Shown piece after piece: positions 1 to 64,000 of a stretch of 64,000 nt of DNA (the first letter of the stretch is position 1; each line of letters begins with the position of its first letter). Both the position numbers and the translations under genes were made by a program. The stretch is taken from contig NZ_CP063144.1 in the NCBI RefSeq assembly GCF_014962245.1, positions 300,582-364,581 of the forward strand, read 5' to 3'. The notes beneath the pieces were generated by a model. That model saw nothing but the letters and a program-made list of their open reading frames with translations, was not told the origin of the DNA and made no database searches. Source of the stretch: Thermosphaera aggregans. Its GTDB lineage: Archaea; Thermoproteota; Thermoprotei_A; Sulfolobales; Desulfurococcaceae.

Positions 1-1
1 A

Positions 2-325
2 GAGGTCTACCTGGTTAAGAAGAACAGTAGGGTTGACAACACTGTTCTCAGAAACAGCGTGGGGGACAGGCTTGACAAGATGTTTTCAAGAGAGGTTAGA
101 GGATTCTACGACTACATAGTATTCTACAGTGATGAATCCCTCTACGACAAGGTAGCCGGGGCTGTAGCGAGCTCTAACCTGCCTGTAACCATGATCGCCA
201 CTTACCCGGGACAGAACATTGTCTCCGCCGCATACGACCTATCCCTGAGCACTCTCAGCGAGTTCCTGGCTTTTCATGAAAGGCTTGTCAAGGAGCTAAC
301 CGTCCCCAGGGCTGTAAGGAAGTAG
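2..325 (+). CDS. C-terminal part of an unrecognised protein
   Basis: The reading frame is open from base 2 and ends at TAA-free codons up to TAG at 323-325, so the gene starts before the window. An internal GTG at 59 could be mistaken for the start, but the frame continues upstream of it. The visible part is about 107 residues, mixed alpha/beta in character, with no motif that I recognise. The next gene has its own TATA-like box (about 337-346), so this gene probably ends a separate transcript. Function unknown. Confidence 0.6.
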   Translation, partial: EVYLVKKNSRVDNTVLRNSVGDRLDKMFSREVRGFYDYIVFYSDESLYDKVAGAVASSNLPVTMIATYPGQNIVSAAYDLSLSTLSEFLAFHERLVKELTVPRAVRK

Positions 326-395
326 CTTCCCCACTGCTTTAAATATCCAGTCTCCAATAAAGTATTCATGTGGCTTCCTCGAGGAGTGTTGACTC

Positions 396-1355
396 ATGAA
401 GGCAGTATATATGTTTGAACCCCCTAGGAACGGCCTCGAAATCCTTGAAAAAGAAGGCATCCCCTACTCATACTACCCTGGGAGGCAGGCGCCCCCGGAG
501 TGGCTTGAGAAGGAGCTGAGGGATGCAGTAGTCCTGGTGGCAGCCCCGTGGAACACTGTGCCCAGGGACTTGATCGAGAAGGCTGAGATGCTGAGGCTGA
601 TCATGGTTCAGGGCTCAGGGCTCGACAAGGTTGACATAGAGGCTGCCACGCAGCGAGGGGTATGCGTAGCCAACGCCCCGGACTACATAGCGGAGACTGT
701 TGCAGACCATATCATGGCTCTAATACTTGCACACTACAGGAACATTGTCAGAGGCGACAGGTATGTTAGAGAAGGGAAGTGGACTGCCGGGACCCCTCAG
801 ACACTGATTGGGAGAACGCTGAGCGGTAAGCAGGTTGGAATAGTGGGGATGGGGAGGATAGGGGCCTCGCTGGCCAGGAGGCTCAAGCCCTTCGGGGCGA
901 GAATAGTCTACTGGGATAGGAGGGCTAAGCCCGAGATAGAGCACGCGCTCGAGGCTCAGAGAATGGATCTAGACCAGCTTGTCGAGACCAGCGACGTGGT
1001 GGCAATAACCGTTGCGCTGACCCCTGAGACAAGGAGGCTGATAAACAGGGACAGGGTATTCAGGATGAAGAAAGGAGCCCTGCTTGTCAACACTGCGAGA
1101 GGGCCTATAGTTGATGAGAAAGCTCTTGCGGAAAGGCTTGCTCAGGGAGAGATCTACGCGGCCCTCGACGTCTTCGAGACGGAGCCCCTCCCGCAGGACA
1201 GCCCGCTGCCTAGGCTTGAAAACACCGTACTAACCCCTCACCTTGGAGGATTCTCCTGGGAGGCCTTGGCGGAGACGGCGAGGTTTGTTGCCGAATCAGT
1301 TGCCGGGTTCATCAAGCAGGGCAGGCTTCCTGACACTGTTGTGAACAAGTGCTGA
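396..1355 (+). CDS. D-2-hydroxyacid dehydrogenase (phosphoglycerate dehydrogenase-like)
   Basis: NAD-dependent oxidoreductase of the D-isomer-specific 2-hydroxyacid dehydrogenase family. The Rossmann dinucleotide site reads VGIVGMGRIG (about residues 149-158). The catalytic triad is visible as Arg in NTARGP, Glu in ETEPLP and His in TPHLGG. At 319 residues it has the short form without an ACT regulatory domain, so glyoxylate/hydroxypyruvate or 3-phosphoglycerate are all possible substrates and I do not choose between them. The start ATG at 396 follows a GAGGAG ribosome site near 381 and a TTTAAATAT box near 338-346, which suggests its own promoter. Confidence 0.88.
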   Translation: MKAVYMFEPPRNGLEILEKEGIPYSYYPGRQAPPEWLEKELRDAVVLVAAPWNTVPRDLIEKAEMLRLIMVQGSGLDKVDIEAATQRGVCVANAPDYIAETVADHIMALILAHYRNIVRGDRYVREGKWTAGTPQTLIGRTLSGKQVGIVGMGRIGASLARRLKPFGARIVYWDRRAKPEIEHALEAQRMDLDQLVETSDVVAITVALTPETRRLINRDRVFRMKKGALLVNTARGPIVDEKALAERLAQGEIYAALDVFETEPLPQDSPLPRLENTVLTPHLGGFSWEALAETARFVAESVAGFIKQGRLPDTVVNKC

Positions 1356-1447
1356 TCAAGCTGGCCCGGGAAAACTTTCACCCTCCCCCGAGCCCTCCGT
1401 GTTTTTAAATTTTTACACGTTGAACTCTTTCAAGCATTTCCTCAAGA

Positions 1448-1864
1448 ATGGTGTCAGGCGTGAAGGCTGTGTCCGGCCTGGTTGCAACAGCTCTGCTGCT
1501 CGCGTTAACGATCGCTGGGGGAGTCCTACTCTACAACTACGTCTACGGCTACCTAGCCGGGGGCGGTAGTAGCGGAGGGGTTGAAGCAGTGTACGTAGCC
1601 CTCTACGACTATGGCTCTGTGAAAGAGCTGTACGCGGAGGTTTTGAACACCGGGTTGAAGACTGTCAGGGTTGAGAAGGTTGTTCTCATTCAGAACGGGA
1701 AACCCATTAACGAAACAAATATCAGTGGAGTCAGCATTCCAGCTGGCGGTAAGGTAGCCATAGTAGTTAGCAACATAACCGCTAACATAAATGCTTCACA
1801 ACCCCTCTACCTTAGAATATACTACGACGGGCAGCCGTCGAAGCTGTTCGAAGTATTCAAGTAG
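1448..1864 (+). CDS. Type IV pilin-like protein
   Basis: Secreted filament subunit candidate of 138 residues. The N-terminus has a short polar lead (MVSGVKAVSG) followed by a long hydrophobic stretch (LVATALLLALTIAGG), the pattern of archaeal class III signal peptides cut by a PibD-type peptidase. The rest is a Thr/Asn/Val-rich beta domain of the kind seen in archaeal pilins. It lies directly upstream of a secretion ATPase and a TadC-like membrane protein on the same strand, and this context is the main reason for calling it a pilin. The peptidase is not in the window. An adhesion pilus is more likely than an archaellum, because no other archaellum genes are nearby. Confidence 0.75.
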   Translation: MVSGVKAVSGLVATALLLALTIAGGVLLYNYVYGYLAGGGSSGGVEAVYVALYDYGSVKELYAEVLNTGLKTVRVEKVVLIQNGKPINETNISGVSIPAGGKVAIVVSNITANINASQPLYLRIYYDGQPSKLFEVFK

Positions 1865-1882
1865 CCTCGCAGCGGGGCAGGC

Positions 1883-3355
1883 TTGCACATGCTTCAAAGG
1901 TTTTTTCAAAACCTTAAAACCATCCTTCCAACCTCCTTCCCCACCCCAGCGGGAAAAGGAGGGCTTGCAGACGCTTCCCTCAGGGTTGTGAAGAGGATTG
2001 TAGAGGAGTATTTAACAGGCTACTCTCTCGAGGAGGGTGTTGAAGGCTTAATCCTGGAGGAGTACGAGCTCCCCTTCAACATTAAGGCAAGGATTGTCAG
2101 GAACGGTGGCTTGCTGAAGTATGTTGTCGAGGAGCCGCCTATAACCCCTGCTGTTATTGAACAAGTATCCAGGCTAGTGCTCAGCGTTGAAGCAGGCTTC
2201 AAGGATGCAGGGCTTCCCGGAGCGGAGGTGGTTTACAACTACTCGAAGATCGCCAGCGGCTACGGCCCCTTATACCCTTTCACAATGGATGAGAGCGTTG
2301 AGGAGGTCAGCTTAGACAGGAAGACCGGGAGGATCCACGTCATCCACTCCAAGTACAGCTGGTACGGGTGGCTCCCCTCCAACATCACCGTGAGCAGCAG
2401 CCTCGTCGACAAGCTGGTCCTCTCTCTCGCGAGGAGATCGGGGAGGCATATATCCCTGCACAACCCAATAGCGGAGGGTTTGACAAGGGAGGGTTTAAGG
2501 GTTAGCCTAACCTTCGGCGACGAGGTCTCGAGGAGCGGTAGTAGCATAGTGGTTAGGAGGAGGCCCGGAGCCCCTGTAACCATCACCAGGCTGATAGCGG
2601 AGGGTGTTTTAAACACGGCTGTTGCAGCATACCTCTGGCTCATCCTCGAGTCGAAGGGCTGGGTGATCGTGGCTGGGAGTGTTGGAGCCGGGAAGACAAC
2701 CCTCCTCCAGGCACTGCTAACCCTCGTACCTCCTTCAAGAAGGGTTGTCACCATCGAGGACACCCCGGAGCTGAGCGGTTCTACAGGCCTCTGGGACCCG
2801 CTTGTTGAGAGGCATTTAGCCGGTAAGCAGGGAGCCAGCATAACCTCCTACGACCTGTTAAGGTTCGCGCTCAGGAGGAGGCCTGACTACATAGTTGTCG
2901 GCGAGGTGAGAGGGGTTGAAGCCAGGTTGCTCGTCCAGGCATCCAGGCTCGGCCATGGAGTGTTAACAACCATTCACGCCGACAACCCGAGGTCTGTCGT
3001 GGAGAGGCTGACAGCACCCCCTATATCCATACCGCGTAGCCTTCTCAGGAATATTTCAGCAATAGTGATGGTTTCCAACAACCAGGGGGTTAGAAGGGTT
3101 TCAGCCTTGTGCGAGCTCGGGGAGGGATCGGAGATCCGTGAGCTCTGCTCTACACCAGGGTCCTGCGGGTCTTTAACACCCAGGGTTTTAGCACACCTAT
3201 CCGAGAGGCTTCAGGGATACGGCGATAAGGAGAGGGTTCTACGGGTGCTTGAGGAGAAGGCTTCCTTCCTGGAGGATTGTGTCTCCAAGCAGGTTTTCCA
3301 CCACTCAAAGCTATCCGAGAAGCTCCTGGAGCACTATCTCGCGTGGAAGGCTTGA
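1883..3355 (+). CDS. Type II/IV secretion system ATPase (TadA/GspE family), pilus assembly
   Basis: Cytoplasmic hexameric ATPase that would power pilus assembly. The N-terminal part (about residues 30-240) is the usual Tad/VirB11-like domain. Walker A reads GSVGAGKTTLL (about residue 266), followed by the Asp box EDTPEL, a Walker B-like DYIVVGEVRG and the His box HGVLTTIHADNP. The listed start is TTG 1883; ATG 1889 two codons later is equally possible. The C-terminus contains several Cys residues (CELG, ELCSTPGSCG), which is not standard for the family. It overlaps the reading frame of the TadC-like gene downstream. Confidence 0.9.
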   Translation: MHMLQRFFQNLKTILPTSFPTPAGKGGLADASLRVVKRIVEEYLTGYSLEEGVEGLILEEYELPFNIKARIVRNGGLLKYVVEEPPITPAVIEQVSRLVLSVEAGFKDAGLPGAEVVYNYSKIASGYGPLYPFTMDESVEEVSLDRKTGRIHVIHSKYSWYGWLPSNITVSSSLVDKLVLSLARRSGRHISLHNPIAEGLTREGLRVSLTFGDEVSRSGSSIVVRRRPGAPVTITRLIAEGVLNTAVAAYLWLILESKGWVIVAGSVGAGKTTLLQALLTLVPPSRRVVTIEDTPELSGSTGLWDPLVERHLAGKQGASITSYDLLRFALRRRPDYIVVGEVRGVEARLLVQASRLGHGVLTTIHADNPRSVVERLTAPPISIPRSLLRNISAIVMVSNNQGVRRVSALCELGEGSEIRELCSTPGSCGSLTPRVLAHLSERLQGYGDKERVLRVLEEKASFLEDCVSKQVFHHSKLSEKLLEHYLAWKA

Positions 3356-3369
3356 GGAGGGCGTGGTGT

Positions 3370-4632
3370 TTGGAGAAGTCGCTGAGCAGGATCAGTGCTA
3401 GAGGCTTGGAGGAGGGCTTTCTCGACTTCCTGACAACACTGGCCTCCTTCGAGTCCACGGGCCTCAGGATCATGGACTTGTTCGAGCACTCGGCTAGTAG
3501 AAGAATCCGCGTCCCAGGAGACTACGCATCCCTTGCCAGGCTCTACGTGTTCCTGGAGAAGGCTTCGGGAGACCCTTACACCTCGCTCAGAAGCCTCGCC
3601 GAGCTCACTCCTTCCCCAACAGTGTCAAGGCTTCTCAGGGAGTACGGGGAGGTTTTAGTGTCAACAGGGGGGACCATGAGCCTTGTAGAGAAGTATCTTA
3701 GCGAGGAGCTGGAGAAGCACTGGGCAAGGGTTTCAAGCCTTTTCACACATATCGATGCTTTCTACGAAGGCTTCCTCATAATCGTCCTAACCCTTACAGT
3801 TTTCACGCTTCTCCCAGGGGTTTCCCTGAACCCTGCAGTATCTGTTGCCGCAACCGTCTTCACAAGCGTTGCAGGATACTTGATTGCTAGAAGGGTTTCC
3901 GAAACCATCCTATCCCCTGAACCGCCATACATGGCTGCGGCCGACCTTGCAGTGGTAGCAACAGCCCTCCTCGCCCTCACAGGGCTTCAAGGCCTCGTGC
4001 TTCACACTGCTCTCGCCTTAACACTCCACGCTTTCTTGAGGGAGAGGGTTAGGGCTTCCCAAGGAGTTGAGGCTGAGGCCGTCCTCCTAGCCGAGGAGGC
4101 TGTTTCAGGCCTCGCCCTAGGGGTCCCGGTTGACGCATCCCTTACAGCGGGCTTCTACTCGTCGAGAAACCTGGTTCACAAGCTCCTTGGGATTGCAATG
4201 CTGAACGGGTTCAACGCTTCAACCATGGCTGACACACTGCCCCTCCCGCCGCTGGCTAGGAGGCTCATAACCCTGCTGTCAACCCCTCTGGAGTACAGCG
4301 GGTTCCCGAGGGCGCTTGCCTCCACCGTCTCCAGGTTTTCAAGACACATTGCCCAGTCGAGGAAGTGGTGTGGGGAGAGGTCGAGGCTCTACCTGTTCTA
4401 CGCGGTTTTCACAGGGCTCCTCCTATCCTTCATGGCCTACATGCTGAAAGGGTTCACGGGCCCGCCATGCCAGCCGCCCGGTGCCGTGGCGCCGCTGGTA
4501 TACTCGAGCATTGTGGGGTCGGTGGCCGTTGCCTCAGCCTCAGGCGGGGGTTTAATGGTTTCATCCGTGAAGAAAACAGGATTGGCTTTAACCCTGGGCT
4601 GGCTTGCCTACTTATCCCTGACTATCCTTTAA
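3370..4632 (+). CDS. TadC/GspF-like pilus platform membrane protein
   Basis: Integral membrane protein expected to anchor the pilus ATPase. It has two cytoplasmic helical regions, each followed by a group of hydrophobic segments (for example FLIIVLTLTVFTLLPGVSL and a C-terminal pair ending in LAYLSLTIL), as in archaeal TadC/FlaJ proteins. The frame is open from TTG 3277, but that would overlap the ATPase by 79 bases. I prefer TTG 3370, which has a GAGGAGG ribosome site at 3354-3360; TTG 3352, overlapping the ATPase stop, is another option. The 3' end overlaps the convergent rtcB by 11 bases. Confidence 0.8.
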   Translation: MEKSLSRISARGLEEGFLDFLTTLASFESTGLRIMDLFEHSASRRIRVPGDYASLARLYVFLEKASGDPYTSLRSLAELTPSPTVSRLLREYGEVLVSTGGTMSLVEKYLSEELEKHWARVSSLFTHIDAFYEGFLIIVLTLTVFTLLPGVSLNPAVSVAATVFTSVAGYLIARRVSETILSPEPPYMAAADLAVVATALLALTGLQGLVLHTALALTLHAFLRERVRASQGVEAEAVLLAEEAVSGLALGVPVDASLTAGFYSSRNLVHKLLGIAMLNGFNASTMADTLPLPPLARRLITLLSTPLEYSGFPRALASTVSRFSRHIAQSRKWCGERSRLYLFYAVFTGLLLSFMAYMLKGFTGPPCQPPGAVAPLVYSSIVGSVAVASASGGGLMVSSVKKTGLALTLGWLAYLSLTIL

Positions 4633-6085
4633 CAACTCCTATTGGGCGCATCCTTACAACCATTCTAGCAATCCCTACCTTGTGCGCTGTCAACACCACC
4701 TTGTCCACGTCCTTGTAGGCTCCGGGGGCTTCCTCACTGATCACTCTTTTAGTCGCAGCCCTCAGCACAACACCCTTCCTCGCAAGCTCCTCGGTTATTT
4801 TCTCAGGGCTGTAGGATCTTATCGCCTCACCCCTGCTCAGCCACCTGCCCGCTCCGTGCGGGGCGCTGAACCATGTCCTCGCCCCCTGGGCTGTCCCAAC
4901 CAGTATGTAGCTGGCCGTGCCCATGCTACCAGGTATTAATACGGGCTGGCCTATGCTCCTGTAGTCCGCGGGTATGTCGGGGTGTCCCGGCGGGAAGGCC
5001 CTCGTGGCCCCCTTCCTGTGGACTACAACCCTGTACTTCTCCCCGTTGACCACGTGCTCCTCCTTCTTAGCTATATTGTGGGCTACGTCGTATATTATTT
5101 CGAGACCCAGCTCCTCCGGGGGCTTCTTGAAAACCTGCTTGAAGCTCTCCCTAACCCAGTGGGTTATGATCTGCCTGTTAGTCCAGGCGAAGTTCGCGGC
5201 CGCGGCCATAGCTTTGAAGTAGTCCTGGCCCTCGGGCGAGTTGAAGGGTACTGCGGCAAGCTCCCTGTCAGGGACCTGTATCCCGTACTTCCTCATAGCC
5301 CTCTCCATGGTTACCAGGTAGTCGCTCGCAACCTGGTGGCCCAGCCCCCTGCTCCCGGTGTGGATCATGAGGGTTACCTGCCCCACCCGGGTTATACCCA
5401 GGGTTTTAGCAGCCTCGGGGTCGTAGATCTCGTCAACCACCTGTATTTCGAGGAAGTGGTTTCCAGCTCCGAGTGTTCCAAGCTGCTCATGCCCCCTCTG
5501 CTTAGCAACCCTGCTGACCTTGCTCGCGTCGGCATCCCTCATGCTCCCTCTTTCCTCAATATGCTCCATATCCCTTTCCCATCCGAACCCGTGCTCCACC
5601 GCCCATTTAACACCGTGGTTTAAAACCTCGTCCAGGTCGCTCACGCTAAGCCTTAAATGCCCTGTTGAGCCAACACCGCTTGGCACGTTCCTGAACAACG
5701 CCTCCACAATCTCTTTAAGCCTCGGCCTCACATCCTCCTCATCCATCTCAGTCCTCAACACCCTGACCCCGCAGTTTATATCGTAGCCTACTCCACCAGG
5801 GCTTATCACACCCTCCTCCATGTCGAACCCCGCCACGCCGCCTATTGGGAACCCGTAGCCCTGGTGCCCGTCAGGCATCACGTAAGACTTCAGCCTGATC
5901 CCGGGGAGGCATGCCACGTTAGCAGCCTGCTCCAGGGTTAAATCCTCATGCATCTTCTTAATCAAGTACTCGTCAGCGAACACCAAGGCATCGGTGAGCA
6001 TGCACGGCTTAGCTCCTCTAGGGATAACCCATTCATAATCCCCTATCTTCTCAACTCTAACACTAACCATAGGAAACGCCTCCAC
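4622..6085 (-). CDS. rtcB: RtcB tRNA-splicing RNA ligase
   Basis: GTP-dependent, Mn2+-requiring ligase that joins 2',3'-cyclic phosphate and 5'-OH ends, as in exon ligation of archaeal tRNAs after endonuclease cleavage. At 487 residues it has full length. Diagnostic parts are visible: the metal site Cys in YDINCGVRV, LGAGNHFLEIQ, MIHTGSRGLGHQV, and the guanylylated-His region GSMGTASYI...APHGAGRW near residues 385-410. No intein is present. The start may be ATG 6085 or 6070. A perfect inverted repeat lies between the TATA box and the start (see 6091-6108). The window contains two intron-bearing transcripts that could be substrates. Confidence 0.95.
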   Translation of the reverse strand: MEAFPMVSVRVEKIGDYEWVIPRGAKPCMLTDALVFADEYLIKKMHEDLTLEQAANVACLPGIRLKSYVMPDGHQGYGFPIGGVAGFDMEEGVISPGGVGYDINCGVRVLRTEMDEEDVRPRLKEIVEALFRNVPSGVGSTGHLRLSVSDLDEVLNHGVKWAVEHGFGWERDMEHIEERGSMRDADASKVSRVAKQRGHEQLGTLGAGNHFLEIQVVDEIYDPEAAKTLGITRVGQVTLMIHTGSRGLGHQVASDYLVTMERAMRKYGIQVPDRELAAVPFNSPEGQDYFKAMAAAANFAWTNRQIITHWVRESFKQVFKKPPEELGLEIIYDVAHNIAKKEEHVVNGEKYRVVVHRKGATRAFPPGHPDIPADYRSIGQPVLIPGSMGTASYILVGTAQGARTWFSAPHGAGRWLSRGEAIRSYSPEKITEELARKGVVLRAATKRVISEEAPGAYKDVDKVVLTAHKVGIARMVVRMRPIGVVKG

Positions 6086-6090
6086 GCGTG

Positions 6091-6108
6091 AATCCTAATC
6101 ATAGGATT
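6091..6108. promoter_or_regulatory. Inverted repeat at the rtcB transcription start
   Basis: AATCCTA and TAGGATT form a perfect 7-bp inverted repeat around ATCA. A TATA box (TTTATAA on the minus strand, 6121-6127) lies about 25 bases upstream, so the repeat covers the expected transcription start of rtcB. This is a typical place for a repressor operator. The regulator is unknown. Confidence 0.5.
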
Positions 6109-6159
6109 AACTACACCGGCTTATAAACAAAGACACCCAAGCCCCCACCGCCCTTGCCC

Positions 6160-6290
6160 CGCAGAAACCGTCCGGAAAATCGACCGCGAGAAGGGCTCCC
6201 GCCATGGACTAGAACCCCCCGGTTCCAGCAGGGCGTCGCGGACGGCTTGTCAACGGGGAGCCCTGGTTTTCCGGAAAACCCGTAGAAAAC
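6160..6290. ncRNA. Hairpin-rich non-coding region, candidate structured RNA
   Basis: Nested complementary segments are visible: TCCGGAAAA (6171-6179) with TTTTCCGGA (6267-6275); AGGGCTCCC (6192-6200) with GGGAGCCCT (6256-6264); CCGTCCG (6168-6174) with CGGACGG (6239-6245); and a small hairpin GAACC-CCCC-GGTTC (6212-6225). The 16-base palindrome at 6265-6280 overlaps the first stem. The first two stems and the hairpin can coexist as one folded unit of about 100 bases. No convincing protein is encoded here. Strand and function are unknown; it does not match SRP RNA or RNase P RNA by eye. Confidence 0.35.
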
Positions 6291-6322
6291 CCCATAACCC
6301 CACTCAATCAAAACAATGACCA

Positions 6323-6464
6323 GAAGCAATCAAAAAAGACTGAAAGGATCGTATCTTCAATATTCTATTAATATGAGAATTGAAGCAATCATAAGAGACT
6401 GAAAGATCTGTCTTGTTGATTAGCGTGTCCCATCTTCTTCGAAGCCATAAAAATAGATTGAAAG
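6323..6464 (+). CRISPR. Relic CRISPR-like array, three repeats and two spacers
   Basis: Three related 24-base repeats lie at 6323-6346, 6382-6405 and 6441-6464, separated by two unrelated segments of exactly 35 bases, so the period is 59 both times. Repeats 1 and 2 begin GAAGCAATCA and end GACTGAAAG; repeat 3 begins GAAGCCATAA and ends GATTGAAAG. The 24-base length, the 35-base spacers and the GAAAG end are usual for crenarchaeal CRISPR arrays. The repeats have diverged from each other and no cas gene is in the window, so this is most likely an inactive remnant. Confidence 0.6.
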
Positions 6465-6493
6465 ATAAATACTTCCTCTACCTCCAGTAATTA

Positions 6494-7786
6494 TTGGGCG
6501 GGTTGTCCGTGCAGAGGAAGGATTTACTCTTAATCATAGTGGTCTTAGTTATAGTGAGTGTTATTACACCCGTGCTGATCTTAACCATGGGTTTCACGCC
6601 CAGTGGAAGTGCTGGTGGTTCCCCATCAACAACGACTAGTACACCCTACACTGAGACCGAGACTGGGACAGTGACCATCAGTCCCGTGAACGAGGATGGC
6701 TTTGGTATTGTTTATGCGTATGTTGAAAATGTGGATTGGTATGAGTATAATTGGATTGAGTATAATTGGATCTTTGCGATGGTGATTGAAAACAAGTATA
6801 AGGATGTTGAAATTGAGAGTGTAACTGTGAACGGGAAACAACCTTTCTCCGTATCTTTCAATGGAACCAATATGGATGTATTTGTGATACCTGCTGGTTC
6901 AAAGATAGGTGTGGTAATTAAAGCTTTGATAATGAATGTTACAGAGGGAGATCATGTTAATGTTGTGTTTCATTTTGCTGATGGAAGAAAATATGAGAAA
7001 ACTTTTCCACTAATATCTGGATACTTTGAAACAACAGGATTGGTTGAACCCATGTTTGAAGTGAGAGTGGAAGATGTTAAACTCGTTGAAGATCCCTCGT
7101 GGAATTATCTCAGATATACTTTCACTGTGGAGAATAAAGGAGTTGTTCCTCTCGTTATAACAAAATTTGCCAGTCCTGAAATGTGGTTCATTTCTATATC
7201 ACGTAAAACAGACCCCAATGGCTTGATATGGGAGAGTTGTAGCCTCTCAGATGAGACGAGACCATGGAGTCCAATAGTTATTCTCCCAGGAGAATCAACA
7301 CGCATCGCTCTCAATCTTTCATCATCCAACTTGTTTGAAACTACCGTTGTGAAATTTATGATAAATGACAATATGTATGAAACCTTTGTCCCCAATCCAG
7401 AGGCTCGGTTCACAAAAACCACGAAGCCTTTAGTTAAATTATACAACTACTTTGTTGAAAAAACAGAAGATGGATGGAATATCACTCTTATCGTAGCCAA
7501 TATTGCGGATAGTTACATGCCTTTAAACTTTATCCGAGTTGAAGTGTGGAATGATAACAACACTTTGAAGTATGTGGGAGCAATATGGGTTGATCAATCA
7601 ACGATAAGAAGGAGTGGAGATATAACCGTGTCACCGTTTCCAACACGTCCAGGAGAATATGCAATAGTGGAGTTGAAACTTGGAAATGAGTTCCTTCCTG
7701 GCGATCATGTCAAATTTAAATTTGGGAGTATAAGTTATAACAGTGGAGACGTCACCATAATCTTTGAATACGAAATAACCCTCTAA
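6494..7786 (+). CDS. Unrecognised membrane-anchored surface protein
   Basis: A 430-residue protein with one N-terminal membrane segment (about residues 11-33, LLLIIVVLVIVSVITPVLIL) followed by a Ser/Thr-rich linker and three beta-rich regions (roughly 50-165, 175-300 and 310-430). The regions contain repeated phrases about polar strands and potential N-glycosylation sites (FNGTN, LNLSSS, WNITL), so the bulk is probably outside the cell. The base composition is visibly richer in A+T than that of the neighbours. It sits between two sets of CRISPR-like repeat relics. Starts TTG 6494, TTG 6503 and GTG 6509 are all possible. Function unknown; it may be a pilin-like or S-layer-associated protein. 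Confidence 0.75.
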   Translation: MGGLSVQRKDLLLIIVVLVIVSVITPVLILTMGFTPSGSAGGSPSTTTSTPYTETETGTVTISPVNEDGFGIVYAYVENVDWYEYNWIEYNWIFAMVIENKYKDVEIESVTVNGKQPFSVSFNGTNMDVFVIPAGSKIGVVIKALIMNVTEGDHVNVVFHFADGRKYEKTFPLISGYFETTGLVEPMFEVRVEDVKLVEDPSWNYLRYTFTVENKGVVPLVITKFASPEMWFISISRKTDPNGLIWESCSLSDETRPWSPIVILPGESTRIALNLSSSNLFETTVVKFMINDNMYETFVPNPEARFTKTTKPLVKLYNYFVEKTEDGWNITLIVANIADSYMPLNFIRVEVWNDNNTLKYVGAIWVDQSTIRRSGDITVSPFPTRPGEYAIVELKLGNEFLPGDHVKFKFGSISYNSGDVTIIFEYEITL

Positions 7787-7886
7787 TCTGAGGCTTAATC
7801 CTTTTCTCATCACGCCCTTCTTCCTGTGATGGCTAGTGTTAGGATGTATTGGTTGTTGGGTTTTTACGATGTAGAGATCGACGACA

Positions 7887-8094
7887 GACTCGCTGGAGAA
7901 GACTATTAGATAGCGATCTTTGCTATTATGAGTTCAATTATTCTATTGAAGCAATTAGAAAAGACTTAGATGAAATAGGAAAAACAAAATTTCTCATAAA
8001 CATGGGTTGAAAATGGTTGGAAAAACCTAGAGACGGGGATCTACTCTGTATGTTCCATAGAGTTTGAAGCAGTTATAGAAGAAAGGACTGGGAG
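7887..8094 (+). repeat. Decayed copies of the CRISPR-like repeat
   Basis: The clearest copy (7948-7971) begins GAAGCAATTAGAAAAGACT and matches repeat 1 of the upstream array at 19 of 24 positions. Weaker copies begin near 7887, 8009 and 8066, giving distances of 61, 61 and 57 bases, close to the 59-base period upstream. The copy at 8066 carries a few extra bases. The remaining intergenic sequence (7787-8182) shows no gene; it ends with the mre11 promoter. Confidence 0.45.
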
Positions 8095-8151
8095 AGGAAG
8101 GGTTTATGGATAGGGGTTTTTGGCTGGAGGGTTTGTTTTTATCAGAACCTC

Positions 8152-8158
8152 TTTATAA
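8152..8158 (+). promoter_or_regulatory. TATA box of the mre11 operon
   Basis: TTTATAA is centred about 28 bases before ATG 8183, with no Shine-Dalgarno sequence in between. This spacing predicts a leaderless or nearly leaderless transcript for mre11 and supports ATG 8183 as the start rather than the upstream TTG 8177. Confidence 0.6.
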
Positions 8159-8182
8159 CTTATTAGTAATTAGGGATTGGAA

Positions 8183-9526
8183 ATGCTTGTTGCACACTTT
8201 GCTGATACTCATCTTGGGAAAACTCTTTACAACATCTCTGAGACCATGAGGCAGTTTATCGATCACTTTGAGCAGGCTGTTGAGCAAGCGCTTAAAGAGC
8301 ATGTTGACGCGTTTATTTTCGCTGGAGACTTCTTTGATGATAAACACCACCTTCCTAACAGGGTTTTGAAAAGGGCTATAGACATTGTTGGCAGGATAAC
8401 TAGTGAGGGTAAACCAGTCTTCATTGTTCCAGGCGATCACGACAGGTGGCCGCAAAGAGATGACTCACCAATAGAGCTTCTCAGGCTCTTCAGCAACGTG
8501 TACACGCCGGGGAAGGAGATATTCTTCGCTGAGAAGGCTTTGAAGGATGGGAGGGAGTATGTTTTCGCAGGGCTCAACTACTTCAACGTCAAAAATAGTG
8601 AACAGAGTAGGCAAGCCCTGTACAAGTACATTCAGGGAATGGATAGGGCCTTGGGCAAGTACGACGTGCTGATAATGCATCAAAACATTGAAAACTACTT
8701 CCCACTGGAGAAAGGTCTCAGTATAAGCAACATCCCTGTAACACCAAGGTATGTTGCAATGGGCCATCTCCACCGGAGAATAATCGAGAAGAGAGTTATC
8801 GATGGCAGGAGCCAGGTGATAGCGTACCCGGGGAGCATAGATATTTTCGACATTGACGAGGTTGAGGAAGCCAGGAGGAATGGTAAGGGATTCTACATAG
8901 TTGACCTCACCCCTGAGGAGCCTGTCGTGCACACGGTTAAAGTGGAGGCAACGCCTTTCGAATACGTGGAGACAGGCGTGGCTGAGTCGGAGTGGAAGCC
9001 TAAGATAGCTGAAGCATTGGCAAGGCTTGCGAAGCAGGTTAACCCGGGTAACAAGGGAATACTGTACGTCAAGATATTCGTGAAGGCAGGGGATATGGTA
9101 AGCCTCGAGAGGATAGAAGGCTTCATAGTCGATGAGAAGAAGAGGAGGCTCCAAGGCGGGCTGGAACTCATATTCCACAAGTTCGTGAGGGAACTCGTGA
9201 AGGAAACCTTTGAGAAAGCAAGCAGGATAACACAGCAAGCAAGAGGAGAGCTCGACACGCTCGCGGACTTCCTGGCCAGGGAGCTAGGGATCTCCCCTGA
9301 TGAGGCTAAAAAACTAGCAGAGCATGTGGAAGGCTTGAAAGAAGCCTTCAAGCAGGGTGATGAGGAAGCGGTGGAGCAGATTATAGAGGAATTGGCTAGG
9401 GCAACCTTCTGGAGCAGGATCGGGATACCGGATGAATACGTTAAACTAGAGGAGGCAAAGCCCGGTAGGGTAAGCGAGCCCAGTGCTCACAAACCATCCA
9501 GGATCACGGACTACTTTAAAAGGTGA
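8183..9526 (+). CDS. mre11: DNA double-strand break repair nuclease Mre11
   Basis: Manganese-dependent nuclease of the Mre11-Rad50 complex, which trims and tethers DNA ends. The phosphoesterase motifs are all present: FADTHLGK near the N-terminus, FAGDFFDDKHH, VPGDHDRW, IMHQN and MGHLHRR. The last third is charged and helical and probably binds the Rad50 coiled-coil base. It is the first gene of the mre11-rad50-nurA-herA operon and overlaps rad50 by four bases (GTGA). TTG 8177 is an alternative start two codons upstream. Confidence 0.95.
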   Translation: MLVAHFADTHLGKTLYNISETMRQFIDHFEQAVEQALKEHVDAFIFAGDFFDDKHHLPNRVLKRAIDIVGRITSEGKPVFIVPGDHDRWPQRDDSPIELLRLFSNVYTPGKEIFFAEKALKDGREYVFAGLNYFNVKNSEQSRQALYKYIQGMDRALGKYDVLIMHQNIENYFPLEKGLSISNIPVTPRYVAMGHLHRRIIEKRVIDGRSQVIAYPGSIDIFDIDEVEEARRNGKGFYIVDLTPEEPVVHTVKVEATPFEYVETGVAESEWKPKIAEALARLAKQVNPGNKGILYVKIFVKAGDMVSLERIEGFIVDEKKRRLQGGLELIFHKFVRELVKETFEKASRITQQARGELDTLADFLARELGISPDEAKKLAEHVEGLKEAFKQGDEEAVEQIIEELARATFWSRIGIPDEYVKLEEAKPGRVSEPSAHKPSRITDYFKR

Positions 9527-12402
9527 GACCTATGGGTGCAACTACACAGGTTCTTGATCAAACCGGTTCACGAGACCTGGACAAGGCTGGTGCGGAATCA
9601 TCCACGCTAATTCTTCAGAAAGTAGTTCTTGAAGGATTCCTCAGCCACAATAAGACAGAGGTGGTGTTTGAGAAAGGAGTAAACACTATTGTTGGACCTA
9701 ACGGGGCGGGCAAGTCAAGCATTCTAGAAGCAATATACTATGCTTTAACAGGTAATGGATGGAGGATCAGGAGGAAGGAACAACTCGTAAACCTAAAACA
9801 CAGTAGTGCGAAAGTAATACTTGAGTTTAAACACGAGGGTAAAACATACAGGGTTGAGAGGCTGATCCCTTCAGGCGCATCGGAGAAAGCAATGCTCTGG
9901 GAGTTGAGGGAGGGAAAGGGTAAAGTGATAGCGGATAGAGCAACCGATGTAAACGCGAAGCTAGCTGAGATACTGGGGATAGAGACCTCAAAGCTTGACG
10001 GGATAGTGCTGGTAAACCAGGGAGAGCTGACAAAGGTTTTCGCATCCCTCAGCCCTTCTGAAAGGAAGGAGATACTTGACAAGCTTCTAGGGCTTGACCT
10101 GTATGAAAAAATAAGCGAGAAACTCCGGGAGTACTGCCCCGAGACCAGCACCCCCTACCAAGTATGCCCGGGAGCCAATGTTGAGAGAACGGTTGAGAAC
10201 ATTCGCGAGCAGGTTTTGAGAAAGCATAGTGGGCTCCTGGAGAGAAGGGAGGAGTATGTGCAGAAGAAGAGCGAGTATGAGCGTAAAATACAGGAGGCTA
10301 GGAGGAGGATAAGGGAGGAGAGGCTTGAGGAGAAGGCGTTAGAGCTGGAGAAGGCGAGGGCTGAGAAGGAATCCCTGAGTAATAAACTCTCCGAGATCAA
10401 TGCGACAGCGTCAAGCCTGAGGGGGAACTTGCAATCCCTCCTCTCAAGGATAGCGGATTATGAGGAAAGGCTTGCATGGGTTGAACGAGAGATTCGGGAG
10501 AAGGAGAAGCTTGTAAAAACCCCATCCTTCAAGGAGCGGGTTAACAGCCTGATCAAGATCCACGGGGAGGAGAAGAGTAAGAGGGAGGTTCTCAAAGCCA
10601 GGGAGGAGCAGCTTAAAGCCCTTGAGAAAGTCCGGGGCGAGCTTGAAAAGCTCGAGGCTGAGCACGGGTCTCTCGTGAAACTAGAGGAAGCGGTCAGGAG
10701 CCTGGAGAGCGAGAAAACCAGTGCTCTTGAAAAACTTAACGCATTAAACCAGGAGCTGGGGAGCATAGAGGGGCAGGAGCGCAGGCTTGTAAGCGAGATC
10801 AGGAAGCTCCGGGAAAGAATCAGGGATGTTGTAAGGGGGAGTCAGCTTTCAAGGATTGAGCCGCTCATAGCTGAGGAAAGCGTTGAGAAACTTGAAGAAC
10901 TGCTGAGGAAGACTGAGGAAGAGCTTGCCAGCCTGACCGCTGAGCTGGAGAAAACCGTGAGGGAAGAGGCTAGTAAGCAAGCCTTGAAGCAGCAGGTTGA
11001 GAAAAGCATAGAGCTTCTCGAAACCAGCCCCCAGCCCGAGTGCCCCGTGTGCAAGAGGCCCCTGGAAGGGAGGAGGAAGGAGGAGATACTTGCTGATTTC
11101 AGAAAACACCTCAGCGAGCTGGAGAAGGAGCTGAGGGATCTCGAGTCCAGGATTACGTTGCTGAGGACGAGGCAGTCCCAGGCTAGTGTCGAGCTGGAGG
11201 GTTTGAAACAGGTTGTTGAAGCATTGAAGGAAGTAGCTGGGAGGAAGGCTGAGCTGGAGAGGCTGGGAGAGAGGAAGAAGCAGGTTAAGGCAGTGGCTGA
11301 GCAACTCTCGGCAAGGGTTAGACAGCTTGAGGAAGCCTTGAACAAGTATAGAAGCCACCTGTCCAACTGGAGAAGCCTTGTAGCAAACTTCGACGTAAAC
11401 ACGTATAGTCAGCTCAAAGGAGAGGTTGAGGGTTTGAACAAGGAGATAGAAGGGTTGAGCAACGAGTTCACCCGTTTATCAACAGAGCTTGCCGGGGAGC
11501 TCGGGTTAGCTGTGAGGAGTCGTGAAGAAATTGTCCAGATACTGCAGGAGGAGCTTAAGAAGGCTACACAAGCTGAGCTAGATCTTGCTAAGCTAGGCGT
11601 TGAGAAGGAGAAGCTGGAGGCGGATATAAGGGATTTCAGGAAACAGGTCGAGGAGATAAGTGCACGGCTCAAGGAGCTTGAGAAGGCACGGGTCGAGGTT
11701 CAGGCCAGGCTGGAGAGCGTGGAGAAAACCCTCAAGGAGCTTGAGGAAGCTGGTAAGAAGCTGGAGGAGTTGAAAAGGATTATTGAAGTGAGCACGGAGC
11801 ATGTTAAACTCTACACTAGCGAGCTTGAAAAGGTTGAGAAGGAGCTTGAAGACCTGAGGAACCTGGTTAAAGAAATTAATAAAGCGATAAGGAAAGCCAT
11901 GATCATCAATTACTTAAGGGAGAAGATATTCCACAAGGACGGTGTTCCCAGGTATCTTAGAAGATACTATGTCGACTTAATTTCGAAAATGATGGAGAGC
12001 TGGAGCGATGTGTTCAACCTGCGTTTCTACTCGGTAAGGCTTGATGAAAACTACGAGCTCCAAGTAGAGTTAGCCGGGGCAAGGGGGAGGGTTCTCGGGG
12101 TTCCCCAGTTGAGCGGTGGGGAGAAAGTAGCCATAAGCATACTGGGGCTTCTCGCGCTTCACCAGATAGTTACACGAGGGAGAATAGGCTTCCTGGCTTT
12201 AGACGAGCCAACCGAGTATTTAGACCAGGAGAGGCGGCGCGAGCTAATCAATCTGTTGAAAAAGTTCAGGGGTGGTGAAGGAATCCCTCAGTTAATAGTG
12301 GTAACACACGATGTTGAGGTTAGGGATGCGGCGGATGTAGTGTATGCGGTGAGAAAAGAGGAGGATACAGAGTACTCAAGAGTGGAGAGGGAGGAGGCTT
12401 GA
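9523..12402 (+). CDS. rad50: DNA repair ATPase Rad50
   Basis: SMC-like ATPase partner of Mre11, 959 residues. Walker A is VGPNGAGKSS (about residues 57-66). Two long Glu/Lys/Leu-rich coiled-coil arms flank a zinc hook CPVC at residues 507-510. The C-terminal lobe has the ABC signature LSGGEK (about 863-868) and Walker B/D-loop LALDEPTEYLD (about 890-900), followed by the switch His in VVTHD. The protein has about 30 residues before the usual N-terminus (Thr/Gly/Asp-rich); the start may be GTG 9523, which overlaps the mre11 stop, or ATG 9532. Confidence 0.95.
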   Translation: MRPMGATTQVLDQTGSRDLDKAGAESSTLILQKVVLEGFLSHNKTEVVFEKGVNTIVGPNGAGKSSILEAIYYALTGNGWRIRRKEQLVNLKHSSAKVILEFKHEGKTYRVERLIPSGASEKAMLWELREGKGKVIADRATDVNAKLAEILGIETSKLDGIVLVNQGELTKVFASLSPSERKEILDKLLGLDLYEKISEKLREYCPETSTPYQVCPGANVERTVENIREQVLRKHSGLLERREEYVQKKSEYERKIQEARRRIREERLEEKALELEKARAEKESLSNKLSEINATASSLRGNLQSLLSRIADYEERLAWVEREIREKEKLVKTPSFKERVNSLIKIHGEEKSKREVLKAREEQLKALEKVRGELEKLEAEHGSLVKLEEAVRSLESEKTSALEKLNALNQELGSIEGQERRLVSEIRKLRERIRDVVRGSQLSRIEPLIAEESVEKLEELLRKTEEELASLTAELEKTVREEASKQALKQQVEKSIELLETSPQPECPVCKRPLEGRRKEEILADFRKHLSELEKELRDLESRITLLRTRQSQASVELEGLKQVVEALKEVAGRKAELERLGERKKQVKAVAEQLSARVRQLEEALNKYRSHLSNWRSLVANFDVNTYSQLKGEVEGLNKEIEGLSNEFTRLSTELAGELGLAVRSREEIVQILQEELKKATQAELDLAKLGVEKEKLEADIRDFRKQVEEISARLKELEKARVEVQARLESVEKTLKELEEAGKKLEELKRIIEVSTEHVKLYTSELEKVEKELEDLRNLVKEINKAIRKAMIINYLREKIFHKDGVPRYLRRYYVDLISKMMESWSDVFNLRFYSVRLDENYELQVELAGARGRVLGVPQLSGGEKVAISILGLLALHQIVTRGRIGFLALDEPTEYLDQERRRELINLLKKFRGGEGIPQLIVVTHDVEVRDAADVVYAVRKEEDTEYSRVEREEA

Positions 12403-13640
12403 GGGAATACCTGTTAGAGCTTGCGTTGAGGAAGAAGGATGAGATAGCCTGGGCAATCCAGCAGTTAAGCAGTGATGAGTACAGGGCGATGGCGGAGGAG
12501 AACTGGGTTGAGTACACCCCTACTGTAAACCAGCCTGAATCCATAACAGCAGTTGACGGGAGCGCGCTAAGCATGGAGCTTCGCGACACCAGCATCTACG
12601 GTGTGAAAGCATACGCTCTCTCCAGGCACCAGTCATCGGTTAGGCATAAGTACATAGGGGACGTGGATGTTGTGACAGCGGCGAATGCTGACGGGCTTGT
12701 CAGAGCTTTCAGAGAGATATGCGAGGCGAAGATAGCTCTCGCATCCATAAGCAAGCTGGTACTCATAGACGGTAGCATAATATCCCTTCTCATAAACCCA
12801 GACCCTCTTACGAGAATAGGTATTAGGAGGGGGATAGAGGCGGTGGAGAGGTTGATAGGGCTTGACGAAGTAGTAGTTCTTTTAGATAAGATAAGGGAGC
12901 AGGCGTTGGAGCTGGAGGAGGCAGACCGGTACTTCGGCGACCCCTTCATCTCTAGGTCAATCCTTAAAGAGGTTAAGAAAGGAGGGATAGGGTTCACTGA
13001 CATTGATGACAGCGTGTTTGAGGCGGCATCCGCTTTCACAGTCTTTGTAGAGAAGCTTCTTTCGCTGAGGCTTCTGCTGGATAAGTCCATGGTAGAGGGC
13101 TGGGGATTGGTTTACGTGTCCAAGAGAAGTAGGAGCAAGGAGTATTTGAGAAAGCTGAAGACTACCAGGGTCGGGAAAGCCTTCGAGGGGAGATTATCGG
13201 GGCCAACCGATATGGCGGTTTTCAGCAACTACACGCGTACACCAGGGTTTTCCAAGCCGTTAATAGTGGAGGAGGTGGAGACTATTAAAACTCTTCCATC
13301 AGAGGGTGTATTGAAGAAGCATGTAAGGGATTACTTTGAAAGCATCGGCATCATACTCACCTATGTTAGGCTTGTCCAGGACGGGCCCGTGCTCAAGCTT
13401 GAAATACCTTTCAGAAAAGGCTCAGCGGTTTCAGCAAGCACTGCTCGCGAAGTAGTTAAGAGTGTGATGGACATGCTTGCGGGCGAATCCTACAATGGGT
13501 ATCCGTATCCGCTTATCCAGGTTGATAAGCTTGTCAAGGTGACGAGGCAGGATTTAAACCAGATCGCTTTTTCACTCGGCATACTCCCTTCTTTAACGGG
13601 GAGAGAGGTATTGGGTGAGTGGTATGTCGAGATCGATTAA
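12399..13640 (+). CDS. nurA: NurA 5'-3' nuclease
   Basis: Nuclease that works with the HerA translocase to resect DNA ends into 3' single strands for RadA. The 413-residue protein has the RNase H-like signatures AVDGSALSM (about residue 51) and LIDGSIISLL (about residue 123), whose Asp residues bind the catalytic metals. The start TTG 12399 overlaps the rad50 stop by four bases, and the 3' end overlaps herA by 26, so translation of the four genes is probably coupled. Confidence 0.92.
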   Translation: MREYLLELALRKKDEIAWAIQQLSSDEYRAMAEENWVEYTPTVNQPESITAVDGSALSMELRDTSIYGVKAYALSRHQSSVRHKYIGDVDVVTAANADGLVRAFREICEAKIALASISKLVLIDGSIISLLINPDPLTRIGIRRGIEAVERLIGLDEVVVLLDKIREQALELEEADRYFGDPFISRSILKEVKKGGIGFTDIDDSVFEAASAFTVFVEKLLSLRLLLDKSMVEGWGLVYVSKRSRSKEYLRKLKTTRVGKAFEGRLSGPTDMAVFSNYTRTPGFSKPLIVEEVETIKTLPSEGVLKKHVRDYFESIGIILTYVRLVQDGPVLKLEIPFRKGSAVSASTAREVVKSVMDMLAGESYNGYPYPLIQVDKLVKVTRQDLNQIAFSLGILPSLTGREVLGEWYVEID

Positions 13641-15243
13641 ACCAGAGGAGAGTGGTGGGAGATCTGTGAGCGGGGGAAGGATCAAACTTGGAAACATTAT
13701 AGGTGAAACCTCGCACTCCAAGGTATCCTTCACAGCCTCGGAGCCCCCGAGGGTTGGAGAATACGTTCTAGTATCATACAGTAGCAACGGGAGCGAGAGG
13801 CTTGCCCTGGGAATGGTTGAAGAATCACTCATAGGCAACCCGCTACTATCTATGGAACAGGTTAAGCCGGATTATGTGAGCAAGGCTCAGCTATACGGGG
13901 GTGAAATGGCGGAATACATCATCGGGAGGGCTAGGATACTCAGCTGGGTTGACACACTGGTTAACTCAGGTGTTGTTGAAACCCCTTCATACCCGCCGAG
14001 ACCCGGGGCGCCCGTGTACAAGGCTGACGCGGATACTCTGAGGCATATTTTCTCGAAGGATGTGAGAGGGAAGGTGAGGATAGGGGTTCTTGTAAACCAC
14101 AGGGACGTCCCAGTATCGGTGGATGTGAACGCGATAGTTTCAAGACACCTTGCAATACTGGCTATTACAGGGGCTGGAAAATCCAACACTGTAGGAGTCC
14201 TGGTTGACAGGATTGTAAATGAACTAGGCGGGACAGTAGTACTATTCGACATGCACAACGAGTATGGATGGGTTGCAGGAGAGGAGGGCACGTATTTCGT
14301 TGAGCCTAAGATCCACCCTGCCCGCCTAACCCTGCACGAGTTCTACAGGTTACTCCACCTGGATGAGAAGGCTCACAAACAGAGAAGATTCCTCAGGCAG
14401 GCCTATAGGGAGGTAGAGAATACCAGGTATCAGAGGCCTGAAGAGTTCCTAGACAAGCTCAAGGAGGCTCTTGAACAACGTATCGACGATGAGAAGAGGG
14501 GTAAGGGTGATGAGAAGAGGCGTAAGAAATCGGCGGACCAATCTCTCTCCGAGGTTTTAGAAAAGCTTGAAGACTTCCTGGAAGAGTATAGTGGGAAAGT
14601 TATCACGCCGACAGCACCTATAAACCTTGAGGAAGCCATAGTACCCGGTAAGGCAAACATTTTCAAGCTTGGCGGTGTCTCCGAGGAGGTTGCGGACGTC
14701 GTAGTCCACCACTACCTCAACTGGCTCCTTAGGGAGAGGAAGGAGCACGTTTCAAGCGGCCGGGAAAAGGGCTATCCTGTACCGGTTCTCGCAGTCATTG
14801 AGGAAGCCCACATCCTCCTCCCCTCGGACAGGGGGACCTTGACGAAGAGTATTGCCGGTAAAATAGCCAGGGAGGGCAGGAAGTTCGGCGTAGGCTTGTG
14901 CTTGGTGAGCCAGCGGCCTAAGAAGCTTGACGAGGATGCTTTAAGCCAGACGAACAACAAGATAATTCTAAGGCTTGTTGAGCCCGGGGACCAGAGATAT
15001 GTTCAGAGCGCGAGCGAAACCCTAAGCGACGAGCTCCTAGAGCTGCTTCCAAGCCTGAACGTTGGCGAGGCAATACTCCTAGGCATGATGACCCCTGTCC
15101 CAGCGATAGTTAAAATAGACAAGTCAGCCAGGAAGAGCGGGGGAGGAGACATAATAGTGCATGAGGAATGGAGAAGATACGCGGAGTCGAGGAAGAAGCT
15201 GAACGAGGAAGCATCAAAATACCTAATGATGCCTGAGGATTGA
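13615..15243 (+). CDS. herA: HerA bipolar DNA translocase/helicase
   Basis: Hexameric FtsK-like ATPase that pumps DNA into the NurA nuclease. An N-terminal beta-barrel HAS domain (about residues 20-110) precedes Walker A ITGAGKSNTVG (about 183-193) and Walker B VLAVIEEAHILLP (about 390-402); the arginine-finger region EGRKFGVGLCLVSQRP follows. A charged helical insertion (DEKRGKGDEKRRKK) lies between the Walker motifs. The frame starts at GTG 13615; ATG 13624 is an alternative. Last gene of the repair operon. Confidence 0.95.
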   Translation: MSGMSRSIKPEESGGRSVSGGRIKLGNIIGETSHSKVSFTASEPPRVGEYVLVSYSSNGSERLALGMVEESLIGNPLLSMEQVKPDYVSKAQLYGGEMAEYIIGRARILSWVDTLVNSGVVETPSYPPRPGAPVYKADADTLRHIFSKDVRGKVRIGVLVNHRDVPVSVDVNAIVSRHLAILAITGAGKSNTVGVLVDRIVNELGGTVVLFDMHNEYGWVAGEEGTYFVEPKIHPARLTLHEFYRLLHLDEKAHKQRRFLRQAYREVENTRYQRPEEFLDKLKEALEQRIDDEKRGKGDEKRRKKSADQSLSEVLEKLEDFLEEYSGKVITPTAPINLEEAIVPGKANIFKLGGVSEEVADVVVHHYLNWLLRERKEHVSSGREKGYPVPVLAVIEEAHILLPSDRGTLTKSIAGKIAREGRKFGVGLCLVSQRPKKLDEDALSQTNNKIILRLVEPGDQRYVQSASETLSDELLELLPSLNVGEAILLGMMTPVPAIVKIDKSARKSGGGDIIVHEEWRRYAESRKKLNEEASKYLMMPED

Positions 15244-15373
15244 GGAAGCCCTCCCTCAACTCTCAAGTTTTTCAAATAATCCCTGCTTTAAAGCATCTCA
15301 CGAGTTCCTGCACTAACACCCTTGAAGGCTAGCTTTAAAGGTTACGAAGCGTTCACTCCTTGGCCACGCATTC

Positions 15374-16657
15374 TTAGGCAAGGTGTTTAACCGGGTTTTC
15401 AAGGAGCTCCTGGAGCTTGATTATTGACTGAGCCCCTGTTTCAAGGTTTTTCACAGTAGCCAACCCTTCCTTAAGCTCCCTCTCCCCGATGATCACCGCC
15501 CTGGCGTAGCCTTTCCTAGCGGCATGCCCCAGCGGCTTGGAGAAGCCGGGGGATCTGTAAACAGTTGTCTTGAAGCCTGCTTTAACCAGGGCTCCCGCAA
15601 CCCTGTAGCCCTCTGACACCGGCACCTTGCTCGACAGGATCACAGCGACCCCGCCCCCGGTTCCCGGGGTTTTCACGCCCTGCAGCGCCAGGGCTATCCT
15701 GTCAAGGCCTAGCGCTAGGCCTGTGGAGTGCTCGAACACTCCCCCGTAAACCATGGTCAGCCCGTCATATCTTCCCCCGCCGCCTATGCTCACCCCAAGC
15801 GCCTTAGTCTTGTACTCGAATATGAGGCCTGTGTAGTATGCCAGCCCCCTGACAAGGGAGGGGCTGTACTCTACCCTGTAGCCGAGGCTTCTCAACGCAT
15901 CGGTGAACTCCAGGAGCCTCGCATGCTCTTTCAAAACCCTCTCGTAATCCCCTCCCAGCAGCTCCCTGGCATCGTTTATGAAGCCCTCCAGCCTGTCAAG
16001 AGGGGTGTTCAAGAGTTCTTTGAGAAGGCCTGGGTCACCCCTGCTCGAGTGCTTTGAAGCCTCCTCCAGCGCCTTGTCAACCAAGCCCTTGTCTATTAAG
16101 TGGAGGACGTGGTCCTGGGCGTCCTCAGGGATTCCTAAACCCTTCATCAACCCTCTGTGCACTGCTACACTTCCCACGACATACTCGTGCCCGACACCGA
16201 TCTCGTCGAGGAAGACGCTAGCGGTGAACGCGGCTGACAAGTCAGCGTTGACATCGGGGTCGCCGATCACTTCGAGACCAGCCTGCCAGAACTCCCTGTA
16301 CCTGGCGTGCTGGGGCTCCTCATACCTGAAGCACTGGGCAACGTAGTAGAGCTTCAAAGGCTTAGGCTCACTCCTCAGTTCTTTCAGGTAAGCCCTCACC
16401 ACGCTAGCGGTTACCTCAGGCCTCAGCGCTAGAAGCCTCCCAGCCTTGTCCTGGAAAACATACATCGAGTTCCTAACTTCCTCACCGCTCTTAGCCTCGA
16501 ACAGCTTGAAATACTCCACGGTCGGGGTGACAACGGGTTCGAAGCCTGTTGAAACAGCAGTCTTCTTGAAAGTGTTCACCAAGTACTCGTGCAGCCAGGC
16601 TTCAGGCCCTGTTAAATCCCTCATGCCGCGCGGAGGGTTGAGAATATCCGAGACCAT
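15374..16657 (-). CDS. hisS: Histidyl-tRNA synthetase
   Basis: Class II aminoacyl-tRNA synthetase, 427 residues, which charges tRNA-His. Motif 2 is CFRYEEPQHARYREFWQAG, the His-specific signatures are YYTGLIFEY and GGGGRYDGL, and motif 3 is GLALGLDRIAL. A C-terminal anticodon-binding domain follows (about residues 335-427). It starts one base after the stop of the endonuclease-like gene, so the two are probably one transcript. Confidence 0.95.
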   Translation of the reverse strand: MVSDILNPPRGMRDLTGPEAWLHEYLVNTFKKTAVSTGFEPVVTPTVEYFKLFEAKSGEEVRNSMYVFQDKAGRLLALRPEVTASVVRAYLKELRSEPKPLKLYYVAQCFRYEEPQHARYREFWQAGLEVIGDPDVNADLSAAFTASVFLDEIGVGHEYVVGSVAVHRGLMKGLGIPEDAQDHVLHLIDKGLVDKALEEASKHSSRGDPGLLKELLNTPLDRLEGFINDARELLGGDYERVLKEHARLLEFTDALRSLGYRVEYSPSLVRGLAYYTGLIFEYKTKALGVSIGGGGRYDGLTMVYGGVFEHSTGLALGLDRIALALQGVKTPGTGGGVAVILSSKVPVSEGYRVAGALVKAGFKTTVYRSPGFSKPLGHAARKGYARAVIIGERELKEGLATVKNLETGAQSIIKLQELLENPVKHLA

Positions 16658-16658
16658 T

Positions 16659-17177
16659 CTAACCCACCACAGGGCTGATCCTTGAAACCTCGTAGTATGT
16701 TAAATCACCCTGGAGGCTCACGATTGCGAAGACGGCTTGGAGCGAGTTGCTCCTAGCAGCCTCAACGTATTTGACAAGGCTCTCAGTACTCTCCAACGCC
16801 TTCTCCTCCAGCACGTACACCACTCTCACATCGCCCAGCTTATCCTTAACCAGGAAGCTGTTACCGCCCAGGGGCCTAACCCGCCTCCCCCTGTCCCTTA
16901 AATCCTTGTAAACGGTGAGCATGGGCCAGAAGAACTCTGCGAAGCACTCGTGCCGCAGGCTGACAAGAGCGTTCAGGTCTGAAGCCTCCTCTCCGCCGAC
17001 TCTTACAACAGCCTTCCCGCCGAGCAGGAGGTACGCTATCTCCACCAGGCTGAGAACAAGCACATCCCCATCTCTCCTTCCAAACCATTTACCGTCAAGC
17101 TCGTCGACAACCTTCCCCTCCCTGACAACCCCGTTGCACGAGCCCTCGTCGAAGTAGATAGTGACCTGTTGCTCCAA
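16659..17177 (-). CDS. tRNA-splicing endonuclease subunit, probably the non-catalytic one
   Basis: In Crenarchaeota the splicing endonuclease is built from a catalytic and a structural EndA-like subunit. This protein has the family's N-terminal pattern (LSLVEIAYLLLGGKAVV) and the core YKDLRDRGRRVRP, and ends with YYEVSRISP as in EndA proteins. The region where the catalytic Tyr, His and Lys should lie lacks the usual GH motif, so I assign the structural subunit. TTG 17177 is preferred over GTG 17210: a TATA-like element (17212-17218) lies directly before 17210, which would place the transcript start downstream of that GTG. Family assignment is by eye. Confidence 0.65.
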   Translation of the reverse strand: MEQQVTIYFDEGSCNGVVREGKVVDELDGKWFGRRDGDVLVLSLVEIAYLLLGGKAVVRVGGEEASDLNALVSLRHECFAEFFWPMLTVYKDLRDRGRRVRPLGGNSFLVKDKLGDVRVVYVLEEKALESTESLVKYVEAARSNSLQAVFAIVSLQGDLTYYEVSRISPVVG

Positions 17178-17254
17178 ACCCAACCCCTTGCTTAAGGGAT
17201 GAAATCCCACGTTTATATTGCTGTAAAATTATTTTAAACCCGTGATGATGCTTC

Positions 17255-18334
17255 ATGAACATACCATACCCTATTAAGATTAGAGCTGTATGGTGGGATG
17301 AATCCTCGAGGAAAACATGCTGGATAAACACTTTGAAACTACCCCACTCGGAGGAGGTGGAGTGTAGCAGCGACCCTGTGAGGGTTGCAAAGGCAATCAT
17401 AGACCTGGAGATAAGGGGGGCTCCGGCAATAGGTGTTGCGGCAGCCCTGGCGGTAGCATCCTACGCCTGGACCTTGACAGGTAAGCCCAGGGAGGAGTTC
17501 TACTCTAAAACGCTTGAAGCAGTCTCAGTACTCTGGGCCACGAGGCCAACAGCTCACAACCTGTTCCACGCTCTCACAAGGGTTAGGGAGAAACTGCTCG
17601 CGGGAATGAGCGCTGGAGCAACCCCGCTGGAGGCTGCGGAGGACGTGACAAGGGAGGCTCTGAAGATTATGGAGGAGGACATATACTCGAACTACTTGAT
17701 CGGTGAGCACGGCTCCCAGCTGGTCCCCGACAATGCTTCAATCCTGACACACTGCAACGCGGGAGCCCTCGCGACCTCTGCTCTTGGAACAGCAGAGGCT
17801 GTTATGAGAGTAGCATGGTATAAGGGGAAGAGGATAAGGGTTTACGCAACAGAGACCAGGCCCGTCCTCCAGGGGGCGAGGCTAACGGTCTGGGAGCTGG
17901 TGAAGGAGGGGATACCGGTAACCCTGATCACGGACAATACCGCGGGCTTCCTCATGAGGAAGGGAATGGTAGACCTCGTCATAGTTGGAGCGGACAGGAT
18001 TACCAGGGAGGGCTATGTTGTAAACAAGATTGGAACATACATGATAGCCTTAGCTGCCAGGAGAAACAACATCCCCTTCTACGTAGCAGCGCCGACAAGC
18101 ACGATAGACTTGAACAGCAGGATCGAGGACGTGGTCATAGAGGAGAGGAACCCGGCAGAGGTGAAGTATGTCATGGGGAGGCTGATAACCCTGGAGGAGG
18201 CCTCGGCCTTAAACTACGCTTTCGACATAACCGACCCGGATCTCGTAACAGCCATAATAACCGAGAAAGGAGTTGTCAAGCCCCCCTTCCCCGAGAACCT
18301 TAAGAAAATAGTGGGCTCTTCTCAACCCCACTAG
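17255..18334 (+). CDS. mtnA: S-methyl-5-thioribose-1-phosphate isomerase (MtnA/aIF2B-like family)
   Basis: Isomerase that converts methylthioribose 1-phosphate to methylthioribulose 1-phosphate in methionine salvage. Family marks are EIRGAPAIGVAAALA near residue 50, the catalytic Cys in THCNAGALAT, ETRPVLQGARLT and the catalytic Asp in VGADRI. At 359 residues the length fits MtnA. Archaeal relatives include ribose-1,5-bisphosphate isomerase of the AMP pathway, but that enzyme is usually shorter and lacks this N-terminal domain. It is divergent from the endonuclease-like gene. Confidence 0.88.
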   Translation: MNIPYPIKIRAVWWDESSRKTCWINTLKLPHSEEVECSSDPVRVAKAIIDLEIRGAPAIGVAAALAVASYAWTLTGKPREEFYSKTLEAVSVLWATRPTAHNLFHALTRVREKLLAGMSAGATPLEAAEDVTREALKIMEEDIYSNYLIGEHGSQLVPDNASILTHCNAGALATSALGTAEAVMRVAWYKGKRIRVYATETRPVLQGARLTVWELVKEGIPVTLITDNTAGFLMRKGMVDLVIVGADRITREGYVVNKIGTYMIALAARRNNIPFYVAAPTSTIDLNSRIEDVVIEERNPAEVKYVMGRLITLEEASALNYAFDITDPDLVTAIITEKGVVKPPFPENLKKIVGSSQPH

Positions 18335-18440
18335 ACAGCCTGCTCCAACACTTTCAACCCCTTCCAGATCTTGTTTAAAGAGTATGGGAAGAGTTAAAAG
18401 GGATTCAAGTATAATAAAATATATATGAAAGGATGAAAAT

Positions 18441-18692
18441 ATGTACAAAGCCCGGATTACATCAAGGGCTTTGCAAAACTACTTATGCTGGAACATAGAG
18501 TCGGACAGAATTATATGTTTAAACATAAATATTTATCAGAACGTGCAGCTCCGTTTGACAACCGTCAGCAACCCGTTCATTAGAATTATTCAAGGCTTTA
18601 GGGAGGCGGGAGAGAGGCTTCACCGCGAACTAATTGATCTAAACCTGAAAATTCTAAGGAGAGTCCCCGTTAGAGCTAGAATGGTTTTCTAA
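18441..18692 (+). CDS. Small hypothetical protein
   Basis: A possible 83-residue protein starting at ATG 18441, shortly after an AT-rich TATA-like stretch (about 18410-18426, TATAATAAAATATATA). The C-terminal half is charged and helical (ERLHRELIDLNLKILRRV). I do not recognise it and the composition is only weakly coding-like, so it may be spurious. Confidence 0.35.
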   Translation: MYKARITSRALQNYLCWNIESDRIICLNINIYQNVQLRLTTVSNPFIRIIQGFREAGERLHRELIDLNLKILRRVPVRARMVF

Positions 18693-18762
18693 AAAAGAGG
18701 TTTGGGTAGAAGGACATGGTTAATTATCTTCAAGCAGTAGTATTAGTAATTGGTGGTGTTGG

Positions 18763-19284
18763 TTGAGCAATGCATGCTTCGAACCGCTTCTCAAGAGGCG
18801 TAGCATCAGGGTTTTCAAGGATGAAGAAGTGCCTTTAGAGCTCGTGTTGAAAGCGATCGATACTGCCAGGTACGCGCCGAGCGCGGGCAACAAGCAGCCC
18901 TGGAGGTTCATAGTGATACGGGAGCGCTCCAGGATTGAAGCTCTTGCTAAAATCCTCAGGTATTCCAAGCCCTTGCTTAACGCTAAGGTAGCAGTGCTCG
19001 TCCTAGCGAGCAAGGATGAGTCGCCTGTTTCACACATGGTGGACGGGTCCCTCGCTGCCATGTACTTCTGGCTCGCCCTCCACTGCACAGGGCTGGGAGC
19101 CGTTTGGATTCAGACTTTAAGGAATGTTAACGAGGTGCTGGAGCTCGTGGGGGCTCCTGAAAACTATGTCCCAATAGGCTTGTTCGCAATAGGCTGGCCG
19201 GGAGAGCAGCCTGTGGCAAAGGAGAGGAAGCCTCTGAGCGAGATAGTGTTTCTCGAAAGATTCGGGGAAGCATTGAAGCAGTGA
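18763..19284 (+). CDS. Nitroreductase-family flavoprotein
   Basis: FMN-dependent NAD(P)H oxidoreductase family, 173 residues. The FMN-binding Arg cluster KRRSIRVF lies near the N-terminus, followed by APSAGNKQPWRFIV and, toward the C-terminus, GLGAVWIQTL and the GWPGEQP turn. The substrate cannot be told from the sequence; archaeal members are often annotated only by family. The start TTG 18763 follows a GGTGGTGTTGG stretch. A T-rich run ends the transcript just downstream. Confidence 0.85.
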   Translation: MSNACFEPLLKRRSIRVFKDEEVPLELVLKAIDTARYAPSAGNKQPWRFIVIRERSRIEALAKILRYSKPLLNAKVAVLVLASKDESPVSHMVDGSLAAMYFWLALHCTGLGAVWIQTLRNVNEVLELVGAPENYVPIGLFAIGWPGEQPVAKERKPLSEIVFLERFGEALKQ

Positions 19285-19298
19285 AGCCCCGCGTCTAG

Positions 19299-19305
19299 TT
19301 TTTTT
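19299..19305 (+). terminator. Poly-T transcription terminator
   Basis: Seven T residues follow the nitroreductase stop codon by about 15 bases, typical of archaeal intrinsic termination, and lie before the tRNA-Pro promoter region. Confidence 0.5.
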
Positions 19306-19369
19306 AAAAAACATTCTTCCCACGGTTAAAGCGTTAAAAACCCTTCTACACTAATAACGATTAGTAGAC

Positions 19370-19475
19370 GGGCCCGTCGTCTAGCTTGGACTAGGATGCG
19401 GGGTTCGGGACCTGTTGGAGAAGCCGCTGAAGGCGGAACTCCCCGTGACCCGGGGTTCAAATCCCCGCGGGCCCA
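19370..19475 (+). tRNA. tRNA-Pro(CGG) with a 30-nt intron
   Basis: Acceptor strands GGGCCCG (19370-19376) and CGGGCCC (19468-19474) pair fully, with discriminator A 19475. The T arm is CGGGG-TTCAAAT-CCCCG (19451-19467) and the anticodon stem is CGGGG (19399-19403)/CCCCG (19441-19445). Removing 19410-19439 leaves the loop TTCGGGT, anticodon CGG at 19406-19408. The junction forms a bulge-helix-bulge: central helix TTCG (19404-19407) with CGGA (19434-19437), bulges GGA (19408-19410) and ACT (19438-19440), and an inner helix CCT/AGG. Cuts at GG^A and AC^T give an intron at the standard 37/38 site. CCA is not encoded. Confidence 0.9.
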
Positions 19476-19503
19476 TACTCAACGCTTCAGGCTGGATGAT
19501 ACT

Positions 19504-19902
19504 TTGGACGTAAAGGATACTGCTAAATACTTGGAGTCGATCACCCCGGAGAGCCCTGAGGCTAAGAGCATCCTGGCCGAGGTTTACGAGAAAAGGTTTG
19601 TCAAACTATCCTGTAAACAAGGCTCCAGCAACGGCTTCATATGGGTTTACACTGGGCCGAGAGGCGACTACCTCCTTGTTCCAAGAAGCTTCTGCAGCTG
19701 CAAGGACTTCATGATCAGGACTGCCTCCACTAAGAAGACGCCTGCCTGTAAACACCTGGTAGGGCTGGAGCTAGCCGCTAAGCTGGGTAAGAAGAGGGAG
19801 GTTTCGCTCAGCGCTGAGGATTGTGTAAGGATTGTTTTCGAAATACTTGAGAAAAACCTATCCCCCACGCTGAGGAAAGCATTATATACTTTACAGGAGT
19901 GA
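19504..19902 (+). CDS. SWIM zinc-finger protein
   Basis: About 132 residues with the SWIM metal motif CSCKDF...PACKH (CxC followed by CxH) in the middle and helices at both ends. SWIM proteins bind nucleic acids or partner proteins and some act with RecA paralogues; no specific role can be assigned here. The open frame reaches back into the tRNA, so the real start must be inside: TTG 19504 is the first suitable codon after the tRNA 3' end, and TTG 19531 is an alternative. Confidence 0.7.
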   Translation: MDVKDTAKYLESITPESPEAKSILAEVYEKRFVKLSCKQGSSNGFIWVYTGPRGDYLLVPRSFCSCKDFMIRTASTKKTPACKHLVGLELAAKLGKKREVSLSAEDCVRIVFEILEKNLSPTLRKALYTLQE

Positions 19903-19928
19903 TTAGAGATCAGCGAGCGGTGTATTAA

Positions 19929-20258
19929 ATGGGTAGGAGGAAGAAGAGGAGGAAGATTCAGAAGAGGATAGTGAGAATCCCAAGCGTGTTCCAATGCCCT
20001 AACTGCGGGTCAGTATCTCTTTCAGTAGAGTTCTCCAAGGCTGAGGAGGCAGGGTTCAAGATTGCTAAGATAAGCTGTGGGCGATGCGGGCTGAGGGCAG
20101 AGTATCCCAACCCAGTCCCTGATCTCTACCAGGCTGTTGACGTTTACAACAAGTTTATAGACCTGTTCGAGGAGGGCAAAGTCCAGGTTACTTTCGAGAA
20201 GCCTAAGACAGAGGAGGGCGGCGCGGAGGAGGCTGGTGGGGTTGAGGAGGGTTCATGA
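19929..20258 (+). CDS. Elf1-like transcription elongation factor
   Basis: A 109-residue protein with a basic N-terminus (GRRKKRRKIQKR) and a zinc ribbon formed by CPNCG and CGRCG, about 30 residues apart. This is the layout of Elf1, which binds the elongating RNA polymerase near the downstream DNA. A long acidic tail rich in Glu and Gly follows. It overlaps the GGGP synthase start by 23 bases and so is probably cotranscribed with it. Confidence 0.8.
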   Translation: MGRRKKRRKIQKRIVRIPSVFQCPNCGSVSLSVEFSKAEEAGFKIAKISCGRCGLRAEYPNPVPDLYQAVDVYNKFIDLFEEGKVQVTFEKPKTEEGGAEEAGGVEEGS

Positions 20259-20979
20259 ATACATCTCCGGCAAGATAGCGAGAGGTGAGAAACTCCACTT
20301 CACCCTGGTAGACCCTGACAAGCCTTTCACAAGGGAGGGGCTTGAGAAGACAGCGAGGCTTATGGCTGAAGCAGGCACCGACGCCTTCCTAATAGGCGGG
20401 AGCATAGGCGTCACCCCTGAGGAGGCTGGCGAGGTAGCCGGGGTTTTAAAGGAGACGGGGCTCCCCGTCATAGTTTTCCCCGGAAACATCAACTGCTTAA
20501 CCCCGCGTGCCGATGCAGTATTGTTCATGGTTTTAATGAACTCTAACGAGCCATACTACCTGATGATGGCCCAGGTTGTCGCAGCACCCCTTGTCAAGAA
20601 GTACGGGCTTGAACCGCTTCCAACAGGCTACATAGTAGTATACCCTGACACCGCGGTATCGCACATGGGTAGGGTTCAGCCAATACCTGTTGGGAAGCCT
20701 GAGGTGGTTTTAGCCTATGCTCTAGCAGGCGAGATGATGGGGTTCAAGTACATATATTTGGAGGCTGGAAGCGGGTCTCAGCAGACCGTTCCCCTGTCAT
20801 TCCCAGCCATGGTTAAGAAGTACACGAGCCTCATCACTATTGTCGGAGGAGGTATAAGGTCTCCCGAGCAGGCGAGGGAGATGGTTAGATCCGGCGCGGA
20901 CGTGCTTGTGACAGGGACCATTGTGGAGAGAGACCCTGAGCTAGCGGTTAAAATTGTGAAGGCTGTCAAGTCCCCTTAG
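20236..20979 (+). CDS. Geranylgeranylglyceryl phosphate synthase
   Basis: TIM-barrel enzyme of the GGGPS/PcrB family that makes the first ether bond of archaeal membrane lipids from sn-glycerol-1-phosphate and GGPP. Recognisable phosphate- and substrate-binding parts are LVDPDKP, IGGSIGVTPEE, VFPGNIN, YLEAGSGS, VGGGIRSPEQA and VTGTIVE. At 247 residues it has the family's normal length. The start GTG 20236 lies inside elf1; TTG 20242 is an alternative. Its 3' end overlaps the convergent MazG-like gene. Confidence 0.93.
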   Translation: MGLRRVHEYISGKIARGEKLHFTLVDPDKPFTREGLEKTARLMAEAGTDAFLIGGSIGVTPEEAGEVAGVLKETGLPVIVFPGNINCLTPRADAVLFMVLMNSNEPYYLMMAQVVAAPLVKKYGLEPLPTGYIVVYPDTAVSHMGRVQPIPVGKPEVVLAYALAGEMMGFKYIYLEAGSGSQQTVPLSFPAMVKKYTSLITIVGGGIRSPEQAREMVRSGADVLVTGTIVERDPELAVKIVKAVKSP

Positions 20980-21220
20980 CAACGTATTTCTTCTTGAAAG
21001 CATCCTCAACGTCAACATTCACCAGGTTTGCAATGCTAAGGAGCCATGCCAGTACATCCGCAACCTCCTCCTCGATAAGCTTGTGATCCATTTTGAGAAG
21101 GGCTTCGGCAAGCTCCCCAACCTCCTCGCTAAACCATGTGAAGGTAGCGAACAACCCCCGTGCAGAATCCCTCTCGAAGTATTTATCCTTTATAAGCTCC
21201 TGCGCATCCCTAATCCTCAT
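20966..21220 (-). CDS. MazG-like nucleotide pyrophosphohydrolase
   Basis: Small all-helical NTP pyrophosphohydrolase of 84 residues. The metal-binding motif EEVGELAEAL is followed by EEEVADVLAW, the EExxE...ExxD pattern of MazG/dUTPase-like proteins that clear non-canonical nucleotides. The longer open frame upstream lacks similarity to the family; ATG 21220 follows an A+T-rich TTAAATAATTA element about 25 bases earlier, which suggests a leaderless transcript. Divergent from sec61-beta. Confidence 0.8.
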   Translation of the reverse strand: MRIRDAQELIKDKYFERDSARGLFATFTWFSEEVGELAEALLKMDHKLIEEEVADVLAWLLSIANLVNVDVEDAFKKKYVAKGT

Positions 21221-21278
21221 GCCAACACCATAATTATTTAAGCATGTAAGAATTAAATAAGAGGGGAGGCTGAGCGGG

Positions 21279-21455
21279 TTGAGCAAGAAGTCTAGGAAGA
21301 AGGAGGGGCCTGCACTGCTTTCAGCAGCGGGACTGGTTAGATTCTACGAGGAAAGCGACGTAGGGTTGAAGCTGAAGCCCCATGTTCTCATAGGGATAAT
21401 GGTGGCTTTCACCATAGCTATAATAGCCTTGTCAAAACTTATGCCGATAACTTGA
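21279..21455 (+). CDS. Preprotein translocase Sec61-beta subunit
   Basis: A 58-residue tail-anchored protein. It starts with basic residues (TTG AGC AAG AAG, MSKKSRKKEG), has the family signature PALLSAAGLVRFYEE, and ends in one membrane helix (LIGIMVAFTIAIIALSKLM). This is the archaeal Sec61-beta/SecG subunit, which stabilises SecY in the translocon; secY lies elsewhere in this window at 59568. A GAGGGGAGG ribosome site lies at 21261-21269. Confidence 0.88.
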   Translation: MSKKSRKKEGPALLSAAGLVRFYEESDVGLKLKPHVLIGIMVAFTIAIIALSKLMPIT

Positions 21456-21552
21456 AACATTTTAAGATTGCGTAGGAGAATCCTGGCAAACCATCCTGGA
21501 GGCGCGCTAAGGATGTGGTTGTTGAAAAAGAGTATTTGAGAACACTACTGCT

Positions 21553-22458
21553 TCACATGAACTTCTTAACCCACTCCCAGTTCAATTCAACGCTTCTCTT
21601 TATCTCTTCAAGAGCCTCAGGCGTTATGTTCCTAAACCTTCCCTGCATCTTAACGTACTCTTCAACAGGCTTCCTCTTAGACGGGTCCATGTAGGGCCTG
21701 CTCGGCCCTGACAGGGTTATCTTACCATTCTGATACTCGTACAGTATCCACAAGCCTGTTTCAACAGCCAGCCTCGCCATCTTGACAGTGTACTGGGGTT
21801 CAAACCTCCATCCAACAGGGCAGGGGGCGTGGAGGTGTATGAACTTGAATCCTTTAATGCTCTTAGCCCTCTGCAGCTTGCTGTAGAAGTCGTGCGGGTA
21901 GGCTATGCTCGCGGTTGCAACGTAGGGTATGTTGTGAGCTATCATGATTCTCGCAACATCCTTCTTCTGCTCAGCCTTCCCTGACACAGGGGTTGTAGTG
22001 GTCCACGCACCCCTCGGTGTTGAAGAGCTTCTCTGAATCCCCGTGTTCATGTAAGCCTCATTATCATACATTACGTAGATCATGTTGTTGTTCCTCTCCG
22101 CAGCCCCGCTCAAAGTAGCCATGCCGATGTCCGCTGTGCCGCCGTCCCCAGCCCACGCTACGACGTGGACATCCGTGATCCCCCTCTTCTCCAAGGCCTC
22201 AGCAATGCCTGAGGCCACCGCGGCGGCTGCCGCGAAGGGCACGTGCACTATGGTTGCGTTCAGCGACTGACCCGGGTATGTTCCCACGACAACGGAGGAG
22301 CAGCATGCCGGTATGACGTAGATTACTTTCCCGCCTAGAGCGGCGTGAACTGTTTTCCAACCCATGGGTATGGGGCATCCGGAGCAGGCTGCGTCGCCTG
22401 GTAGGAATGCATCCCTCATGTTGTAGGGTATTGGGGGTTTGGGTCTCTGCTGGGACAT
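21553..22458 (-). CDS. porB: Pyruvate:ferredoxin oxidoreductase beta subunit
   Basis: Thiamine-pyrophosphate-binding subunit of the four-subunit archaeal POR, which oxidises pyruvate to acetyl-CoA and reduces ferredoxin. It has the iron-sulfur Cys pair ACSGCP near the N-terminus, the TPP motif GDGGTADIG...YDNEAYMNTG, and a third cluster Cys in APCPVGW. The longest frame reaches 22554, but ATG 22458 just after porA matches the family start. Last gene of the porG-porD-porA-porB operon. Confidence 0.93.
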   Translation of the reverse strand: MSQQRPKPPIPYNMRDAFLPGDAACSGCPIPMGWKTVHAALGGKVIYVIPACCSSVVVGTYPGQSLNATIVHVPFAAAAAVASGIAEALEKRGITDVHVVAWAGDGGTADIGMATLSGAAERNNNMIYVMYDNEAYMNTGIQRSSSTPRGAWTTTTPVSGKAEQKKDVARIMIAHNIPYVATASIAYPHDFYSKLQRAKSIKGFKFIHLHAPCPVGWRFEPQYTVKMARLAVETGLWILYEYQNGKITLSGPSRPYMDPSKRKPVEEYVKMQGRFRNITPEALEEIKRSVELNWEWVKKFM

Positions 22459-22462
22459 GCTA

Positions 22463-23641
22463 TCACCTCTTCTTAAACCATTCGAAGAAAACGGGCTTAC
22501 CGCCCTTCTCAACAGTTTCAATGAATCTTTTAACAATCCTCTCGAAATCCTCACTGGTGATGTTTACTCCCGCGATCCCTGTCACGACATTGCTTAGAGC
22601 TGGGAGCTTGTCAGTGTATGTTGCGAGGCCTGTGACCAGGTCGGTGAATATTGGTCCCCAGCCGCCGAAGCTGATCGACCTGTCGAAAACTATCACGCCC
22701 TTAGCCCTGCCCGCATACCTCCATATCTCCTCGTGGGGGAAGGGCCTGTAGAACCTTATCCTTACAACCCCTGCCCTGTAGCCCTGCTCCCTTAAAGCGT
22801 TCACAGCCTCCATTAAATCCCCGCTCCAAGCACCCATTGCCACCGCTATGTAGTCAGCGTCCTCACACCTGTAGCACTGGGTTAGCCCGCCGTAGCTTCT
22901 CCCGAAAAGCCTCCCATACTCCTTGTCAACCCTCTCGATAACTCTCTTAGCGCTCTCCATGGATTCCTGGATGCCGTAGAATATGTCCTCGGTCTCCTCG
23001 GGCATTGTCAAGCCTCCAACACCTATTGGGGAGCCGCCGTCGACAACGTATGGTTGCCTACGAGGTCCAAGCCACTCCCTCACAAGCTCCTCGTCAGGTA
23101 TTTCAACAGGCATCGTGGTGTGCCCTAGTATGAAGCCTTCAATACCCACCATAACCGGCAGGTAGACCTCGGGGTCCTCGCCTATTTTGAAAGCCTGAAT
23201 GGTTAGGTCGAGGGCTTCCTGATTATCCATTGCGTAAGCCATTACCCAGCCCGCATCCCTCTGATCCATGAAGTCGCTGTGGTCGGGCCAGATATTCCAC
23301 GGGGTGTTAATAGTTCTCGACACAATAGCCATCACCATCGGTATTCTGGCTCTTGAAACCCAGTGGACAACCTCGTGCATGTAGAGCAGTCCCTGGCTGC
23401 TCGTAGCAGTGAAAGCCCTCGCCCCTGCCAGCGCTGCCCCGTAGCACGCGGCAAGCGCTGAGTGCTCTGATTCAACCCTTATCATCACGGAGTCAAGCTC
23501 GCCTGACTCAACCATTTCCGAGAGCTTCTCAACAATGCTTGTCTGCGGGGTGATAGGGTATGCTGCTATAACCTCCGGCCTCACAAGCTTGACCGCGTAG
23601 GAGATCGCGTGGTTGCCTGTTAAAGCCTTCCTAACACCCAT
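22463..23641 (-). CDS. porA: Pyruvate:ferredoxin oxidoreductase alpha subunit
   Basis: Alpha subunit, 392 residues, carrying the pyrimidine-binding domain of the TPP site. Family marks are AYPITPQTSIVEKL near residue 30, SEHSALAACYGA and ATSSQGLLYMHE, with the C-terminal domain IVFDRSISFGGWGP. The spacing to porD and porB is only four bases each, which indicates one transcript. Pyruvate specificity rests on the operon layout and resemblance to archaeal PorA; a related 2-oxoacid cannot be fully excluded. Confidence 0.92.
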   Translation of the reverse strand: MGVRKALTGNHAISYAVKLVRPEVIAAYPITPQTSIVEKLSEMVESGELDSVMIRVESEHSALAACYGAALAGARAFTATSSQGLLYMHEVVHWVSRARIPMVMAIVSRTINTPWNIWPDHSDFMDQRDAGWVMAYAMDNQEALDLTIQAFKIGEDPEVYLPVMVGIEGFILGHTTMPVEIPDEELVREWLGPRRQPYVVDGGSPIGVGGLTMPEETEDIFYGIQESMESAKRVIERVDKEYGRLFGRSYGGLTQCYRCEDADYIAVAMGAWSGDLMEAVNALREQGYRAGVVRIRFYRPFPHEEIWRYAGRAKGVIVFDRSISFGGWGPIFTDLVTGLATYTDKLPALSNVVTGIAGVNITSEDFERIVKRFIETVEKGGKPVFFEWFKKR

Positions 23642-23645
23642 GTTC

Positions 23646-23927
23646 TCACCCTCCCTCGGGAACCATTGAAATAGCTTTCACAGGGCATACTTCCGCGCAC
23701 ACGCCACAGCCCTTGCAGTACTCCAGGTCTATGGAGACCCCGGTTTCAGGCTCAACCCTTATCACGTTCACGGGGCAGTAGATCTCGCAGGTGAAACACC
23801 TGGTGCACTTAGCGTTGTCTACAACGGGTCTCTCAGTCCTCCACAACCCTGTCTTGCCCGCCACTCCTTTCGCCGGTGTTGTGATAGGTAGCTTCCCGTG
23901 CACGGGTTTAACTGTTTCAACACTCAC
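23646..23927 (-). CDS. porD: Pyruvate:ferredoxin oxidoreductase delta subunit (2[4Fe-4S])
   Basis: A 93-residue ferredoxin-like subunit with two four-Cys motifs, CTRCFTCEIYCP and CKGCGVCAEVCP, which carry electrons from the catalytic subunits to external ferredoxin. The N-terminal 40 residues contain the usual WRTERPVVD segment. Four bases separate it from porG. Confidence 0.95.
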   Translation of the reverse strand: MSVETVKPVHGKLPITTPAKGVAGKTGLWRTERPVVDNAKCTRCFTCEIYCPVNVIRVEPETGVSIDLEYCKGCGVCAEVCPVKAISMVPEGG

Positions 23928-23931
23928 TAGC

Positions 23932-24510
23932 TCACACCTCCTTCACAAGCTTAACCTCTCCGTAAGCACGCTCGGCTGCCTGCGCGTTGACAGCGCCAGC
24001 TTTCTCGCCGAAGTAGTTGACGATTGCTTTCTTAACGTTTTCAATGCTCGCCAGCTTCACAGCCCCCACCAGTGCTCCAAGCATCGCGGTGTTCACGACA
24101 GGCCACCCGGCTATGACCAGCTTCAAGTCGTGTGCTATTCTTGTAGCATCCACCGTGTAGGCTTTGAAGCCTCCTTCAGCCGCGATCCTTGACAGGTCGA
24201 GCTCCTGCTCAGGCGTGTTAACTATTAAGACACCGTTTCTCCTCAGCCTAACCCTGCTCACAACCCCCGAGGAGATCAACCCGTGGTCGAAGACTACTAG
24301 GATGTCCGCGGTGTTGAACATTCCGTGCTTGAGAATGGGCTTATCGCTTACTCTTGCGAAAGCTGTGACAGGTGCACCCCTTCTCTCAGCACCGAAGAAC
24401 GGGAATGCCTGGCCGTTGAGGCCCTCGTACATTGCTGCTTCAACCAGTATGTTGGCTGCGGTGACAGCTCCTTGACCTCCTCTGCCGTAGAAGATTATTT
24501 CGTGAATCAT
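23932..24510 (-). CDS. porG: Pyruvate:ferredoxin oxidoreductase gamma subunit
   Basis: Gamma subunit, about 192 residues, with the signature FYGRGGQGAVTAA at the N-terminus and RRGAPVTAFARVSD further on. It is the first gene of the operon. The open frame extends to 24603, but ATG 24510 fits both the family and the promoter: a TATATAT element lies 25 bases upstream. Confidence 0.93.
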   Translation of the reverse strand: MIHEIIFYGRGGQGAVTAANILVEAAMYEGLNGQAFPFFGAERRGAPVTAFARVSDKPILKHGMFNTADILVVFDHGLISSGVVSRVRLRRNGVLIVNTPEQELDLSRIAAEGGFKAYTVDATRIAHDLKLVIAGWPVVNTAMLGALVGAVKLASIENVKKAIVNYFGEKAGAVNAQAAERAYGEVKLVKEV

Positions 24511-24531
24511 AGTAAACACCGAGCCGTAATG

Positions 24532-24538
24532 TATATAT
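24532..24538 (-). promoter_or_regulatory. TATA box of the por operon
   Basis: TATATAT is centred about 25 bases upstream of porG ATG 24510, and a second element GTATATAC follows at 24541-24548. The spacing predicts a leaderless porG transcript. The remaining sequence to 24773 holds no gene that I can support. Confidence 0.55.
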
Positions 24539-24773
24539 GAGTATATACTTTTTAAACATATCGTAGCATTGCCTAGTTCGAAGGCTTTAAACCGTGACCT
24601 CACCGATCACGAATCAATCTCGCCCCATCCCCAAGGCGTTATTGTTGAGAACGTCTCCGAGACCAGGGTTTATCTAAGTAGAAAACATTTTGACTTTTTC
24701 GAGAAAGAGAATTTATCAAAGGGATGTAATAGGGTGTGGGGAAAAAGAATTTTCTATACGACGCAACTTCTCA

Positions 24774-25718
24774 TTAACTACTGCAAGTATAAGTGGCTAC
24801 ACCCACGTGTATTGCTACGTAGAGAGTTTCCGCAGACTGCTCTGCCTCGTCCAGTGGTAAGTACAGCGTAATGCTTGGCGTTATCTCTGTGTACTCGCCC
24901 TGGTATTCGAATAAACCGATCTGCGGGTTCCCAGCCCTGTTCTGGGGTATTCCATCCAGGCTGGTTGCAACATGTATGTGATAGTATGATATCGAGTAAC
25001 CATCATCTAGTTGTATGCTGATAACCATGTTCTGCCCGTTGACCATGATGTAAACGTCTCCAACATCGTAGTGCTGAGCCCTTATCAAATCGGTTGTTAC
25101 TTCTCCACCATTATATACCACGTACATTGCCCAGCTAGCACCGGGGAAGGGCATCCCGTAAGCCCATGAAGTTTCAGCGTCATCGTTTAAGTAGCACATT
25201 CCGCCTGCCTCACAGCTTACCGTATACGTGAAGTACATTCCCCAGTTTCCTCTGTTCGTGAACCTCGTGCCATTACCCCATGCTGTCTCCGTTTTAACTA
25301 TGCTACCATACTCGTCTACTTTAGCAACCACTGCGTGAGCAGCTATGTAGAGGGTTGTTTCAAATGGGCACTCAATACCGAACATCTCGGTCAGGTTGAC
25401 AGTGAACTCATAGCTCTGATCCCATAATCCGTAAGCCTTGTAGGGGAACCTGCCAGGTATCGGGTTGCCCGTCCTGGTCGTAGGTATGTCGTACAGGCTT
25501 GTGGCTACTGCTAGATGAGCCTCCGTGAGATACCATGCCGGGTCTGTAATATTGTACAGCACGTGCAGGATTAGGGAATCATTCACAACGCTTGTCCACA
25601 CGTCTACTTCGCCAACAACCATGTACTGTCCGGCGATCAACGGGGTAGTATAGACGTTGTTCGGCTCGCTACCGATTGACAACGAGTTTAATGTTGCGGG
25701 TGTTAGAATAGTTAACAA
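24774..25718 (-). CDS. Secreted protein, signal peptide probably frameshifted
   Basis: An extracellular beta-rich protein of unknown function, with repeated segments: VHVATSLDGIPQNRAGNP resembles the earlier VATSLYDIPTTRTGNP, so two similar domains are likely (about residues 25-150 and 165-314). Four Cys are present. The annotated start TTG 25718 gives only part of a signal peptide. The upstream codons continue in frame as a hydrophobic stretch (ISILLIVTFLLT) but without a start codon. In the next frame GTG 25768, 25 bases from a TATA box, begins with MKIRISK. One extra base in the T run 25748-25751 would join them into a perfect signal peptide. Confidence 0.7.
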   Translation of the reverse strand: MLTILTPATLNSLSIGSEPNNVYTTPLIAGQYMVVGEVDVWTSVVNDSLILHVLYNITDPAWYLTEAHLAVATSLYDIPTTRTGNPIPGRFPYKAYGLWDQSYEFTVNLTEMFGIECPFETTLYIAAHAVVAKVDEYGSIVKTETAWGNGTRFTNRGNWGMYFTYTVSCEAGGMCYLNDDAETSWAYGMPFPGASWAMYVVYNGGEVTTDLIRAQHYDVGDVYIMVNGQNMVISIQLDDGYSISYYHIHVATSLDGIPQNRAGNPQIGLFEYQGEYTEITPSITLYLPLDEAEQSAETLYVAIHVGVATYTCSS

Positions 25719-25917
25719 GAATGTTACTATTAATAATATGCTTATAGTTTTGAGATACGTATTTTCACCTGATTATTACAATCAACTTAATCCTTTATAA
25801 ATTCCGCGTTTTTAGTTCGTGAAACCAAGCAATCAGGTTTGGTTTCAAACCCGATCATTCGGGTAAATGAGTTTTTAATGAGCAAGTGATTTATACCTAG
25901 GGAGAGCTTACTCTTTA

Positions 25918-26196
25918 GTGGGGGATTGTGGAGTGACGATTTACTGGGAGAGGTGCAGTGTTTGCGGGAGGTATGAGGCTGTTAGGCAGTGCACGCTTTA
26001 CAAGGATGTCCTAGTCGATATTCACTGCTGCATCCTGTGCGTTAAGAGGAGTGTTTGCCCAGCCCCCGCGTGGAGGATCGCCCTCCCCGCGAAGCCGGTT
26101 ACGCAGGCTAGGGCGGGGGTTAGCGTTGAGGAGAGGAAGCGTTTAATAGATGAGTTGACCAGTCTTCTCGAAAAGCCCGGTAAAAAGAATGCTTAG
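25918..26196 (+). CDS. Small Cys-rich putative zinc-binding protein
   Basis: 92 residues with a first half full of Cys: CSVCG, RQC, HCCILC and SVCP, suggesting one or two zinc sites; the second half is helical and charged. I do not recognise the family. TTATA at 25890-25894 is about 25 bases before GTG 25918, so a leaderless start there is plausible; GTG 25933 is an alternative. It converges on the PCNA gene, with adjacent ends. Confidence 0.65.
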   Translation: MGDCGVTIYWERCSVCGRYEAVRQCTLYKDVLVDIHCCILCVKRSVCPAPAWRIALPAKPVTQARAGVSVEERKRLIDELTSLLEKPGKKNA

Positions 26197-26952
26197 CTAC
26201 TCAACCCTCGGGGTTAGCCAGTAGATTATTGTCCCGCCTCCAGCTATCTCGTACTCAATCTTCATCGGCTTGTCATTATCGAAGTATATTGTGACCTGTT
26301 TAGCAGCCGAGATAGGCTTCAGGGTTGCCTGGAGCAGGTCGACAGAGTATTTAGCCTGAACCCTGGGGGATGTTGACGACAAGTATATCAGCGGGTTGCC
26401 CTCGCTGAAAACACCCTCATACTCCTTCTGCTGCTCACCTGTTTTAACAATAAGCTTCCCCTCCTGGACTGTGAAGACAGCGGTCTCGCCCACGGTTTTC
26501 AAATCGCCGAGCAGCTCCCTGTAGTCGTCGGAGGCTATTTTAACCGTGACGCCTAGCTCGATGTTTATCTCGGGGACAGGCTCAGGCGGCCTAGGCCTTG
26601 TCTCCAGGAGGAAGGTTCTTTCAAGACCGGTTTTCTTATCGCGGAATATGATTCTCAAAGCAGAATGCTCCTTATCCAGCTCCATCTCCATTACATCGTT
26701 CCTTGTACACCTTCTTATAATCCTGTTGAAATCCATTGAGGAGATCACGAAGAATTCTTCCCCGTCCACACTGTACTCGTCGAAGGCGATCCCGGGGATT
26801 TTGACAATGGTCATCATGGTTTTATCAGGGCTTAAAACCTTAACCTCAAGCGCGTCGGGGGTGGCGTAGAATGGTGCTTCATCAGTGATTTTAGCGATAG
26901 CCTGCGCGACATACTTCATTTTCGAAGCATTAGAGTAGACAGCCCTGAACAA
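26197..26952 (-). CDS. pcn: DNA polymerase sliding clamp (PCNA)
   Basis: Ring-forming processivity factor for replication polymerases and many repair enzymes. The 251-residue protein has the two-domain PCNA layout, with FRAVYSNASKMKYVAQAIAKI at the N-terminus region, the interdomain part FLLETRPRPPEPVPEI and the C-terminal PMKIEYEIAGGGTIIYWLTPRVE region. Crenarchaea carry several PCNA paralogues forming heterotrimers, so this may be one of a set. TTG 26952 is preferred because GAGAGGTG lies five bases upstream; the frame itself is open to 26970. Confidence 0.92.
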   Translation of the reverse strand: MFRAVYSNASKMKYVAQAIAKITDEAPFYATPDALEVKVLSPDKTMMTIVKIPGIAFDEYSVDGEEFFVISSMDFNRIIRRCTRNDVMEMELDKEHSALRIIFRDKKTGLERTFLLETRPRPPEPVPEINIELGVTVKIASDDYRELLGDLKTVGETAVFTVQEGKLIVKTGEQQKEYEGVFSEGNPLIYLSSTSPRVQAKYSVDLLQATLKPISAAKQVTIYFDNDKPMKIEYEIAGGGTIIYWLTPRVE

Positions 26953-27032
26953 GCAGACACCTCTCAGCAATTATTTCTAAGGTAACCTATAGTTATAACC
27001 CTTTCACTACTTTAAACCTAAGTGTGGGATTC

Positions 27033-27413
27033 ATGAAAGAGGTTAAGGTAGTCATAGACATAGCTAGGAGCGCGAGGGTAACGCTCAGCAGGGATGACGC
27101 GTTAAGGCTTCTAACAGCTATCAAGGATGTGAAGGGCTCGACAAGGGATTTAAGCGAGGCGTACAGGATTGTCGCAAGCTTCGAGGAATACTACAGCTAC
27201 TCCAGGAGAAGGTTCGAGGACTACATATTCGTCCCTAAGGATCCGAGGGAATCCCTTGAGGGAAGGACGGTTATCCAAAAGCTTAGACTGCTGAGGAATG
27301 GGGGAGACAGTGTTGAAATAGTTTTCGACAGAAGGGTGGAGCTAAACACTATTATTGAGGCGTTGAAAACAATTGGTTTCGAGAAAGTGGATGTTACTTC
27401 CCAGTCTTTCTAG
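27033..27413 (+). CDS. Conserved-looking hypothetical protein
   Basis: A soluble alpha/beta protein of 126 residues that I do not recognise. It has an N-terminal strand (EVKVVIDIA), a helical middle (ALRLLTAIKDVKG, SEAYRIVASFEEYYSYSRRRF) and a C-terminal strand-helix-strand unit. GTG 27024 is an alternative start. It converges on rpo13 with a 20-base overlap, and lies divergent from pcn, so information-processing functions surround it. Confidence 0.7.
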   Translation: MKEVKVVIDIARSARVTLSRDDALRLLTAIKDVKGSTRDLSEAYRIVASFEEYYSYSRRRFEDYIFVPKDPRESLEGRTVIQKLRLLRNGGDSVEIVFDRRVELNTIIEALKTIGFEKVDVTSQSF

Positions 27414-27726
27414 CCTTCCGCTTCTTACCGCTTCTCCCCTTCCTCCTGGACTTTGACTTCTCCTTAGTGGTTGAAGCCTTCTTCCTCCCGCCCCGCGGAG
27501 CGCGGGGGGCAGGTTTTAAAACGGCTCTTGAAGAAGCGGTCTCCTTCAACTCGTCAATGCTTGCCTCTCCCGAAAGCACTCTACGCCACATCTTACTGAT
27601 GTTGAGCATTTGCTTAAGCAGCTCAACCTTTATCTCAACAACCTCCTTCTCCTCCCCTTCCTCTACAGCTTCAGCCTCCACCTCCTCTGCTTCGAAAACC
27701 TCTCCCTCTTCCTCCTCTAAAAGCAT
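27394..27726 (-). CDS. rpo13: RNA polymerase subunit Rpo13
   Basis: A 110-residue protein with a Glu-rich N-terminus, a short helical core and a very basic tail (KSKSRRKGRSGKKRKARK). The core VELLKQMLNISKMWRRVL, followed by SGEASIDELKE, matches by eye the Rpo13 core of Sulfolobus (ELLMRNTEIWDNLLNGKISVDEAK), a helix-turn-helix that sits in the RNA polymerase cleft with the basic tail reaching downstream DNA. Rpo13 is known only from some Crenarchaeota. ATG 27726 is preferred; the frame is open to 27774. Confidence 0.75.
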   Translation of the reverse strand: MLLEEEEGEVFEAEEVEAEAVEEGEEKEVVEIKVELLKQMLNISKMWRRVLSGEASIDELKETASSRAVLKPAPRAPRGGRKKASTTKEKSKSRRKGRSGKKRKARKTGK

Positions 27727-27795
27727 CCCAACCACCCACAGCTGGCTAGGGGTTGATATATGGGTTTTTGGCAATAAATACCTTGTTTAACCCTT

Positions 27796-28092
27796 CTACT
27801 CCTCAATCTCCACCGCGCACTCATCAACAGGTTCCCAGCTTTTCAACAAGGGTGCTCCTAACTTCTCGCATCCCAAAGCCCTTCGGGCCCCGTGGCTGAA
27901 TAGTTTCGAGCAGTCAAGGCTTTCACGTTTCAACCCGTTGCAGAGTTCTCCACCAAACACCTAATCATCTCAGCGGACCTTGCTCACACCCCTATGCTGC
28001 AACACGTCCAACATCTCGCAGGCTATCCCGCACCATGCAGAGTAGTCTCTGAAAACGATGGGTAAGCATTCAGCTACAACTGTTTCATCCAC
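27796..28092 (-). pseudogene. Small gene split by two in-frame stop codons
   Basis: Two coding-like segments share one frame. Upstream, 28092-27970 encodes about 40 residues (GTG GAT GAA...), including FRDYSAWCGIACEMLDVLQ, and ends in TGA. Then GAT GAT TAG, and from GTG 27960 to TAG 27796 a 54-residue segment including FGGELCNGLKRESLDCSKLF. Both are Cys-rich and look like halves of one protein of about 95 residues, although two separate small proteins cannot be excluded. Family not recognised. The upstream 28093-28189 stretch is the promoter region of the next gene. Confidence 0.5.
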
Positions 28093-28189
28093 AGAGATAC
28101 TAAAGCGTTATGGCTTGTCTAAAATTCGCTCTTAAAGACTTAAATGCTTTCAATCCGTATTTGTATTGAGCTGGTTGTTGGGGAGCAGT

Positions 28190-29656
28190 ATGAGGAGGCT
28201 GTTTCCCGGCTTAGTATTCTTACTGTTCATGTTGTTCTTGATAATGCCTCACTGGCAGCCTGTGTCTGCACTGGAGATTCAGGGATGCCAGGACATACGG
28301 AGTAGTGGTGTGTACGTGCTCACAGGCAACATCTACGGGCTACAATCCGGGAAAGACTACTGCATCGGTATCTTCGCAAACGAGGTCATACTTGATGGGA
28401 ACGGGTTCAGCATAGAGGGTCTTGGAATCGGGCAGAGAGCACAGGGAGTAAGGGTTATGAATGCATACAACGTAACCATAAGAAATCTAAAGATAAGCAA
28501 ATACAATTATGGAATCTACCTGGTTGATGTAGCTGAAAGCAAAATAGTGAATAACGTAATATCACTAAATGACAACGGCATCTACCTGCGTGGTTCACAC
28601 CATAACGAAATAACAAGTAACAATATAACATCTAATGACGTCGGCATCTACCTGGATTCTTCAAGCTATAATGAAATATCCGGTAACACTATCTCATTAA
28701 ACACCGTGTTTGGCATCCGCCTCGGCGATTCATACATTAACACCATAATCGGTAACACTATCTCGTTAAATAACGGCGACGGTATCCACCTGCGGGATTC
28801 AGGCAATAACACGATAATAGGCAACACTATAGAATCAAATGATGTGGACGGTATCCACCTGGATTCTTCACACTATAATGAGATATCAAGCAATACTGTA
28901 TCATCTAATGGCGAAGACGGCATCGAGCTGGCGGGTTCAAGCAATAACAAGGGAGTAGGAAACACTATATTATTGAACCAATACGGCATTTCCATCGGTT
29001 CCTCAAGCTTTAATGAAATATCCGGTAACACTATATCGTCAAACAGTGTGTACGGTATCCGCCTAAGTAATTCATACAAAATCACAATAGTGAACAATAC
29101 TATATCGTTAAACACTTTTGACGGCATTTACCTGTATTCTTCACACTATAATGAGATATCGGGTAATACTATATCGTCTAATGGTGATGATGGCATCGAG
29201 CTGGTAGCTTCAAACAAAACCATAATAGTAAACAACACTATCTCGTTAAACACCTTTAGCGGCATATACGTGCGTTCCTCGTCAGGATACAACATGATAT
29301 TCAACAATATTCTCAATAATTCAATAAACGTAGTTCTTGAGGATGCGGGCAGGAATTATTGGAATACAACTAGGGTTGCTGAGAGGAATATTGTTGGAGG
29401 CAACTATCTCGGCGGAAACTACTGGGGCAACCCGTACGGGACAGGGTTCAGCGATACTTGCAAAGATGGCGATAGTGATGGAGTATGCGACAGCCCGTTC
29501 CAGATTGATGAAAACAATGCTGACTGGTTGCCTCTAGCTAACCCGCCAATGCCTACCACAGGCCCCGGTCTCGAGATGATTCTCGCAATGATCACTGTAC
29601 TCGGAATTATTGGAGTGGTTGCAACAGCTTCACTAACCAGGAGGAAGAAGACTTAA
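28190..29656 (+). CDS. NosD-like right-handed beta-helix surface protein
   Basis: A 488-residue exported protein. The N-terminal signal peptide (MRRLFPGLVFLLFMLFLIM) is followed by about fourteen Asn/Gly/Ile-rich repeats of 22-24 residues (patterns such as NNGIYLRGSHHNEITSN and GNTISLN), which form the rungs of a parallel beta-helix. A region DGDSDGVCDSPFQIDENN, typical of NosD/PbH1 proteins, precedes a C-terminal membrane helix (MILAMITVLGIIGVVATA) and the basic end RRKKT. It is probably anchored on the cell surface and may bind or cleave polysaccharide. TTG 28166 is an in-frame start before the preferred ATG 28190. Confidence 0.85.
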   Translation: MRRLFPGLVFLLFMLFLIMPHWQPVSALEIQGCQDIRSSGVYVLTGNIYGLQSGKDYCIGIFANEVILDGNGFSIEGLGIGQRAQGVRVMNAYNVTIRNLKISKYNYGIYLVDVAESKIVNNVISLNDNGIYLRGSHHNEITSNNITSNDVGIYLDSSSYNEISGNTISLNTVFGIRLGDSYINTIIGNTISLNNGDGIHLRDSGNNTIIGNTIESNDVDGIHLDSSHYNEISSNTVSSNGEDGIELAGSSNNKGVGNTILLNQYGISIGSSSFNEISGNTISSNSVYGIRLSNSYKITIVNNTISLNTFDGIYLYSSHYNEISGNTISSNGDDGIELVASNKTIIVNNTISLNTFSGIYVRSSSGYNMIFNNILNNSINVVLEDAGRNYWNTTRVAERNIVGGNYLGGNYWGNPYGTGFSDTCKDGDSDGVCDSPFQIDENNADWLPLANPPMPTTGPGLEMILAMITVLGIIGVVATASLTRRKKT

Positions 29657-29999
29657 TTTTTCGCGAAACTTTTTCTTACAAAATCTTCATGGGCTTGTTT
29701 AGTGCGAATATTCTCTAAAATGGTTTCGAAGTCTTACTTTTTTCAATCCGGACCCGTGGCTTCAAATAACTAGTGTAAAATTAAGTGTTAATTCAAAATA
29801 GTGAGCACTGGGTTCAGGGACTGCGTATCCAATGGATTATTGAAATCATGGAAAGGGGCTCGCTTTTTCAAGGGCCGGGCGAGAGATTAAAACAGGATCT
29901 CGCTTAGCTCACCACCCTGATGCAGCTCCCCGGAGCAGAGATGGAAGAATAGTCTGCGTATTTGAATCGAAAACCCGTTACAGATGATTACGATTTGTT
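29657..29999. other. Intergenic region without a supported gene
   Basis: No reading frame with coding character is seen on either strand between the beta-helix gene and the convergent ATPase gene. A short inverted repeat GCGAGA/TCTCGC lies near 29879-29905. Otherwise nothing is recognised. Confidence 0.5.
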
Positions 30000-31802
30000 T
30001 TATCTATGGGTTGATACGGGGTTTTTGGCGATAAATACCTTGTTCAAACCTGCAATATCGACCAGGTATTCCATGGTTTTCAGGTTCATCAGGGCTGTTG
30101 AAACAGCCATTTCCTTATCGCTTGTTGAAACACCTGCTACCGATTTAACAGCGTACTCAAGGCTCTCGGGCTCGTTAATGTTGAAGAATATTTTCAACCC
30201 AGCGTTGCTGAGCAGTATTCTCGGAATGCTTTTAACATCCTGAGAAATGACCACTAGGGATATCCCGAACTTCCTGCTCTCGGAAAAAAGCCTTGACAAT
30301 ATCCTGTCGCCAACCCCGCCCGGGAGAACAGCCCTGACCTCGTCGACAACTATAACCAGGTCCCCCAGCCTCCTGCCGTACATGGCTGAAAGTATTGAGT
30401 AGAGGAGGGTTTCAACAAGGATTGCCCGGGAGAAGTCGCTGGCCACATTGTTAAGTCTGAGTATAACCGGCTTGTCTAGTAGCGAGGCAAGCGGCACAGG
30501 AGACTGTTTCGGGAAGTAGCGTGCAAGCATTTTCACGTAGGGGCATATCCGTGCAAACTCTTCTGGAGGATCTAAGTGTTCAGCACAGGCTTTCTCAAGA
30601 TCCTGCAGGCTGGGGGGTGGCAAACCCCATGTCGAGGGATCGTTGACATCGATACCCTTCTCCAAATACGCTTTAACCAGGAGCTCCTCCAGTGCAATCC
30701 TTTGAAGCGGTCCAAGACCGAACAGGGTTGCAAGGGTTTGGGAAAACTCCTTAGACTTCTCCAAGGGGCTTAAGCCCCCGAGCTCGAGAGGGTTTAGGAA
30801 GATTTCTGATGCGTCCACAATCCTGGCTTCAGCAAGCCCTGCGTCCTCGGGCTTGTACTCTCCGTGCGGGTCTATGATCAGGACTGTTTTCCCCATTCTT
30901 GAAAACTCCCTTGACAGCTTTCTAGCAAGGAGGGACTTACCTGTCCCCGAGGCCCCTGCGATCACTACATGAGTGTTGATCATGGATTGAAGAGGCAGGT
31001 TGATATCGCCCCGAACCCTTCTCCAATACCAGCAAGGCTGGTTGCGGCTCACCCAGTTCTGGGGGAAACCCTTGTATTCGTCAACCGGGAGGCCGTGTTC
31101 AAGCTGTGCTAGAGCTCTTCCAAGGTTCAGGGACATTGCGGAGGGCTTACTGCCTGCTAACACGACCTCTTCTCCACCAGCTTGGTGAGAAGCCTCAAGC
31201 ACGAGAGGTATCAGTGCTAGAGTGCTCAGCCCGGATGCCAAGCCTAGTTCAACAGTCCTCCGAGGAGAATACTCGGTTAAAAGCAGTGAGAACCCTGTAA
31301 CCATGGAGAAGGGTAGGCATGCAATAATCATCAGAGGCGTGACCGATGCTCCGAGAATATAATACACCACAGCAACCAGCGAGAGGGAGACGGATGCTGA
31401 GCTAAGAAATAAGGGCGCCAACCCAGCCGAACCGTGGCGCCGCACCCCCTTGATCAAGGCGAGCAGGCTCCTAAAATCCTCAGCTTCTCTTCGCAGGCTT
31501 AAAACCACTAGCCTCTTAGACCATGAGAAGTAGAGAATAGCTATTGACAAGGGGATCGCGTAGAAGAGTTCCAGGGGAGTTTTAAAACCATCATATGTTA
31601 ACAGGGAAAGTAAAAAAGTGTTCAGGACGGTTGCGTAAACCCTCCTGGACGCTAGAAGAAGGATGGTGAAGTATGTTGCTAAGACAAGTATTCTCGCCAG
31701 GGAAGCGTAGAAGCGGAGAGGGTTGGCGGTGCTTGCGAGCTCAAGAATAATAGGGAACAAGGTGTTGGCGAGTATTAGAGCGTATGCAAGCCTCGTGTTC
31801 AA
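30000..31802 (-). CDS. Membrane-anchored FtsK/HerA-type ATPase
   Basis: A 600-residue protein. The first 230 residues contain about six hydrophobic segments (for example LVLATYFTILLLAS and SVSLSLVAVVYYIL). The cytoplasmic part has Walker A IAGASGTGKSLLAR (about residue 285), IDPHGEYK, Walker B LVIVVDEVRAVLP and the sensor region SRKFGISLVVISQD, which places it in the HerA/FtsK/VirD4 group. Membrane anchoring plus this motor resembles DNA-translocation coupling proteins. It lies next to decayed mobile-element DNA. Role unknown: conjugation-like coupling protein, chromosome pump or pilus-linked motor are all possible. Confidence 0.8.
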   Translation of the reverse strand: MNTRLAYALILANTLFPIILELASTANPLRFYASLARILVLATYFTILLLASRRVYATVLNTFLLSLLTYDGFKTPLELFYAIPLSIAILYFSWSKRLVVLSLRREAEDFRSLLALIKGVRRHGSAGLAPLFLSSASVSLSLVAVVYYILGASVTPLMIIACLPFSMVTGFSLLLTEYSPRRTVELGLASGLSTLALIPLVLEASHQAGGEEVVLAGSKPSAMSLNLGRALAQLEHGLPVDEYKGFPQNWVSRNQPCWYWRRVRGDINLPLQSMINTHVVIAGASGTGKSLLARKLSREFSRMGKTVLIIDPHGEYKPEDAGLAEARIVDASEIFLNPLELGGLSPLEKSKEFSQTLATLFGLGPLQRIALEELLVKAYLEKGIDVNDPSTWGLPPPSLQDLEKACAEHLDPPEEFARICPYVKMLARYFPKQSPVPLASLLDKPVILRLNNVASDFSRAILVETLLYSILSAMYGRRLGDLVIVVDEVRAVLPGGVGDRILSRLFSESRKFGISLVVISQDVKSIPRILLSNAGLKIFFNINEPESLEYAVKSVAGVSTSDKEMAVSTALMNLKTMEYLVDIAGLNKVFIAKNPVSTHR

Positions 31803-31933
31803 AGCCTAATCCCTTTCAACCCTTGAATCACGTGCACAACCGTTCTGTTTAAAACATTGTAATTGTTCAGGATAATATATGCTTGGGATTGATAACTTTT
31901 ATCCATCCTTCTAGTTTTAATGAGTGATAAGGT

Positions 31934-32304
31934 ATGGGAGCGAATGATCAGTGTGATGTGGAGAGCATTCTCAACTATGCTAAGAAGTATGCTTTTGTGA
32001 GTTTTAAGCACAAGGGCTGCAGGATTTTTAGGGTAAGGAAGTACATTGATGTGGTGCCAGTCAAGATCAAGGTGTATGAGGATACTTAAGGCGGTATTAG
32101 AAGGTTCGTAATAACCTTCGTGTCTAATGAGTGGAAAGAACCCAAGACCGCAGGCCCCGCCACCTTCCCTGAGGTACTCGCGTGGTTGAAGAAGAAAGGA
32201 GTGGTATTATCTAAGAAGCGAAGAACTTAAGATGTGGTAGCAGCCGTTATAGAGGGCTTCATTGAGAGGGGACGGGTGGAAATCGACTACACCACCGAAG
32301 GTTA
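31934..32304 (+). pseudogene. Disrupted gene of unknown family
   Basis: ATG 31934 opens a 51-codon frame (containing ILNYAKKYAFVSFKHKG) that ends in TAA 32087-32089. The same frame continues with strong coding character (RFVITFVSNEWKEPKTAG, PATFPEVLAWLKKKGVV) to TAG 32237-32239. Coding character then moves to the neighbouring frame (DVVAAVIEGFIERGRVEIDY) up to TAA 32302-32304. One stop and one frameshift therefore break a gene of about 120 codons. The intact first 51 codons may still be translated. I do not recognise the protein. Confidence 0.55.
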
Positions 32305-32419
32305 ACCATGCTGTGATCGCTTCCTTAAAGCAAGACCTCTAGTGATTGCATGACGAATTTATGGTGATAGAGTTTTTAGTATAAGTGTTTCCTCGGTGCG
32401 TGATTCTCTCTTTCATCGG

Positions 32420-32905
32420 TCAGATCTTAGTTATAGATCCAGCGTATTCGTACAGGCCGGCCTCGTTATCGATGATTCCTCAGAGCTCGAAACCCTCGAG
32501 TAGTTAAGATTCGCAACGTACTCATGGGTGCTGGACCCGAGATAACACTTCTTGATTCTCCTCTAGGTAATACCTGAAGGGTTTGTAGTCGCCGTGACCC
32601 AGCAGGCTCCTAAGCACCTTAAGGTTTTGATCTTGGAGAGCTGTCAGGCGTAGGAGTGCCTTATGTTATCTGGACTCGTTTTCTTTTTTAGATAACGCTC
32701 TATGAAGGCATATATCACGTTCCATACCTGTCTGTTGATTAATGTGAATAGGCGCGGACTCTCCACCCTCTTCAAGTAGCGCCTCACGATCTCCCAGAAT
32801 ACTAATTAGAACACCAGCTGGATACTTCGTTTTTCAATTTGAGCATGCGTCAATACTTCGTGGGGTATTAGTAATAGGAAGCCTATAGAAACTTGAAACC
32901 ATGCA
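32420..32905 (-). pseudogene. Decayed tyrosine recombinase (integrase) C-terminal part
   Basis: Read on the minus strand, several pieces fit an archaeal tyrosine recombinase although stops and frameshifts separate them: FWEIVRRYLKRVESPRLFTL around 32750-32800, then SPDNIRHSYA (the Arg-His box, about 32650-32680) ending in TGA, then in another frame LQDQNLKVLRSLLGHGDYKP with RYYLE (the LGH box, about 32560-32630), and a possible tail IIDNEAGLYEYAG ending near 32420. The spacing between the RHxxA and LGH boxes is right for the family. The surrounding 32305-33164 holds no intact gene, and fragments further upstream are too broken to name. Confidence 0.6.
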
Positions 32906-33164
32906 GTAGGAAAACGCCTAAGTTCACCCTCTTCGAATGCTTTAGAACCTTTTCAAAAGCTTGTTGAACAATCCCACTACTTCAACACGTATACTCCCAT
33001 GAAGTTCCGTCATGTACGTGGCGGCATCCGCGACTCACATATGTGTAAAAGGGTTTTCAACCTTTATCAGCACGAGGAAGACATTAAGTACGTGAAAACA
33101 CCCCGCACCGACTCTAATAGTCCGCTGATGAAAGCTAATACTTCTCCTAGTGGCCCGTCCACAC

Positions 33165-33974
33165 CTATGTAACTGACTTGATAATATATGCTACTATGTC
33201 TCCAAACGATCCACTGGCATCCTCGTAATATTCTCCTCTCAAGACTTCTACTCTGTAGAGAGTAATTGTTTTAATTCCTCCTTCATCACTCCACCAGTCA
33301 TCATATTTTTCGAGAACATATTTTACGGGGCCAACGTCTACGAACTTGCCTGCAGGGTCTAATATTCCGACATATCCTCCCTTCATTGGCACTATTACGG
33401 CGACGTGCCCGCTCTTGAAGTTTTTAAAATCTATATCGGCTAGCCAGATGCGATATTCTTTCCCAAGATAGTAAATATCATAGTATTTCATCATTGCGTA
33501 TAACAGTAGGGCCATGTCTTCACAATCGCCCTGCCCACGGCGCAGTGTAAAAGAGGGTGGCTGAACATAATTTTGTCTATAGACAAAGTAGCACTCCGAG
33601 CTCTTTTCACATACTGGAACGGGGATTTCCGGGTCGTAAGCGTACTTAATATTTGAGACAACCCATTCGTAGAGCCTCTCATAGGACTCCCAACCACTAT
33701 AGGTTGAAACACCTGCCACTTCTACATACTGCTTCGTGGCTTGGACTTCCTCAAGTGTTAAAAACCTCTGCAGTGCTCTATCGAAGCTGGTGTAGTCTTC
33801 ATATGTCTGTGTAATATCATATAGAGTTTTTTGCAGCTTGTTGTTCTCACTCCACAACGATATCTCTCCCATGAGGAAGATAAAGGAGATAAACAATATT
33901 GCCACAATACATTCACGGGTAGTCTTCACGCAGGCTTGATTCTCCAAGCATCCCCCCTGACCATTAGTAATCAC
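33165..33974 (-). CDS. Transglutaminase-like membrane-anchored protein
   Basis: A 269-residue protein with an N-terminal membrane segment (IVAILFISFIFLMG) and an extracellular transglutaminase/papain-like domain. The catalytic triad is readable as Cys in GQGDCEDMA, His in SGHVAVIV and Asp in GILDPAG. It may be a protease or cross-linking enzyme acting at the cell surface. The start codon GTG 33974 has no clear ribosome site. A shorter paralogue lies 30 bases upstream on the same strand. Confidence 0.75.
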   Translation of the reverse strand: MITNGQGGCLENQACVKTTRECIVAILFISFIFLMGEISLWSENNKLQKTLYDITQTYEDYTSFDRALQRFLTLEEVQATKQYVEVAGVSTYSGWESYERLYEWVVSNIKYAYDPEIPVPVCEKSSECYFVYRQNYVQPPSFTLRRGQGDCEDMALLLYAMMKYYDIYYLGKEYRIWLADIDFKNFKSGHVAVIVPMKGGYVGILDPAGKFVDVGPVKYVLEKYDDWWSDEGGIKTITLYRVEVLRGEYYEDASGSFGDIVAYIIKSVT

Positions 33975-34004
33975 TTTTTCGATAAAAAGTGATTCACACC
34001 AGGC

Positions 34005-34574
34005 TTAGTAGTTCGCTTCGATGAAAGCTATTATGTTTTCCAGCAAGTCCCCAACGTCTATTCTAATGTTTCCGTTCAGGTCTACATAGAAGAGCCTGGC
34101 CGTTTTTATCCCGCCGTGTTCTTCCCGTTCCTCACTGTACCGTGTAAACGATTCCCTAGGTGTGCCTTTGAGCATGACCCTGCCGGCCGGATCTAGAATG
34201 CCGATGTATTTGTTTCCCAAGAGGACTACGACCGCTATGTGCCCGGAGTTGTCGCTCCAAAACGACCCGTCCAGGAGCCAGGCAACGCTGACTTCTCCGC
34301 TGTAGTGGATGTCGTAGTGTCTTATTATAGCGTAGAGGGTGGTCATGCCCTTACAATCTCTACCCAGTGCAGAAGCGTGAAAGAAGGTGATTGGTAGTAC
34401 TTCCGCGTCACGCACCTGGGAACGAGGGTACAGGATCGTGCACGTAGTCGAATATAGCGTTGTGCGTGAAGCCCAGTCCATCGGCATGTCAAATTTCGCT
34501 AAAATGTATTTCAACCCGCTTACTGTTAACATGCACTTCCCGCTGTAATCTACCGCACTCGTCCCTGCCTTCAT
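34005..34574 (-). CDS. Shorter transglutaminase-like paralogue, probably truncated
   Basis: This 189-residue frame resembles the C-terminal two-thirds of the gene at 33165-33974: GRDCKGMTTLYAIIRHYDI, SGHIAVVV and YIGILDPAGR align with the corresponding segments, and the Cys, His and Asp are kept. No signal peptide or membrane anchor is present. The frame is open upstream of ATG 34574 for about 20 coding-like codons (including LEHYVKCINLFAG) without a start, which suggests a lost N-terminus. It may be a decaying duplicate. Confidence 0.6.
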   Translation of the reverse strand: MKAGTSAVDYSGKCMLTVSGLKYILAKFDMPMDWASRTTLYSTTCTILYPRSQVRDAEVLPITFFHASALGRDCKGMTTLYAIIRHYDIHYSGEVSVAWLLDGSFWSDNSGHIAVVVLLGNKYIGILDPAGRVMLKGTPRESFTRYSEEREEHGGIKTARLFYVDLNGNIRIDVGDLLENIIAFIEANY

Positions 34575-34640
34575 CAGCGGATGACCAGCGAAGAGGTTAA
34601 TGCACTTTACGTAGTGCTCCAGGTGGAGGGATTCGCAATT

Positions 34641-34664
34641 CTTTTAGTCTTTTCTAATTGCTTC
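34641..34664 (-). repeat. Solitary copy of the CRISPR-like repeat
   Basis: On the minus strand this segment begins GAAGCAATTAGAAAAGACT and ends AAAAG. It agrees with repeat 1 of the array at 6323-6464 in 21 of 24 positions. No second copy is found at a 59-base distance. It lies just upstream of the truncated transglutaminase-like frame. Confidence 0.5.
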
Positions 34665-34770
34665 TACTTGTTGTTCTGTCGCTGTGGGTTTAAGAGCTTC
34701 GCTATGGGTTTTCCCGAAAAACCGAGGTTTCCGCTAATAGCATGGTTTAGGGGGAACCCTAATGCATCCG

Positions 34771-35058
34771 TTACGGAGGCGGTCTTATCCCCCCTCTCCA
34801 TCCCCGCTCGAACGTGCTGTAGAGGCCGGACTGCCAAGGGCTAGGTTGCAACTTAACCTCCTCCTTAATCTTCTCGGCGGCTTTCCTGTCCACGTTTTCA
34901 TCTGCCTGCTTCACGGCTAGGTAGGTTTCATGTACTATTAGCGAGAGGCGCTGAGGCAGGGACATACCTAGCAACACGCAAATTTCGGCAAGCTCGTCAA
35001 CATATATCCCTGGCAGTTTAACGCTTTCATACTCAACCCTAATCCTACTCCATGGCAC
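34771..35058 (-). CDS. Small hypothetical protein
   Basis: A 95-residue frame starting at ATG 35058. The middle (LAEICVLLGMSLPQRLSLIVHETYLAVKQ, read in two parts) looks helical and protein-like, while the Pro/Arg/Gly-rich end does not. Not recognised. It lies at the edge of the accessory region, upstream of and divergent from the Lhr-type helicase. 34575-34770 otherwise contains only the solitary repeat. Confidence 0.4.
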   Translation of the reverse strand: MPWSRIRVEYESVKLPGIYVDELAEICVLLGMSLPQRLSLIVHETYLAVKQADENVDRKAAEKIKEEVKLQPSPWQSGLYSTFERGWRGGIRPPP

Positions 35059-35225
35059 GCATTCATTCCAGTAAATTGTTGCTCAAATCCCATTGAATGG
35101 AGGAACCCAAGTAAGAGTAGGGTGGGAGTCAGGAAACGCTTTGACTTTGCTGAGATCTGCCTGAGAGCTTTTCCGCCACCAACTTCGCCCTTATTAGGAT
35201 AAAAGGGTTATATGGATATGTATGC

Positions 35226-38045
35226 TTGGATGTTGAAATGCCTGGGAAGATTGCTGAGTGCTTGAAAAGCCTTGGCTATGAGAGATTCACCGAGCTTCAG
35301 AGGAGGAGTTTTGAAAGCATTGCTCTCAGGAATTCTTCAACGCTCATAGTTGCCCCGACCGGGAGCGGTAAGACCGAGGCTGCTGTAATCCCTGTGATGT
35401 ACTCGATCCTTAAGCAGGGGTTGAAGCCTATTGCATGCATATATATCACCCCGCTTAGAGCGCTTAACAGGGATATTGAGAAGCGTTTGAAAAAGCTTGC
35501 AGAATGCTTCGGCCTCGAGATCTCGCTTAAACACGGCGACACCCCTGAAACAGTTAGGAAAGCCATTCTTGAAAACCCGCCCCACATACTCGTCACAACC
35601 CCGGAGAACTTCAACTACATCATGGTTAACGAGAAGCTCGCCCCCAGCCTCGCAAACCTCAGGTTCATAGTTTTCGACGAGTTCCACGAGCTCCTCGAGA
35701 GCAAGAGAGGGTTGCTCGCCTTCACGACAAGCTTCCTGCTCGAGAAGAAGCTTGGGAGGAGACTTGTGAAAATAGCCTTGTCAGCAACCCTTTCAAACCC
35801 TGAGAGAGCCGGGGAGATCCTTGCATGGGGGGAGAAGCCAAGCCTTGTAGAGGACTCAACGGTTAAGAAGATGAGCATCACAGTAGAGGTGCCAGAGTGC
35901 AACAGCGACCTGTGCTTCCAGGTGAAAAATATTATCGGCGATGAGAAACAGGCTGCGAGGATTGCGAGAATAATAGAGCTCGTTGAGAAGCACGCGGGAG
36001 TGTTAATCTTCGTAAACACGAGATCCCTGGCGGAGAGGCTTGGCTCCCTGTTGAAAACCATCCCTGAGAAGCTCGGGCTCCCCGGGCTAAGGGTTGAAGT
36101 ACACCACGGTAGCCTCTCGAGAAGCCACAGAGAGAGCGTTGAATCATCCTTTAAGAAGCGTGAAGTTAAAGCACTGGTTTCAACCTCGAGCATGGAGCTC
36201 GGCATAGACGTAGGCCACGTAGACCTCGTAATCCAGTACCTGTCGCCCAGGCAGGCTACCAGGCTCACGCAGAGAGTTGGCAGAAGCGGGCACAGGCTCA
36301 CGGGGGAGTCCAAGGGCGTTGTCCTAAGCATGGATAACACCATACACTTCCTCGAATCCCTAGTGCTCGCTAAGAGAACGGTTGAGAAAGCGATTGAGAA
36401 GGAAGAGATAATATATTCCCCTCTCGACGTCCTAGCCTACGCCATGGCTGTTGAATCACTCCTCTTCAAAGAAGGCTTCAGCAAGGAGGGCTTCTACACC
36501 GAGATAAAGCAACACCCTCTCTACAAGGATTTGACAACTGAGGAGTATGAGAAGCTGGTGGATTACATGGTTTACACGAGGATACTCCGAGAAGAAGCCG
36601 GGATCCTCAGGCACACCAGGAAGACAAGGATTTACCTCTACAAAACCTCCATGATCCCCTCCAGCAGGGATGTAATGGTCGTCGAGGCTGCGAGCAACAG
36701 GAGGATTGGGAGTTTAAACGAGGAGTACGTGGTTTTAAACGTGAACCCCGGCGACACCATCATAATCGGGGGCAACGCGTGGAGGGTTGTAGGCTACGAT
36801 GACGCCGAGGCCAAGCTGTACGTTGAGAAAACAGCTGCAAGCATTGAGGAAGCCCTAATACCCCACTGGGAAGGGGAGAACATACCGGTTGAATACGACG
36901 TCGCCGAGGAGGTGGGCAGGCTTATCACTTACTTGAAAACCCATGGGGAAATACCCGGCGACTATGCGGCCTCCGCCCCGGGGAGGACAAGGGTTGAGGT
37001 TGCCGAAGACCTCTGCGGCTGGGAGAAGATATGCGTGGACTACGTGGAGGAGTTGCGGTCAGTACTCGTCACTGTTTACGGTGGAAGCAAGGTTAACAAC
37101 CTTTTAAGGGAAATCCTGGCAACCGTTCTCAAGAACCGGCTCCCACACGTGGATGTTGAATCATACTCATCACCCTACACGCTGGTTTTAAGGATAAAAG
37201 GATACCACACGCCGAGAGAGGTGACCGGGATTGTCCAGGAGGCGCTGGCAAGGCTGGGGAGCTATCTTGATAGAGACTTCCTCAAACAGGTTGCGAGGAA
37301 CGGGAAGGCTCTCTACTGGAGGATATTCCAGGTTGGGCAGAGGTTCGGCGCGATAACCCCTGGTGAAACAAGGGTTTCCAAGACAATGCTCGAAGCCTTT
37401 GTAGACACCGTGATAGGTGATGAAGCCTTCAGGGAGGTGCTGGTTAAAGACTACGATATTGATTCAGCAGCAGAGCTGGCTGAGAGGATTGCGAGGGGGG
37501 ATGTAAGGGTTGAGGCAAGGTATTTCGAGAAGCTTGGGCAGGGACACCTGGAGCTCCTAGGATACATCGAGATCCCGGTCGCATCCTCCATCATAACCCT
37601 AGACAGGGAGCAGTATGCTGAGAGGCTTTTCAACAGGCGTGCCAGACTCCTCTGCATAAGATGCGGGTACGAGGTATCCGGGACGGTTAGGGAGCTGGCA
37701 AAGATGGAGAAGTACGTCTGCCCCAAGTGCAAAACCGCTACGCTAGCCCTTGTCAAGACTGATGGGGAGGAGGAGAAAAAGGTTATCGCCAAGGCTAGGA
37801 GAGGTGAGAGGTTGACCAGTAGTGAGCAAGCCCTTCTCGAAGACCTTGCCAAGAGAGCCATAATACTCTACAAGCACGGGAAGACAGCGTTGCTAGCTCT
37901 CTCAGCAAGAGGCGTCGGCGCCTCCGAGGCTGCTAGAATACTCTCCAAGGTCAGCAGCGGCGGCGACCTTCTCAGCGAGATCTATGAGAGCGAGAAGAAG
38001 TATTTGAAAGCGAAGAAGTACATTGACGCGAAGAAGCAGTCCTAA
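35226..38045 (+). CDS. Lhr-type superfamily 2 helicase
   Basis: A 939-residue ATP-dependent helicase. Motifs are APTGSGKTEA (I, about residue 43), TPLRALNRD (Ia), TTPENF, VFDEFHELLE (II, DEFH), SATLSNP (III), STSSMELGIDVG (V) and QRVGRSGHR (VI). A winged-helix and Lhr-core-like region follows. The C-terminal part carries a zinc ribbon (CIRCG...CPKCK, about residues 810-840) and a charged helical tail. Archaeal Lhr proteins unwind DNA and RNA-DNA hybrids in repair or RNA metabolism. The zinc ribbon suggests the aLhr2-like group, but I cannot settle the subtype. Confidence 0.85.
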   Translation: MDVEMPGKIAECLKSLGYERFTELQRRSFESIALRNSSTLIVAPTGSGKTEAAVIPVMYSILKQGLKPIACIYITPLRALNRDIEKRLKKLAECFGLEISLKHGDTPETVRKAILENPPHILVTTPENFNYIMVNEKLAPSLANLRFIVFDEFHELLESKRGLLAFTTSFLLEKKLGRRLVKIALSATLSNPERAGEILAWGEKPSLVEDSTVKKMSITVEVPECNSDLCFQVKNIIGDEKQAARIARIIELVEKHAGVLIFVNTRSLAERLGSLLKTIPEKLGLPGLRVEVHHGSLSRSHRESVESSFKKREVKALVSTSSMELGIDVGHVDLVIQYLSPRQATRLTQRVGRSGHRLTGESKGVVLSMDNTIHFLESLVLAKRTVEKAIEKEEIIYSPLDVLAYAMAVESLLFKEGFSKEGFYTEIKQHPLYKDLTTEEYEKLVDYMVYTRILREEAGILRHTRKTRIYLYKTSMIPSSRDVMVVEAASNRRIGSLNEEYVVLNVNPGDTIIIGGNAWRVVGYDDAEAKLYVEKTAASIEEALIPHWEGENIPVEYDVAEEVGRLITYLKTHGEIPGDYAASAPGRTRVEVAEDLCGWEKICVDYVEELRSVLVTVYGGSKVNNLLREILATVLKNRLPHVDVESYSSPYTLVLRIKGYHTPREVTGIVQEALARLGSYLDRDFLKQVARNGKALYWRIFQVGQRFGAITPGETRVSKTMLEAFVDTVIGDEAFREVLVKDYDIDSAAELAERIARGDVRVEARYFEKLGQGHLELLGYIEIPVASSIITLDREQYAERLFNRRARLLCIRCGYEVSGTVRELAKMEKYVCPKCKTATLALVKTDGEEEKKVIAKARRGERLTSSEQALLEDLAKRAIILYKHGKTALLALSARGVGASEAARILSKVSSGGDLLSEIYESEKKYLKAKKYIDAKKQS

Positions 38046-38083
38046 AGCAGGAGCCAGGCCTACCCGCCCCGCCAGCATAGCCC

Positions 38084-40015
38084 TTAGCTGAACTTCAACC
38101 GCTTCCTCGAAGGCCTCTTGAAAGCTTTCGGGCTGTCCAGTATAAGCGGGACAACAACCTTCTCAACCAGCTGATCGCTTATAGGGCAGGATTCAAGATA
38201 CTGCCTCCTAACCTTCTCGTCAACCCTGCTCTCGAGCACTGGTCCCTGGGGAGTGAGCCTTGCAACCCCTCTCGGAGCCCACAGTATGCAGCTCCCGCAT
38301 TTAACACAGCCGTACATCCTGTAGATTATTTTTAAAACATCGACAAGGTCTTCAAGGCTTTCGCCAGGGGCGAAGGGCTTAGCCTCAACCATATCTTCCT
38401 TTATAATAATATTAGTGTTAGGGGTTGAGATCTCGACCACGCCATCTCCCTCCCCGTATGAGAAGCCGATTCCCTCCGTATTAGCTTTCAGAACACTCCT
38501 GTACCCGTCGCTGACAACCTTCCTGTTGAAAAATAGTTTCAACCCTTCCTCCCCCTGGGTTTTCGAGACGGGTGCAAGGTTGACGCTGCTTGCGAGAAGC
38601 CTCCTCCTATACTCATCCCTCCAGTCAATACTGTATCCTTGAACATGCCGTGCAATCCTCTTCTTAGCTGAAGCAGGCGTCAGCCACCTCCACAATCCAA
38701 GCTTAACCCACTCCTCAGGCTGGTTCAAGCTCCTCCTCCAGTACTCGAGAAGCCTCCTCCACCTCTCCCAGAGCTCGGGGTATGTTTCCTCAACATCCTT
38801 GAACTCTGCGAGAGTGCTCGAGGGGCATAGGAAGCATCCCAGCCTGTCGAAACCCTTCAAGTAGAGCTTGTTGAAGGGGAGGTTGTACTTGAAAATGTAG
38901 AGCCAGCCGGAAAGCTGCCCCCAGTACTGTATAGGGGATGTTGTCACCAGGTGTGGTATCCACTTATTCCTCCACACCCTGGGGCTCTTAGCCCTGTCGA
39001 GCGATTCGTAAGCTCTCTGGCCGACAATGTTGAACGCTCCATTAGGCCACAGGGCCCTTGTCAACCTCGCTATTGGAACCAGCTTCGCGATCTTGCAGCA
39101 CCACCTGTAATCCTTCCCCGGGGGGCCGAAGACCTCAACGCCCCGCCAGAACACGTCCCCTGCGGACGCTACGTGAAGCTTTAGCCCATACCTCTCCGAG
39201 ACTTCCTCGACATTACTGATGGTTTCCGGGAGCTCGAGCCCGGTGTCGTTGAAAACCATTTCACCCCCGCCCAGGGCTTTAACGGTCAGGTCCAGCGCTA
39301 TCAGGCTGTCCTTCCCGCCGCTGTAAGATATTATCACGGGCAGGCTGTACCTTGCGTGAAGCTTTTCGAGAAACCTCTTAGAAGATTCCTCGAGGGTTTT
39401 CAACCCCTCCTCGTTATGCTTCAACACGTCTTGAATGCTAGCCGCCCTCCCGCTGGTCTCCACTGGCCTTGACTTGTCGTGGAATGTTTTAACGATCACG
39501 AGCTTGTCACCGTACTTCTCAGCAAGGCCTCTAATCCTGTTCCTGGAATCCACCACCACGACCTGGTTGTCGCTAACCCCGGAGGCCTCCACCACCCTGC
39601 CCGTGTAGACTGGGCCGTCAACCCTTTGATCCTTGACAAGCTTCTCCTCGAGGGCGAGCACGGCTCCCGAGTAGGTTAGCCTGAACCTCCACTTCTCCCG
39701 GAACGGGTCGTAGTACAGCTGGCCGAGGACGTTGCCTGAGGCAACCACTTCCCACATATGGTCCCAGTGAGGGGTTTTGTTTAAAAGCACGAACTGGTTT
39801 TCGAAAAACCTGCGGTATAGCTCGGGGCTCCCGTACTCATGGGTTACAGCCTTCTCCAGCTTCTCAAGATCCCCCTGGAAGGCTGGGCGCGCGTCCCCGG
39901 GCTCCGACAGCCTCACCACGTAGTAAAGGTCTATCTCCTCCTGCCTCGGCTTGACAACAGGTATGTTCCGCCATGGATCCCAGTATATTCTCGCAACCCT
40001 AGGCCACATCCTCAA
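38084..40015 (-). CDS. PAPS reductase-family protein with PUA-like and Fe-S regions
   Basis: A 643-residue protein. The N-terminal 125 residues are specific to this archaeal group. A PUA-like RNA-binding segment (about 130-180, VYTGRVVEASGVSDNQVVVV) precedes the PP-loop ATP site ISYSGGKDSLIALD (about residue 231). Further Cys are in WCCK and GCFLCPSS, and a C-terminal Cys cluster (CVKCGSCILW...ESC) could hold an iron-sulfur centre. The PUA-like part and Fe-S pattern fit RNA thiolation better than sulfate reduction, but this is inference. It stands between the Lhr-type helicase and the divergent cedA1. Confidence 0.75.
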   Translation of the reverse strand: MRMWPRVARIYWDPWRNIPVVKPRQEEIDLYYVVRLSEPGDARPAFQGDLEKLEKAVTHEYGSPELYRRFFENQFVLLNKTPHWDHMWEVVASGNVLGQLYYDPFREKWRFRLTYSGAVLALEEKLVKDQRVDGPVYTGRVVEASGVSDNQVVVVDSRNRIRGLAEKYGDKLVIVKTFHDKSRPVETSGRAASIQDVLKHNEEGLKTLEESSKRFLEKLHARYSLPVIISYSGGKDSLIALDLTVKALGGGEMVFNDTGLELPETISNVEEVSERYGLKLHVASAGDVFWRGVEVFGPPGKDYRWCCKIAKLVPIARLTRALWPNGAFNIVGQRAYESLDRAKSPRVWRNKWIPHLVTTSPIQYWGQLSGWLYIFKYNLPFNKLYLKGFDRLGCFLCPSSTLAEFKDVEETYPELWERWRRLLEYWRRSLNQPEEWVKLGLWRWLTPASAKKRIARHVQGYSIDWRDEYRRRLLASSVNLAPVSKTQGEEGLKLFFNRKVVSDGYRSVLKANTEGIGFSYGEGDGVVEISTPNTNIIIKEDMVEAKPFAPGESLEDLVDVLKIIYRMYGCVKCGSCILWAPRGVARLTPQGPVLESRVDEKVRRQYLESCPISDQLVEKVVVPLILDSPKAFKRPSRKRLKFS

Positions 40016-40114
40016 TCAGCAACACCTATCTCCCTGAGAGCTTTGATTGGAAAACAGTATTTTATCCCGTAAGTTTCACCCAACCCGCCTCGTAATCTAA
40101 ATGCGATACATACG

Positions 40115-40387
40115 GTGTCAGGCTTGGACATGCTGGAGTTTGTGAGAAACCTTACCCTGGCGATTGTTGGGTTAGCATGGGTGGTTTTCATGCTTTCCTG
40201 GGCTGTCGGCTGGGTTTTGAAAGGCCTTCCACTACCGTTTATAAGGGTTAAGAAGACTGGTGCGAGGATAATAGAGGATACTGTGTGGGCTGCATTCTGG
40301 CTTGCAATGGGCACTACAGTGTTCGCTGCCATATCGTACGTGGTATCAGTGGTCTACCAGCCGATGCCCCCGCCCCCCACGGTTTAA
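40115..40387 (+). CDS. cedA1: CedA1, pilin-like subunit of the Ced DNA importer
   Basis: A 90-residue protein with two membrane helices (about residues 12-34 and 52-78) joined by a short basic loop GLPLPFIRVKKTGARI. CedA1 homologues form conjugation-pilus-like filaments in related Crenarchaeota. The identification rests on size, topology and its place directly before cedA. A Pro-rich tail (PMPPPP) ends the protein. The start is GTG 40115. The loop and second helix resemble the N-terminus of CedA. Confidence 0.8.
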   Translation: MSGLDMLEFVRNLTLAIVGLAWVVFMLSWAVGWVLKGLPLPFIRVKKTGARIIEDTVWAAFWLAMGTTVFAAISYVVSVVYQPMPPPPTV

Positions 40388-40413
40388 CCTAGCGCTATGG
40401 CAACGGGTTGCCC

Positions 40414-41781
40414 ATGGACTTTCTCGTAGCAGCCTTCTACCTCTCAGTACTCTCATACTACCTCGGCGTCCTGCTCAAAGCCCTCCCAATACCTGTTTAC
40501 GGTTTGAAAAAGCTTGCTAACGCTTTAATCATGGACGGCATCTACTCCGCAATCCTTGCTTTCTCGTTCAGGATCCTCCTGTGGCTCGTGGAATACTTAA
40601 GCGTCCTCCTAGGGGTTGACTGGGAGTACTACACCGCGTGGGTTTTAACAAGGCTTAACGAGCTCCTAGCCATGATAGGTGTTTTGAAAATCATAGGCTC
40701 ACTCCTCAGCAGGTCCGGGCTATCCTTCATCTCGACAGGGTTGATAAGCCCCTTGGCAAGCCACCTCGCAACTGTTTCAACAACCATCATAGTCATCTAC
40801 ACCGCCAGCAGTGTGGTTAACAGGCTGAGGGAGATGCTGATAGCTCTCGGCATAATGCTCCACGCAGTCCCCTTCAGGCTAACCAGGAGCGTGGGGGCAG
40901 CGGTGATATCGGTTTCAATAGTTTTCTCAACCGCTGCGCCCTTAATGCCCGTCTTCGTTGAAAAAGTCTCGCAGGGAACACCCCCCATCCCGTACAACCA
41001 GGGCGAGGTTTACACGGCCAGCCTACTCTTCAAGGACATGTTCAACAACCCCGTCGGCTACGCAGTCGTTGAGGGTTACGGGCCGGAGGGGGATTTAATC
41101 TACAGGTACCTTGTCAGCGAGAAAGGAGCTGTCTACAAATCCTTCTACAGCGGCGGGTTCCCAAGGTTTGAGCACACCCTTGTCCTCGGGTTCGCCGACA
41201 AGCAGTACATGGTAGTGTTCAACCCTTCGAAGCACGCTGTCAACGGAATGGTCAACGCTTCCCTGAAGCTGCCGGATGCGGCCTCCATAGGGGTTAACAG
41301 GATACTGTTCTTCAACTGCGAGGCTAAACCGGTGTCGTACTCCAAGGAGGGGAACAGCACGGTCGTGGTTGTTGAAACACGAGGCTCCTGCAGCGTTGAA
41401 GCATTCATACAGTCCGGGGACAACGCCGTAATCCTTGTCAACAATTCAAGGATTGAGGGATGGGTTAACGCTTCATGGAGCGGTTTAAGCTTGTTGAAAA
41501 CCGTTTTCGAAATACCTTCAGGCGTGTCAAACATAACTGTTAACGCGTGGTTTAAAGGGTATGCTAGACCATTCGTCGACGAGCACTACTTCACTGCATC
41601 GCTGATAGATGTCAACGTTCTCGAGCCGGAGTCGATGATATACTGGGTCTCCCTCGCAGTTGTCGACCTGATGATCCTTCCGCTAGTTTACACAGCCATG
41701 CTTGCAACTATTTCACTAACGGTTGCAAGACTTCTCGGAGGTGTCTCACCACGCGTGGCAAGGTTTTTCACAGGGGTTTGA
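40414..41781 (+). CDS. cedA: CedA, membrane channel component of the Ced DNA importer
   Basis: A 455-residue membrane protein. The N-terminal half has about six hydrophobic segments; a large extracellular beta-rich domain (about residues 200-410) with N-glycosylation-type sites (NASLK, NNSRI, NASWS) follows; a final membrane segment (LAVVDLMILPLVYTAMLATI) ends it. CedA is the central membrane part of the crenarchaeal exchange-of-DNA system, which takes up chromosomal DNA from partner cells, for example after UV damage. TTG 40408 is an alternative start. It overlaps cedA2 by four bases. Confidence 0.8.
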   Translation: MDFLVAAFYLSVLSYYLGVLLKALPIPVYGLKKLANALIMDGIYSAILAFSFRILLWLVEYLSVLLGVDWEYYTAWVLTRLNELLAMIGVLKIIGSLLSRSGLSFISTGLISPLASHLATVSTTIIVIYTASSVVNRLREMLIALGIMLHAVPFRLTRSVGAAVISVSIVFSTAAPLMPVFVEKVSQGTPPIPYNQGEVYTASLLFKDMFNNPVGYAVVEGYGPEGDLIYRYLVSEKGAVYKSFYSGGFPRFEHTLVLGFADKQYMVVFNPSKHAVNGMVNASLKLPDAASIGVNRILFFNCEAKPVSYSKEGNSTVVVVETRGSCSVEAFIQSGDNAVILVNNSRIEGWVNASWSGLSLLKTVFEIPSGVSNITVNAWFKGYARPFVDEHYFTASLIDVNVLEPESMIYWVSLAVVDLMILPLVYTAMLATISLTVARLLGGVSPRVARFFTGV

Positions 41782-41939
41782 GAAATCCTCGGCTACTTCT
41801 AACAGCACTATCCCTGATCCTGGCCCTAGCGTGTTTTCTGAACGGTGAATATGGTGCTGCTTTAGCTATTGCTTCAACAGCGGTTTTCCTCGAGCTTGTT
41901 TCAAGGTGGGCTGGTGTTGAAGATTATAGAGAGGATTAA
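41778..41939 (+). CDS. cedA2: CedA2, small membrane subunit of the Ced DNA importer
   Basis: A 53-residue protein too short for most gene finders. It starts at TTG 41778, overlapping the cedA stop (TTGA), and ends at TAA 41937-41939. Two hydrophobic segments (LLLTALSLILALACFL and AALAIASTAVFLEL) are followed by a charged tail. Sulfolobus Ced clusters carry a small two-helix CedA2 next to CedA, and size, topology and position agree. Sequence similarity alone would be weak at this length. Confidence 0.7.
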   Translation: MRNPRLLLTALSLILALACFLNGEYGAALAIASTAVFLELVSRWAGVEDYRED

Positions 41940-43530
41940 GTCGAGCCTTGGCCTCGTGAGCGGGGATTTGAGAATAGAGCCGCCGGATCTTGTTACACTC
42001 TTTGGGGAGAAGGGAGTGATCGTGTCCAGGATCCTTGTCTGCGACAGCGTGGACTACTCTGTCAGGGATTTCAACGAGTCCTCGGCGAGAAAGTATGTTG
42101 AAACCTTTGCCTCAATACTCGACAAGCTCCCGGTTAACTCCGAGGTAAGGATTGTCAAGGATGAGGTTGATTTGAAATGGTTTGCCCGAAGGCTTGTCAA
42201 CGAGATCCTGAACACCAGGGTCAAGCTGGAGGGGTCGCAGGATGAGCACAGCAGGGTTAAGCACAGGGTGAAGCTTGAAGTCCTGAGCAAGCTCTACGAG
42301 GCCTTGCTTAAAGGCGAACCCTTCACCAGCACCGTCCTCCTGGTCAAGATAAGGGTGTTCGCAAGGAGCGTGGAGGAGGCTAGGTCTCTTCTCGAATACC
42401 ATGAGTCAGCTGTTTCAAGAGTTTTCAAAACATACTACGGCTTAACCCTGAGGAGGGCTTCGAAGAGCGAGCTGGTGAGGATTTTAAGACTGGACCTCAA
42501 CCTTGAAGCATTCAACAATATACAACCCGTTGTTTCAGAATCGAGGAGGCTTGGCTTCATACACCCGTTCCCTCCTGAGAAGAAGAGCGTGTTCACGGAC
42601 GGTGTCTTCCTAGGGGTTGACCTGAGGGATAACAGGCCTGTTCAAATACCTGTCGAACAACTCTACAAGCACATGGTTGTCATAGGCCCAACCGGAAGGG
42701 GGAAGACAGCTCTGCTCGCATCCTTGATAGAGTCTGCAAGCGTATTCGACGAGTTGAAAACCCTCTCCATAGACTTCAAAGGAGACTTGGCAAAGTACCT
42801 CCCCCAGGGGTTGACGAGGGTTTTAACCCCCGAGGATGTTGTGGTGAACCTTGCCCACAAGCCCCGCTGGCTGAGCGATGCTGACTGGAGGATGATAGTG
42901 GTTGACTCCTTGTCAACCTCCCTGAACACGGATCCTGGCAGGGTTCTCGAAGCGCTTGAACTAGTCGAGGGATCAGGGATCACCGCTCTCCTCCACCGGG
43001 GCGAGGGCTCAGTGCTCCTCCCATTGTTCGAGCTTTTCAACAGGCCTCCGAGATACGAGCTTCTCGAAAGCATTCACAAGGAGAACGTGCTTTTACAGCT
43101 CCAGGGCAGGAGCATACTGTTCCAAAACGTGTACGCTGGCATCGTGATAGGGGTTTTGAGAAACGGGCTTTCAAGAAGGGAGGGCTTCAGCAACCTACTC
43201 GTGATCGATGAGGCGTGGAGGGTTAGCAGGCTCCGCTCACTGGTCGAGCTGGTTAAGGAGGGGAGGAGCTGGAGGGTTGGCGTTGTAATAGCTACTCAGA
43301 ACCCTGGGGATGTTCCGAGAGAAATACTTGAGAATGCTTCAAACCTTGTATTCTTCGGCTCCCTTGACGCTGACTACGTTGAGAAAGTGGTTAAGTCGAC
43401 AGGGGTTGGGGCTGAATACGCACAGCGCATCATGAAGCTGGGGATTGGGGAAGCACTCTACGTTAACACTGAGGAGGCGGCTCCCGTTCTATTAAGGGTT
43501 AAAACACCCATGGGCTTAAACAGCTCGTGA
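41914..43530 (+). CDS. cedB: CedB, HerA/VirB4-like ATPase of the Ced DNA importer
   Basis: A 538-residue motor ATPase. The N-terminal 240 residues resemble the variable domain of VirB4/TraC-type proteins. Walker A is VIGPTGRGKTALLA (about residue 258), Walker B LLVIDEAWRV and the sensor part WRVGVVIATQNPGD. CedB is thought to drive DNA movement through CedA and is related to conjugation ATPases. The frame is open from 41869, but GTG 41914 or TTG 41917 gives a shorter overlap with cedA2. It completes a four-gene cluster with no gaps. Confidence 0.82.
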   Translation: MLKIIERIKSSLGLVSGDLRIEPPDLVTLFGEKGVIVSRILVCDSVDYSVRDFNESSARKYVETFASILDKLPVNSEVRIVKDEVDLKWFARRLVNEILNTRVKLEGSQDEHSRVKHRVKLEVLSKLYEALLKGEPFTSTVLLVKIRVFARSVEEARSLLEYHESAVSRVFKTYYGLTLRRASKSELVRILRLDLNLEAFNNIQPVVSESRRLGFIHPFPPEKKSVFTDGVFLGVDLRDNRPVQIPVEQLYKHMVVIGPTGRGKTALLASLIESASVFDELKTLSIDFKGDLAKYLPQGLTRVLTPEDVVVNLAHKPRWLSDADWRMIVVDSLSTSLNTDPGRVLEALELVEGSGITALLHRGEGSVLLPLFELFNRPPRYELLESIHKENVLLQLQGRSILFQNVYAGIVIGVLRNGLSRREGFSNLLVIDEAWRVSRLRSLVELVKEGRSWRVGVVIATQNPGDVPREILENASNLVFFGSLDADYVEKVVKSTGVGAEYAQRIMKLGIGEALYVNTEEAAPVLLRVKTPMGLNSS

Positions 43531-43587
43531 TTTAAAACCCTTTCAAAGCATTAAAAACTCTCAGTGGTTTCAGAGAGGTGTTGGCTG

Positions 43588-43671
43588 ATGGGCGGTAGGC
43601 AGAGAACAACCATTTTCATGACCAAGGAAAAAGTCAGGCCCGGGGAGAAGCAGGCTAAGGAGAAGCAATAG
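43588..43671 (+). CDS. Candidate basic microprotein
   Basis: ATG 43588 follows a GAGAGGTG ribosome site at 43573-43580 with good spacing and opens a 27-residue, Lys/Arg/Gln-rich frame (MGGRQRTTIFMTKEKVRPGE and a charged end) that stops eight bases before the SPOUT gene. It could be a small ribosome- or RNA-associated protein, or a leader peptide. No family recognised. Confidence 0.4.
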   Translation: MGGRQRTTIFMTKEKVRPGEKQAKEKQ

Positions 43672-43679
43672 GGTTTTAA

Positions 43680-44498
43680 ATGACCGAGGTAGACGTTGCA
43701 GTCCCCACGAGCATTCTCCGGGTGGAGTCAACCCTTCTTTTAAAAACCCTCAGGATCCATCAAGTAGCTAGGATCCTAGGGATTTTCGGGGTTTCAAGAG
43801 CATTCTTCTACAAGGATTTCGAGACCGATCTCTCTGCGCACAGGGAGTATGTTAGGCTGATCAGGAAGCACTGGGAGTACTTCTTCACACCCCCCTACCT
43901 GAGAAGGAGGCTTGTGCCGAGAAGCCCCGTCCTGAAGCATGTTGGAATCCTCCCTCCCATCCGCCTGGAATGGTTCGACGTCCCCCGCGGGCTCAAACCC
44001 GGGGATGAAAGAGTTGGATACGTGTTCAAGAAGAGCGGGAGCTTCAAAGTATATATTGACTCCTCAAGGGTTTTCGACGCAACCGGTGAGTGCAGGGAGG
44101 GGTTGACAGTTATCAGGATAGTGGATCCCGAGGAGAAGATTGCTGAGTGTGTGGACAGGGACTTCTACAAGGGGCCTGAGCTCCGGTTCACGGATAGTTT
44201 CAAGCAGCTTGTAGAGGGCAACAGGGATGCGAGGATCGTGGCGACTAGCAGGTATGGGCGTGTCCCAGGCTTCGACGAGCTCTCAGCCCTAGCATCCAGT
44301 AGCAGGGTTTTAATACTGTTCGGATCCCCGGGGAGAGGGCTTCACGATATAGCTGGTGCTGAGGGGCTCAGGCTCGAGGAGCTTGGAGACGTGTGGAACA
44401 CTGTGCCCGGTCAAAAAGTTAAAACTGTGAGAACGGAGGAGGCTTTAATAATAACTCTTGGACTAGTAAACCATGCTTTAAAATTAAAAAGGATCTGA
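43680..44498 (+). CDS. SPOUT-class RNA methyltransferase
   Basis: A 272-residue protein of the archaeal/eukaryotic SPOUT1 (C9orf114-like) group. The N-terminal VAVPTSILRVES start, FYKDFETD, LRRRLVP and the C-terminal trefoil-knot parts (VLILFGSPGRGLHDI, VRTEEALIITLGLVN) match this group. It would use S-adenosylmethionine to methylate an RNA, and its position immediately before the ribosomal operon supports a ribosomal or tRNA substrate. Confidence 0.82.
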   Translation: MTEVDVAVPTSILRVESTLLLKTLRIHQVARILGIFGVSRAFFYKDFETDLSAHREYVRLIRKHWEYFFTPPYLRRRLVPRSPVLKHVGILPPIRLEWFDVPRGLKPGDERVGYVFKKSGSFKVYIDSSRVFDATGECREGLTVIRIVDPEEKIAECVDRDFYKGPELRFTDSFKQLVEGNRDARIVATSRYGRVPGFDELSALASSSRVLILFGSPGRGLHDIAGAEGLRLEELGDVWNTVPGQKVKTVRTEEALIITLGLVNHALKLKRI

Positions 44499-44562
44499 AA
44501 AATTAGATTGAACAATATGCTTTAAAACCTGTATAATAATCCATCCATGAAGGTGGAAGCTA

Positions 44563-45750
44563 ATGGGTCATCGAAAGCTGCACGCGCCGAGACGCGGAAG
44601 CCTTGGCGTTAGACCGAGGAAGAGAGCGGAGGAGCTGACTCCCCGCGTCAAGACATGGCCTGTTAAAACATGGGCTGAGCTGGTGCTGGAGAAGTATGGG
44701 AAGGAGGCTGAGAAGCACGGTGTAGTGTCGAAGCCTGTGCTACTGGGCTTCGCCGCGTACAAGGCTGGCATGACCCATGGTTTAATGGTTGAGGACAGGC
44801 CTCACACTCCTTTCACGGGTAAGGAGGTTTTCACGCCCGTAACCATCCTGGATGCCCCGCCCATGGTTATCCTTGGGCTACGTGCTTACGGTTTTGGAGA
44901 GCAGGGAGGCCTCGTCTCCCTCGGCGAGGCCTGGAGGAGCCCTGTTGAAGCAGTGGGGAGGGCTTACGAGGAATACTACAGCAAGAACCCCTTGCTCACC
45001 GACAGTGTTGACAGCGTTGTCAGGAAGTACCTGCAGGGGCTTAGGAAGCTCAACCACGGCCTTGTAAAACCTGATCCAACAGGTAAGTACGGGTTCAAGT
45101 TCGTGGAGACCAACTGGGAGGAGGCTTTCAAGAAAGTATTCACCGGCAACGTTGTCGAGGTTAGAGCGCTGGCTTCAACAATACCTGTTCTCTCAGGCTT
45201 CGGTAAGAAGAAGCCTGAGATCGTTGAGATAAAGATAGGCGGGGGAAAGGTTGAGGAAGTTGTGAAGTACGGGGAGAGCATTCTCGGCGGATTGGTAACG
45301 GCTAAGGATGTTTTCACCGAGGGACAGTTCATCGATGTGATAGGGGTTACCAAGGGCAAGGGCTTCCAGGGCGTGGTGAAAAGGTTTGGCGTGAAAGTGC
45401 TTCCGAGATGGCATAAGCACAGGAAGGGTGCTAGGAAGATAGGGTCGAGGAGCCCTGCTTTCGGAACAATGAGCGAGCCTCCGCAGGCTGGTCAGACAGG
45501 ATTCCACCGTAGAACCGACTACAACAAGCGTGTCCTCAGGATAGGGTTGAACGGTCTTGAGGTAACGCCCAGCGGCGGCTTCCTACACTACGGCCTCGTT
45601 TACGGACCCTACTTGATGCTGAAGGGCACGGTGTTCGGCCCTGCCAAGAGGTTGTTGATACTGAGACACCCTGTTAGACCTCCTGCATGGCTCCCGATAG
45701 AGCCTCCCAGGATCACGTACTTAAACCTTGAGAGTAAGCAAGGTGTTTAG
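44563..45750 (+). CDS. rpl3: Ribosomal protein uL3
   Basis: Large-subunit protein near the peptidyl-transferase centre and first gene of the ribosomal superoperon. It is 395 residues with the conserved region [20 protein letters not shown] and [14 protein letters not shown]. The length is on the long side for archaeal uL3, with an N-terminal extension rich in Arg and Lys. GTATAATAAT (44531-44540) and AGGTGG (44551-44556) precede ATG 44563. Confidence 0.96.
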
Positions 45751-45760
45751 GTGGTAGCCC

Positions 45761-46576
45761 ATGACTTGGACTTTAATGGTTCCCAGGCAGGTTGACAGGT
45801 TAACGGTGAAGGTTTTCAACACCGAGGGGGGTGAGGCCGGCAGTATCGAACTCCCCCCGGTGTTCCAGCTACCTGTTAGGAAGGACTTGATAAGGAGGGC
45901 CTTCCTCTCAGCTTTCACAGCCATGCTCCAGCCTAAGGGCAGGGACCCGATGGCTGGCAGGAGGACAACCGCCAAGTACTGGGGAGTTGGCTACGGTATT
46001 GCGAGAGTCCCGAGACTCCCCAATGGAACGGCCAGGTTCGTGGTTAGCACTAGGAAGGGGCACCTGGCATTCCCGCCAACGCCTGAGAGAAAGCTTCACG
46101 AGGAGGTTAACAAGAAGGAGAGGGTTTACGCGATAGCCTCAGCTTTAGCGGCTACTTCAAGGATTGAGCTGGTTAAAGCCCGCGGGCATGTGTTCACAGC
46201 TGACACGCTCCCCATCATAGTCCTGGATGATGCCGAGGAGAAGATAAGCGATTCGAAGCAGGCTAGGGAGTGGCTCTCAAAGCTAGGCTTATGGGATGAT
46301 GTTGTCAGAAGCCAGGAGGGCACCGGGATCAGGGCTGGTAAGGGCAAGATGAGGGGGCGCAGGTATGTTGAGCCTAAGAGCATACTCTTCGTCCTCACAA
46401 GCTATGAGAAGCCGCTTGCCAAGGCTGTTAGAAACTTCCCTGGCGTGGATATTGCGACACCCGGGAACCTGGGGATACTGCACCTGGCGCCCGGCGGGGT
46501 GCCCGGGAGGCTTACAGTTTTCTCGAAGACAGCTCTCGAAGAGGTTGCCAGGAAGTTCGAGGTGGTGTTCCTGTGA
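45761..46576 (+). CDS. rpl4: Ribosomal protein uL4
   Basis: Large-subunit assembly protein lining the exit tunnel, 271 residues, with the tunnel-loop region [19 protein letters not shown] and the C-terminal [16 protein letters not shown]. It follows uL3 by ten bases and overlaps uL23 by four. Confidence 0.95.
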
Positions 46577-46848
46577 GCAGTGAGACCGAAAGGCTTTACA
46601 GCATAATAGTGAGGCCTGTTCAGAGCGAGAAAGCCCTGGGCATGATTGACAAGCAGAACACTTTAACCTTCATAGTGGATATCAACGCTAGCAAGCAGGA
46701 TGTGAAGAGGGCTGTTGAAACACTGTTCAACGTTAAGGTTGAAAAGGTCAGGATACTTGTAACCCCTAAGGGGGAGAAGAAGGCTTACGTCAAGCTGGCT
46801 CCGGAGTACAAGGCCAGCGACGTGGCGGCTCAAATAGGCTTGATCTAG
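46573..46848 (+). CDS. rpl23: Ribosomal protein uL23
   Basis: A 91-residue protein near the exit of the peptide tunnel, where SRP docks. Family marks are [35 protein letters not shown] and GEKKAYVKL. The start GTG overlaps the uL4 stop (GTGA). Confidence 0.95.
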
Positions 46849-46859
46849 GGGTGGTTTGA

Positions 46860-47579
46860 ATGGGTAAGAGGCTTATCATTCAGAGAAGGGGGCGTGGATC
46901 CCCTAATTTCAGGACACCGGATCACGTTCACGTAGCGCCGGCGAAATACCCGTTGATACCGTTCGACCAGACGTTTAAGGGAGTGGTAGCTGACTTCATC
47001 CACGACCCGGGCAGGTGGGTGCCTCTCGCAGAGATAGAGCTTGAGAACGGCCTGGTCTTCTACGTTCCAGCTGTCGAGGGGATGTATAAGGGGCAGGTTA
47101 TTGAAGTAGGCCCTGCTGCGAAACCCGTTCACGGCAACATACTGCCCATAGGCTCAATACCCGAGGGAACCCAGATATGCAATATTGAGAAGAACCCGGG
47201 CGATGGCGGAAGGTTCGTGAGGTCTAGTGGAACCTACGCTATAATAGTTGGGAGAGCCGGGGGCAAGACCCAGGTCCAGCTCCCCAGCGGCAAGATCATT
47301 GAGGTGCCGAACGAGGCAAGGGCCATGGTAGGCGTTGTAGCCGGTGGGGGAAGGCTTGAGAAACCCTTGCTGAAAGCTGGCGCGTCATACTATAAGTGGA
47401 GCGCTAAGTCCAGGTGGTGGCCTAGGGTTAGAGGTGTGGCGATGAACGCTGCGTTCCACCCGCACGGTGGTGGAAGCCACCAGCATGTTGGAAGACCCTC
47501 GACAATCTCAAGGATGACTCCTCCGGGCAGGAAGGTCGGGCACATAGCTGCCAGGAGAACTGGCAGGAGGAAGGGTTAG
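46860..47579 (+). CDS. rpl2: Ribosomal protein uL2
   Basis: A 239-residue protein that binds 23S rRNA near the peptidyl-transferase centre. The conserved motif NAAFHPHGGGSHQHVGRP lies near the C-terminus, and the N-terminus GKRLIIQRRGRGSPNF is typical of archaea. After this gene the usual uS19 is delayed by two inserted genes. Confidence 0.96.
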   Translation: MGKRLIIQRRGRGSPNFRTPDHVHVAPAKYPLIPFDQTFKGVVADFIHDPGRWVPLAEIELENGLVFYVPAVEGMYKGQVIEVGPAAKPVHGNILPIGSIPEGTQICNIEKNPGDGGRFVRSSGTYAIIVGRAGGKTQVQLPSGKIIEVPNEARAMVGVVAGGGRLEKPLLKAGASYYKWSAKSRWWPRVRGVAMNAAFHPHGGGSHQHVGRPSTISRMTPPGRKVGHIAARRTGRRKG

Positions 47580-47651
47580 GCTTTACAGCTTTTTCCAAGC
47601 TAAGGATTAATTAGGGGTTTCCCCTTAGATTTTCCTGAAAGGTTTCTGCAA

Positions 47652-48575
47652 ATGACAGCAACTATTTCTCGAGACGATCCAGTGGTTAGGAAAGTGTTCG
47701 AAACCTACGAGCCCGTTGTCAAGCGCAGGGAAAGGGTTAGGGATCCTGAGGAGATCATAGAGGTTTTGAGAAGCGAGTTCAAGCTCGTTGTCAAGCCCTA
47801 TGTAGTGTACTTGACGATTGCTTCATTCATGAATAATAGGCCTGTTCTCTACGAGGGCCCTCCCGGAACCGGGAAGACCGAGATAGGCGAGGCCATACTC
47901 TACCTATGGGCTGGTAAAACCCCTTTCATACTACCATGTAGCGAGAACTATGACGAGTACAGGGTTATAGGCGACTTCCACCCTGCCATGGCAATGGCTA
48001 AAGGCTTCAACGAGGAGAGCTTCATACCGAGGCCGCTTCTAGCAGCACTCATCATGGGGACAGGGGTCCTCATAGATGAGATAAGGAGGAGTAGTGAGGA
48101 GTTCCAGAACATGCTGCTCGACGTTATCGATAAGAGGAGGATTATCATACCGGAGCTGAAGAAGGTTTACAGCCAGGAGAGCGACGAGTTCCAAGTAGTC
48201 TTAACCAGCAACCCTCTTGACATAGCGCAGGGAGAGCTCAGCGATGCCTTCCTGAGAAGGGTTGTGAGGGTTGAGTTCAAATACCCGAGCATCGAGGAGG
48301 AGTACGAGATAGTGAGGCTTAAGCTAGGCTCCCTGTTCCAGAAGCTAAGGGATGATGATGTTTTGAAAGCACTATCCATTGTCAACAAGCTAAGGGAGAA
48401 GGCTAACTACAAGCCAGGGATATCAGACACGGTCACATGGCTAACCATGGCCGCGCTCCTGGCGGAGGCAAGGGGTAGGGAGAGGGTTGGGGATGAGGAG
48501 CTGAGGCAGGCCGGCTTGTCAACCCTTTACAAGAACCCTGAGGACGAGGAACTGGTTAATGAAGTCTTACGGTGA
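47652..48575 (+). CDS. MoxR-family AAA ATPase
   Basis: A 307-residue AAA+ chaperone-like ATPase. Walker A is EGPPGTGKTEIGE (about residue 75), Walker B GVLIDEIRRS and sensor 1 VVLTSNPLD. MoxR ATPases usually work with a VWA-domain partner to mature or activate protein complexes, and such a partner follows with a 17-base overlap. The pair interrupts the ribosomal operon between uL2 and uS19. The 72-base gap upstream contains competing inverted repeats (CTAAGG...CCTTAG and AGGGG-TTT-CCCCT, about 47600-47628). Confidence 0.88.
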   Translation: MTATISRDDPVVRKVFETYEPVVKRRERVRDPEEIIEVLRSEFKLVVKPYVVYLTIASFMNNRPVLYEGPPGTGKTEIGEAILYLWAGKTPFILPCSENYDEYRVIGDFHPAMAMAKGFNEESFIPRPLLAALIMGTGVLIDEIRRSSEEFQNMLLDVIDKRRIIIPELKKVYSQESDEFQVVLTSNPLDIAQGELSDAFLRRVVRVEFKYPSIEEEYEIVRLKLGSLFQKLRDDDVLKALSIVNKLREKANYKPGISDTVTWLTMAALLAEARGRERVGDEELRQAGLSTLYKNPEDEELVNEVLR

Positions 48576-50457
48576 AGAATCACCCGAGGCTTTGAAAAAA
48601 GAGTTTTCTAGGAGAATAGAGGACTGGATCCGGGAAGCCTTCAAAGGAGCTGGGGCAACCGGGGTCTCCGTTGACAGGATAATTCTTTACGTCAAGCTCG
48701 GCCTCACGCTGGAGGGCTTGCTGAGGAGTCGCGAGCAGCTGGAGCAGTACAAGGACCTTCTCCGGGGCGCGCTCGGCCTTAAGCCCGTGGAGAAAACCGG
48801 GGAGGAGGTTTTAGCATCATTCAGCCTCGACCAGTCATTCCAGGCGAGGCTTTCAAGATCCAGGACCGTGAGGGTTTCAGACCTGTTGAGCAAGGATTCA
48901 ACGCCTCAGCAGGTATTGGAGTATATCTGGTATAGGAAGACAGGGGTTATCCGGAGAAGCCGCAACGGAGGCTTCGTCGTAGATGCTGAGCGTTTAAGAA
49001 GCATGGGGGCCAGGGGCTCGATCACCGTTAAAGACCTAAACAAGTACCTTGGAGAGGTTCCCAGCCAGCTGTGGGGCAAGATTGTTTCAAGCAGTGTCCT
49101 GGAGAGGATGTCAAGGGATGAGATAGTCGAGTTTGCCAGCAGGTTCTACGGGAGAAACCCGGGGGTTGACAAGAGGATTGACCATGAAATCGCATCAAGG
49201 CTGAACGCTGGGTGGAGGCCTAGCCTTAACGAGTACCGGAGGATTGAGAGAGTTGTGAGCAGGGTTTCACCGAGGCTGAAAGCGAGCGCGCTACTCCCCT
49301 ACATGCTTCCACAGGTTGACTCTAGCTTCCTGTCTAGAGATGATATGTCCCGGCTTGCGAAAAGGCTTGAGGAGCTCTCGTTGAGGGATAGGTGGAGGAT
49401 TATCGACAAGATATACAAGAACCCTGGCTACGAGCCGTTGCTGAGCCAGCTTGGAGTTTTCTCACTAGCAGGTATTGGAAACCCTGACAGGCTTGGCGAG
49501 CCCTTGCGCTCGAAAACCATTCTCGGGCAATCCCTCATGAACTACGTCGCCTACCTCCTCACCCGAGACCCCTCATACCTCGACTACTCAATGTACCTGG
49601 CCTCCAGGGTGAACCCGGAGGCGCTGGAGCCGGGGCTGAGGAGGCTTCACGAGGGCTTGCAGGCTGGTGATTCCAGAAGGCTTATAACAATTATTGCCAG
49701 GCAGGACCCTGCTGAAGCTCTCGAGGCGTTATCGTACAAGCTGTGGGAGTATGTTTCAACCAGGGGGAGGCTTGAGGTTGAGCCCAGCATGTTGAGGAGG
49801 GCTGTTGAAATAGGCTGCATGATCTTGAACAGGGCTTGGGCTCGCAGAGGCGTTTCAGCTGAATGGAGGGTTTCAGCGAGGAGGGGCAGGGTGGATGTTA
49901 GGAAGACCATGTTTAAACATGTTAGAATGGATGAGACGATTGTCTACAGGAGGAGGGAGAGGAGGGTTAGGGTTGTAGGCGTTGTCGACGTGAGCGGGAG
50001 TATGTCAAGGTTTTCCCTATGGTCCATTCTCTCCCTGGCATCCCTGACCCCGGTTTTAAGCGGGGTTGTAATGTTCTCGGAGAAGCCCGTTATATATAGA
50101 GCGCCGGGGGCGAAAACCCAAAGGCTCCTCGTAAACTACCTGGAGAACCTTTTCCAGCAGGGTTTTAAAGGATACACCAACATCTCCAGCGCTCTCAGGG
50201 AGGCTTACAGGCTGAGCTTGAAAACAGGCTCCGGCAGGATCGTCTTGTTCACCGATCTTCAGCAGACAGTGCAGGATGTTGACCCGTGGGTTGAGGCGGC
50301 CGGGATCACGGGGAAGGGTGTGAAAGTGGTCGTGATAACTCCTTCCCAGGCTGACGAGAGGGTTGTCGAGTTGATGAGGAGTGCTGGATGCTTGGTTGAA
50401 GTAGTGTCGAGCCCTGAGAAGATACCAAAGATTTTAAAAAGGAAATTAAATGTTTAA
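48559..50457 (+). CDS. VWA-domain (CoxE-like) protein, partner of MoxR
   Basis: A 632-residue protein. The first 420 residues are mainly helical and not recognised. The C-terminal von Willebrand A domain carries a complete MIDAS: VVDVSGSMS (about residue 475), the Thr in GYTNISS and the Asp in LFTDLQQ. With the MoxR ATPase it forms a chaperone-like pair whose target is unknown; its position suggests ribosome assembly or metal insertion, but this is only inference. Confidence 0.85.
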   Translation: MKSYGEESPEALKKEFSRRIEDWIREAFKGAGATGVSVDRIILYVKLGLTLEGLLRSREQLEQYKDLLRGALGLKPVEKTGEEVLASFSLDQSFQARLSRSRTVRVSDLLSKDSTPQQVLEYIWYRKTGVIRRSRNGGFVVDAERLRSMGARGSITVKDLNKYLGEVPSQLWGKIVSSSVLERMSRDEIVEFASRFYGRNPGVDKRIDHEIASRLNAGWRPSLNEYRRIERVVSRVSPRLKASALLPYMLPQVDSSFLSRDDMSRLAKRLEELSLRDRWRIIDKIYKNPGYEPLLSQLGVFSLAGIGNPDRLGEPLRSKTILGQSLMNYVAYLLTRDPSYLDYSMYLASRVNPEALEPGLRRLHEGLQAGDSRRLITIIARQDPAEALEALSYKLWEYVSTRGRLEVEPSMLRRAVEIGCMILNRAWARRGVSAEWRVSARRGRVDVRKTMFKHVRMDETIVYRRRERRVRVVGVVDVSGSMSRFSLWSILSLASLTPVLSGVVMFSEKPVIYRAPGAKTQRLLVNYLENLFQQGFKGYTNISSALREAYRLSLKTGSGRIVLFTDLQQTVQDVDPWVEAAGITGKGVKVVVITPSQADERVVELMRSAGCLVEVVSSPEKIPKILKRKLNV

Positions 50458-50513
50458 AATACAGTCTAGCTTAGAATTAGATAACATATTGCTTACGTGC
50501 TGGGTGAACAGGG

Positions 50514-50951
50514 TTGGCGCTGAGTCTACAGGACCTGCCGGTTGAGTGGCGGAAGTTCAGGTATAGAGGCTACACTCTTGAAGAGTTGCTCAACATGCCG
50601 ATGGATGACTTGATAAACCTCCTGCCCGCGAGGCAGAGGAGGAGTTTGAAGAGGGGTTTGACCAAGGCTCAGATCAGGCTTCTCGCAAGGATTAGGAAGG
50701 TTAGGAGCAACCCGGAGCTTGCCAGGAAGGGCGTGGTTAAAACACATGTTAGAGACATGATCATCCTCCCCGAGATGATCGGCTTGACAATAGCTATTTA
50801 CAACGGCAAGGAGTTCGTCCCCGTTAAGATATCGCCTGAGATGATAGGGCACTACCTGGGAGAGTTCAGCATTACCACGAAGAAGGTAACCCACGGGGAG
50901 CCCGGGTTGAAGGCAACCCGTAGCAGCAGGTTCGTAGCGCTCGCTAAGTAG
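50514..50951 (+). CDS. rps19: Ribosomal protein uS19
   Basis: Small-subunit head protein, 145 residues, with the conserved C-terminal part [27 protein letters not shown] and [10 protein letters not shown]. It starts at TTG 50514 after a short gap that may contain a new promoter. Confidence 0.95.
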
Positions 50952-50959
50952 GTGGGAGC

Positions 50960-51433
50960 ATGCCTACATGGCACTACTCGGTTAGCTTTCTCGACGAGTC
51001 AAAGATTGCTAAAGCAGCCAGGTACGATATTCCCGTGTCGATAAAGTACATGAGGGAGATTGCCTACACCTTGAAGGGAATGAAGCTCCAAGATGCTATA
51101 AGGTTCCTGGAAGACGTTTTGAAGATGAAGCAGGCAGTCCCGTTCAGAAGGTACACGGGCAAGCTGAGCCATAAGAAAGGGCTGGCTGACAGGTTTAAAT
51201 GGCCTATTGGCAGGTACCCTGTGAAGGGTGCCAGGTACATGCTCGAGGTTTTAAGGAATGTTGAAGCAAACGCTGAGAACAAGGGCTTGGACAAGGAGAA
51301 GCTTGTGATAATCCACATAGCTGCTCACAAAGGGCTCACTCTTAAAAGATATATGCCAAGGGCTTTCGGAAGGGCAACCCCTAAGTACAGGAGATTGAGC
51401 AATGTCGAGGTAATTGTTAAAGAGGTGGGGTAG
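50960..51433 (+). CDS. rpl22: Ribosomal protein uL22
   Basis: A 157-residue tunnel protein with the long beta-hairpin region ending in RYMPRAFGRATPKYRR. Follows uS19 by eight bases and comes just before uS3. Confidence 0.94.
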   Translation: MPTWHYSVSFLDESKIAKAARYDIPVSIKYMREIAYTLKGMKLQDAIRFLEDVLKMKQAVPFRRYTGKLSHKKGLADRFKWPIGRYPVKGARYMLEVLRNVEANAENKGLDKEKLVIIHIAAHKGLTLKRYMPRAFGRATPKYRRLSNVEVIVKEVG

Positions 51434-51434
51434 C

Positions 51435-52121
51435 ATGGTGGGGCCAAGGGTTAAATCATACTTCCTATCTTATGGTTTGAAAAAGCTGATGATAGACGAG
51501 TTCCTCGCGAACTACTTCAAGGACGCCGGGTACGCCGGGGTGGAGGTTTTCAGGACCCCGACCGGCCACAGGGTTGTGATATACGCTGAGTACCCTGGCA
51601 GGCTAATAGGCAGGGGAGGGAGCGTTATCAAGAAGCTGACCACGATCCTCCAGACAAGGTTCGGGCTAGAGAACGTTAACATCACCGTCTCACCTGTGAT
51701 GGACCCCGACTTGAACGCCAGGGTTGTCGCCTTCAGGATTGTCAGGGCTTTGGAGAAGGAGATACCGTTTAGAAGGGTTATGATGGGGATGTTGAAGAGG
51801 ATTATGGATGCTGGCGCAGTAGGCGCTGAGATAATAATCAGCGGTAAGCTGAGAGGAGAGAGGGCTACTTACGAGAAGATGAGGGTTGGCAAGATATACA
51901 AGGCTGGCGAACCCGTTGAATACATTGTTGACAGGGCTGTTGCAAGAGCATTGCTCAAGCCCGGTATATACGGTGTTGAAGTATTGATTGTTAAACCCGG
52001 CATAAAGCTCCCCGACCACGTGGAGGTCAAGCCTGTGAAGCCTGAGGCTTTGAAGCAGGCGGCCCCGCAGCCAGGCGGGGAGGCAGAGGGCTCCCAGGAG
52101 GGTGGTGTAGTTGAAGGCTAG
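51435..52121 (+). CDS. rps3: Ribosomal protein uS3
   Basis: Small-subunit mRNA-entry protein with a KH domain (VVIYAEYPGRLIGRGGSVIK). ATG 51435 is used, since the frame open to 51414 would overlap uL22. About 228 residues; the C-terminal tail is Glu/Gly-rich. Confidence 0.95.
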   Translation: MVGPRVKSYFLSYGLKKLMIDEFLANYFKDAGYAGVEVFRTPTGHRVVIYAEYPGRLIGRGGSVIKKLTTILQTRFGLENVNITVSPVMDPDLNARVVAFRIVRALEKEIPFRRVMMGMLKRIMDAGAVGAEIIISGKLRGERATYEKMRVGKIYKAGEPVEYIVDRAVARALLKPGIYGVEVLIVKPGIKLPDHVEVKPVKPEALKQAAPQPGGEAEGSQEGGVVEG

Positions 52122-52359
52122 TGAGATAAGGAAGATGGCTCCGGAGGAGAGGCTGTTAAAGCTTAACGAGCTCAGGCTGGAGCTTGTCAAGCTCAGGCTT
52201 CAGTCAAAGGTCGGTACCTTGACGAACACTGCCAGGATTAGGAATGTTAGACGGGATATTGCTAGAATACTCACGGTTATGCGCGAGGAATCAGCAAAGG
52301 GTAGGCAACAGGCTGAAGAGGTTAAGGAGGAGGTTCCTGTTGAAGAGGAGAAGCAGTAA
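52111..52359 (+). CDS. rpl29: Ribosomal protein uL29
   Basis: An 82-residue helical hairpin protein (LRLELVKLRLQSKVGTL) with an acidic tail. The start TTG 52111 overlaps uS3. Its end overlaps the RNase P gene. Confidence 0.93.
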   Translation: MKASEIRKMAPEERLLKLNELRLELVKLRLQSKVGTLTNTARIRNVRRDIARILTVMREESAKGRQQAEEVKEEVPVEEEKQ

Positions 52360-52615
52360 CCTAGTATACCACGAGCTCATAGGCCTTAAGGCTCGTGTCG
52401 TAGAATACTCCGACCCATCCGTCAAGGGTTTCGAGGGAGTGGTGGTTGATGAAACCCTTAAGACCCTTGTACTCGAGAACTCTTCCCGCAGAATACGCGT
52501 TTTCAAGGAGAACGGTGTTTTCGAGTTCACGCTTCCAGATGGTGGAAGCGTGGTTATTAAAGGGTTTAAGATATTGGGTAGACCTTGGGAACGTGTTAAA
52601 ATGGTTTTGAGGTAG
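52340..52615 (+). CDS. Ribonuclease P protein Rpp29 (Pop4/Rnp1)
   Basis: A 91-residue RNase P subunit that binds the specificity region of the RNA. The Sm-like core ELIGLKARVVEYSDPS, GFEGVVVDETLKTLVLE and the end GFKILGRPWERVK match the family, which usually lies between uL29 and uS17 in archaea. TTG 52340 is chosen because AGGAGG lies at good distance upstream; the open frame extends to 52244. Confidence 0.9.
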   Translation: MKRRSSNLVYHELIGLKARVVEYSDPSVKGFEGVVVDETLKTLVLENSSRRIRVFKENGVFEFTLPDGGSVVIKGFKILGRPWERVKMVLR

Positions 52616-52621
52616 GTTTGC

Positions 52622-52975
52622 ATGAGCAGGGCTCAGGTTAACAATATAGGTTTAGAGGGCTTAACCCCGCCGGAGAGGACTTGCGAGGACCCTAAGTGCC
52701 CGTGGCACGGGCATGTCAAGGTTAGAGGGGTCGTGCTAACCGGGGTTGTGAGCAAGAGGAAGGCTCACGGAATGGTCGTGGTGAGGCACGACTACCTTCA
52801 TTATGTTAAGAAGTTCATGAGGTATGAGAAGAGGAAGAAGCATATTCACGCCCACCTCCCGCCCTGCATAGAGGTAAGGGAGGGTGATACTGTAGTAATA
52901 GGTGAGACCCGCCCCCTCTCTAAGACTGTTTCCTTCGTTGTCCTAGCAGTGGTTAAGAAGGCAGGTGGTGTCTGA
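52622..52975 (+). CDS. rps17: Ribosomal protein uS17
   Basis: A 117-residue rRNA-binding protein with [17 protein letters not shown] and [20 protein letters not shown]. Contains [10 protein letters not shown] at the N-terminus, a Cys pair seen in archaeal members. Ends at the start of uL14. Confidence 0.94.
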
Positions 52976-53403
52976 TGGGTGCTAAGAGAGCTGTAGCCGG
53001 CAAGCCAGCCTTCTCCAGGAGAAGGGTTAACACAGGGCTTCAGGTTCAAACAGTAGCCAAGGTGGCTGACAACAGCGGCGCTAAGGAAGTAATGATAATC
53101 GGCGTGCCAGGCTATCATGGAAGGCTGAGGAGGGTTCCCCCAGCAGGCGTTGGAGACCTTGTCGTGGTGAGCGTTAAGAAAGGGATCCCGGAGATGAGGA
53201 AGCAGGTGTTTAAGGCAATAGTTGTGAGGCAGAGGAGGCCTTACAAGAGGGCTGACGGCACCTGGATTGCTTTCGAGGACAACGCTGTGGTTATACTGAC
53301 CCCTGAGGGAACGCCTAAGGGAAGCGAGATCAGGGGGCCTATCGCGAGGGAGGCAGCGGAGAGGTGGCCCCAGATAGCTAATCTTGCATCAATGATTATT
53401 TAG
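52975..53403 (+). CDS. rpl14: Ribosomal protein uL14
   Basis: A 142-residue intersubunit-bridge protein with [37 protein letters not shown] and [20 protein letters not shown]. One base overlap with uS17. Confidence 0.96.
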
Positions 53404-53414
53404 GAGGTGTGTTT

Positions 53415-53813
53415 ATGGCTGTCACAGCTTCACATAAACCAGGCAAGCAGAGGAAGGCTCTCGCCGAGATGCCCCTGCACTTGAGGAGGAAGCTTCTAAC
53501 AGCAAGGCTCAGCGACGAGCTCGTGGAGAAGTACGGTGTTAAAAGGCTCCCGGTGAGGAAAGGAGACACCGTGCTGGTTATGAGGGGTGATTTCCAGGGA
53601 GCTGAGGGCAAGGTTGTCAGGGTGGATTTGAAGAGGGCGAGGATCTTTATAGAAGGGGTTCAGAAGAAGAAGGCTGATGGAACCCCTGTCTACGTTCCAA
53701 TCCACCCCAGCAAGGTCATGATTACGAAGCTTGATCTCAGCGACAAGCTCCGCCTCAAAATCGTTGAGAGGCGGAGGGGTAAGACCGAGGAGTCGAAGAA
53801 GGAGGGTGAGTAG
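53415..53813 (+). CDS. rpl24: Ribosomal protein uL24
   Basis: A 132-residue protein with a KOW motif ([20 protein letters not shown]). ATG 53415 fits the AGGAGGTG site at 53402-53409; GTG 53409 is within that site and less likely. Confidence 0.94.
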
Positions 53814-53815
53814 TC

Positions 53816-54574
53816 ATGGGTAGTATGGGTGGAACCAGGCATTTAAAAGCCATAGCAGCCCCGAGGTACTGGCCGATACTTAGGAAGGAGTATAAATGGG
53901 TTGTCAAACCCAGCCCCGGCCCTCACGCAATAGCCAGGTCCATCCCGCTCCTACTTGTCGTAAGGGATGTGCTGAGGCTTGCTAAAACAGGGAGGGAGGC
54001 TCGGAGGCTGATAAGCGAAGGATATTTCAAAGTAGACGGGAAGGTTAGGAGGAGTTACAAGTTCCCTGTTGGAATGATGGATGTTATTGAAGTAGTAGGT
54101 GTTAACGAGTACTATAGAGTAGTCCCAGTCCCCTCTAAAGTCCTCGACCTGGTGAAGATCACCAGGGAGGAGGCATCGTTCAAGCTTGTCAGAATAGAGG
54201 ATAAGACAACGGTTAAAAACGGGCACATCCAGCTAAACCTTCACGACGGCAGGAACATTCTCATCAGGGTTAACGACCCCAGGAACCCTGTCGAAGATGT
54301 TTACGAAACCCTGGGCGTTCTCCAGATATCGGTGCCCAGTCAGGAAATACTCAACTACATCCCGCTGAAAGAAGGCGTCATCGCCATCATCTCCGGTGGT
54401 AGGAACGTTGGAAGAGTTGGCAGGATTGTCTCAATCCACAGGGGTATGAGAAGGCATAGGAGTATTGTAACCATTGAGGATAAGACTGGGGCAAGGGTTC
54501 AGACAAGCCTTGACTACATCTTCCCGATAGGTGTTGATAAGCCGTTGATAACGCTTCCCGAGGGTGCTTGGTGA
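53816..54574 (+). CDS. rps4e: Ribosomal protein eS4
   Basis: Archaeal/eukaryotic small-subunit protein, 252 residues, with [17 protein letters not shown], an S4 domain ([16 protein letters not shown]) and a KOW region ([16 protein letters not shown]). ATG 53825 is an alternative start. Stop TGATG overlaps the uL5 start. Confidence 0.95.
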
Positions 54575-55149
54575 TGTCCACGGCAACAGTGTTAACCCCT
54601 GATGTTGAGAAGAAGATTATTGAGAAGTGGAATAGCAACCCAATGCTCAAGCCCAGGATAAGCAAGGTTACGGTTAACATTGGAGTAGGGGCTGAGACCG
54701 ACAAGCTTCCAAAGGCTTTGAAAGTCCTAGAGGAGTTGACCGGTGCCAAGCCTGTCCCGAGAAGGGCGAAGAAGACTATCAAGGACTTTAACATTAGAAA
54801 GGGCGAGAACATTGCTGCAATAGTCACGCTGAGAGGGGACAAGGCCAGGGAGTTCCTCCGCAAGGTTTTCGAGACCCTCGGCTACAGGCTTAAAGCATCC
54901 TACTTCGACGACTACGGGAACGTTAGCGTGGGGATTAAGGAGCACATACACATGCCAGGGGTAAGGTACGACCCCGAGATAGGTGTTTTCGGAATGGATG
55001 TCGCTATAACTATTGAGAGACCCGGGTACAGGGTGATGAGGAGGAAGCGTTGCAGGAAGAGGAGGATTCCTAGGAGGCACCGGGTGAGCAAGCTTGAAGC
55101 AATGGTTTTCCTGAAAAACGAGTTCGGCATTGAAATAGTGGGTGAGTAG
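54574..55149 (+). CDS. rpl5: Ribosomal protein uL5
   Basis: A 191-residue 5S-rRNA-binding protein with [34 protein letters not shown] and [10 protein letters not shown]. The start ATG overlaps the eS4 stop (TGATG); the frame itself is open to 54568. Confidence 0.95.
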
Positions 55150-55150
55150 G

Positions 55151-55315
55151 ATGGGCAAGTTCAAACAGCCTAAAATACACAAGTATGGGCGTGGAGTCCA
55201 GGAGTGCCAGAGATGCGGTTCGAGAGACGCTGTTATCCAGGCGTACGGGCTCTACCTGTGCAGGCAGTGCTTCCGCGAGGTAGCGGGGACGATAGGGTTT
55301 AAGAAGTACAGTTAA
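55151..55315 (+). CDS. rps14: Ribosomal protein uS14, zinc-binding form
   Basis: A 54-residue protein two bases after uL5, with the zinc ribbon CQRCG and CRQC and a basic N-terminus (GKFKQPKIHKYGRG). It is short but unmistakable in family and position. Confidence 0.93.
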   Translation: MGKFKQPKIHKYGRGVQECQRCGSRDAVIQAYGLYLCRQCFREVAGTIGFKKYS

Positions 55316-55356
55316 AAAGGTGGTGTGTGGATTTAAGGAGGAGAGGTGTTTAACCC

Positions 55357-55758
55357 ATGGTGGTCATGGACACGCTTTCAAACGCGCTTTCGGCAATACA
55401 GAACGCTGAGGTAAGGGCGAAGAGCGAGGTAGTGCTCTGGCCAGCGTCTAAGCTGGTTTTAAACGTTCTAAGAGTTTTGCAGAGAGAAGGGTATGTCGGC
55501 GAGTTCGAGTATATTGACGACGGGAGATGGGGGAAGATAAAAGTACAGCTTCTCGGAAGGATTAACAAGATAGGTGTTGTTAAGCCGAGGCACCCTGTCT
55601 CGTACAGGGAGCTCGAGGAGTTCCCGGAGTGGCTTAAAAGATACCTGCCAGCCTACAACATCGGGATATTAATAGTCAGCACATCCCAGGGCGTTATGTC
55701 GCACAAGGAGGCTGTTGAAAAGAAGACTGGCGGGGTACTGCTAGCCTACTGCTACTGA
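55357..55758 (+). CDS. rps8: Ribosomal protein uS8
   Basis: A 133-residue 16S-rRNA-binding protein with [32 protein letters not shown] and the C-terminal [30 protein letters not shown] site lies about 15 bases upstream. Confidence 0.95.
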
Positions 55759-55768
55759 GGTGGCCCGC

Positions 55769-56323
55769 ATGGTTAGGAGGCTTCACATCGCGGAATCCGT
55801 TGAAATCCCCGAGAACGTCACAGTCACTGTTGACGGTTTGAAAGTGGTTGTGAAGGGCCCGAAGGGAGAGCTGTCAAGGGACTTCTCCTACGCAAGGGAT
55901 ATTACGATAAGGCTTGAGGATGGAAGAGTTGTTGTCGAAGCATTCCTCGCTGACAGGAGGAAGAAGGCGCTGGCAGGGACGATAGCTGCTCATATAAGAA
56001 ACATGATCACGGGCGTGACAAAGGGGTACCGGTACAAGCTGAAAATAATCTCGTCGCACTTCCCAATGACGGTTGTGGTTGACGAGAAGAACAGGATTGT
56101 CAGGATAAAGAACTTCATAGGAGAAAAAGCCGACAGGATCGCTAAGATCTACGGGAACGCCAAGGTCAAGGTCAGCGGGAGCGACGTGATAGTGGAAGGG
56201 CTGGACATTGAGGAGGTTGGGTTGACAGCTGCAAGCATTGAAAGGGCTACGAAGATACCTGATAGGGATAGGCGTGTTTTCTCAGATGGAATATTTATTT
56301 ACGAGAAGGGTGAGGCTGTATGA
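55769..56323 (+). CDS. rpl6: Ribosomal protein uL6
   Basis: A 184-residue protein near the factor-binding region with two similar domains; KVVVKGPKGELSRDFS is the conserved first part. ATG 55769 follows GAGGTGG; GTG 55760 is an upstream option. Confidence 0.94.
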   Translation: MVRRLHIAESVEIPENVTVTVDGLKVVVKGPKGELSRDFSYARDITIRLEDGRVVVEAFLADRRKKALAGTIAAHIRNMITGVTKGYRYKLKIISSHFPMTVVVDEKNRIVRIKNFIGEKADRIAKIYGNAKVKVSGSDVIVEGLDIEEVGLTAASIERATKIPDRDRRVFSDGIFIYEKGEAV

Positions 56324-56745
56324 GCAGCGGTTTCGAGAGATTATTGAGGCTAAGGAATGAGATGAACAAGGAGAGGCCGGAGTTCCTCAGGCATTTATGG
56401 TGGAAGAAGCCGAAGTTCAAGAACGAGCCCAAGTGGAGGAAGCCCAAGGGTATTGATAACAAGATGAGGAGGCAGCTTAAAGGATTCCCACCGGTTGTTA
56501 AGATAGGCTACAGGGGTCCAAGCCTAGCGAGAGGCCTCCACCCGACCGGCTTGAAACCCGTCGTGGTTCACAATGTGAGCGAGCTTGAAGGACTGAACCC
56601 TGCTACAACAATAATATACATATCCGGTACGGTTGGCTTCAGGAAGAGGGTTGAAATATTCAACGCGGCATTGTCCAAGGGCTTCAGGATTGCTAACCCG
56701 CCGAGAATCATACAGTCTTCAACCATGGGAGGTGTTGGTCAATGA
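56320..56745 (+). CDS. rpl32e: Ribosomal protein eL32
   Basis: A 141-residue archaeal/eukaryotic protein with WRKPKGIDNKMRRQLKG and PVVKIGYRGP. Overlaps uL6 and eL19 by four bases each. Confidence 0.94.
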   Translation: MSSGFERLLRLRNEMNKERPEFLRHLWWKKPKFKNEPKWRKPKGIDNKMRRQLKGFPPVVKIGYRGPSLARGLHPTGLKPVVVHNVSELEGLNPATTIIYISGTVGFRKRVEIFNAALSKGFRIANPPRIIQSSTMGGVGQ

Positions 56746-57200
56746 GCGATCTATCCCTGCAGAAAAGGCTTGCAGCAGAGATCCTTGGAGTAGGGGTTTC
56801 AAGGATAAGGATTGACCCGTCAAGGGCTGAGGAGGTAAGCGGCGCGATAACGAGGGAGGAGGTTAAGAGACTGGTGAAGGACGGGGCTATATGGGTTGAA
56901 CCCGTACACGGGATCGCAGGGGTTAGCTCGAAGGTTAGGAAAACCCAGAGGGCTAAGGGCAGGAGGAGGGGTCAGGGTAAGAGGAAGGGTGTTAAAACAG
57001 CAAGGCTTGGCGAGAAGGAGGCGTGGATGGGAAGGATTAGGAAGATTAGAAGGTTCCTCAGATACCTCAGGGATAAGAACTTGATCGACAAGAGGACTTA
57101 TAGAAGGCTCTACAGGCTTGCCAAGGGCGGTGCTTTCAAGAACCTTTCATCCCTCAAGCTCTACTTGAAGGAGAACAAGATCTTGAAGGAGGTTAAATAG
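56742..57200 (+). CDS. rpl19e: Ribosomal protein eL19
   Basis: A 152-residue basic helical protein with LQKRLAAEILGVGVSRIRID and KGRRRGQGKRKG. Part of the archaeal extension of the spc-type gene order. Confidence 0.95.
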   Translation: MSDLSLQKRLAAEILGVGVSRIRIDPSRAEEVSGAITREEVKRLVKDGAIWVEPVHGIAGVSSKVRKTQRAKGRRRGQGKRKGVKTARLGEKEAWMGRIRKIRRFLRYLRDKNLIDKRTYRRLYRLAKGGAFKNLSSLKLYLKENKILKEVK

Positions 57201-57209
57201 GTGTCCTGA

Positions 57210-57806
57210 ATGGCGAAGGGTCCAAGGTACAAGGTTCCGAGAAGGAGGAGAAGGGAGGGTAAGACAAACTACTATAAGAGATATGTCATGATACTTTCCA
57301 AACACCCGAGGTTTGTTGTTAGGAAAACGCTCAACTACATATGGGTTCAAATCATCGAGGCGAAGCCTGAGGGAGACGTGGTTATAGCGGCGGCTCACTC
57401 CAGGGAGCTGGTTAAAAAGTATGGGTGGAAAGCAGGCACCTGCAACACGCCCTCAGCCTACTTAACAGGCTTGCTTGCTGCCTGCAGGGCTTTGAAGAAG
57501 GGTGTTGAGTTCGCAACCCCTGACATCGGGCTGCACTCCTCGAGGAAGGGGGCAATAGTATATGCGGCGATAAAAGCAGCTAACGATGCAGGCTTGAAAG
57601 TACCGGTTAGCGAGGAAGTGGTCCCATCTGAGGAGAGAATTAGGGGTGAGCACATCTCAGAATACGCTAAAATACTAAGCGAGAAGGGTTTATTAGAGAA
57701 GAGGTTTTCAAAATACCTTGCTAACGGTTTAAACCCCGTTGACCTTCCCTCACACTTCGACGAGGTTAAGGAGAGGATTATGAAGGATTGCGGGGTGAAG
57801 GGGTGA
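57210..57806 (+). CDS. rpl18: Ribosomal protein uL18
   Basis: A 198-residue 5S-rRNA-binding protein with [18 protein letters not shown] and the conserved [14 protein letters not shown] segment, in the long form usual for archaea. Confidence 0.95.
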
Positions 57807-57811
57807 TTTAA

Positions 57812-58456
57812 ATGGCTATGAGCGCGGTGGACAAAGTTGCCCTGGAGAGATGGGTTCCCAGGACCAGAGTAGGCAGGATGGTTGTCGAAGGCAAGATCAC
57901 CAGTTTGAAGGAGATATTCGACAGGAACCTCCCATTGCTGGAGCCGGAGATAGTGGACTACCTCCTCCCCGATCTCAAATACGAGAGGATTGACGCTGGC
58001 ATTGTTCAGAAAATGACAGATGCTGGAAGGAGGACGAAGTTCAGGGTTGTCGTAGTAATAGGCAACGGCAACGGGTTCGTGGGCGTGGGCTCAGGCAAGG
58101 CTAAGCAGTACACTGATGCCCTGGCCAAGGCGATTAGGAACGCGAAGCTCAACATAACCCCGATCAGGAGAGGGTGCGGGAGCTGGGAGTGCAGGTGCGG
58201 AGAGCCTCACAGCGTCCCGTTCACGGTTACCGGGAAGAGCGGGAGCGTTGAGATCATTATTAAGCCAGCGCCTAAGGGAACAGGGCTTGTAGCCGGAGAT
58301 ATTGGTAAAGTGGTTTTGAGAATGGCCGGTATCAAGGATGCGTGGACGGAGTCTTTTGGCGAGACAAGGACATCCCTGAACTTTGCAAAGGCAACGTTGA
58401 ATGCTTTAAGGAACACGTACAGGTTTGTAACACCTGTTGACTGGTTGAAAGGCTGA
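57812..58456 (+). CDS. rps5: Ribosomal protein uS5
   Basis: A 214-residue small-subunit fidelity protein with the S5 RNA-binding domain ([20 protein letters not shown]) and [19 protein letters not shown], an archaeal Cys-rich insertion. Confidence 0.96.
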
Positions 58457-58466
58457 GGTGGTTTAA

Positions 58467-58961
58467 ATGGTTGCTGAACTCTACGCTATAATAAGGCTCA
58501 GGGGCTTGGCGGACACCCCGCCCGACGTCGAGCACGCGTTGAAACTGCTCAGGCTTCACAGGAAATACCACCTGGTCATCTACCCGTCAGACCTTCCCGG
58601 GCTGAAAGGCGTGTTGGAAACCGTCAAGGACTGGGTCACATGGGGCGAGATTTCAAGGGAAACCCTTATCGAACTGTTGAGGAGTAGGGGGAGAACCATC
58701 GGCGGCAGAAAGCTTACCGATGAGTACGTTAACGAGAAGCTGAAACACCTAGGCATAACCGGCGGGATAGAAGGGTTAGCGGACGCGTTGCTAGAGGGGC
58801 GTGTCAGGCTTCACGAGATAGACAGCCTGGTTAAACCTGTTTTCAGAATGCACCCGCCGAGAGGAGGGTTTAAGAGGAGCATTAAGAAATCAGTAGGGAA
58901 TAGCGGGGAGCTAGGCTACAGGGGTAAGGCGATTAACGATTTAATAATGAAAATGATCTAG
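58467..58961 (+). CDS. rpl30: Ribosomal protein uL30
   Basis: A 164-residue protein in the long archaeal form, with [20 protein letters not shown] at the N-terminus and [16 protein letters not shown] near the end. Confidence 0.94.
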
Positions 58962-58971
58962 GGTGATTGGA

Positions 58972-59418
58972 ATGGTTGTGAGAAAGGAGAAAAAATCCAG
59001 AAAGCTCCGCGGCAGGACCAGGACAATGGGATGGGGAAGGGTTGGCCAGCACAGGAAGAGCGGTTCAAGAGGCGGCTTCGGAGCTGTTGGAATGCACAAG
59101 CACAAGTACTTATGGGTTATAAAGAACGCTCCCAGATGGTACGGGAAGCACGGGTTCACCTCACCATGGAGCGTTAGGGAAGAGGTCAGGGCTATAAACG
59201 TTGGCGAGCTCGACGAGATAGCCAGGAGGCTTGAGCAGGAGGGTAAGGCGGTGGTTGAGAACGGGCTAGTAGTGATTAACACTGTGGAAATGGGTTATAA
59301 CAAAGTGCTGGGGAGAGGAAGGGTTTCCGGGAAGCTAAAGGTTATTGCTGAGTATGTTTCCGAGGAGGCTAAGAGGAAGATCGAGGAGGCAGGCGGTAGG
59401 GTAGAGGTTTTAGAGTAG
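58972..59418 (+). CDS. rpl15: Ribosomal protein uL15
   Basis: A 148-residue assembly protein with a basic Gly-rich N-terminus ([18 protein letters not shown]) and [23 protein letters not shown] 58963 is an in-frame alternative. A 149-base gap before secY is AT-rich and may hold a promoter. Confidence 0.94.
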
Positions 59419-59567
59419 CATCATTCAATACTCCCTACGCACATCTTTCTCCTCACAAGTTAACGGTTGCCTCAGGCATTTCTCAATGTTTCAGCGTGCG
59501 GAATTAGGTATTTAAACGATTTATCAGTATTATTAAGGAGTCTAGAAGTGAATACTAAGAGGTAACG

Positions 59568-61019
59568 GTGTCGGCGATGGGAGTGCTCGACGTAATGGCT
59601 AAGATTGCTGATTACATGCCCACTGCTGTCAAGCCGTCTACAAAGCCCTCTCTCTACGAGAGGCTTTTCTGGACGGCAATAGCCCTGGTAGTCTACTTGA
59701 TCATGGCTAACACCCCCTTGTACGGTATTGTACAGGCCGGTCCCGAGCAGATCCTCCTGGTTCAAATAATTTTCGCATCAAACCGTGGTACTTTAATGGA
59801 GCTCGGGATTGGACCTATAGTGACAGCGGGCTTGATAATGCAGATCCTAGTTGGGGCTAAGCTCATAGATCTAGATTTAACCAACCCGGAGAACCGGAAA
59901 AAGTTCACTGCTGCACAGAAAACCCTCGGAGTCTTCCTAGCAGGCTTCGAGGCAGCCATGTACGTGCTATCCTGCAGGTACTGGTACCCTACGGGCGGAA
60001 ACCCCTTCCTCCAGTGCAGTGCATCCTGGACCACCCGTCTAATAGTGTGGGCACAGCTGTTCCTTGCATCATATATGGTTATCATGCTTGATGAAATGAT
60101 TCAGAAAGGCTGGGGGCTGGGCTCAGGGGTTTCACTATTCATCCTGTCAGGTGTTGCCACAACAATCTTCTGGAACCTGTTCAGCCCCTTCACGCTTTCA
60201 ACCGAAGCAGGCGGGGTGGAGCCCGTTGGCTTCATACCTTACGTGATATCGAGGATTCAGGCAGGGGGCGGGCTGGGGGACATATTGATCCGGCCTGGGG
60301 GGAGGGATTTAACAGGACTTATGGCAACCATTGTGATAATCTTCGTCCTACTATATCTCGACGCGATGAAGATTGAGATACCGGTTTCAACACCTAAAAT
60401 GTATACTGTGAAGTCGAGGATCCCGTTGAAACTGCTCTACGTTGCAAACATCCCGATACTGTTCGTGGGCATCCTGTACGCTAACATCCTGGTGTTCGCA
60501 ACCATCTTTAGAACATATCTCGGAGGGATCCTGCCGGCTTGGGTTGTCGAGTTGCTTGCAAAGTATGATGAGAACGGGAGGTTGATCGGCGGGTTAGCCT
60601 ACTATTTGGCATCCCCCAACGGACTTTACAGCGTGTTCGCGGACCCTGTTCACATAATAGTCTACTCTGTCCTAGTAGTGATCCTGGCGATAATGTTCGG
60701 GTTGATGTGGGTTGAGGTTTCAGGGCTCAGCCCTGCTGCGCAGGCTGAGGAGCTTGTTAACAGCGGTTTCGAAATCCCCGGCATGAGGAGGAATCCGAAA
60801 ATCCTGGAGAGCATGCTGGCGAAGTACATCTACCCGTTAACAGTGCTGTCAAGCATTATAGTAGCGTTGATAGCGGTCACGGCGGACGTGTTCGGCGCGT
60901 ATGGAACCGGCACCGGTCTCCTACTAGCCATAGGCATTGTTCAACAGTACTACATGCTGATAGCTTACGAGAGAACGCTTGAGGCCTACCCGCTCCTCAA
61001 GCGGTTGGTTGGAGAGTAG
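59568..61019 (+). CDS. secY: Preprotein translocase SecY (Sec61-alpha)
   Basis: Central channel of the protein-export translocon, 483 residues with about ten membrane helices. Recognisable parts are the plug-side PLYGIV, GIGPIVTAGLIMQILVGAK and the C-terminal GTGLLLAIGIVQQYY. GTG 59568 follows GAGGT; ATG 59577 is an alternative. It follows uL15 as in many archaea. Confidence 0.96.
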   Translation: MSAMGVLDVMAKIADYMPTAVKPSTKPSLYERLFWTAIALVVYLIMANTPLYGIVQAGPEQILLVQIIFASNRGTLMELGIGPIVTAGLIMQILVGAKLIDLDLTNPENRKKFTAAQKTLGVFLAGFEAAMYVLSCRYWYPTGGNPFLQCSASWTTRLIVWAQLFLASYMVIMLDEMIQKGWGLGSGVSLFILSGVATTIFWNLFSPFTLSTEAGGVEPVGFIPYVISRIQAGGGLGDILIRPGGRDLTGLMATIVIIFVLLYLDAMKIEIPVSTPKMYTVKSRIPLKLLYVANIPILFVGILYANILVFATIFRTYLGGILPAWVVELLAKYDENGRLIGGLAYYLASPNGLYSVFADPVHIIVYSVLVVILAIMFGLMWVEVSGLSPAAQAEELVNSGFEIPGMRRNPKILESMLAKYIYPLTVLSSIIVALIAVTADVFGAYGTGTGLLLAIGIVQQYYMLIAYERTLEAYPLLKRLVGE

Positions 61020-61021
61020 TC

Positions 61022-61483
61022 ATGATAATTTCAATAGTGGTTTTCACAAGCATTCTCTTCTCGCTAAGCATAGGCTTCATAATCGGGAAGGTCAGGTCTC
61101 TCGAATACTTTAAGGAAGCGGTCGAGGTTTACAGGAGCGTTCAAATCCCCGAAACCCCTAGGAGCAAGGGCGATGTGAGGCGGATCAGGAGGTACAGGCT
61201 CATGGTTAAAACAGCTAAGAGGAGGATGCTCCTCCTGTTTCTAACACAGTTCTCAGTGTTCATAGGCATGTATGTCTTAATGCTGCTAACCGTTATCACT
61301 ATTGCTTCATGGACGGGTGTTGAATGGGTTGAAATACCCGTGGCCATACCCCTCCTCTCAGTGCCTTTAGAGGAGGGGGGTTTCACAACCCATGTAACCT
61401 TCATCTCCATTCTCGCCTTCGCCCTACCCCTCTACTTCGTTAACAAGAAGGTTAAGCTCTCCGAGGAGCCATCTCCTCCATAA
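61022..61483 (+). CDS. YidC/EMC3-like membrane insertase (DUF106)
   Basis: A 153-residue protein with three hydrophobic segments and a central charged cytoplasmic region (DVRRIRRYRLMVKTAKRRM). This is the DUF106 family, an archaeal relative of Oxa1/YidC and EMC3, thought to insert membrane proteins. Its position two bases after secY fits that role. Confidence 0.82.
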   Translation: MIISIVVFTSILFSLSIGFIIGKVRSLEYFKEAVEVYRSVQIPETPRSKGDVRRIRRYRLMVKTAKRRMLLLFLTQFSVFIGMYVLMLLTVITIASWTGVEWVEIPVAIPLLSVPLEEGGFTTHVTFISILAFALPLYFVNKKVKLSEEPSPP

Positions 61484-61546
61484 AATTTAAGAAATCCTTA
61501 CAATATTCATGAAACAATAGGCTAAGCCTGCTTACGGTGATCACTC

Positions 61547-61819
61547 ATGCCGCGCCCAATGCTCAGGACAAGGAGCTGGAGAAGGGTAAGCGTTAGAACA
61601 CCGTCCGGCAGGGTAGTGGTTCACTACGAGAAGAGGAGGCCAGGCGTTGCCAAGTGCTCGGTTTGCGGGAAACCCTTGAACGGTGTCCCCTCGCTCAGGC
61701 CCTCCAAGATGTCCAAGCTTGCTAAAACCGAGAAGAGACCTGAGAGAATGTACGGCGGCGTTGTCTGCCCCGACTGCCTTGCAAGAGGGCTGAGGGAAGC
61801 GGTTAGAGCGCAGCTGTAG
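61547..61819 (+). CDS. rpl34e: Ribosomal protein eL34
   Basis: A 90-residue archaeal/eukaryotic ribosomal protein with the zinc ligands CSVCGKP and CPDC, and an N-terminus PRPMLRTRSWRRVSVRTP. Confidence 0.93.
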   Translation: MPRPMLRTRSWRRVSVRTPSGRVVVHYEKRRPGVAKCSVCGKPLNGVPSLRPSKMSKLAKTEKRPERMYGGVVCPDCLARGLREAVRAQL

Positions 61820-61866
61820 CGGCTCAGCCAGCCTTGTCCCAACTCTAAAGGAGAGTGCCACGGGTC

Positions 61867-62409
61867 TTGGTTAGAATAGCGGTCAGCGGCCCCCCGGGTA
61901 GCGGGAAGACTACTCAGGCTAAGAAGATTGCGGAGCACTACGGGTTGAAATACTTCTCCGCGGGCGAGATATTCAGGGAGTACGCGAGATCCAGGGGGCT
62001 ATCCCTTGAGGAGCTCAGCCTGCTGGCCGTGAAGGATCCAAGGATAGACTTGGAAATAGATAGGAGGACCATGGAGGTTGCCAGGGAGGACAACATCGTA
62101 CTGGACGGGCATCTCTCAGCATGGATTGTCTCGGACATGATGGATGTTAAAATACTTGTTACCGCGCCAGTATCTCTCAGGATCCTCAGGATTGCAGGCA
62201 GGGATAACATACCCTTGGAGAAGGCTTACAGGGAGACAATTATCAGGGAGAACGCACAGAGGAAAAGGTTCATGGAGTTTTACGGCATAGACCTCGACGA
62301 CCTATCCATCTTCGACGTCGTAATCAATACAAAGATAATAGGGGTTGACGAGGCCTTTCAGATCATTAGGACTGTTATAGATAAGGTTTTAAAGGGAGAT
62401 CGTGGTTAA
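61867..62409 (+). CDS. cmk: Cytidylate kinase
   Basis: A 180-residue CMP/dCMP kinase of the archaeal type with P-loop GPPGSGKTTQAKK and the conserved SAGEIFREYARSRG, followed by DGHLSAWIV. TTG 61867 is preferred over GTG 61855. Its position between eL34 and eL14 is usual in archaea. Confidence 0.9.
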   Translation: MVRIAVSGPPGSGKTTQAKKIAEHYGLKYFSAGEIFREYARSRGLSLEELSLLAVKDPRIDLEIDRRTMEVAREDNIVLDGHLSAWIVSDMMDVKILVTAPVSLRILRIAGRDNIPLEKAYRETIIRENAQRKRFMEFYGIDLDDLSIFDVVINTKIIGVDEAFQIIRTVIDKVLKGDRG

Positions 62410-62440
62410 ACGATTAGGAGATATATAGAGGTGTTTACCC

Positions 62441-62731
62441 ATGCCGGCTATTGAAATAGGCAGGATATGTGTTAAGGTTGCTGGTAGGGAGGCTGGACGT
62501 AAATGCGTGGTTGTCGACATTGTTGATGAAAACTTCGTAATCGTGACAGGCCCCAAGTCCTTAACCGGGGTTAGGAGGAGGAAGACCAATATAAAGCATA
62601 TTGAGCCAACCGACAAGATCGTGAACATCCCGAAAGGCGCTAGCGACGAGGATGTTTTAAAAGCCATCGGCACCTCAGGCTTAACAGACTTTATGACACA
62701 GGTTGTTAAGCCAAAGCTCTCTCCTATTTAA
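62441..62731 (+). CDS. rpl14e: Ribosomal protein eL14
   Basis: A 96-residue KOW-like protein: AIEIGRICVKVAGREAGRKC, DENFVIVTGPKSLTGVRRRK and IKHIEPTDKIV. GAGGTG precedes ATG 62441. It lies just before cbf5. Confidence 0.92.
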   Translation: MPAIEIGRICVKVAGREAGRKCVVVDIVDENFVIVTGPKSLTGVRRRKTNIKHIEPTDKIVNIPKGASDEDVLKAIGTSGLTDFMTQVVKPKLSPI

Positions 62732-62772
62732 GCTGTTAACAAAATATTTTGTTTACAAGGTGTTCATGTTTT

Positions 62773-63830
62773 ATGAGCTTAGCCGCTAAAGGCGTGGAGT
62801 TTATAGACTACATAACCAGGAAAGCCGGCTACGAGAATAAGTGGATAATCCTCAGAGATGTTGAAACAGACCCTTCACACGGGAAGCTCCCGTACGAGAG
62901 AAGCATTGAAGAACACATATCGTACGGCGTGATAAACCTGGATAAGCCTCCGGGCCCAACCAGCCACGAGGTTGTAGCATGGGTTAAGAAGCTGTTCAAC
63001 ATTGACAAAGCCGGTCACGGGGGTACCCTAGAGCCCGCGCGGGGCGGGGAAACCCCAAGGTGACCGGTGTCTTACCGGTAGGGCTGGACAATAGCACAAA
63101 GGTTATTGGCAACGTCGTCCACTCGGTTAAGGAGTACGTGATGGTGATACAGTTCCACGGGGACGTGGAGATCGGGAAGCTTACTGAAGCATTGAAATAC
63201 TTCACCGGCGAAATATATCAGAGACCGCCCCTCAGGTCAAGCGTGAAAAGAGTTTTGAGAACCAGGAGGATTCACGAGATAGAGCTCATCGACTTCAAGG
63301 ACAGGTTCGCTCTCGTCAAGGCTTCATGCGATCCTGGAACATACATGAGAAAGCTCGCGCACGATATTGGGTTATACACCGGGGTAGGGGCTCACATGAG
63401 GGAGTTGAGGAGGACGAGGACAGGCCCCTACAGGGAGGATGAAACACTTGTAAAACTCCAGGATGTCAGCGAGGCACTGTACCTCTGGAGGTTTGAAAAA
63501 GATGAGAGGATGCTTAGAAGAATAATCCTGCCAGTTGAGACAGCGGTGACACACCTTCCTAAGATAGTGATCAATGACTTAGCTGTTGACGCGATCGCTC
63601 ACGGAGCAAGCCTAGCAGCCCCCGGCGTGGTAAGGCTTACCGAGAACGTTTCAGCAGGGGCTACCGTGGCTGTTTTCACGCTTAAGGGAGAACTGGTCGC
63701 CCTGGCCAAGGCGTTGAAGAATGCTCGCGAAATAGCTTCGATGGAGAAAGGCATAGTTGCAAAGACGAAGAGGGTTTTAATGCCTACTGGCGTGTACCCC
63801 AGGTTCTGGAAGACCGGTGGAAAGGGCTAG
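62773..63830 (+). CDS. cbf5: Cbf5 tRNA/rRNA pseudouridine synthase, interrupted by an intron
   Basis: Catalytic subunit of H/ACA ribonucleoproteins (TruB family). The unspliced frame stops at 63061-63063, while the frame with the rest of the protein lies in another phase. The text reads GHGGTLEP and then a nonsense tail; removing 63032-63051 gives GHGGTLDPKVTGVLPV, with the catalytic Asp, and joins the two frames. The C-terminal part holds a PUA domain (about 255-340, KIVINDLAVDAIAHGASLAA). ATG 62773 is preferred over TTG 62749. Spliced protein about 345 residues. Confidence 0.9.
63032..63051 (+). other. 20-nt archaeal intron in cbf5
   Basis: A bulge-helix-bulge is visible: central helix CCCT (63026-63029) with GGGG (63046-63049), bulges AGA (63030-63032) and AAA (63050-63052), and inner helix GCCC (63033-63036) with GGGC (63042-63045) around a five-base loop. 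Cuts AG^A and AA^A excise exactly 20 bases, restore the frame and change Glu to the catalytic Asp. The outer helix is imperfect (GGGG 63020-63023 with CCCC 63053-63056, leaving TA unpaired). Confidence 0.85.
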
Positions 63831-63833
63831 CTA

Positions 63834-64000
63834 ATGCATTATTTCAAGCCCGGTAAACCCGGAGAGAAGGTTTTAATCCCCTTCACAATACACGGGCACA
63901 CTTTCGAGTTCGTCTCATACACGAGCCTTTTCTCGGGCAAGCAGGTGGACGAGGGGACGAGGCTCCTGCTTGAAAACATCAAAACCCCTGCTGAGGGAGA
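63834..64000 (+). CDS. RsmC-like class I methyltransferase, N-terminal part
   Basis: The gene starts at ATG 63834, four bases after cbf5, and runs off the window. The 55 visible residues (HYFKPGKPGEKVLIPFTIHG, FSGKQVDEGTRLLLENI) match the start of the archaeal RsmC-like (MTS-domain) methyltransferases, which act on rRNA. The SAM-binding motif is outside the window. Confidence 0.65.
   Translation, partial: MHYFKPGKPGEKVLIPFTIHGHTFEFVSYTSLFSGKQVDEGTRLLLENIKTPAEG

What the first reader, a model, noticed from the sequence alone, without database searches (positions are those of the whole stretch)
6323..6464. Relic CRISPR-like array with an exact 59-base period
Three 24-base repeats with diverged sequence (GAAGC...GAAAG) and two unrelated 35-base spacers keep a perfect spacing of 59. 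Length and 3' end match crenarchaeal CRISPR repeats, but the repeats differ from each other at several positions and no cas genes are nearby. It looks like an old array dying by point mutation while its spacing is kept.
Basis: partly seen in the sequence, partly recalled or inferred. Interest (0 to 1): 0.7.

Follow-up and report, generated by a model that had tools for sequence, protein, structure and literature searches.

The report
Fossil CRISPR array without cas genes
This is a decayed three-repeat CRISPR memory array in a hot-spring archaeon that has lost its Cas proteins; it sits between the same two genes that flank a complete CRISPR-Cas system in a close relative, so it is a clear but otherwise ordinary fossil of a lost immune system.

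Summary
In detail: three 24-nt repeats at exact 59-nt spacing (6323-6464), far above shuffled sequence. The CRISPR reading is supported. The same genome carries a regular 7-repeat array (repeat GAAGCAATAAGAAAAGACTGAAAG, six unrelated 35-37-nt spacers) 15 kb away. Both arrays share a homologous ~150-bp leader, and so do three further relic loci with one repeat or less; one of these lies in the window at 34641-34664 (-). That exact repeat heads an array next to a type I-D cas1-cas2-cas3-csc1-csc2 operon in another archaeal MAG. Repeat 1 of the window array is letter-for-letter the repeat of a 43-copy set in another relative. Repeats 1, 2 and 3 differ from it by 0, 2 and 4 bases, so decay grows away from the leader. 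The complete genome has no detectable Cas1, Cas6, Cas7 (DevR or Csc2) or RAMP protein. In Thermosphaera aggregans the interval between rtcB and mre11, where the relic sits, holds a full type I-A CRISPR-Cas locus, but with a different repeat and leader. No spacer target was found. Best verdict: an orphan, degenerating CRISPR array with its leader, one of five graded remnants of a lost CRISPR-Cas system. This is a new instance of a known kind.

The parts
6174..6322 (+). CRISPR leader, homologous to the leader of the 7-repeat array
   Evidence: blastn 75.6% over 176 bp including repeat 1 (E 1e-18 to 4e-18); local alignment above all 300 shuffles against arr7, s289, s335 and the type I-D array leader L084
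6288..6299 (+). Position of the TATA-like box of the leader, here AACCCCATAACC instead of AACCTTAAAAAC in the intact array; probably an eroded promoter
   Evidence: leader alignment; promoter role inferred
6323..6346 (+). CRISPR repeat 1 (leader-proximal), intact: identical to the repeat of 43 copies in genome G027
6347..6381 (+). spacer 1, 35 nt, no target found
6382..6405 (+). CRISPR repeat 2, two substitutions from repeat 1
6406..6440 (+). spacer 2, 35 nt, no target found
6441..6464 (+). CRISPR repeat 3 (leader-distal), four substitutions from repeat 1
34641..34664 (-). solo CRISPR repeat GAAGCAATTAGAAAAGACTAAAAG of the same family
34665..34720 (-). leader remnant of the solo repeat (75% to the window leader plus repeat over 81 bp)
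4622..6085 (-). flanking gene rtcB (tRNA-splicing ligase); same neighbour of the CRISPR-Cas locus in T. aggregans
   Evidence: PF01139 4e-181, synteny
8177..9526 (+). flanking gene mre11; same neighbour on the other side of the CRISPR-Cas locus in T. aggregans
   Evidence: NF041031 7e-40, synteny
6494..7786 (+). unassigned 430-aa ORF in the rtcB-mre11 interval, no match to Pfam, NCBIfam or PADLOC; not cas-like

Best explanation
A genuine CRISPR array with its leader that has been orphaned by loss of the host's cas genes and is decaying. When intact it would have been transcribed from the leader on the + strand, cut by Cas6 within each repeat to give crRNAs starting with the last 8 nt of the repeat (ACTGAAAG / ATTGAAAG), and used by a Cas effector against the elements matching the spacers. 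That chain is inferred from family knowledge. Shown here: the repeat-spacer anatomy, the leader homology, the membership of the repeat in a family that sits next to cas1-cas2-cas3-csc1-csc2 (type I-D) in one genome and next to cas6-csa3 in another, the absence of the tested cas genes from this genome, and the position between rtcB and mre11 where a congener has a full CRISPR-Cas locus. Without Cas1-Cas2 no fresh repeats can be added at the leader end, and without Cas6 and an effector nothing selects for repeat sequence. The repeats therefore mutate in place, worst at the old leader-distal end. Four other loci in the genome are at other stages: seven identical repeats, one repeat, one repeat, and a truncated repeat. 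The single-repeat loci may be arrays collapsed by recombination between direct repeats (inferred).
For: Repeats and spacing. A 7-repeat sister array with unique 35-37-nt spacers. Shared leader. Identical repeat beside a type I-D cas operon in L084 and beside cas6-csa3 in G040. Repeat 1 identical to the G027 repeats. Decay 0, 2, 4 from leader to distal end. A comparable gradient of 0, 1, 1, 4 in a short array of G040, and the degenerate last copies of the 88-repeat T. aggregans array. No Cas1, RAMP, DevR, Cas6 or Csc2 in the genome, while the same searches find them in relatives or control genomes. T. aggregans has cas6-cas3''-cas3'-cas8a-cas5a-cas7a-cas4-cas1-csa1 plus about 88 repeats between rtcB and mre11. 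No recognisable cas debris in the interval.
Against: No spacer matches a virus, plasmid or relative above chance, so memory content is not demonstrated. The congener's locus at the same site has a different repeat (GAAACAATAGAGAAAAATTGAAAG) and a leader that is not similar above shuffles. Descent from that very locus is therefore not shown; the site may have been occupied by two different CRISPR systems in turn. Cas3, Cas8, Cas10 and class 2 effectors were not searched for genome-wide. No RNA data.
Confidence: 0.93

Rival explanations
1. The array is a small but living member of a CRISPR system whose Cas proteins act in trans, supplied by an undetected, divergent or extrachromosomal cas operon.
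For: Repeat 1 and the leader-proximal region are intact; the sister array has seven perfectly identical repeats, as expected of a recently active system.
Against: The genome is one contig at 99.86% completeness and has no Cas1, Cas6, Cas7 (two kinds) or RAMP. Repeats 2 and 3 of the window array are degenerate and its TATA-like box is eroded.
Confidence: 0.05
2. The repeats are a non-CRISPR dispersed element (a leader-plus-repeat unit that spreads by itself), and the tandem at 6323 is incidental.
For: Leader plus a single repeat occurs at several unrelated places in this genome and in G011.
Against: The same repeat forms regular arrays with unique spacers, one directly downstream of cas1; that is the definition of CRISPR. 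Several leader-bearing arrays per genome are normal in crenarchaea (PMC4390879).
Confidence: 0.015
3. Chance or coding tandem repeat.
For: A-rich repeats can arise in lysine-rich coding sequence; two of the 15 genome-wide hits (C1:101233 and window 7948) are probably such cases, the first inside a 130-aa ORF and both without a leader.
Against: Score 61 against a shuffle maximum of 43; a period of 59 is not a multiple of 3; no ORF of 80 aa or more covers 6323-6464; leader homology.
Confidence: 0.005

Closest known systems
Cas-less CRISPR3/4 loci of Escherichia coli (type I-F remnants; PMC2886076)
   Same: Short arrays that occur in cas-lacking strains at a chromosomal position where related strains carry cas genes; leaders can persist in degraded systems; the terminal repeat is degenerate.
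   Different: E. coli orphan arrays carry anti-cas spacers that target the missing system; none of the eight spacers here points to a cas gene of relatives. Here the congener's system at the site is of another repeat family.
Type I-D CRISPR-Cas locus of the uncultured Sulfolobales MAG CALIBI010000058.1 (L084)
   Same: Repeat identical to that of the 7-repeat array of this genome; leader similar to the window leader above all shuffles.
   Different: Has cas1, cas2, cas3, csc1, csc2 and at least 17 repeats; spacers are about 50 nt instead of 35-37.
Type I-A CRISPR-Cas locus of Thermosphaera aggregans (rtcB-mre11 interval; genome of 1,316,595 bp, PMC3035292)
   Same: Same chromosomal position, 24-nt repeat ending in TTGAAAG/CTGAAAG.
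   Different: Complete operon and about 88 near-perfect repeats; repeat differs at 6 of 24 positions; leader not similar above shuffles.
Isolated/orphan CRISPRs without cas genes (surveyed in PMC5294841)
   Same: Array without cas genes in the neighbourhood.
   Different: Here the tested cas genes are absent from the whole genome and several remnants with a common leader coexist.

Membership tests
CRISPR array | Direct repeats of 23-50 bp separated by unique spacers of similar length | tested here: met
   3 x 24 nt, 2 x 35 nt unrelated spacers
CRISPR array | Leader on one side | tested here: met
   About 150 bp homologous to the leaders of sister loci
CRISPR array | Repeat belongs to a family associated with cas genes | tested here: met
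   Same repeat family beside cas1-cas2-cas3-csc1-csc2 in L084 and beside cas6-csa3 in G040
CRISPR array | Spacers match mobile elements | tested here: inconclusive
   No match above chance in phage, plasmid or relatives' genomes; exact 20-mers of the two window spacers absent from IMG/VR; crenarchaeal viruses are poorly sampled
Intact (living) CRISPR array | Near-identical repeats | tested here: not met
   Repeats 2 and 3 carry 2 and 4 substitutions; this is what makes it a relic rather than a living array
Functional CRISPR-Cas system | cas adaptation and effector genes in the genome | tested here: not met
   No Cas1, Cas6, DevR/Cas7, Csc2/Cas7d or RAMP match in a 99.86% complete genome
Functional CRISPR-Cas system | Transcription and processing into crRNAs | not testable with these tools
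   No RNA data
Type I-A locus of T. aggregans (descent from it) | Same repeat and leader family at the syntenic site | tested here: not met
   Same site but repeat 75% identical and leader not above shuffles

The most novel reading that the evidence does not exclude
Leader-plus-repeat units persist and multiply in cas-less archaea (this genome and G011, both lacking the tested cas genes) because they do something other than classical immunity. They could be regulatory RNAs, or ready landing sites that re-adopt incoming Cas1-Cas2 systems. On that reading the five leader loci would be retained elements rather than mere debris.
Probability: 0.06. Interest if true: 0.7.

Novelty: new member of a known kind. 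Interest (0 to 1): 0.3.

Why it matters
It is a clear example of how an adaptive immune system disappears from an archaeal chromosome. One genome holds five leader-bearing remnants at different stages (7, 3, 1, 1 and a partial repeat) and no detectable cas genes, with a congener that still has a CRISPR-Cas system at the very site. It gives a handle on the order of loss (cas genes first, then repeats from the distal end, with the leader lasting longest). It also shows that array finders that demand near-identical repeats would miss the later stages.

Tried and rejected
Rfam: no gathering-level match in the window and only chance-level matches over 6050-6600. The two spacers plus six sister spacers against phages, plasmids and 61 related genomes gave only chance-level hits. 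Exact 20-mers of both window spacers and the repeat pattern found nothing in IMG/VR. Anti-cas spacers as in E. coli were tested against the cas loci of relatives: mismatches no lower than for shuffled spacers, apart from one spacer at 11 against a shuffle minimum of 12, in a non-cas stretch. tblastn of 17 Cas proteins against the rtcB-mre11 interval found no debris. The repeat-like sequences at C1:101233, window 7948 and C1:715380 were rejected as chance: no leader, and the first lies inside an ORF. A PADLOC scan of 46 ORFs around both arrays lists no Cas family among the 25 commonest of 222; ten flanking proteins scanned individually gave no Cas match.

Full report
What is there. Three 24-nt direct repeats lie at 6323-6346, 6382-6405 and 6441-6464 with two unrelated 35-nt spacers, exactly as described. 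The best equally spaced triple of 24-mers in the window is this one, with a pairwise match score of 61 of 72; sixty dinucleotide shuffles of the whole window reached at most 43. No ORF of 80 aa or more covers it.

Same genome. The window is part of a single 1,305,106-bp contig (completeness 99.86%). A search with the repeat pattern found a regular array of seven identical repeats, GAAGCAATAAGAAAAGACTGAAAG, at C1:291515-291902 on the other strand, 15 kb from the window array. Its spacers are 37, 37, 37, 35, 37 and 37 nt and all different. The ~150 bp upstream of repeat 1 in the window is homologous to the ~150 bp upstream of that array (75.6% over 176 bp with the repeat, E about 1e-18), so both have the same leader. 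Three more loci have this leader. One is a solo repeat in the window at 34641-34664 (-). One is a solo repeat at C1:107188-107211 (-). One is a leader copy at C1:289013 with a repeat truncated after 15 nt (GAAGCGATCAGAAAA). Against dinucleotide-shuffled leaders the window leader matches those of the 7-repeat array, C1:289013 and window 34641 above all 300 shuffles.

Other genomes. The repeat family occurs in long arrays in related genera. G027 has 43 copies of GAAGCAATCAAAAAAGACTGAAAG, identical to window repeat 1. G040 has 26 copies of the 7-repeat-array variant next to a cas6 and a csa3 gene. The named MAG contig CALIBI010000058.1 (L084) has csc2, csc1, cas3', cas2 and cas1 of type I-D, and 17 or more copies of the same repeat starting 82 bp after cas1. 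The repeat family is therefore CRISPR by direct association with cas1.

State of the system. Whole-genome searches found no Cas1 (PF01867), RAMP (PF03787), Cas7/DevR (PF01905), Cas6 (PF10040 and the G040 Cas6 protein) or Csc2 in this genome. The same searches find Cas1, Cas7 and the G040-type Cas6 in both congeners. Taking the G027/G011 sequence as ancestral, window repeats 1, 2 and 3 carry 0, 2 and 4 substitutions, worsening away from the leader. That is the direction expected if the leader-distal repeat is oldest; degenerate terminal repeats are described for E. coli (PMC2886076), and they are seen here in the T. aggregans array and in a short array of G040 (0, 1, 1, 4). At the position of the TATA-like box of the other leaders (AACCTTAAAAAC in the 7-repeat array) the window has AACCCCATAACC, which suggests that transcription has been lost as well (inferred). 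The exact period is not remarkable: two equal spacers and no indels.

Synteny. One congener, by its genome size of 1,316,595 bp Thermosphaera aggregans (PMC3035292), is collinear with the window from 2 to 6129 and again from 8184 onwards. Between those points, that is between rtcB and mre11, it carries 17.7 kb with cas6, cas3'', cas3', cas8a, cas5a, cas7a, cas4, cas1, csa1 (type I-A) and about 88 repeats; the window has 2.05 kb with the relic array and one unassigned ORF. No cas debris is recognisable in the window interval. The T. aggregans repeat (GAAACAATAGAGAAAAATTGAAAG) differs at 6 of 24 positions, and its leader is not similar to the window leader above shuffles. The shared site is certain; descent of the relic from that particular locus is not shown. 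Either the two systems occupied the same site in turn or one diverged far from the other.

Mechanism (inferred from established CRISPR biology). While cas genes were present the leader would have promoted transcription and received new spacers, Cas6 would have cut each repeat 8 nt from its 3' end, and an effector would have used the crRNAs. After loss of cas, repeats are neither renewed nor selected. Recombination between direct repeats can shrink arrays to a single repeat, a plausible origin for the solo loci; repeat-mediated deletions are described for Sulfolobales arrays (PMC4390879). That the sister array has zero differences in 168 bp, against six in 72 bp here, suggests that the window array stopped being renewed earlier than its sister, but the normal degeneracy of terminal repeats weakens that inference.

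Targets. No spacer of either array matches phages, plasmids or 61 related genomes beyond chance; in IMG/VR only the two window spacers were sought, as exact 20-mers, with no match. None points to a cas gene of relatives. The memory content stays unknown.

Verdict. It is a relic, orphan CRISPR array and one of five graded remnants in a genome with no detectable cas genes. Orphan and degenerate arrays are well known (PMC2886076, PMC5294841, PMC6737040), so the find is a new member of a known kind with a clear context.

Noticed in passing
window 34641-34720 (-): Solo CRISPR repeat of the same family with leader remnant, a second relic inside the window.
   Followed up: yes
L009 7014-7149 (genome C1:289013-289148): Leader copy 89-90% identical to the window leader over about 90 bp, followed by a repeat truncated after 15 nt.
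   Followed up: partly
L061 9054-9119, L062 8984-9007, L063 5648 and ~16680, L064 8261 (genome G011): At least five dispersed leader-plus-one-or-two-repeat loci in another genome lacking the tested cas genes; the C1 and C6 copies share 188 bp at 94.7%, apparently including a tRNA 3' end, so the unit has been duplicated.
   Followed up: partly
L053 11066-12954, L056 414-1869, L057 55-1913, L084 6764-7973: Arrays with this repeat have unusually long, variable spacers (mostly about 47-56 nt) while the same repeat in the window's genome has 35-37-nt spacers.
   Followed up: no
L054 7896-7967 and L058 3965-4036: A conserved inverted pair of repeat-like sequences 48 bp apart in two genomes (G040, G060), outside any array.
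   Followed up: no
genomes G027, G040, G011, G000: Genomes at 97-100% completeness with this repeat family all lack detectable Cas1; in G027 and G040 arrays end at or near contig edges, so missing cas operons may be an assembly effect there.
   Followed up: partly
window 6494-7786 (+): 430-aa secreted or membrane-anchored-looking ORF with no family match starting 30 bp after the last repeat.
   Followed up: partly
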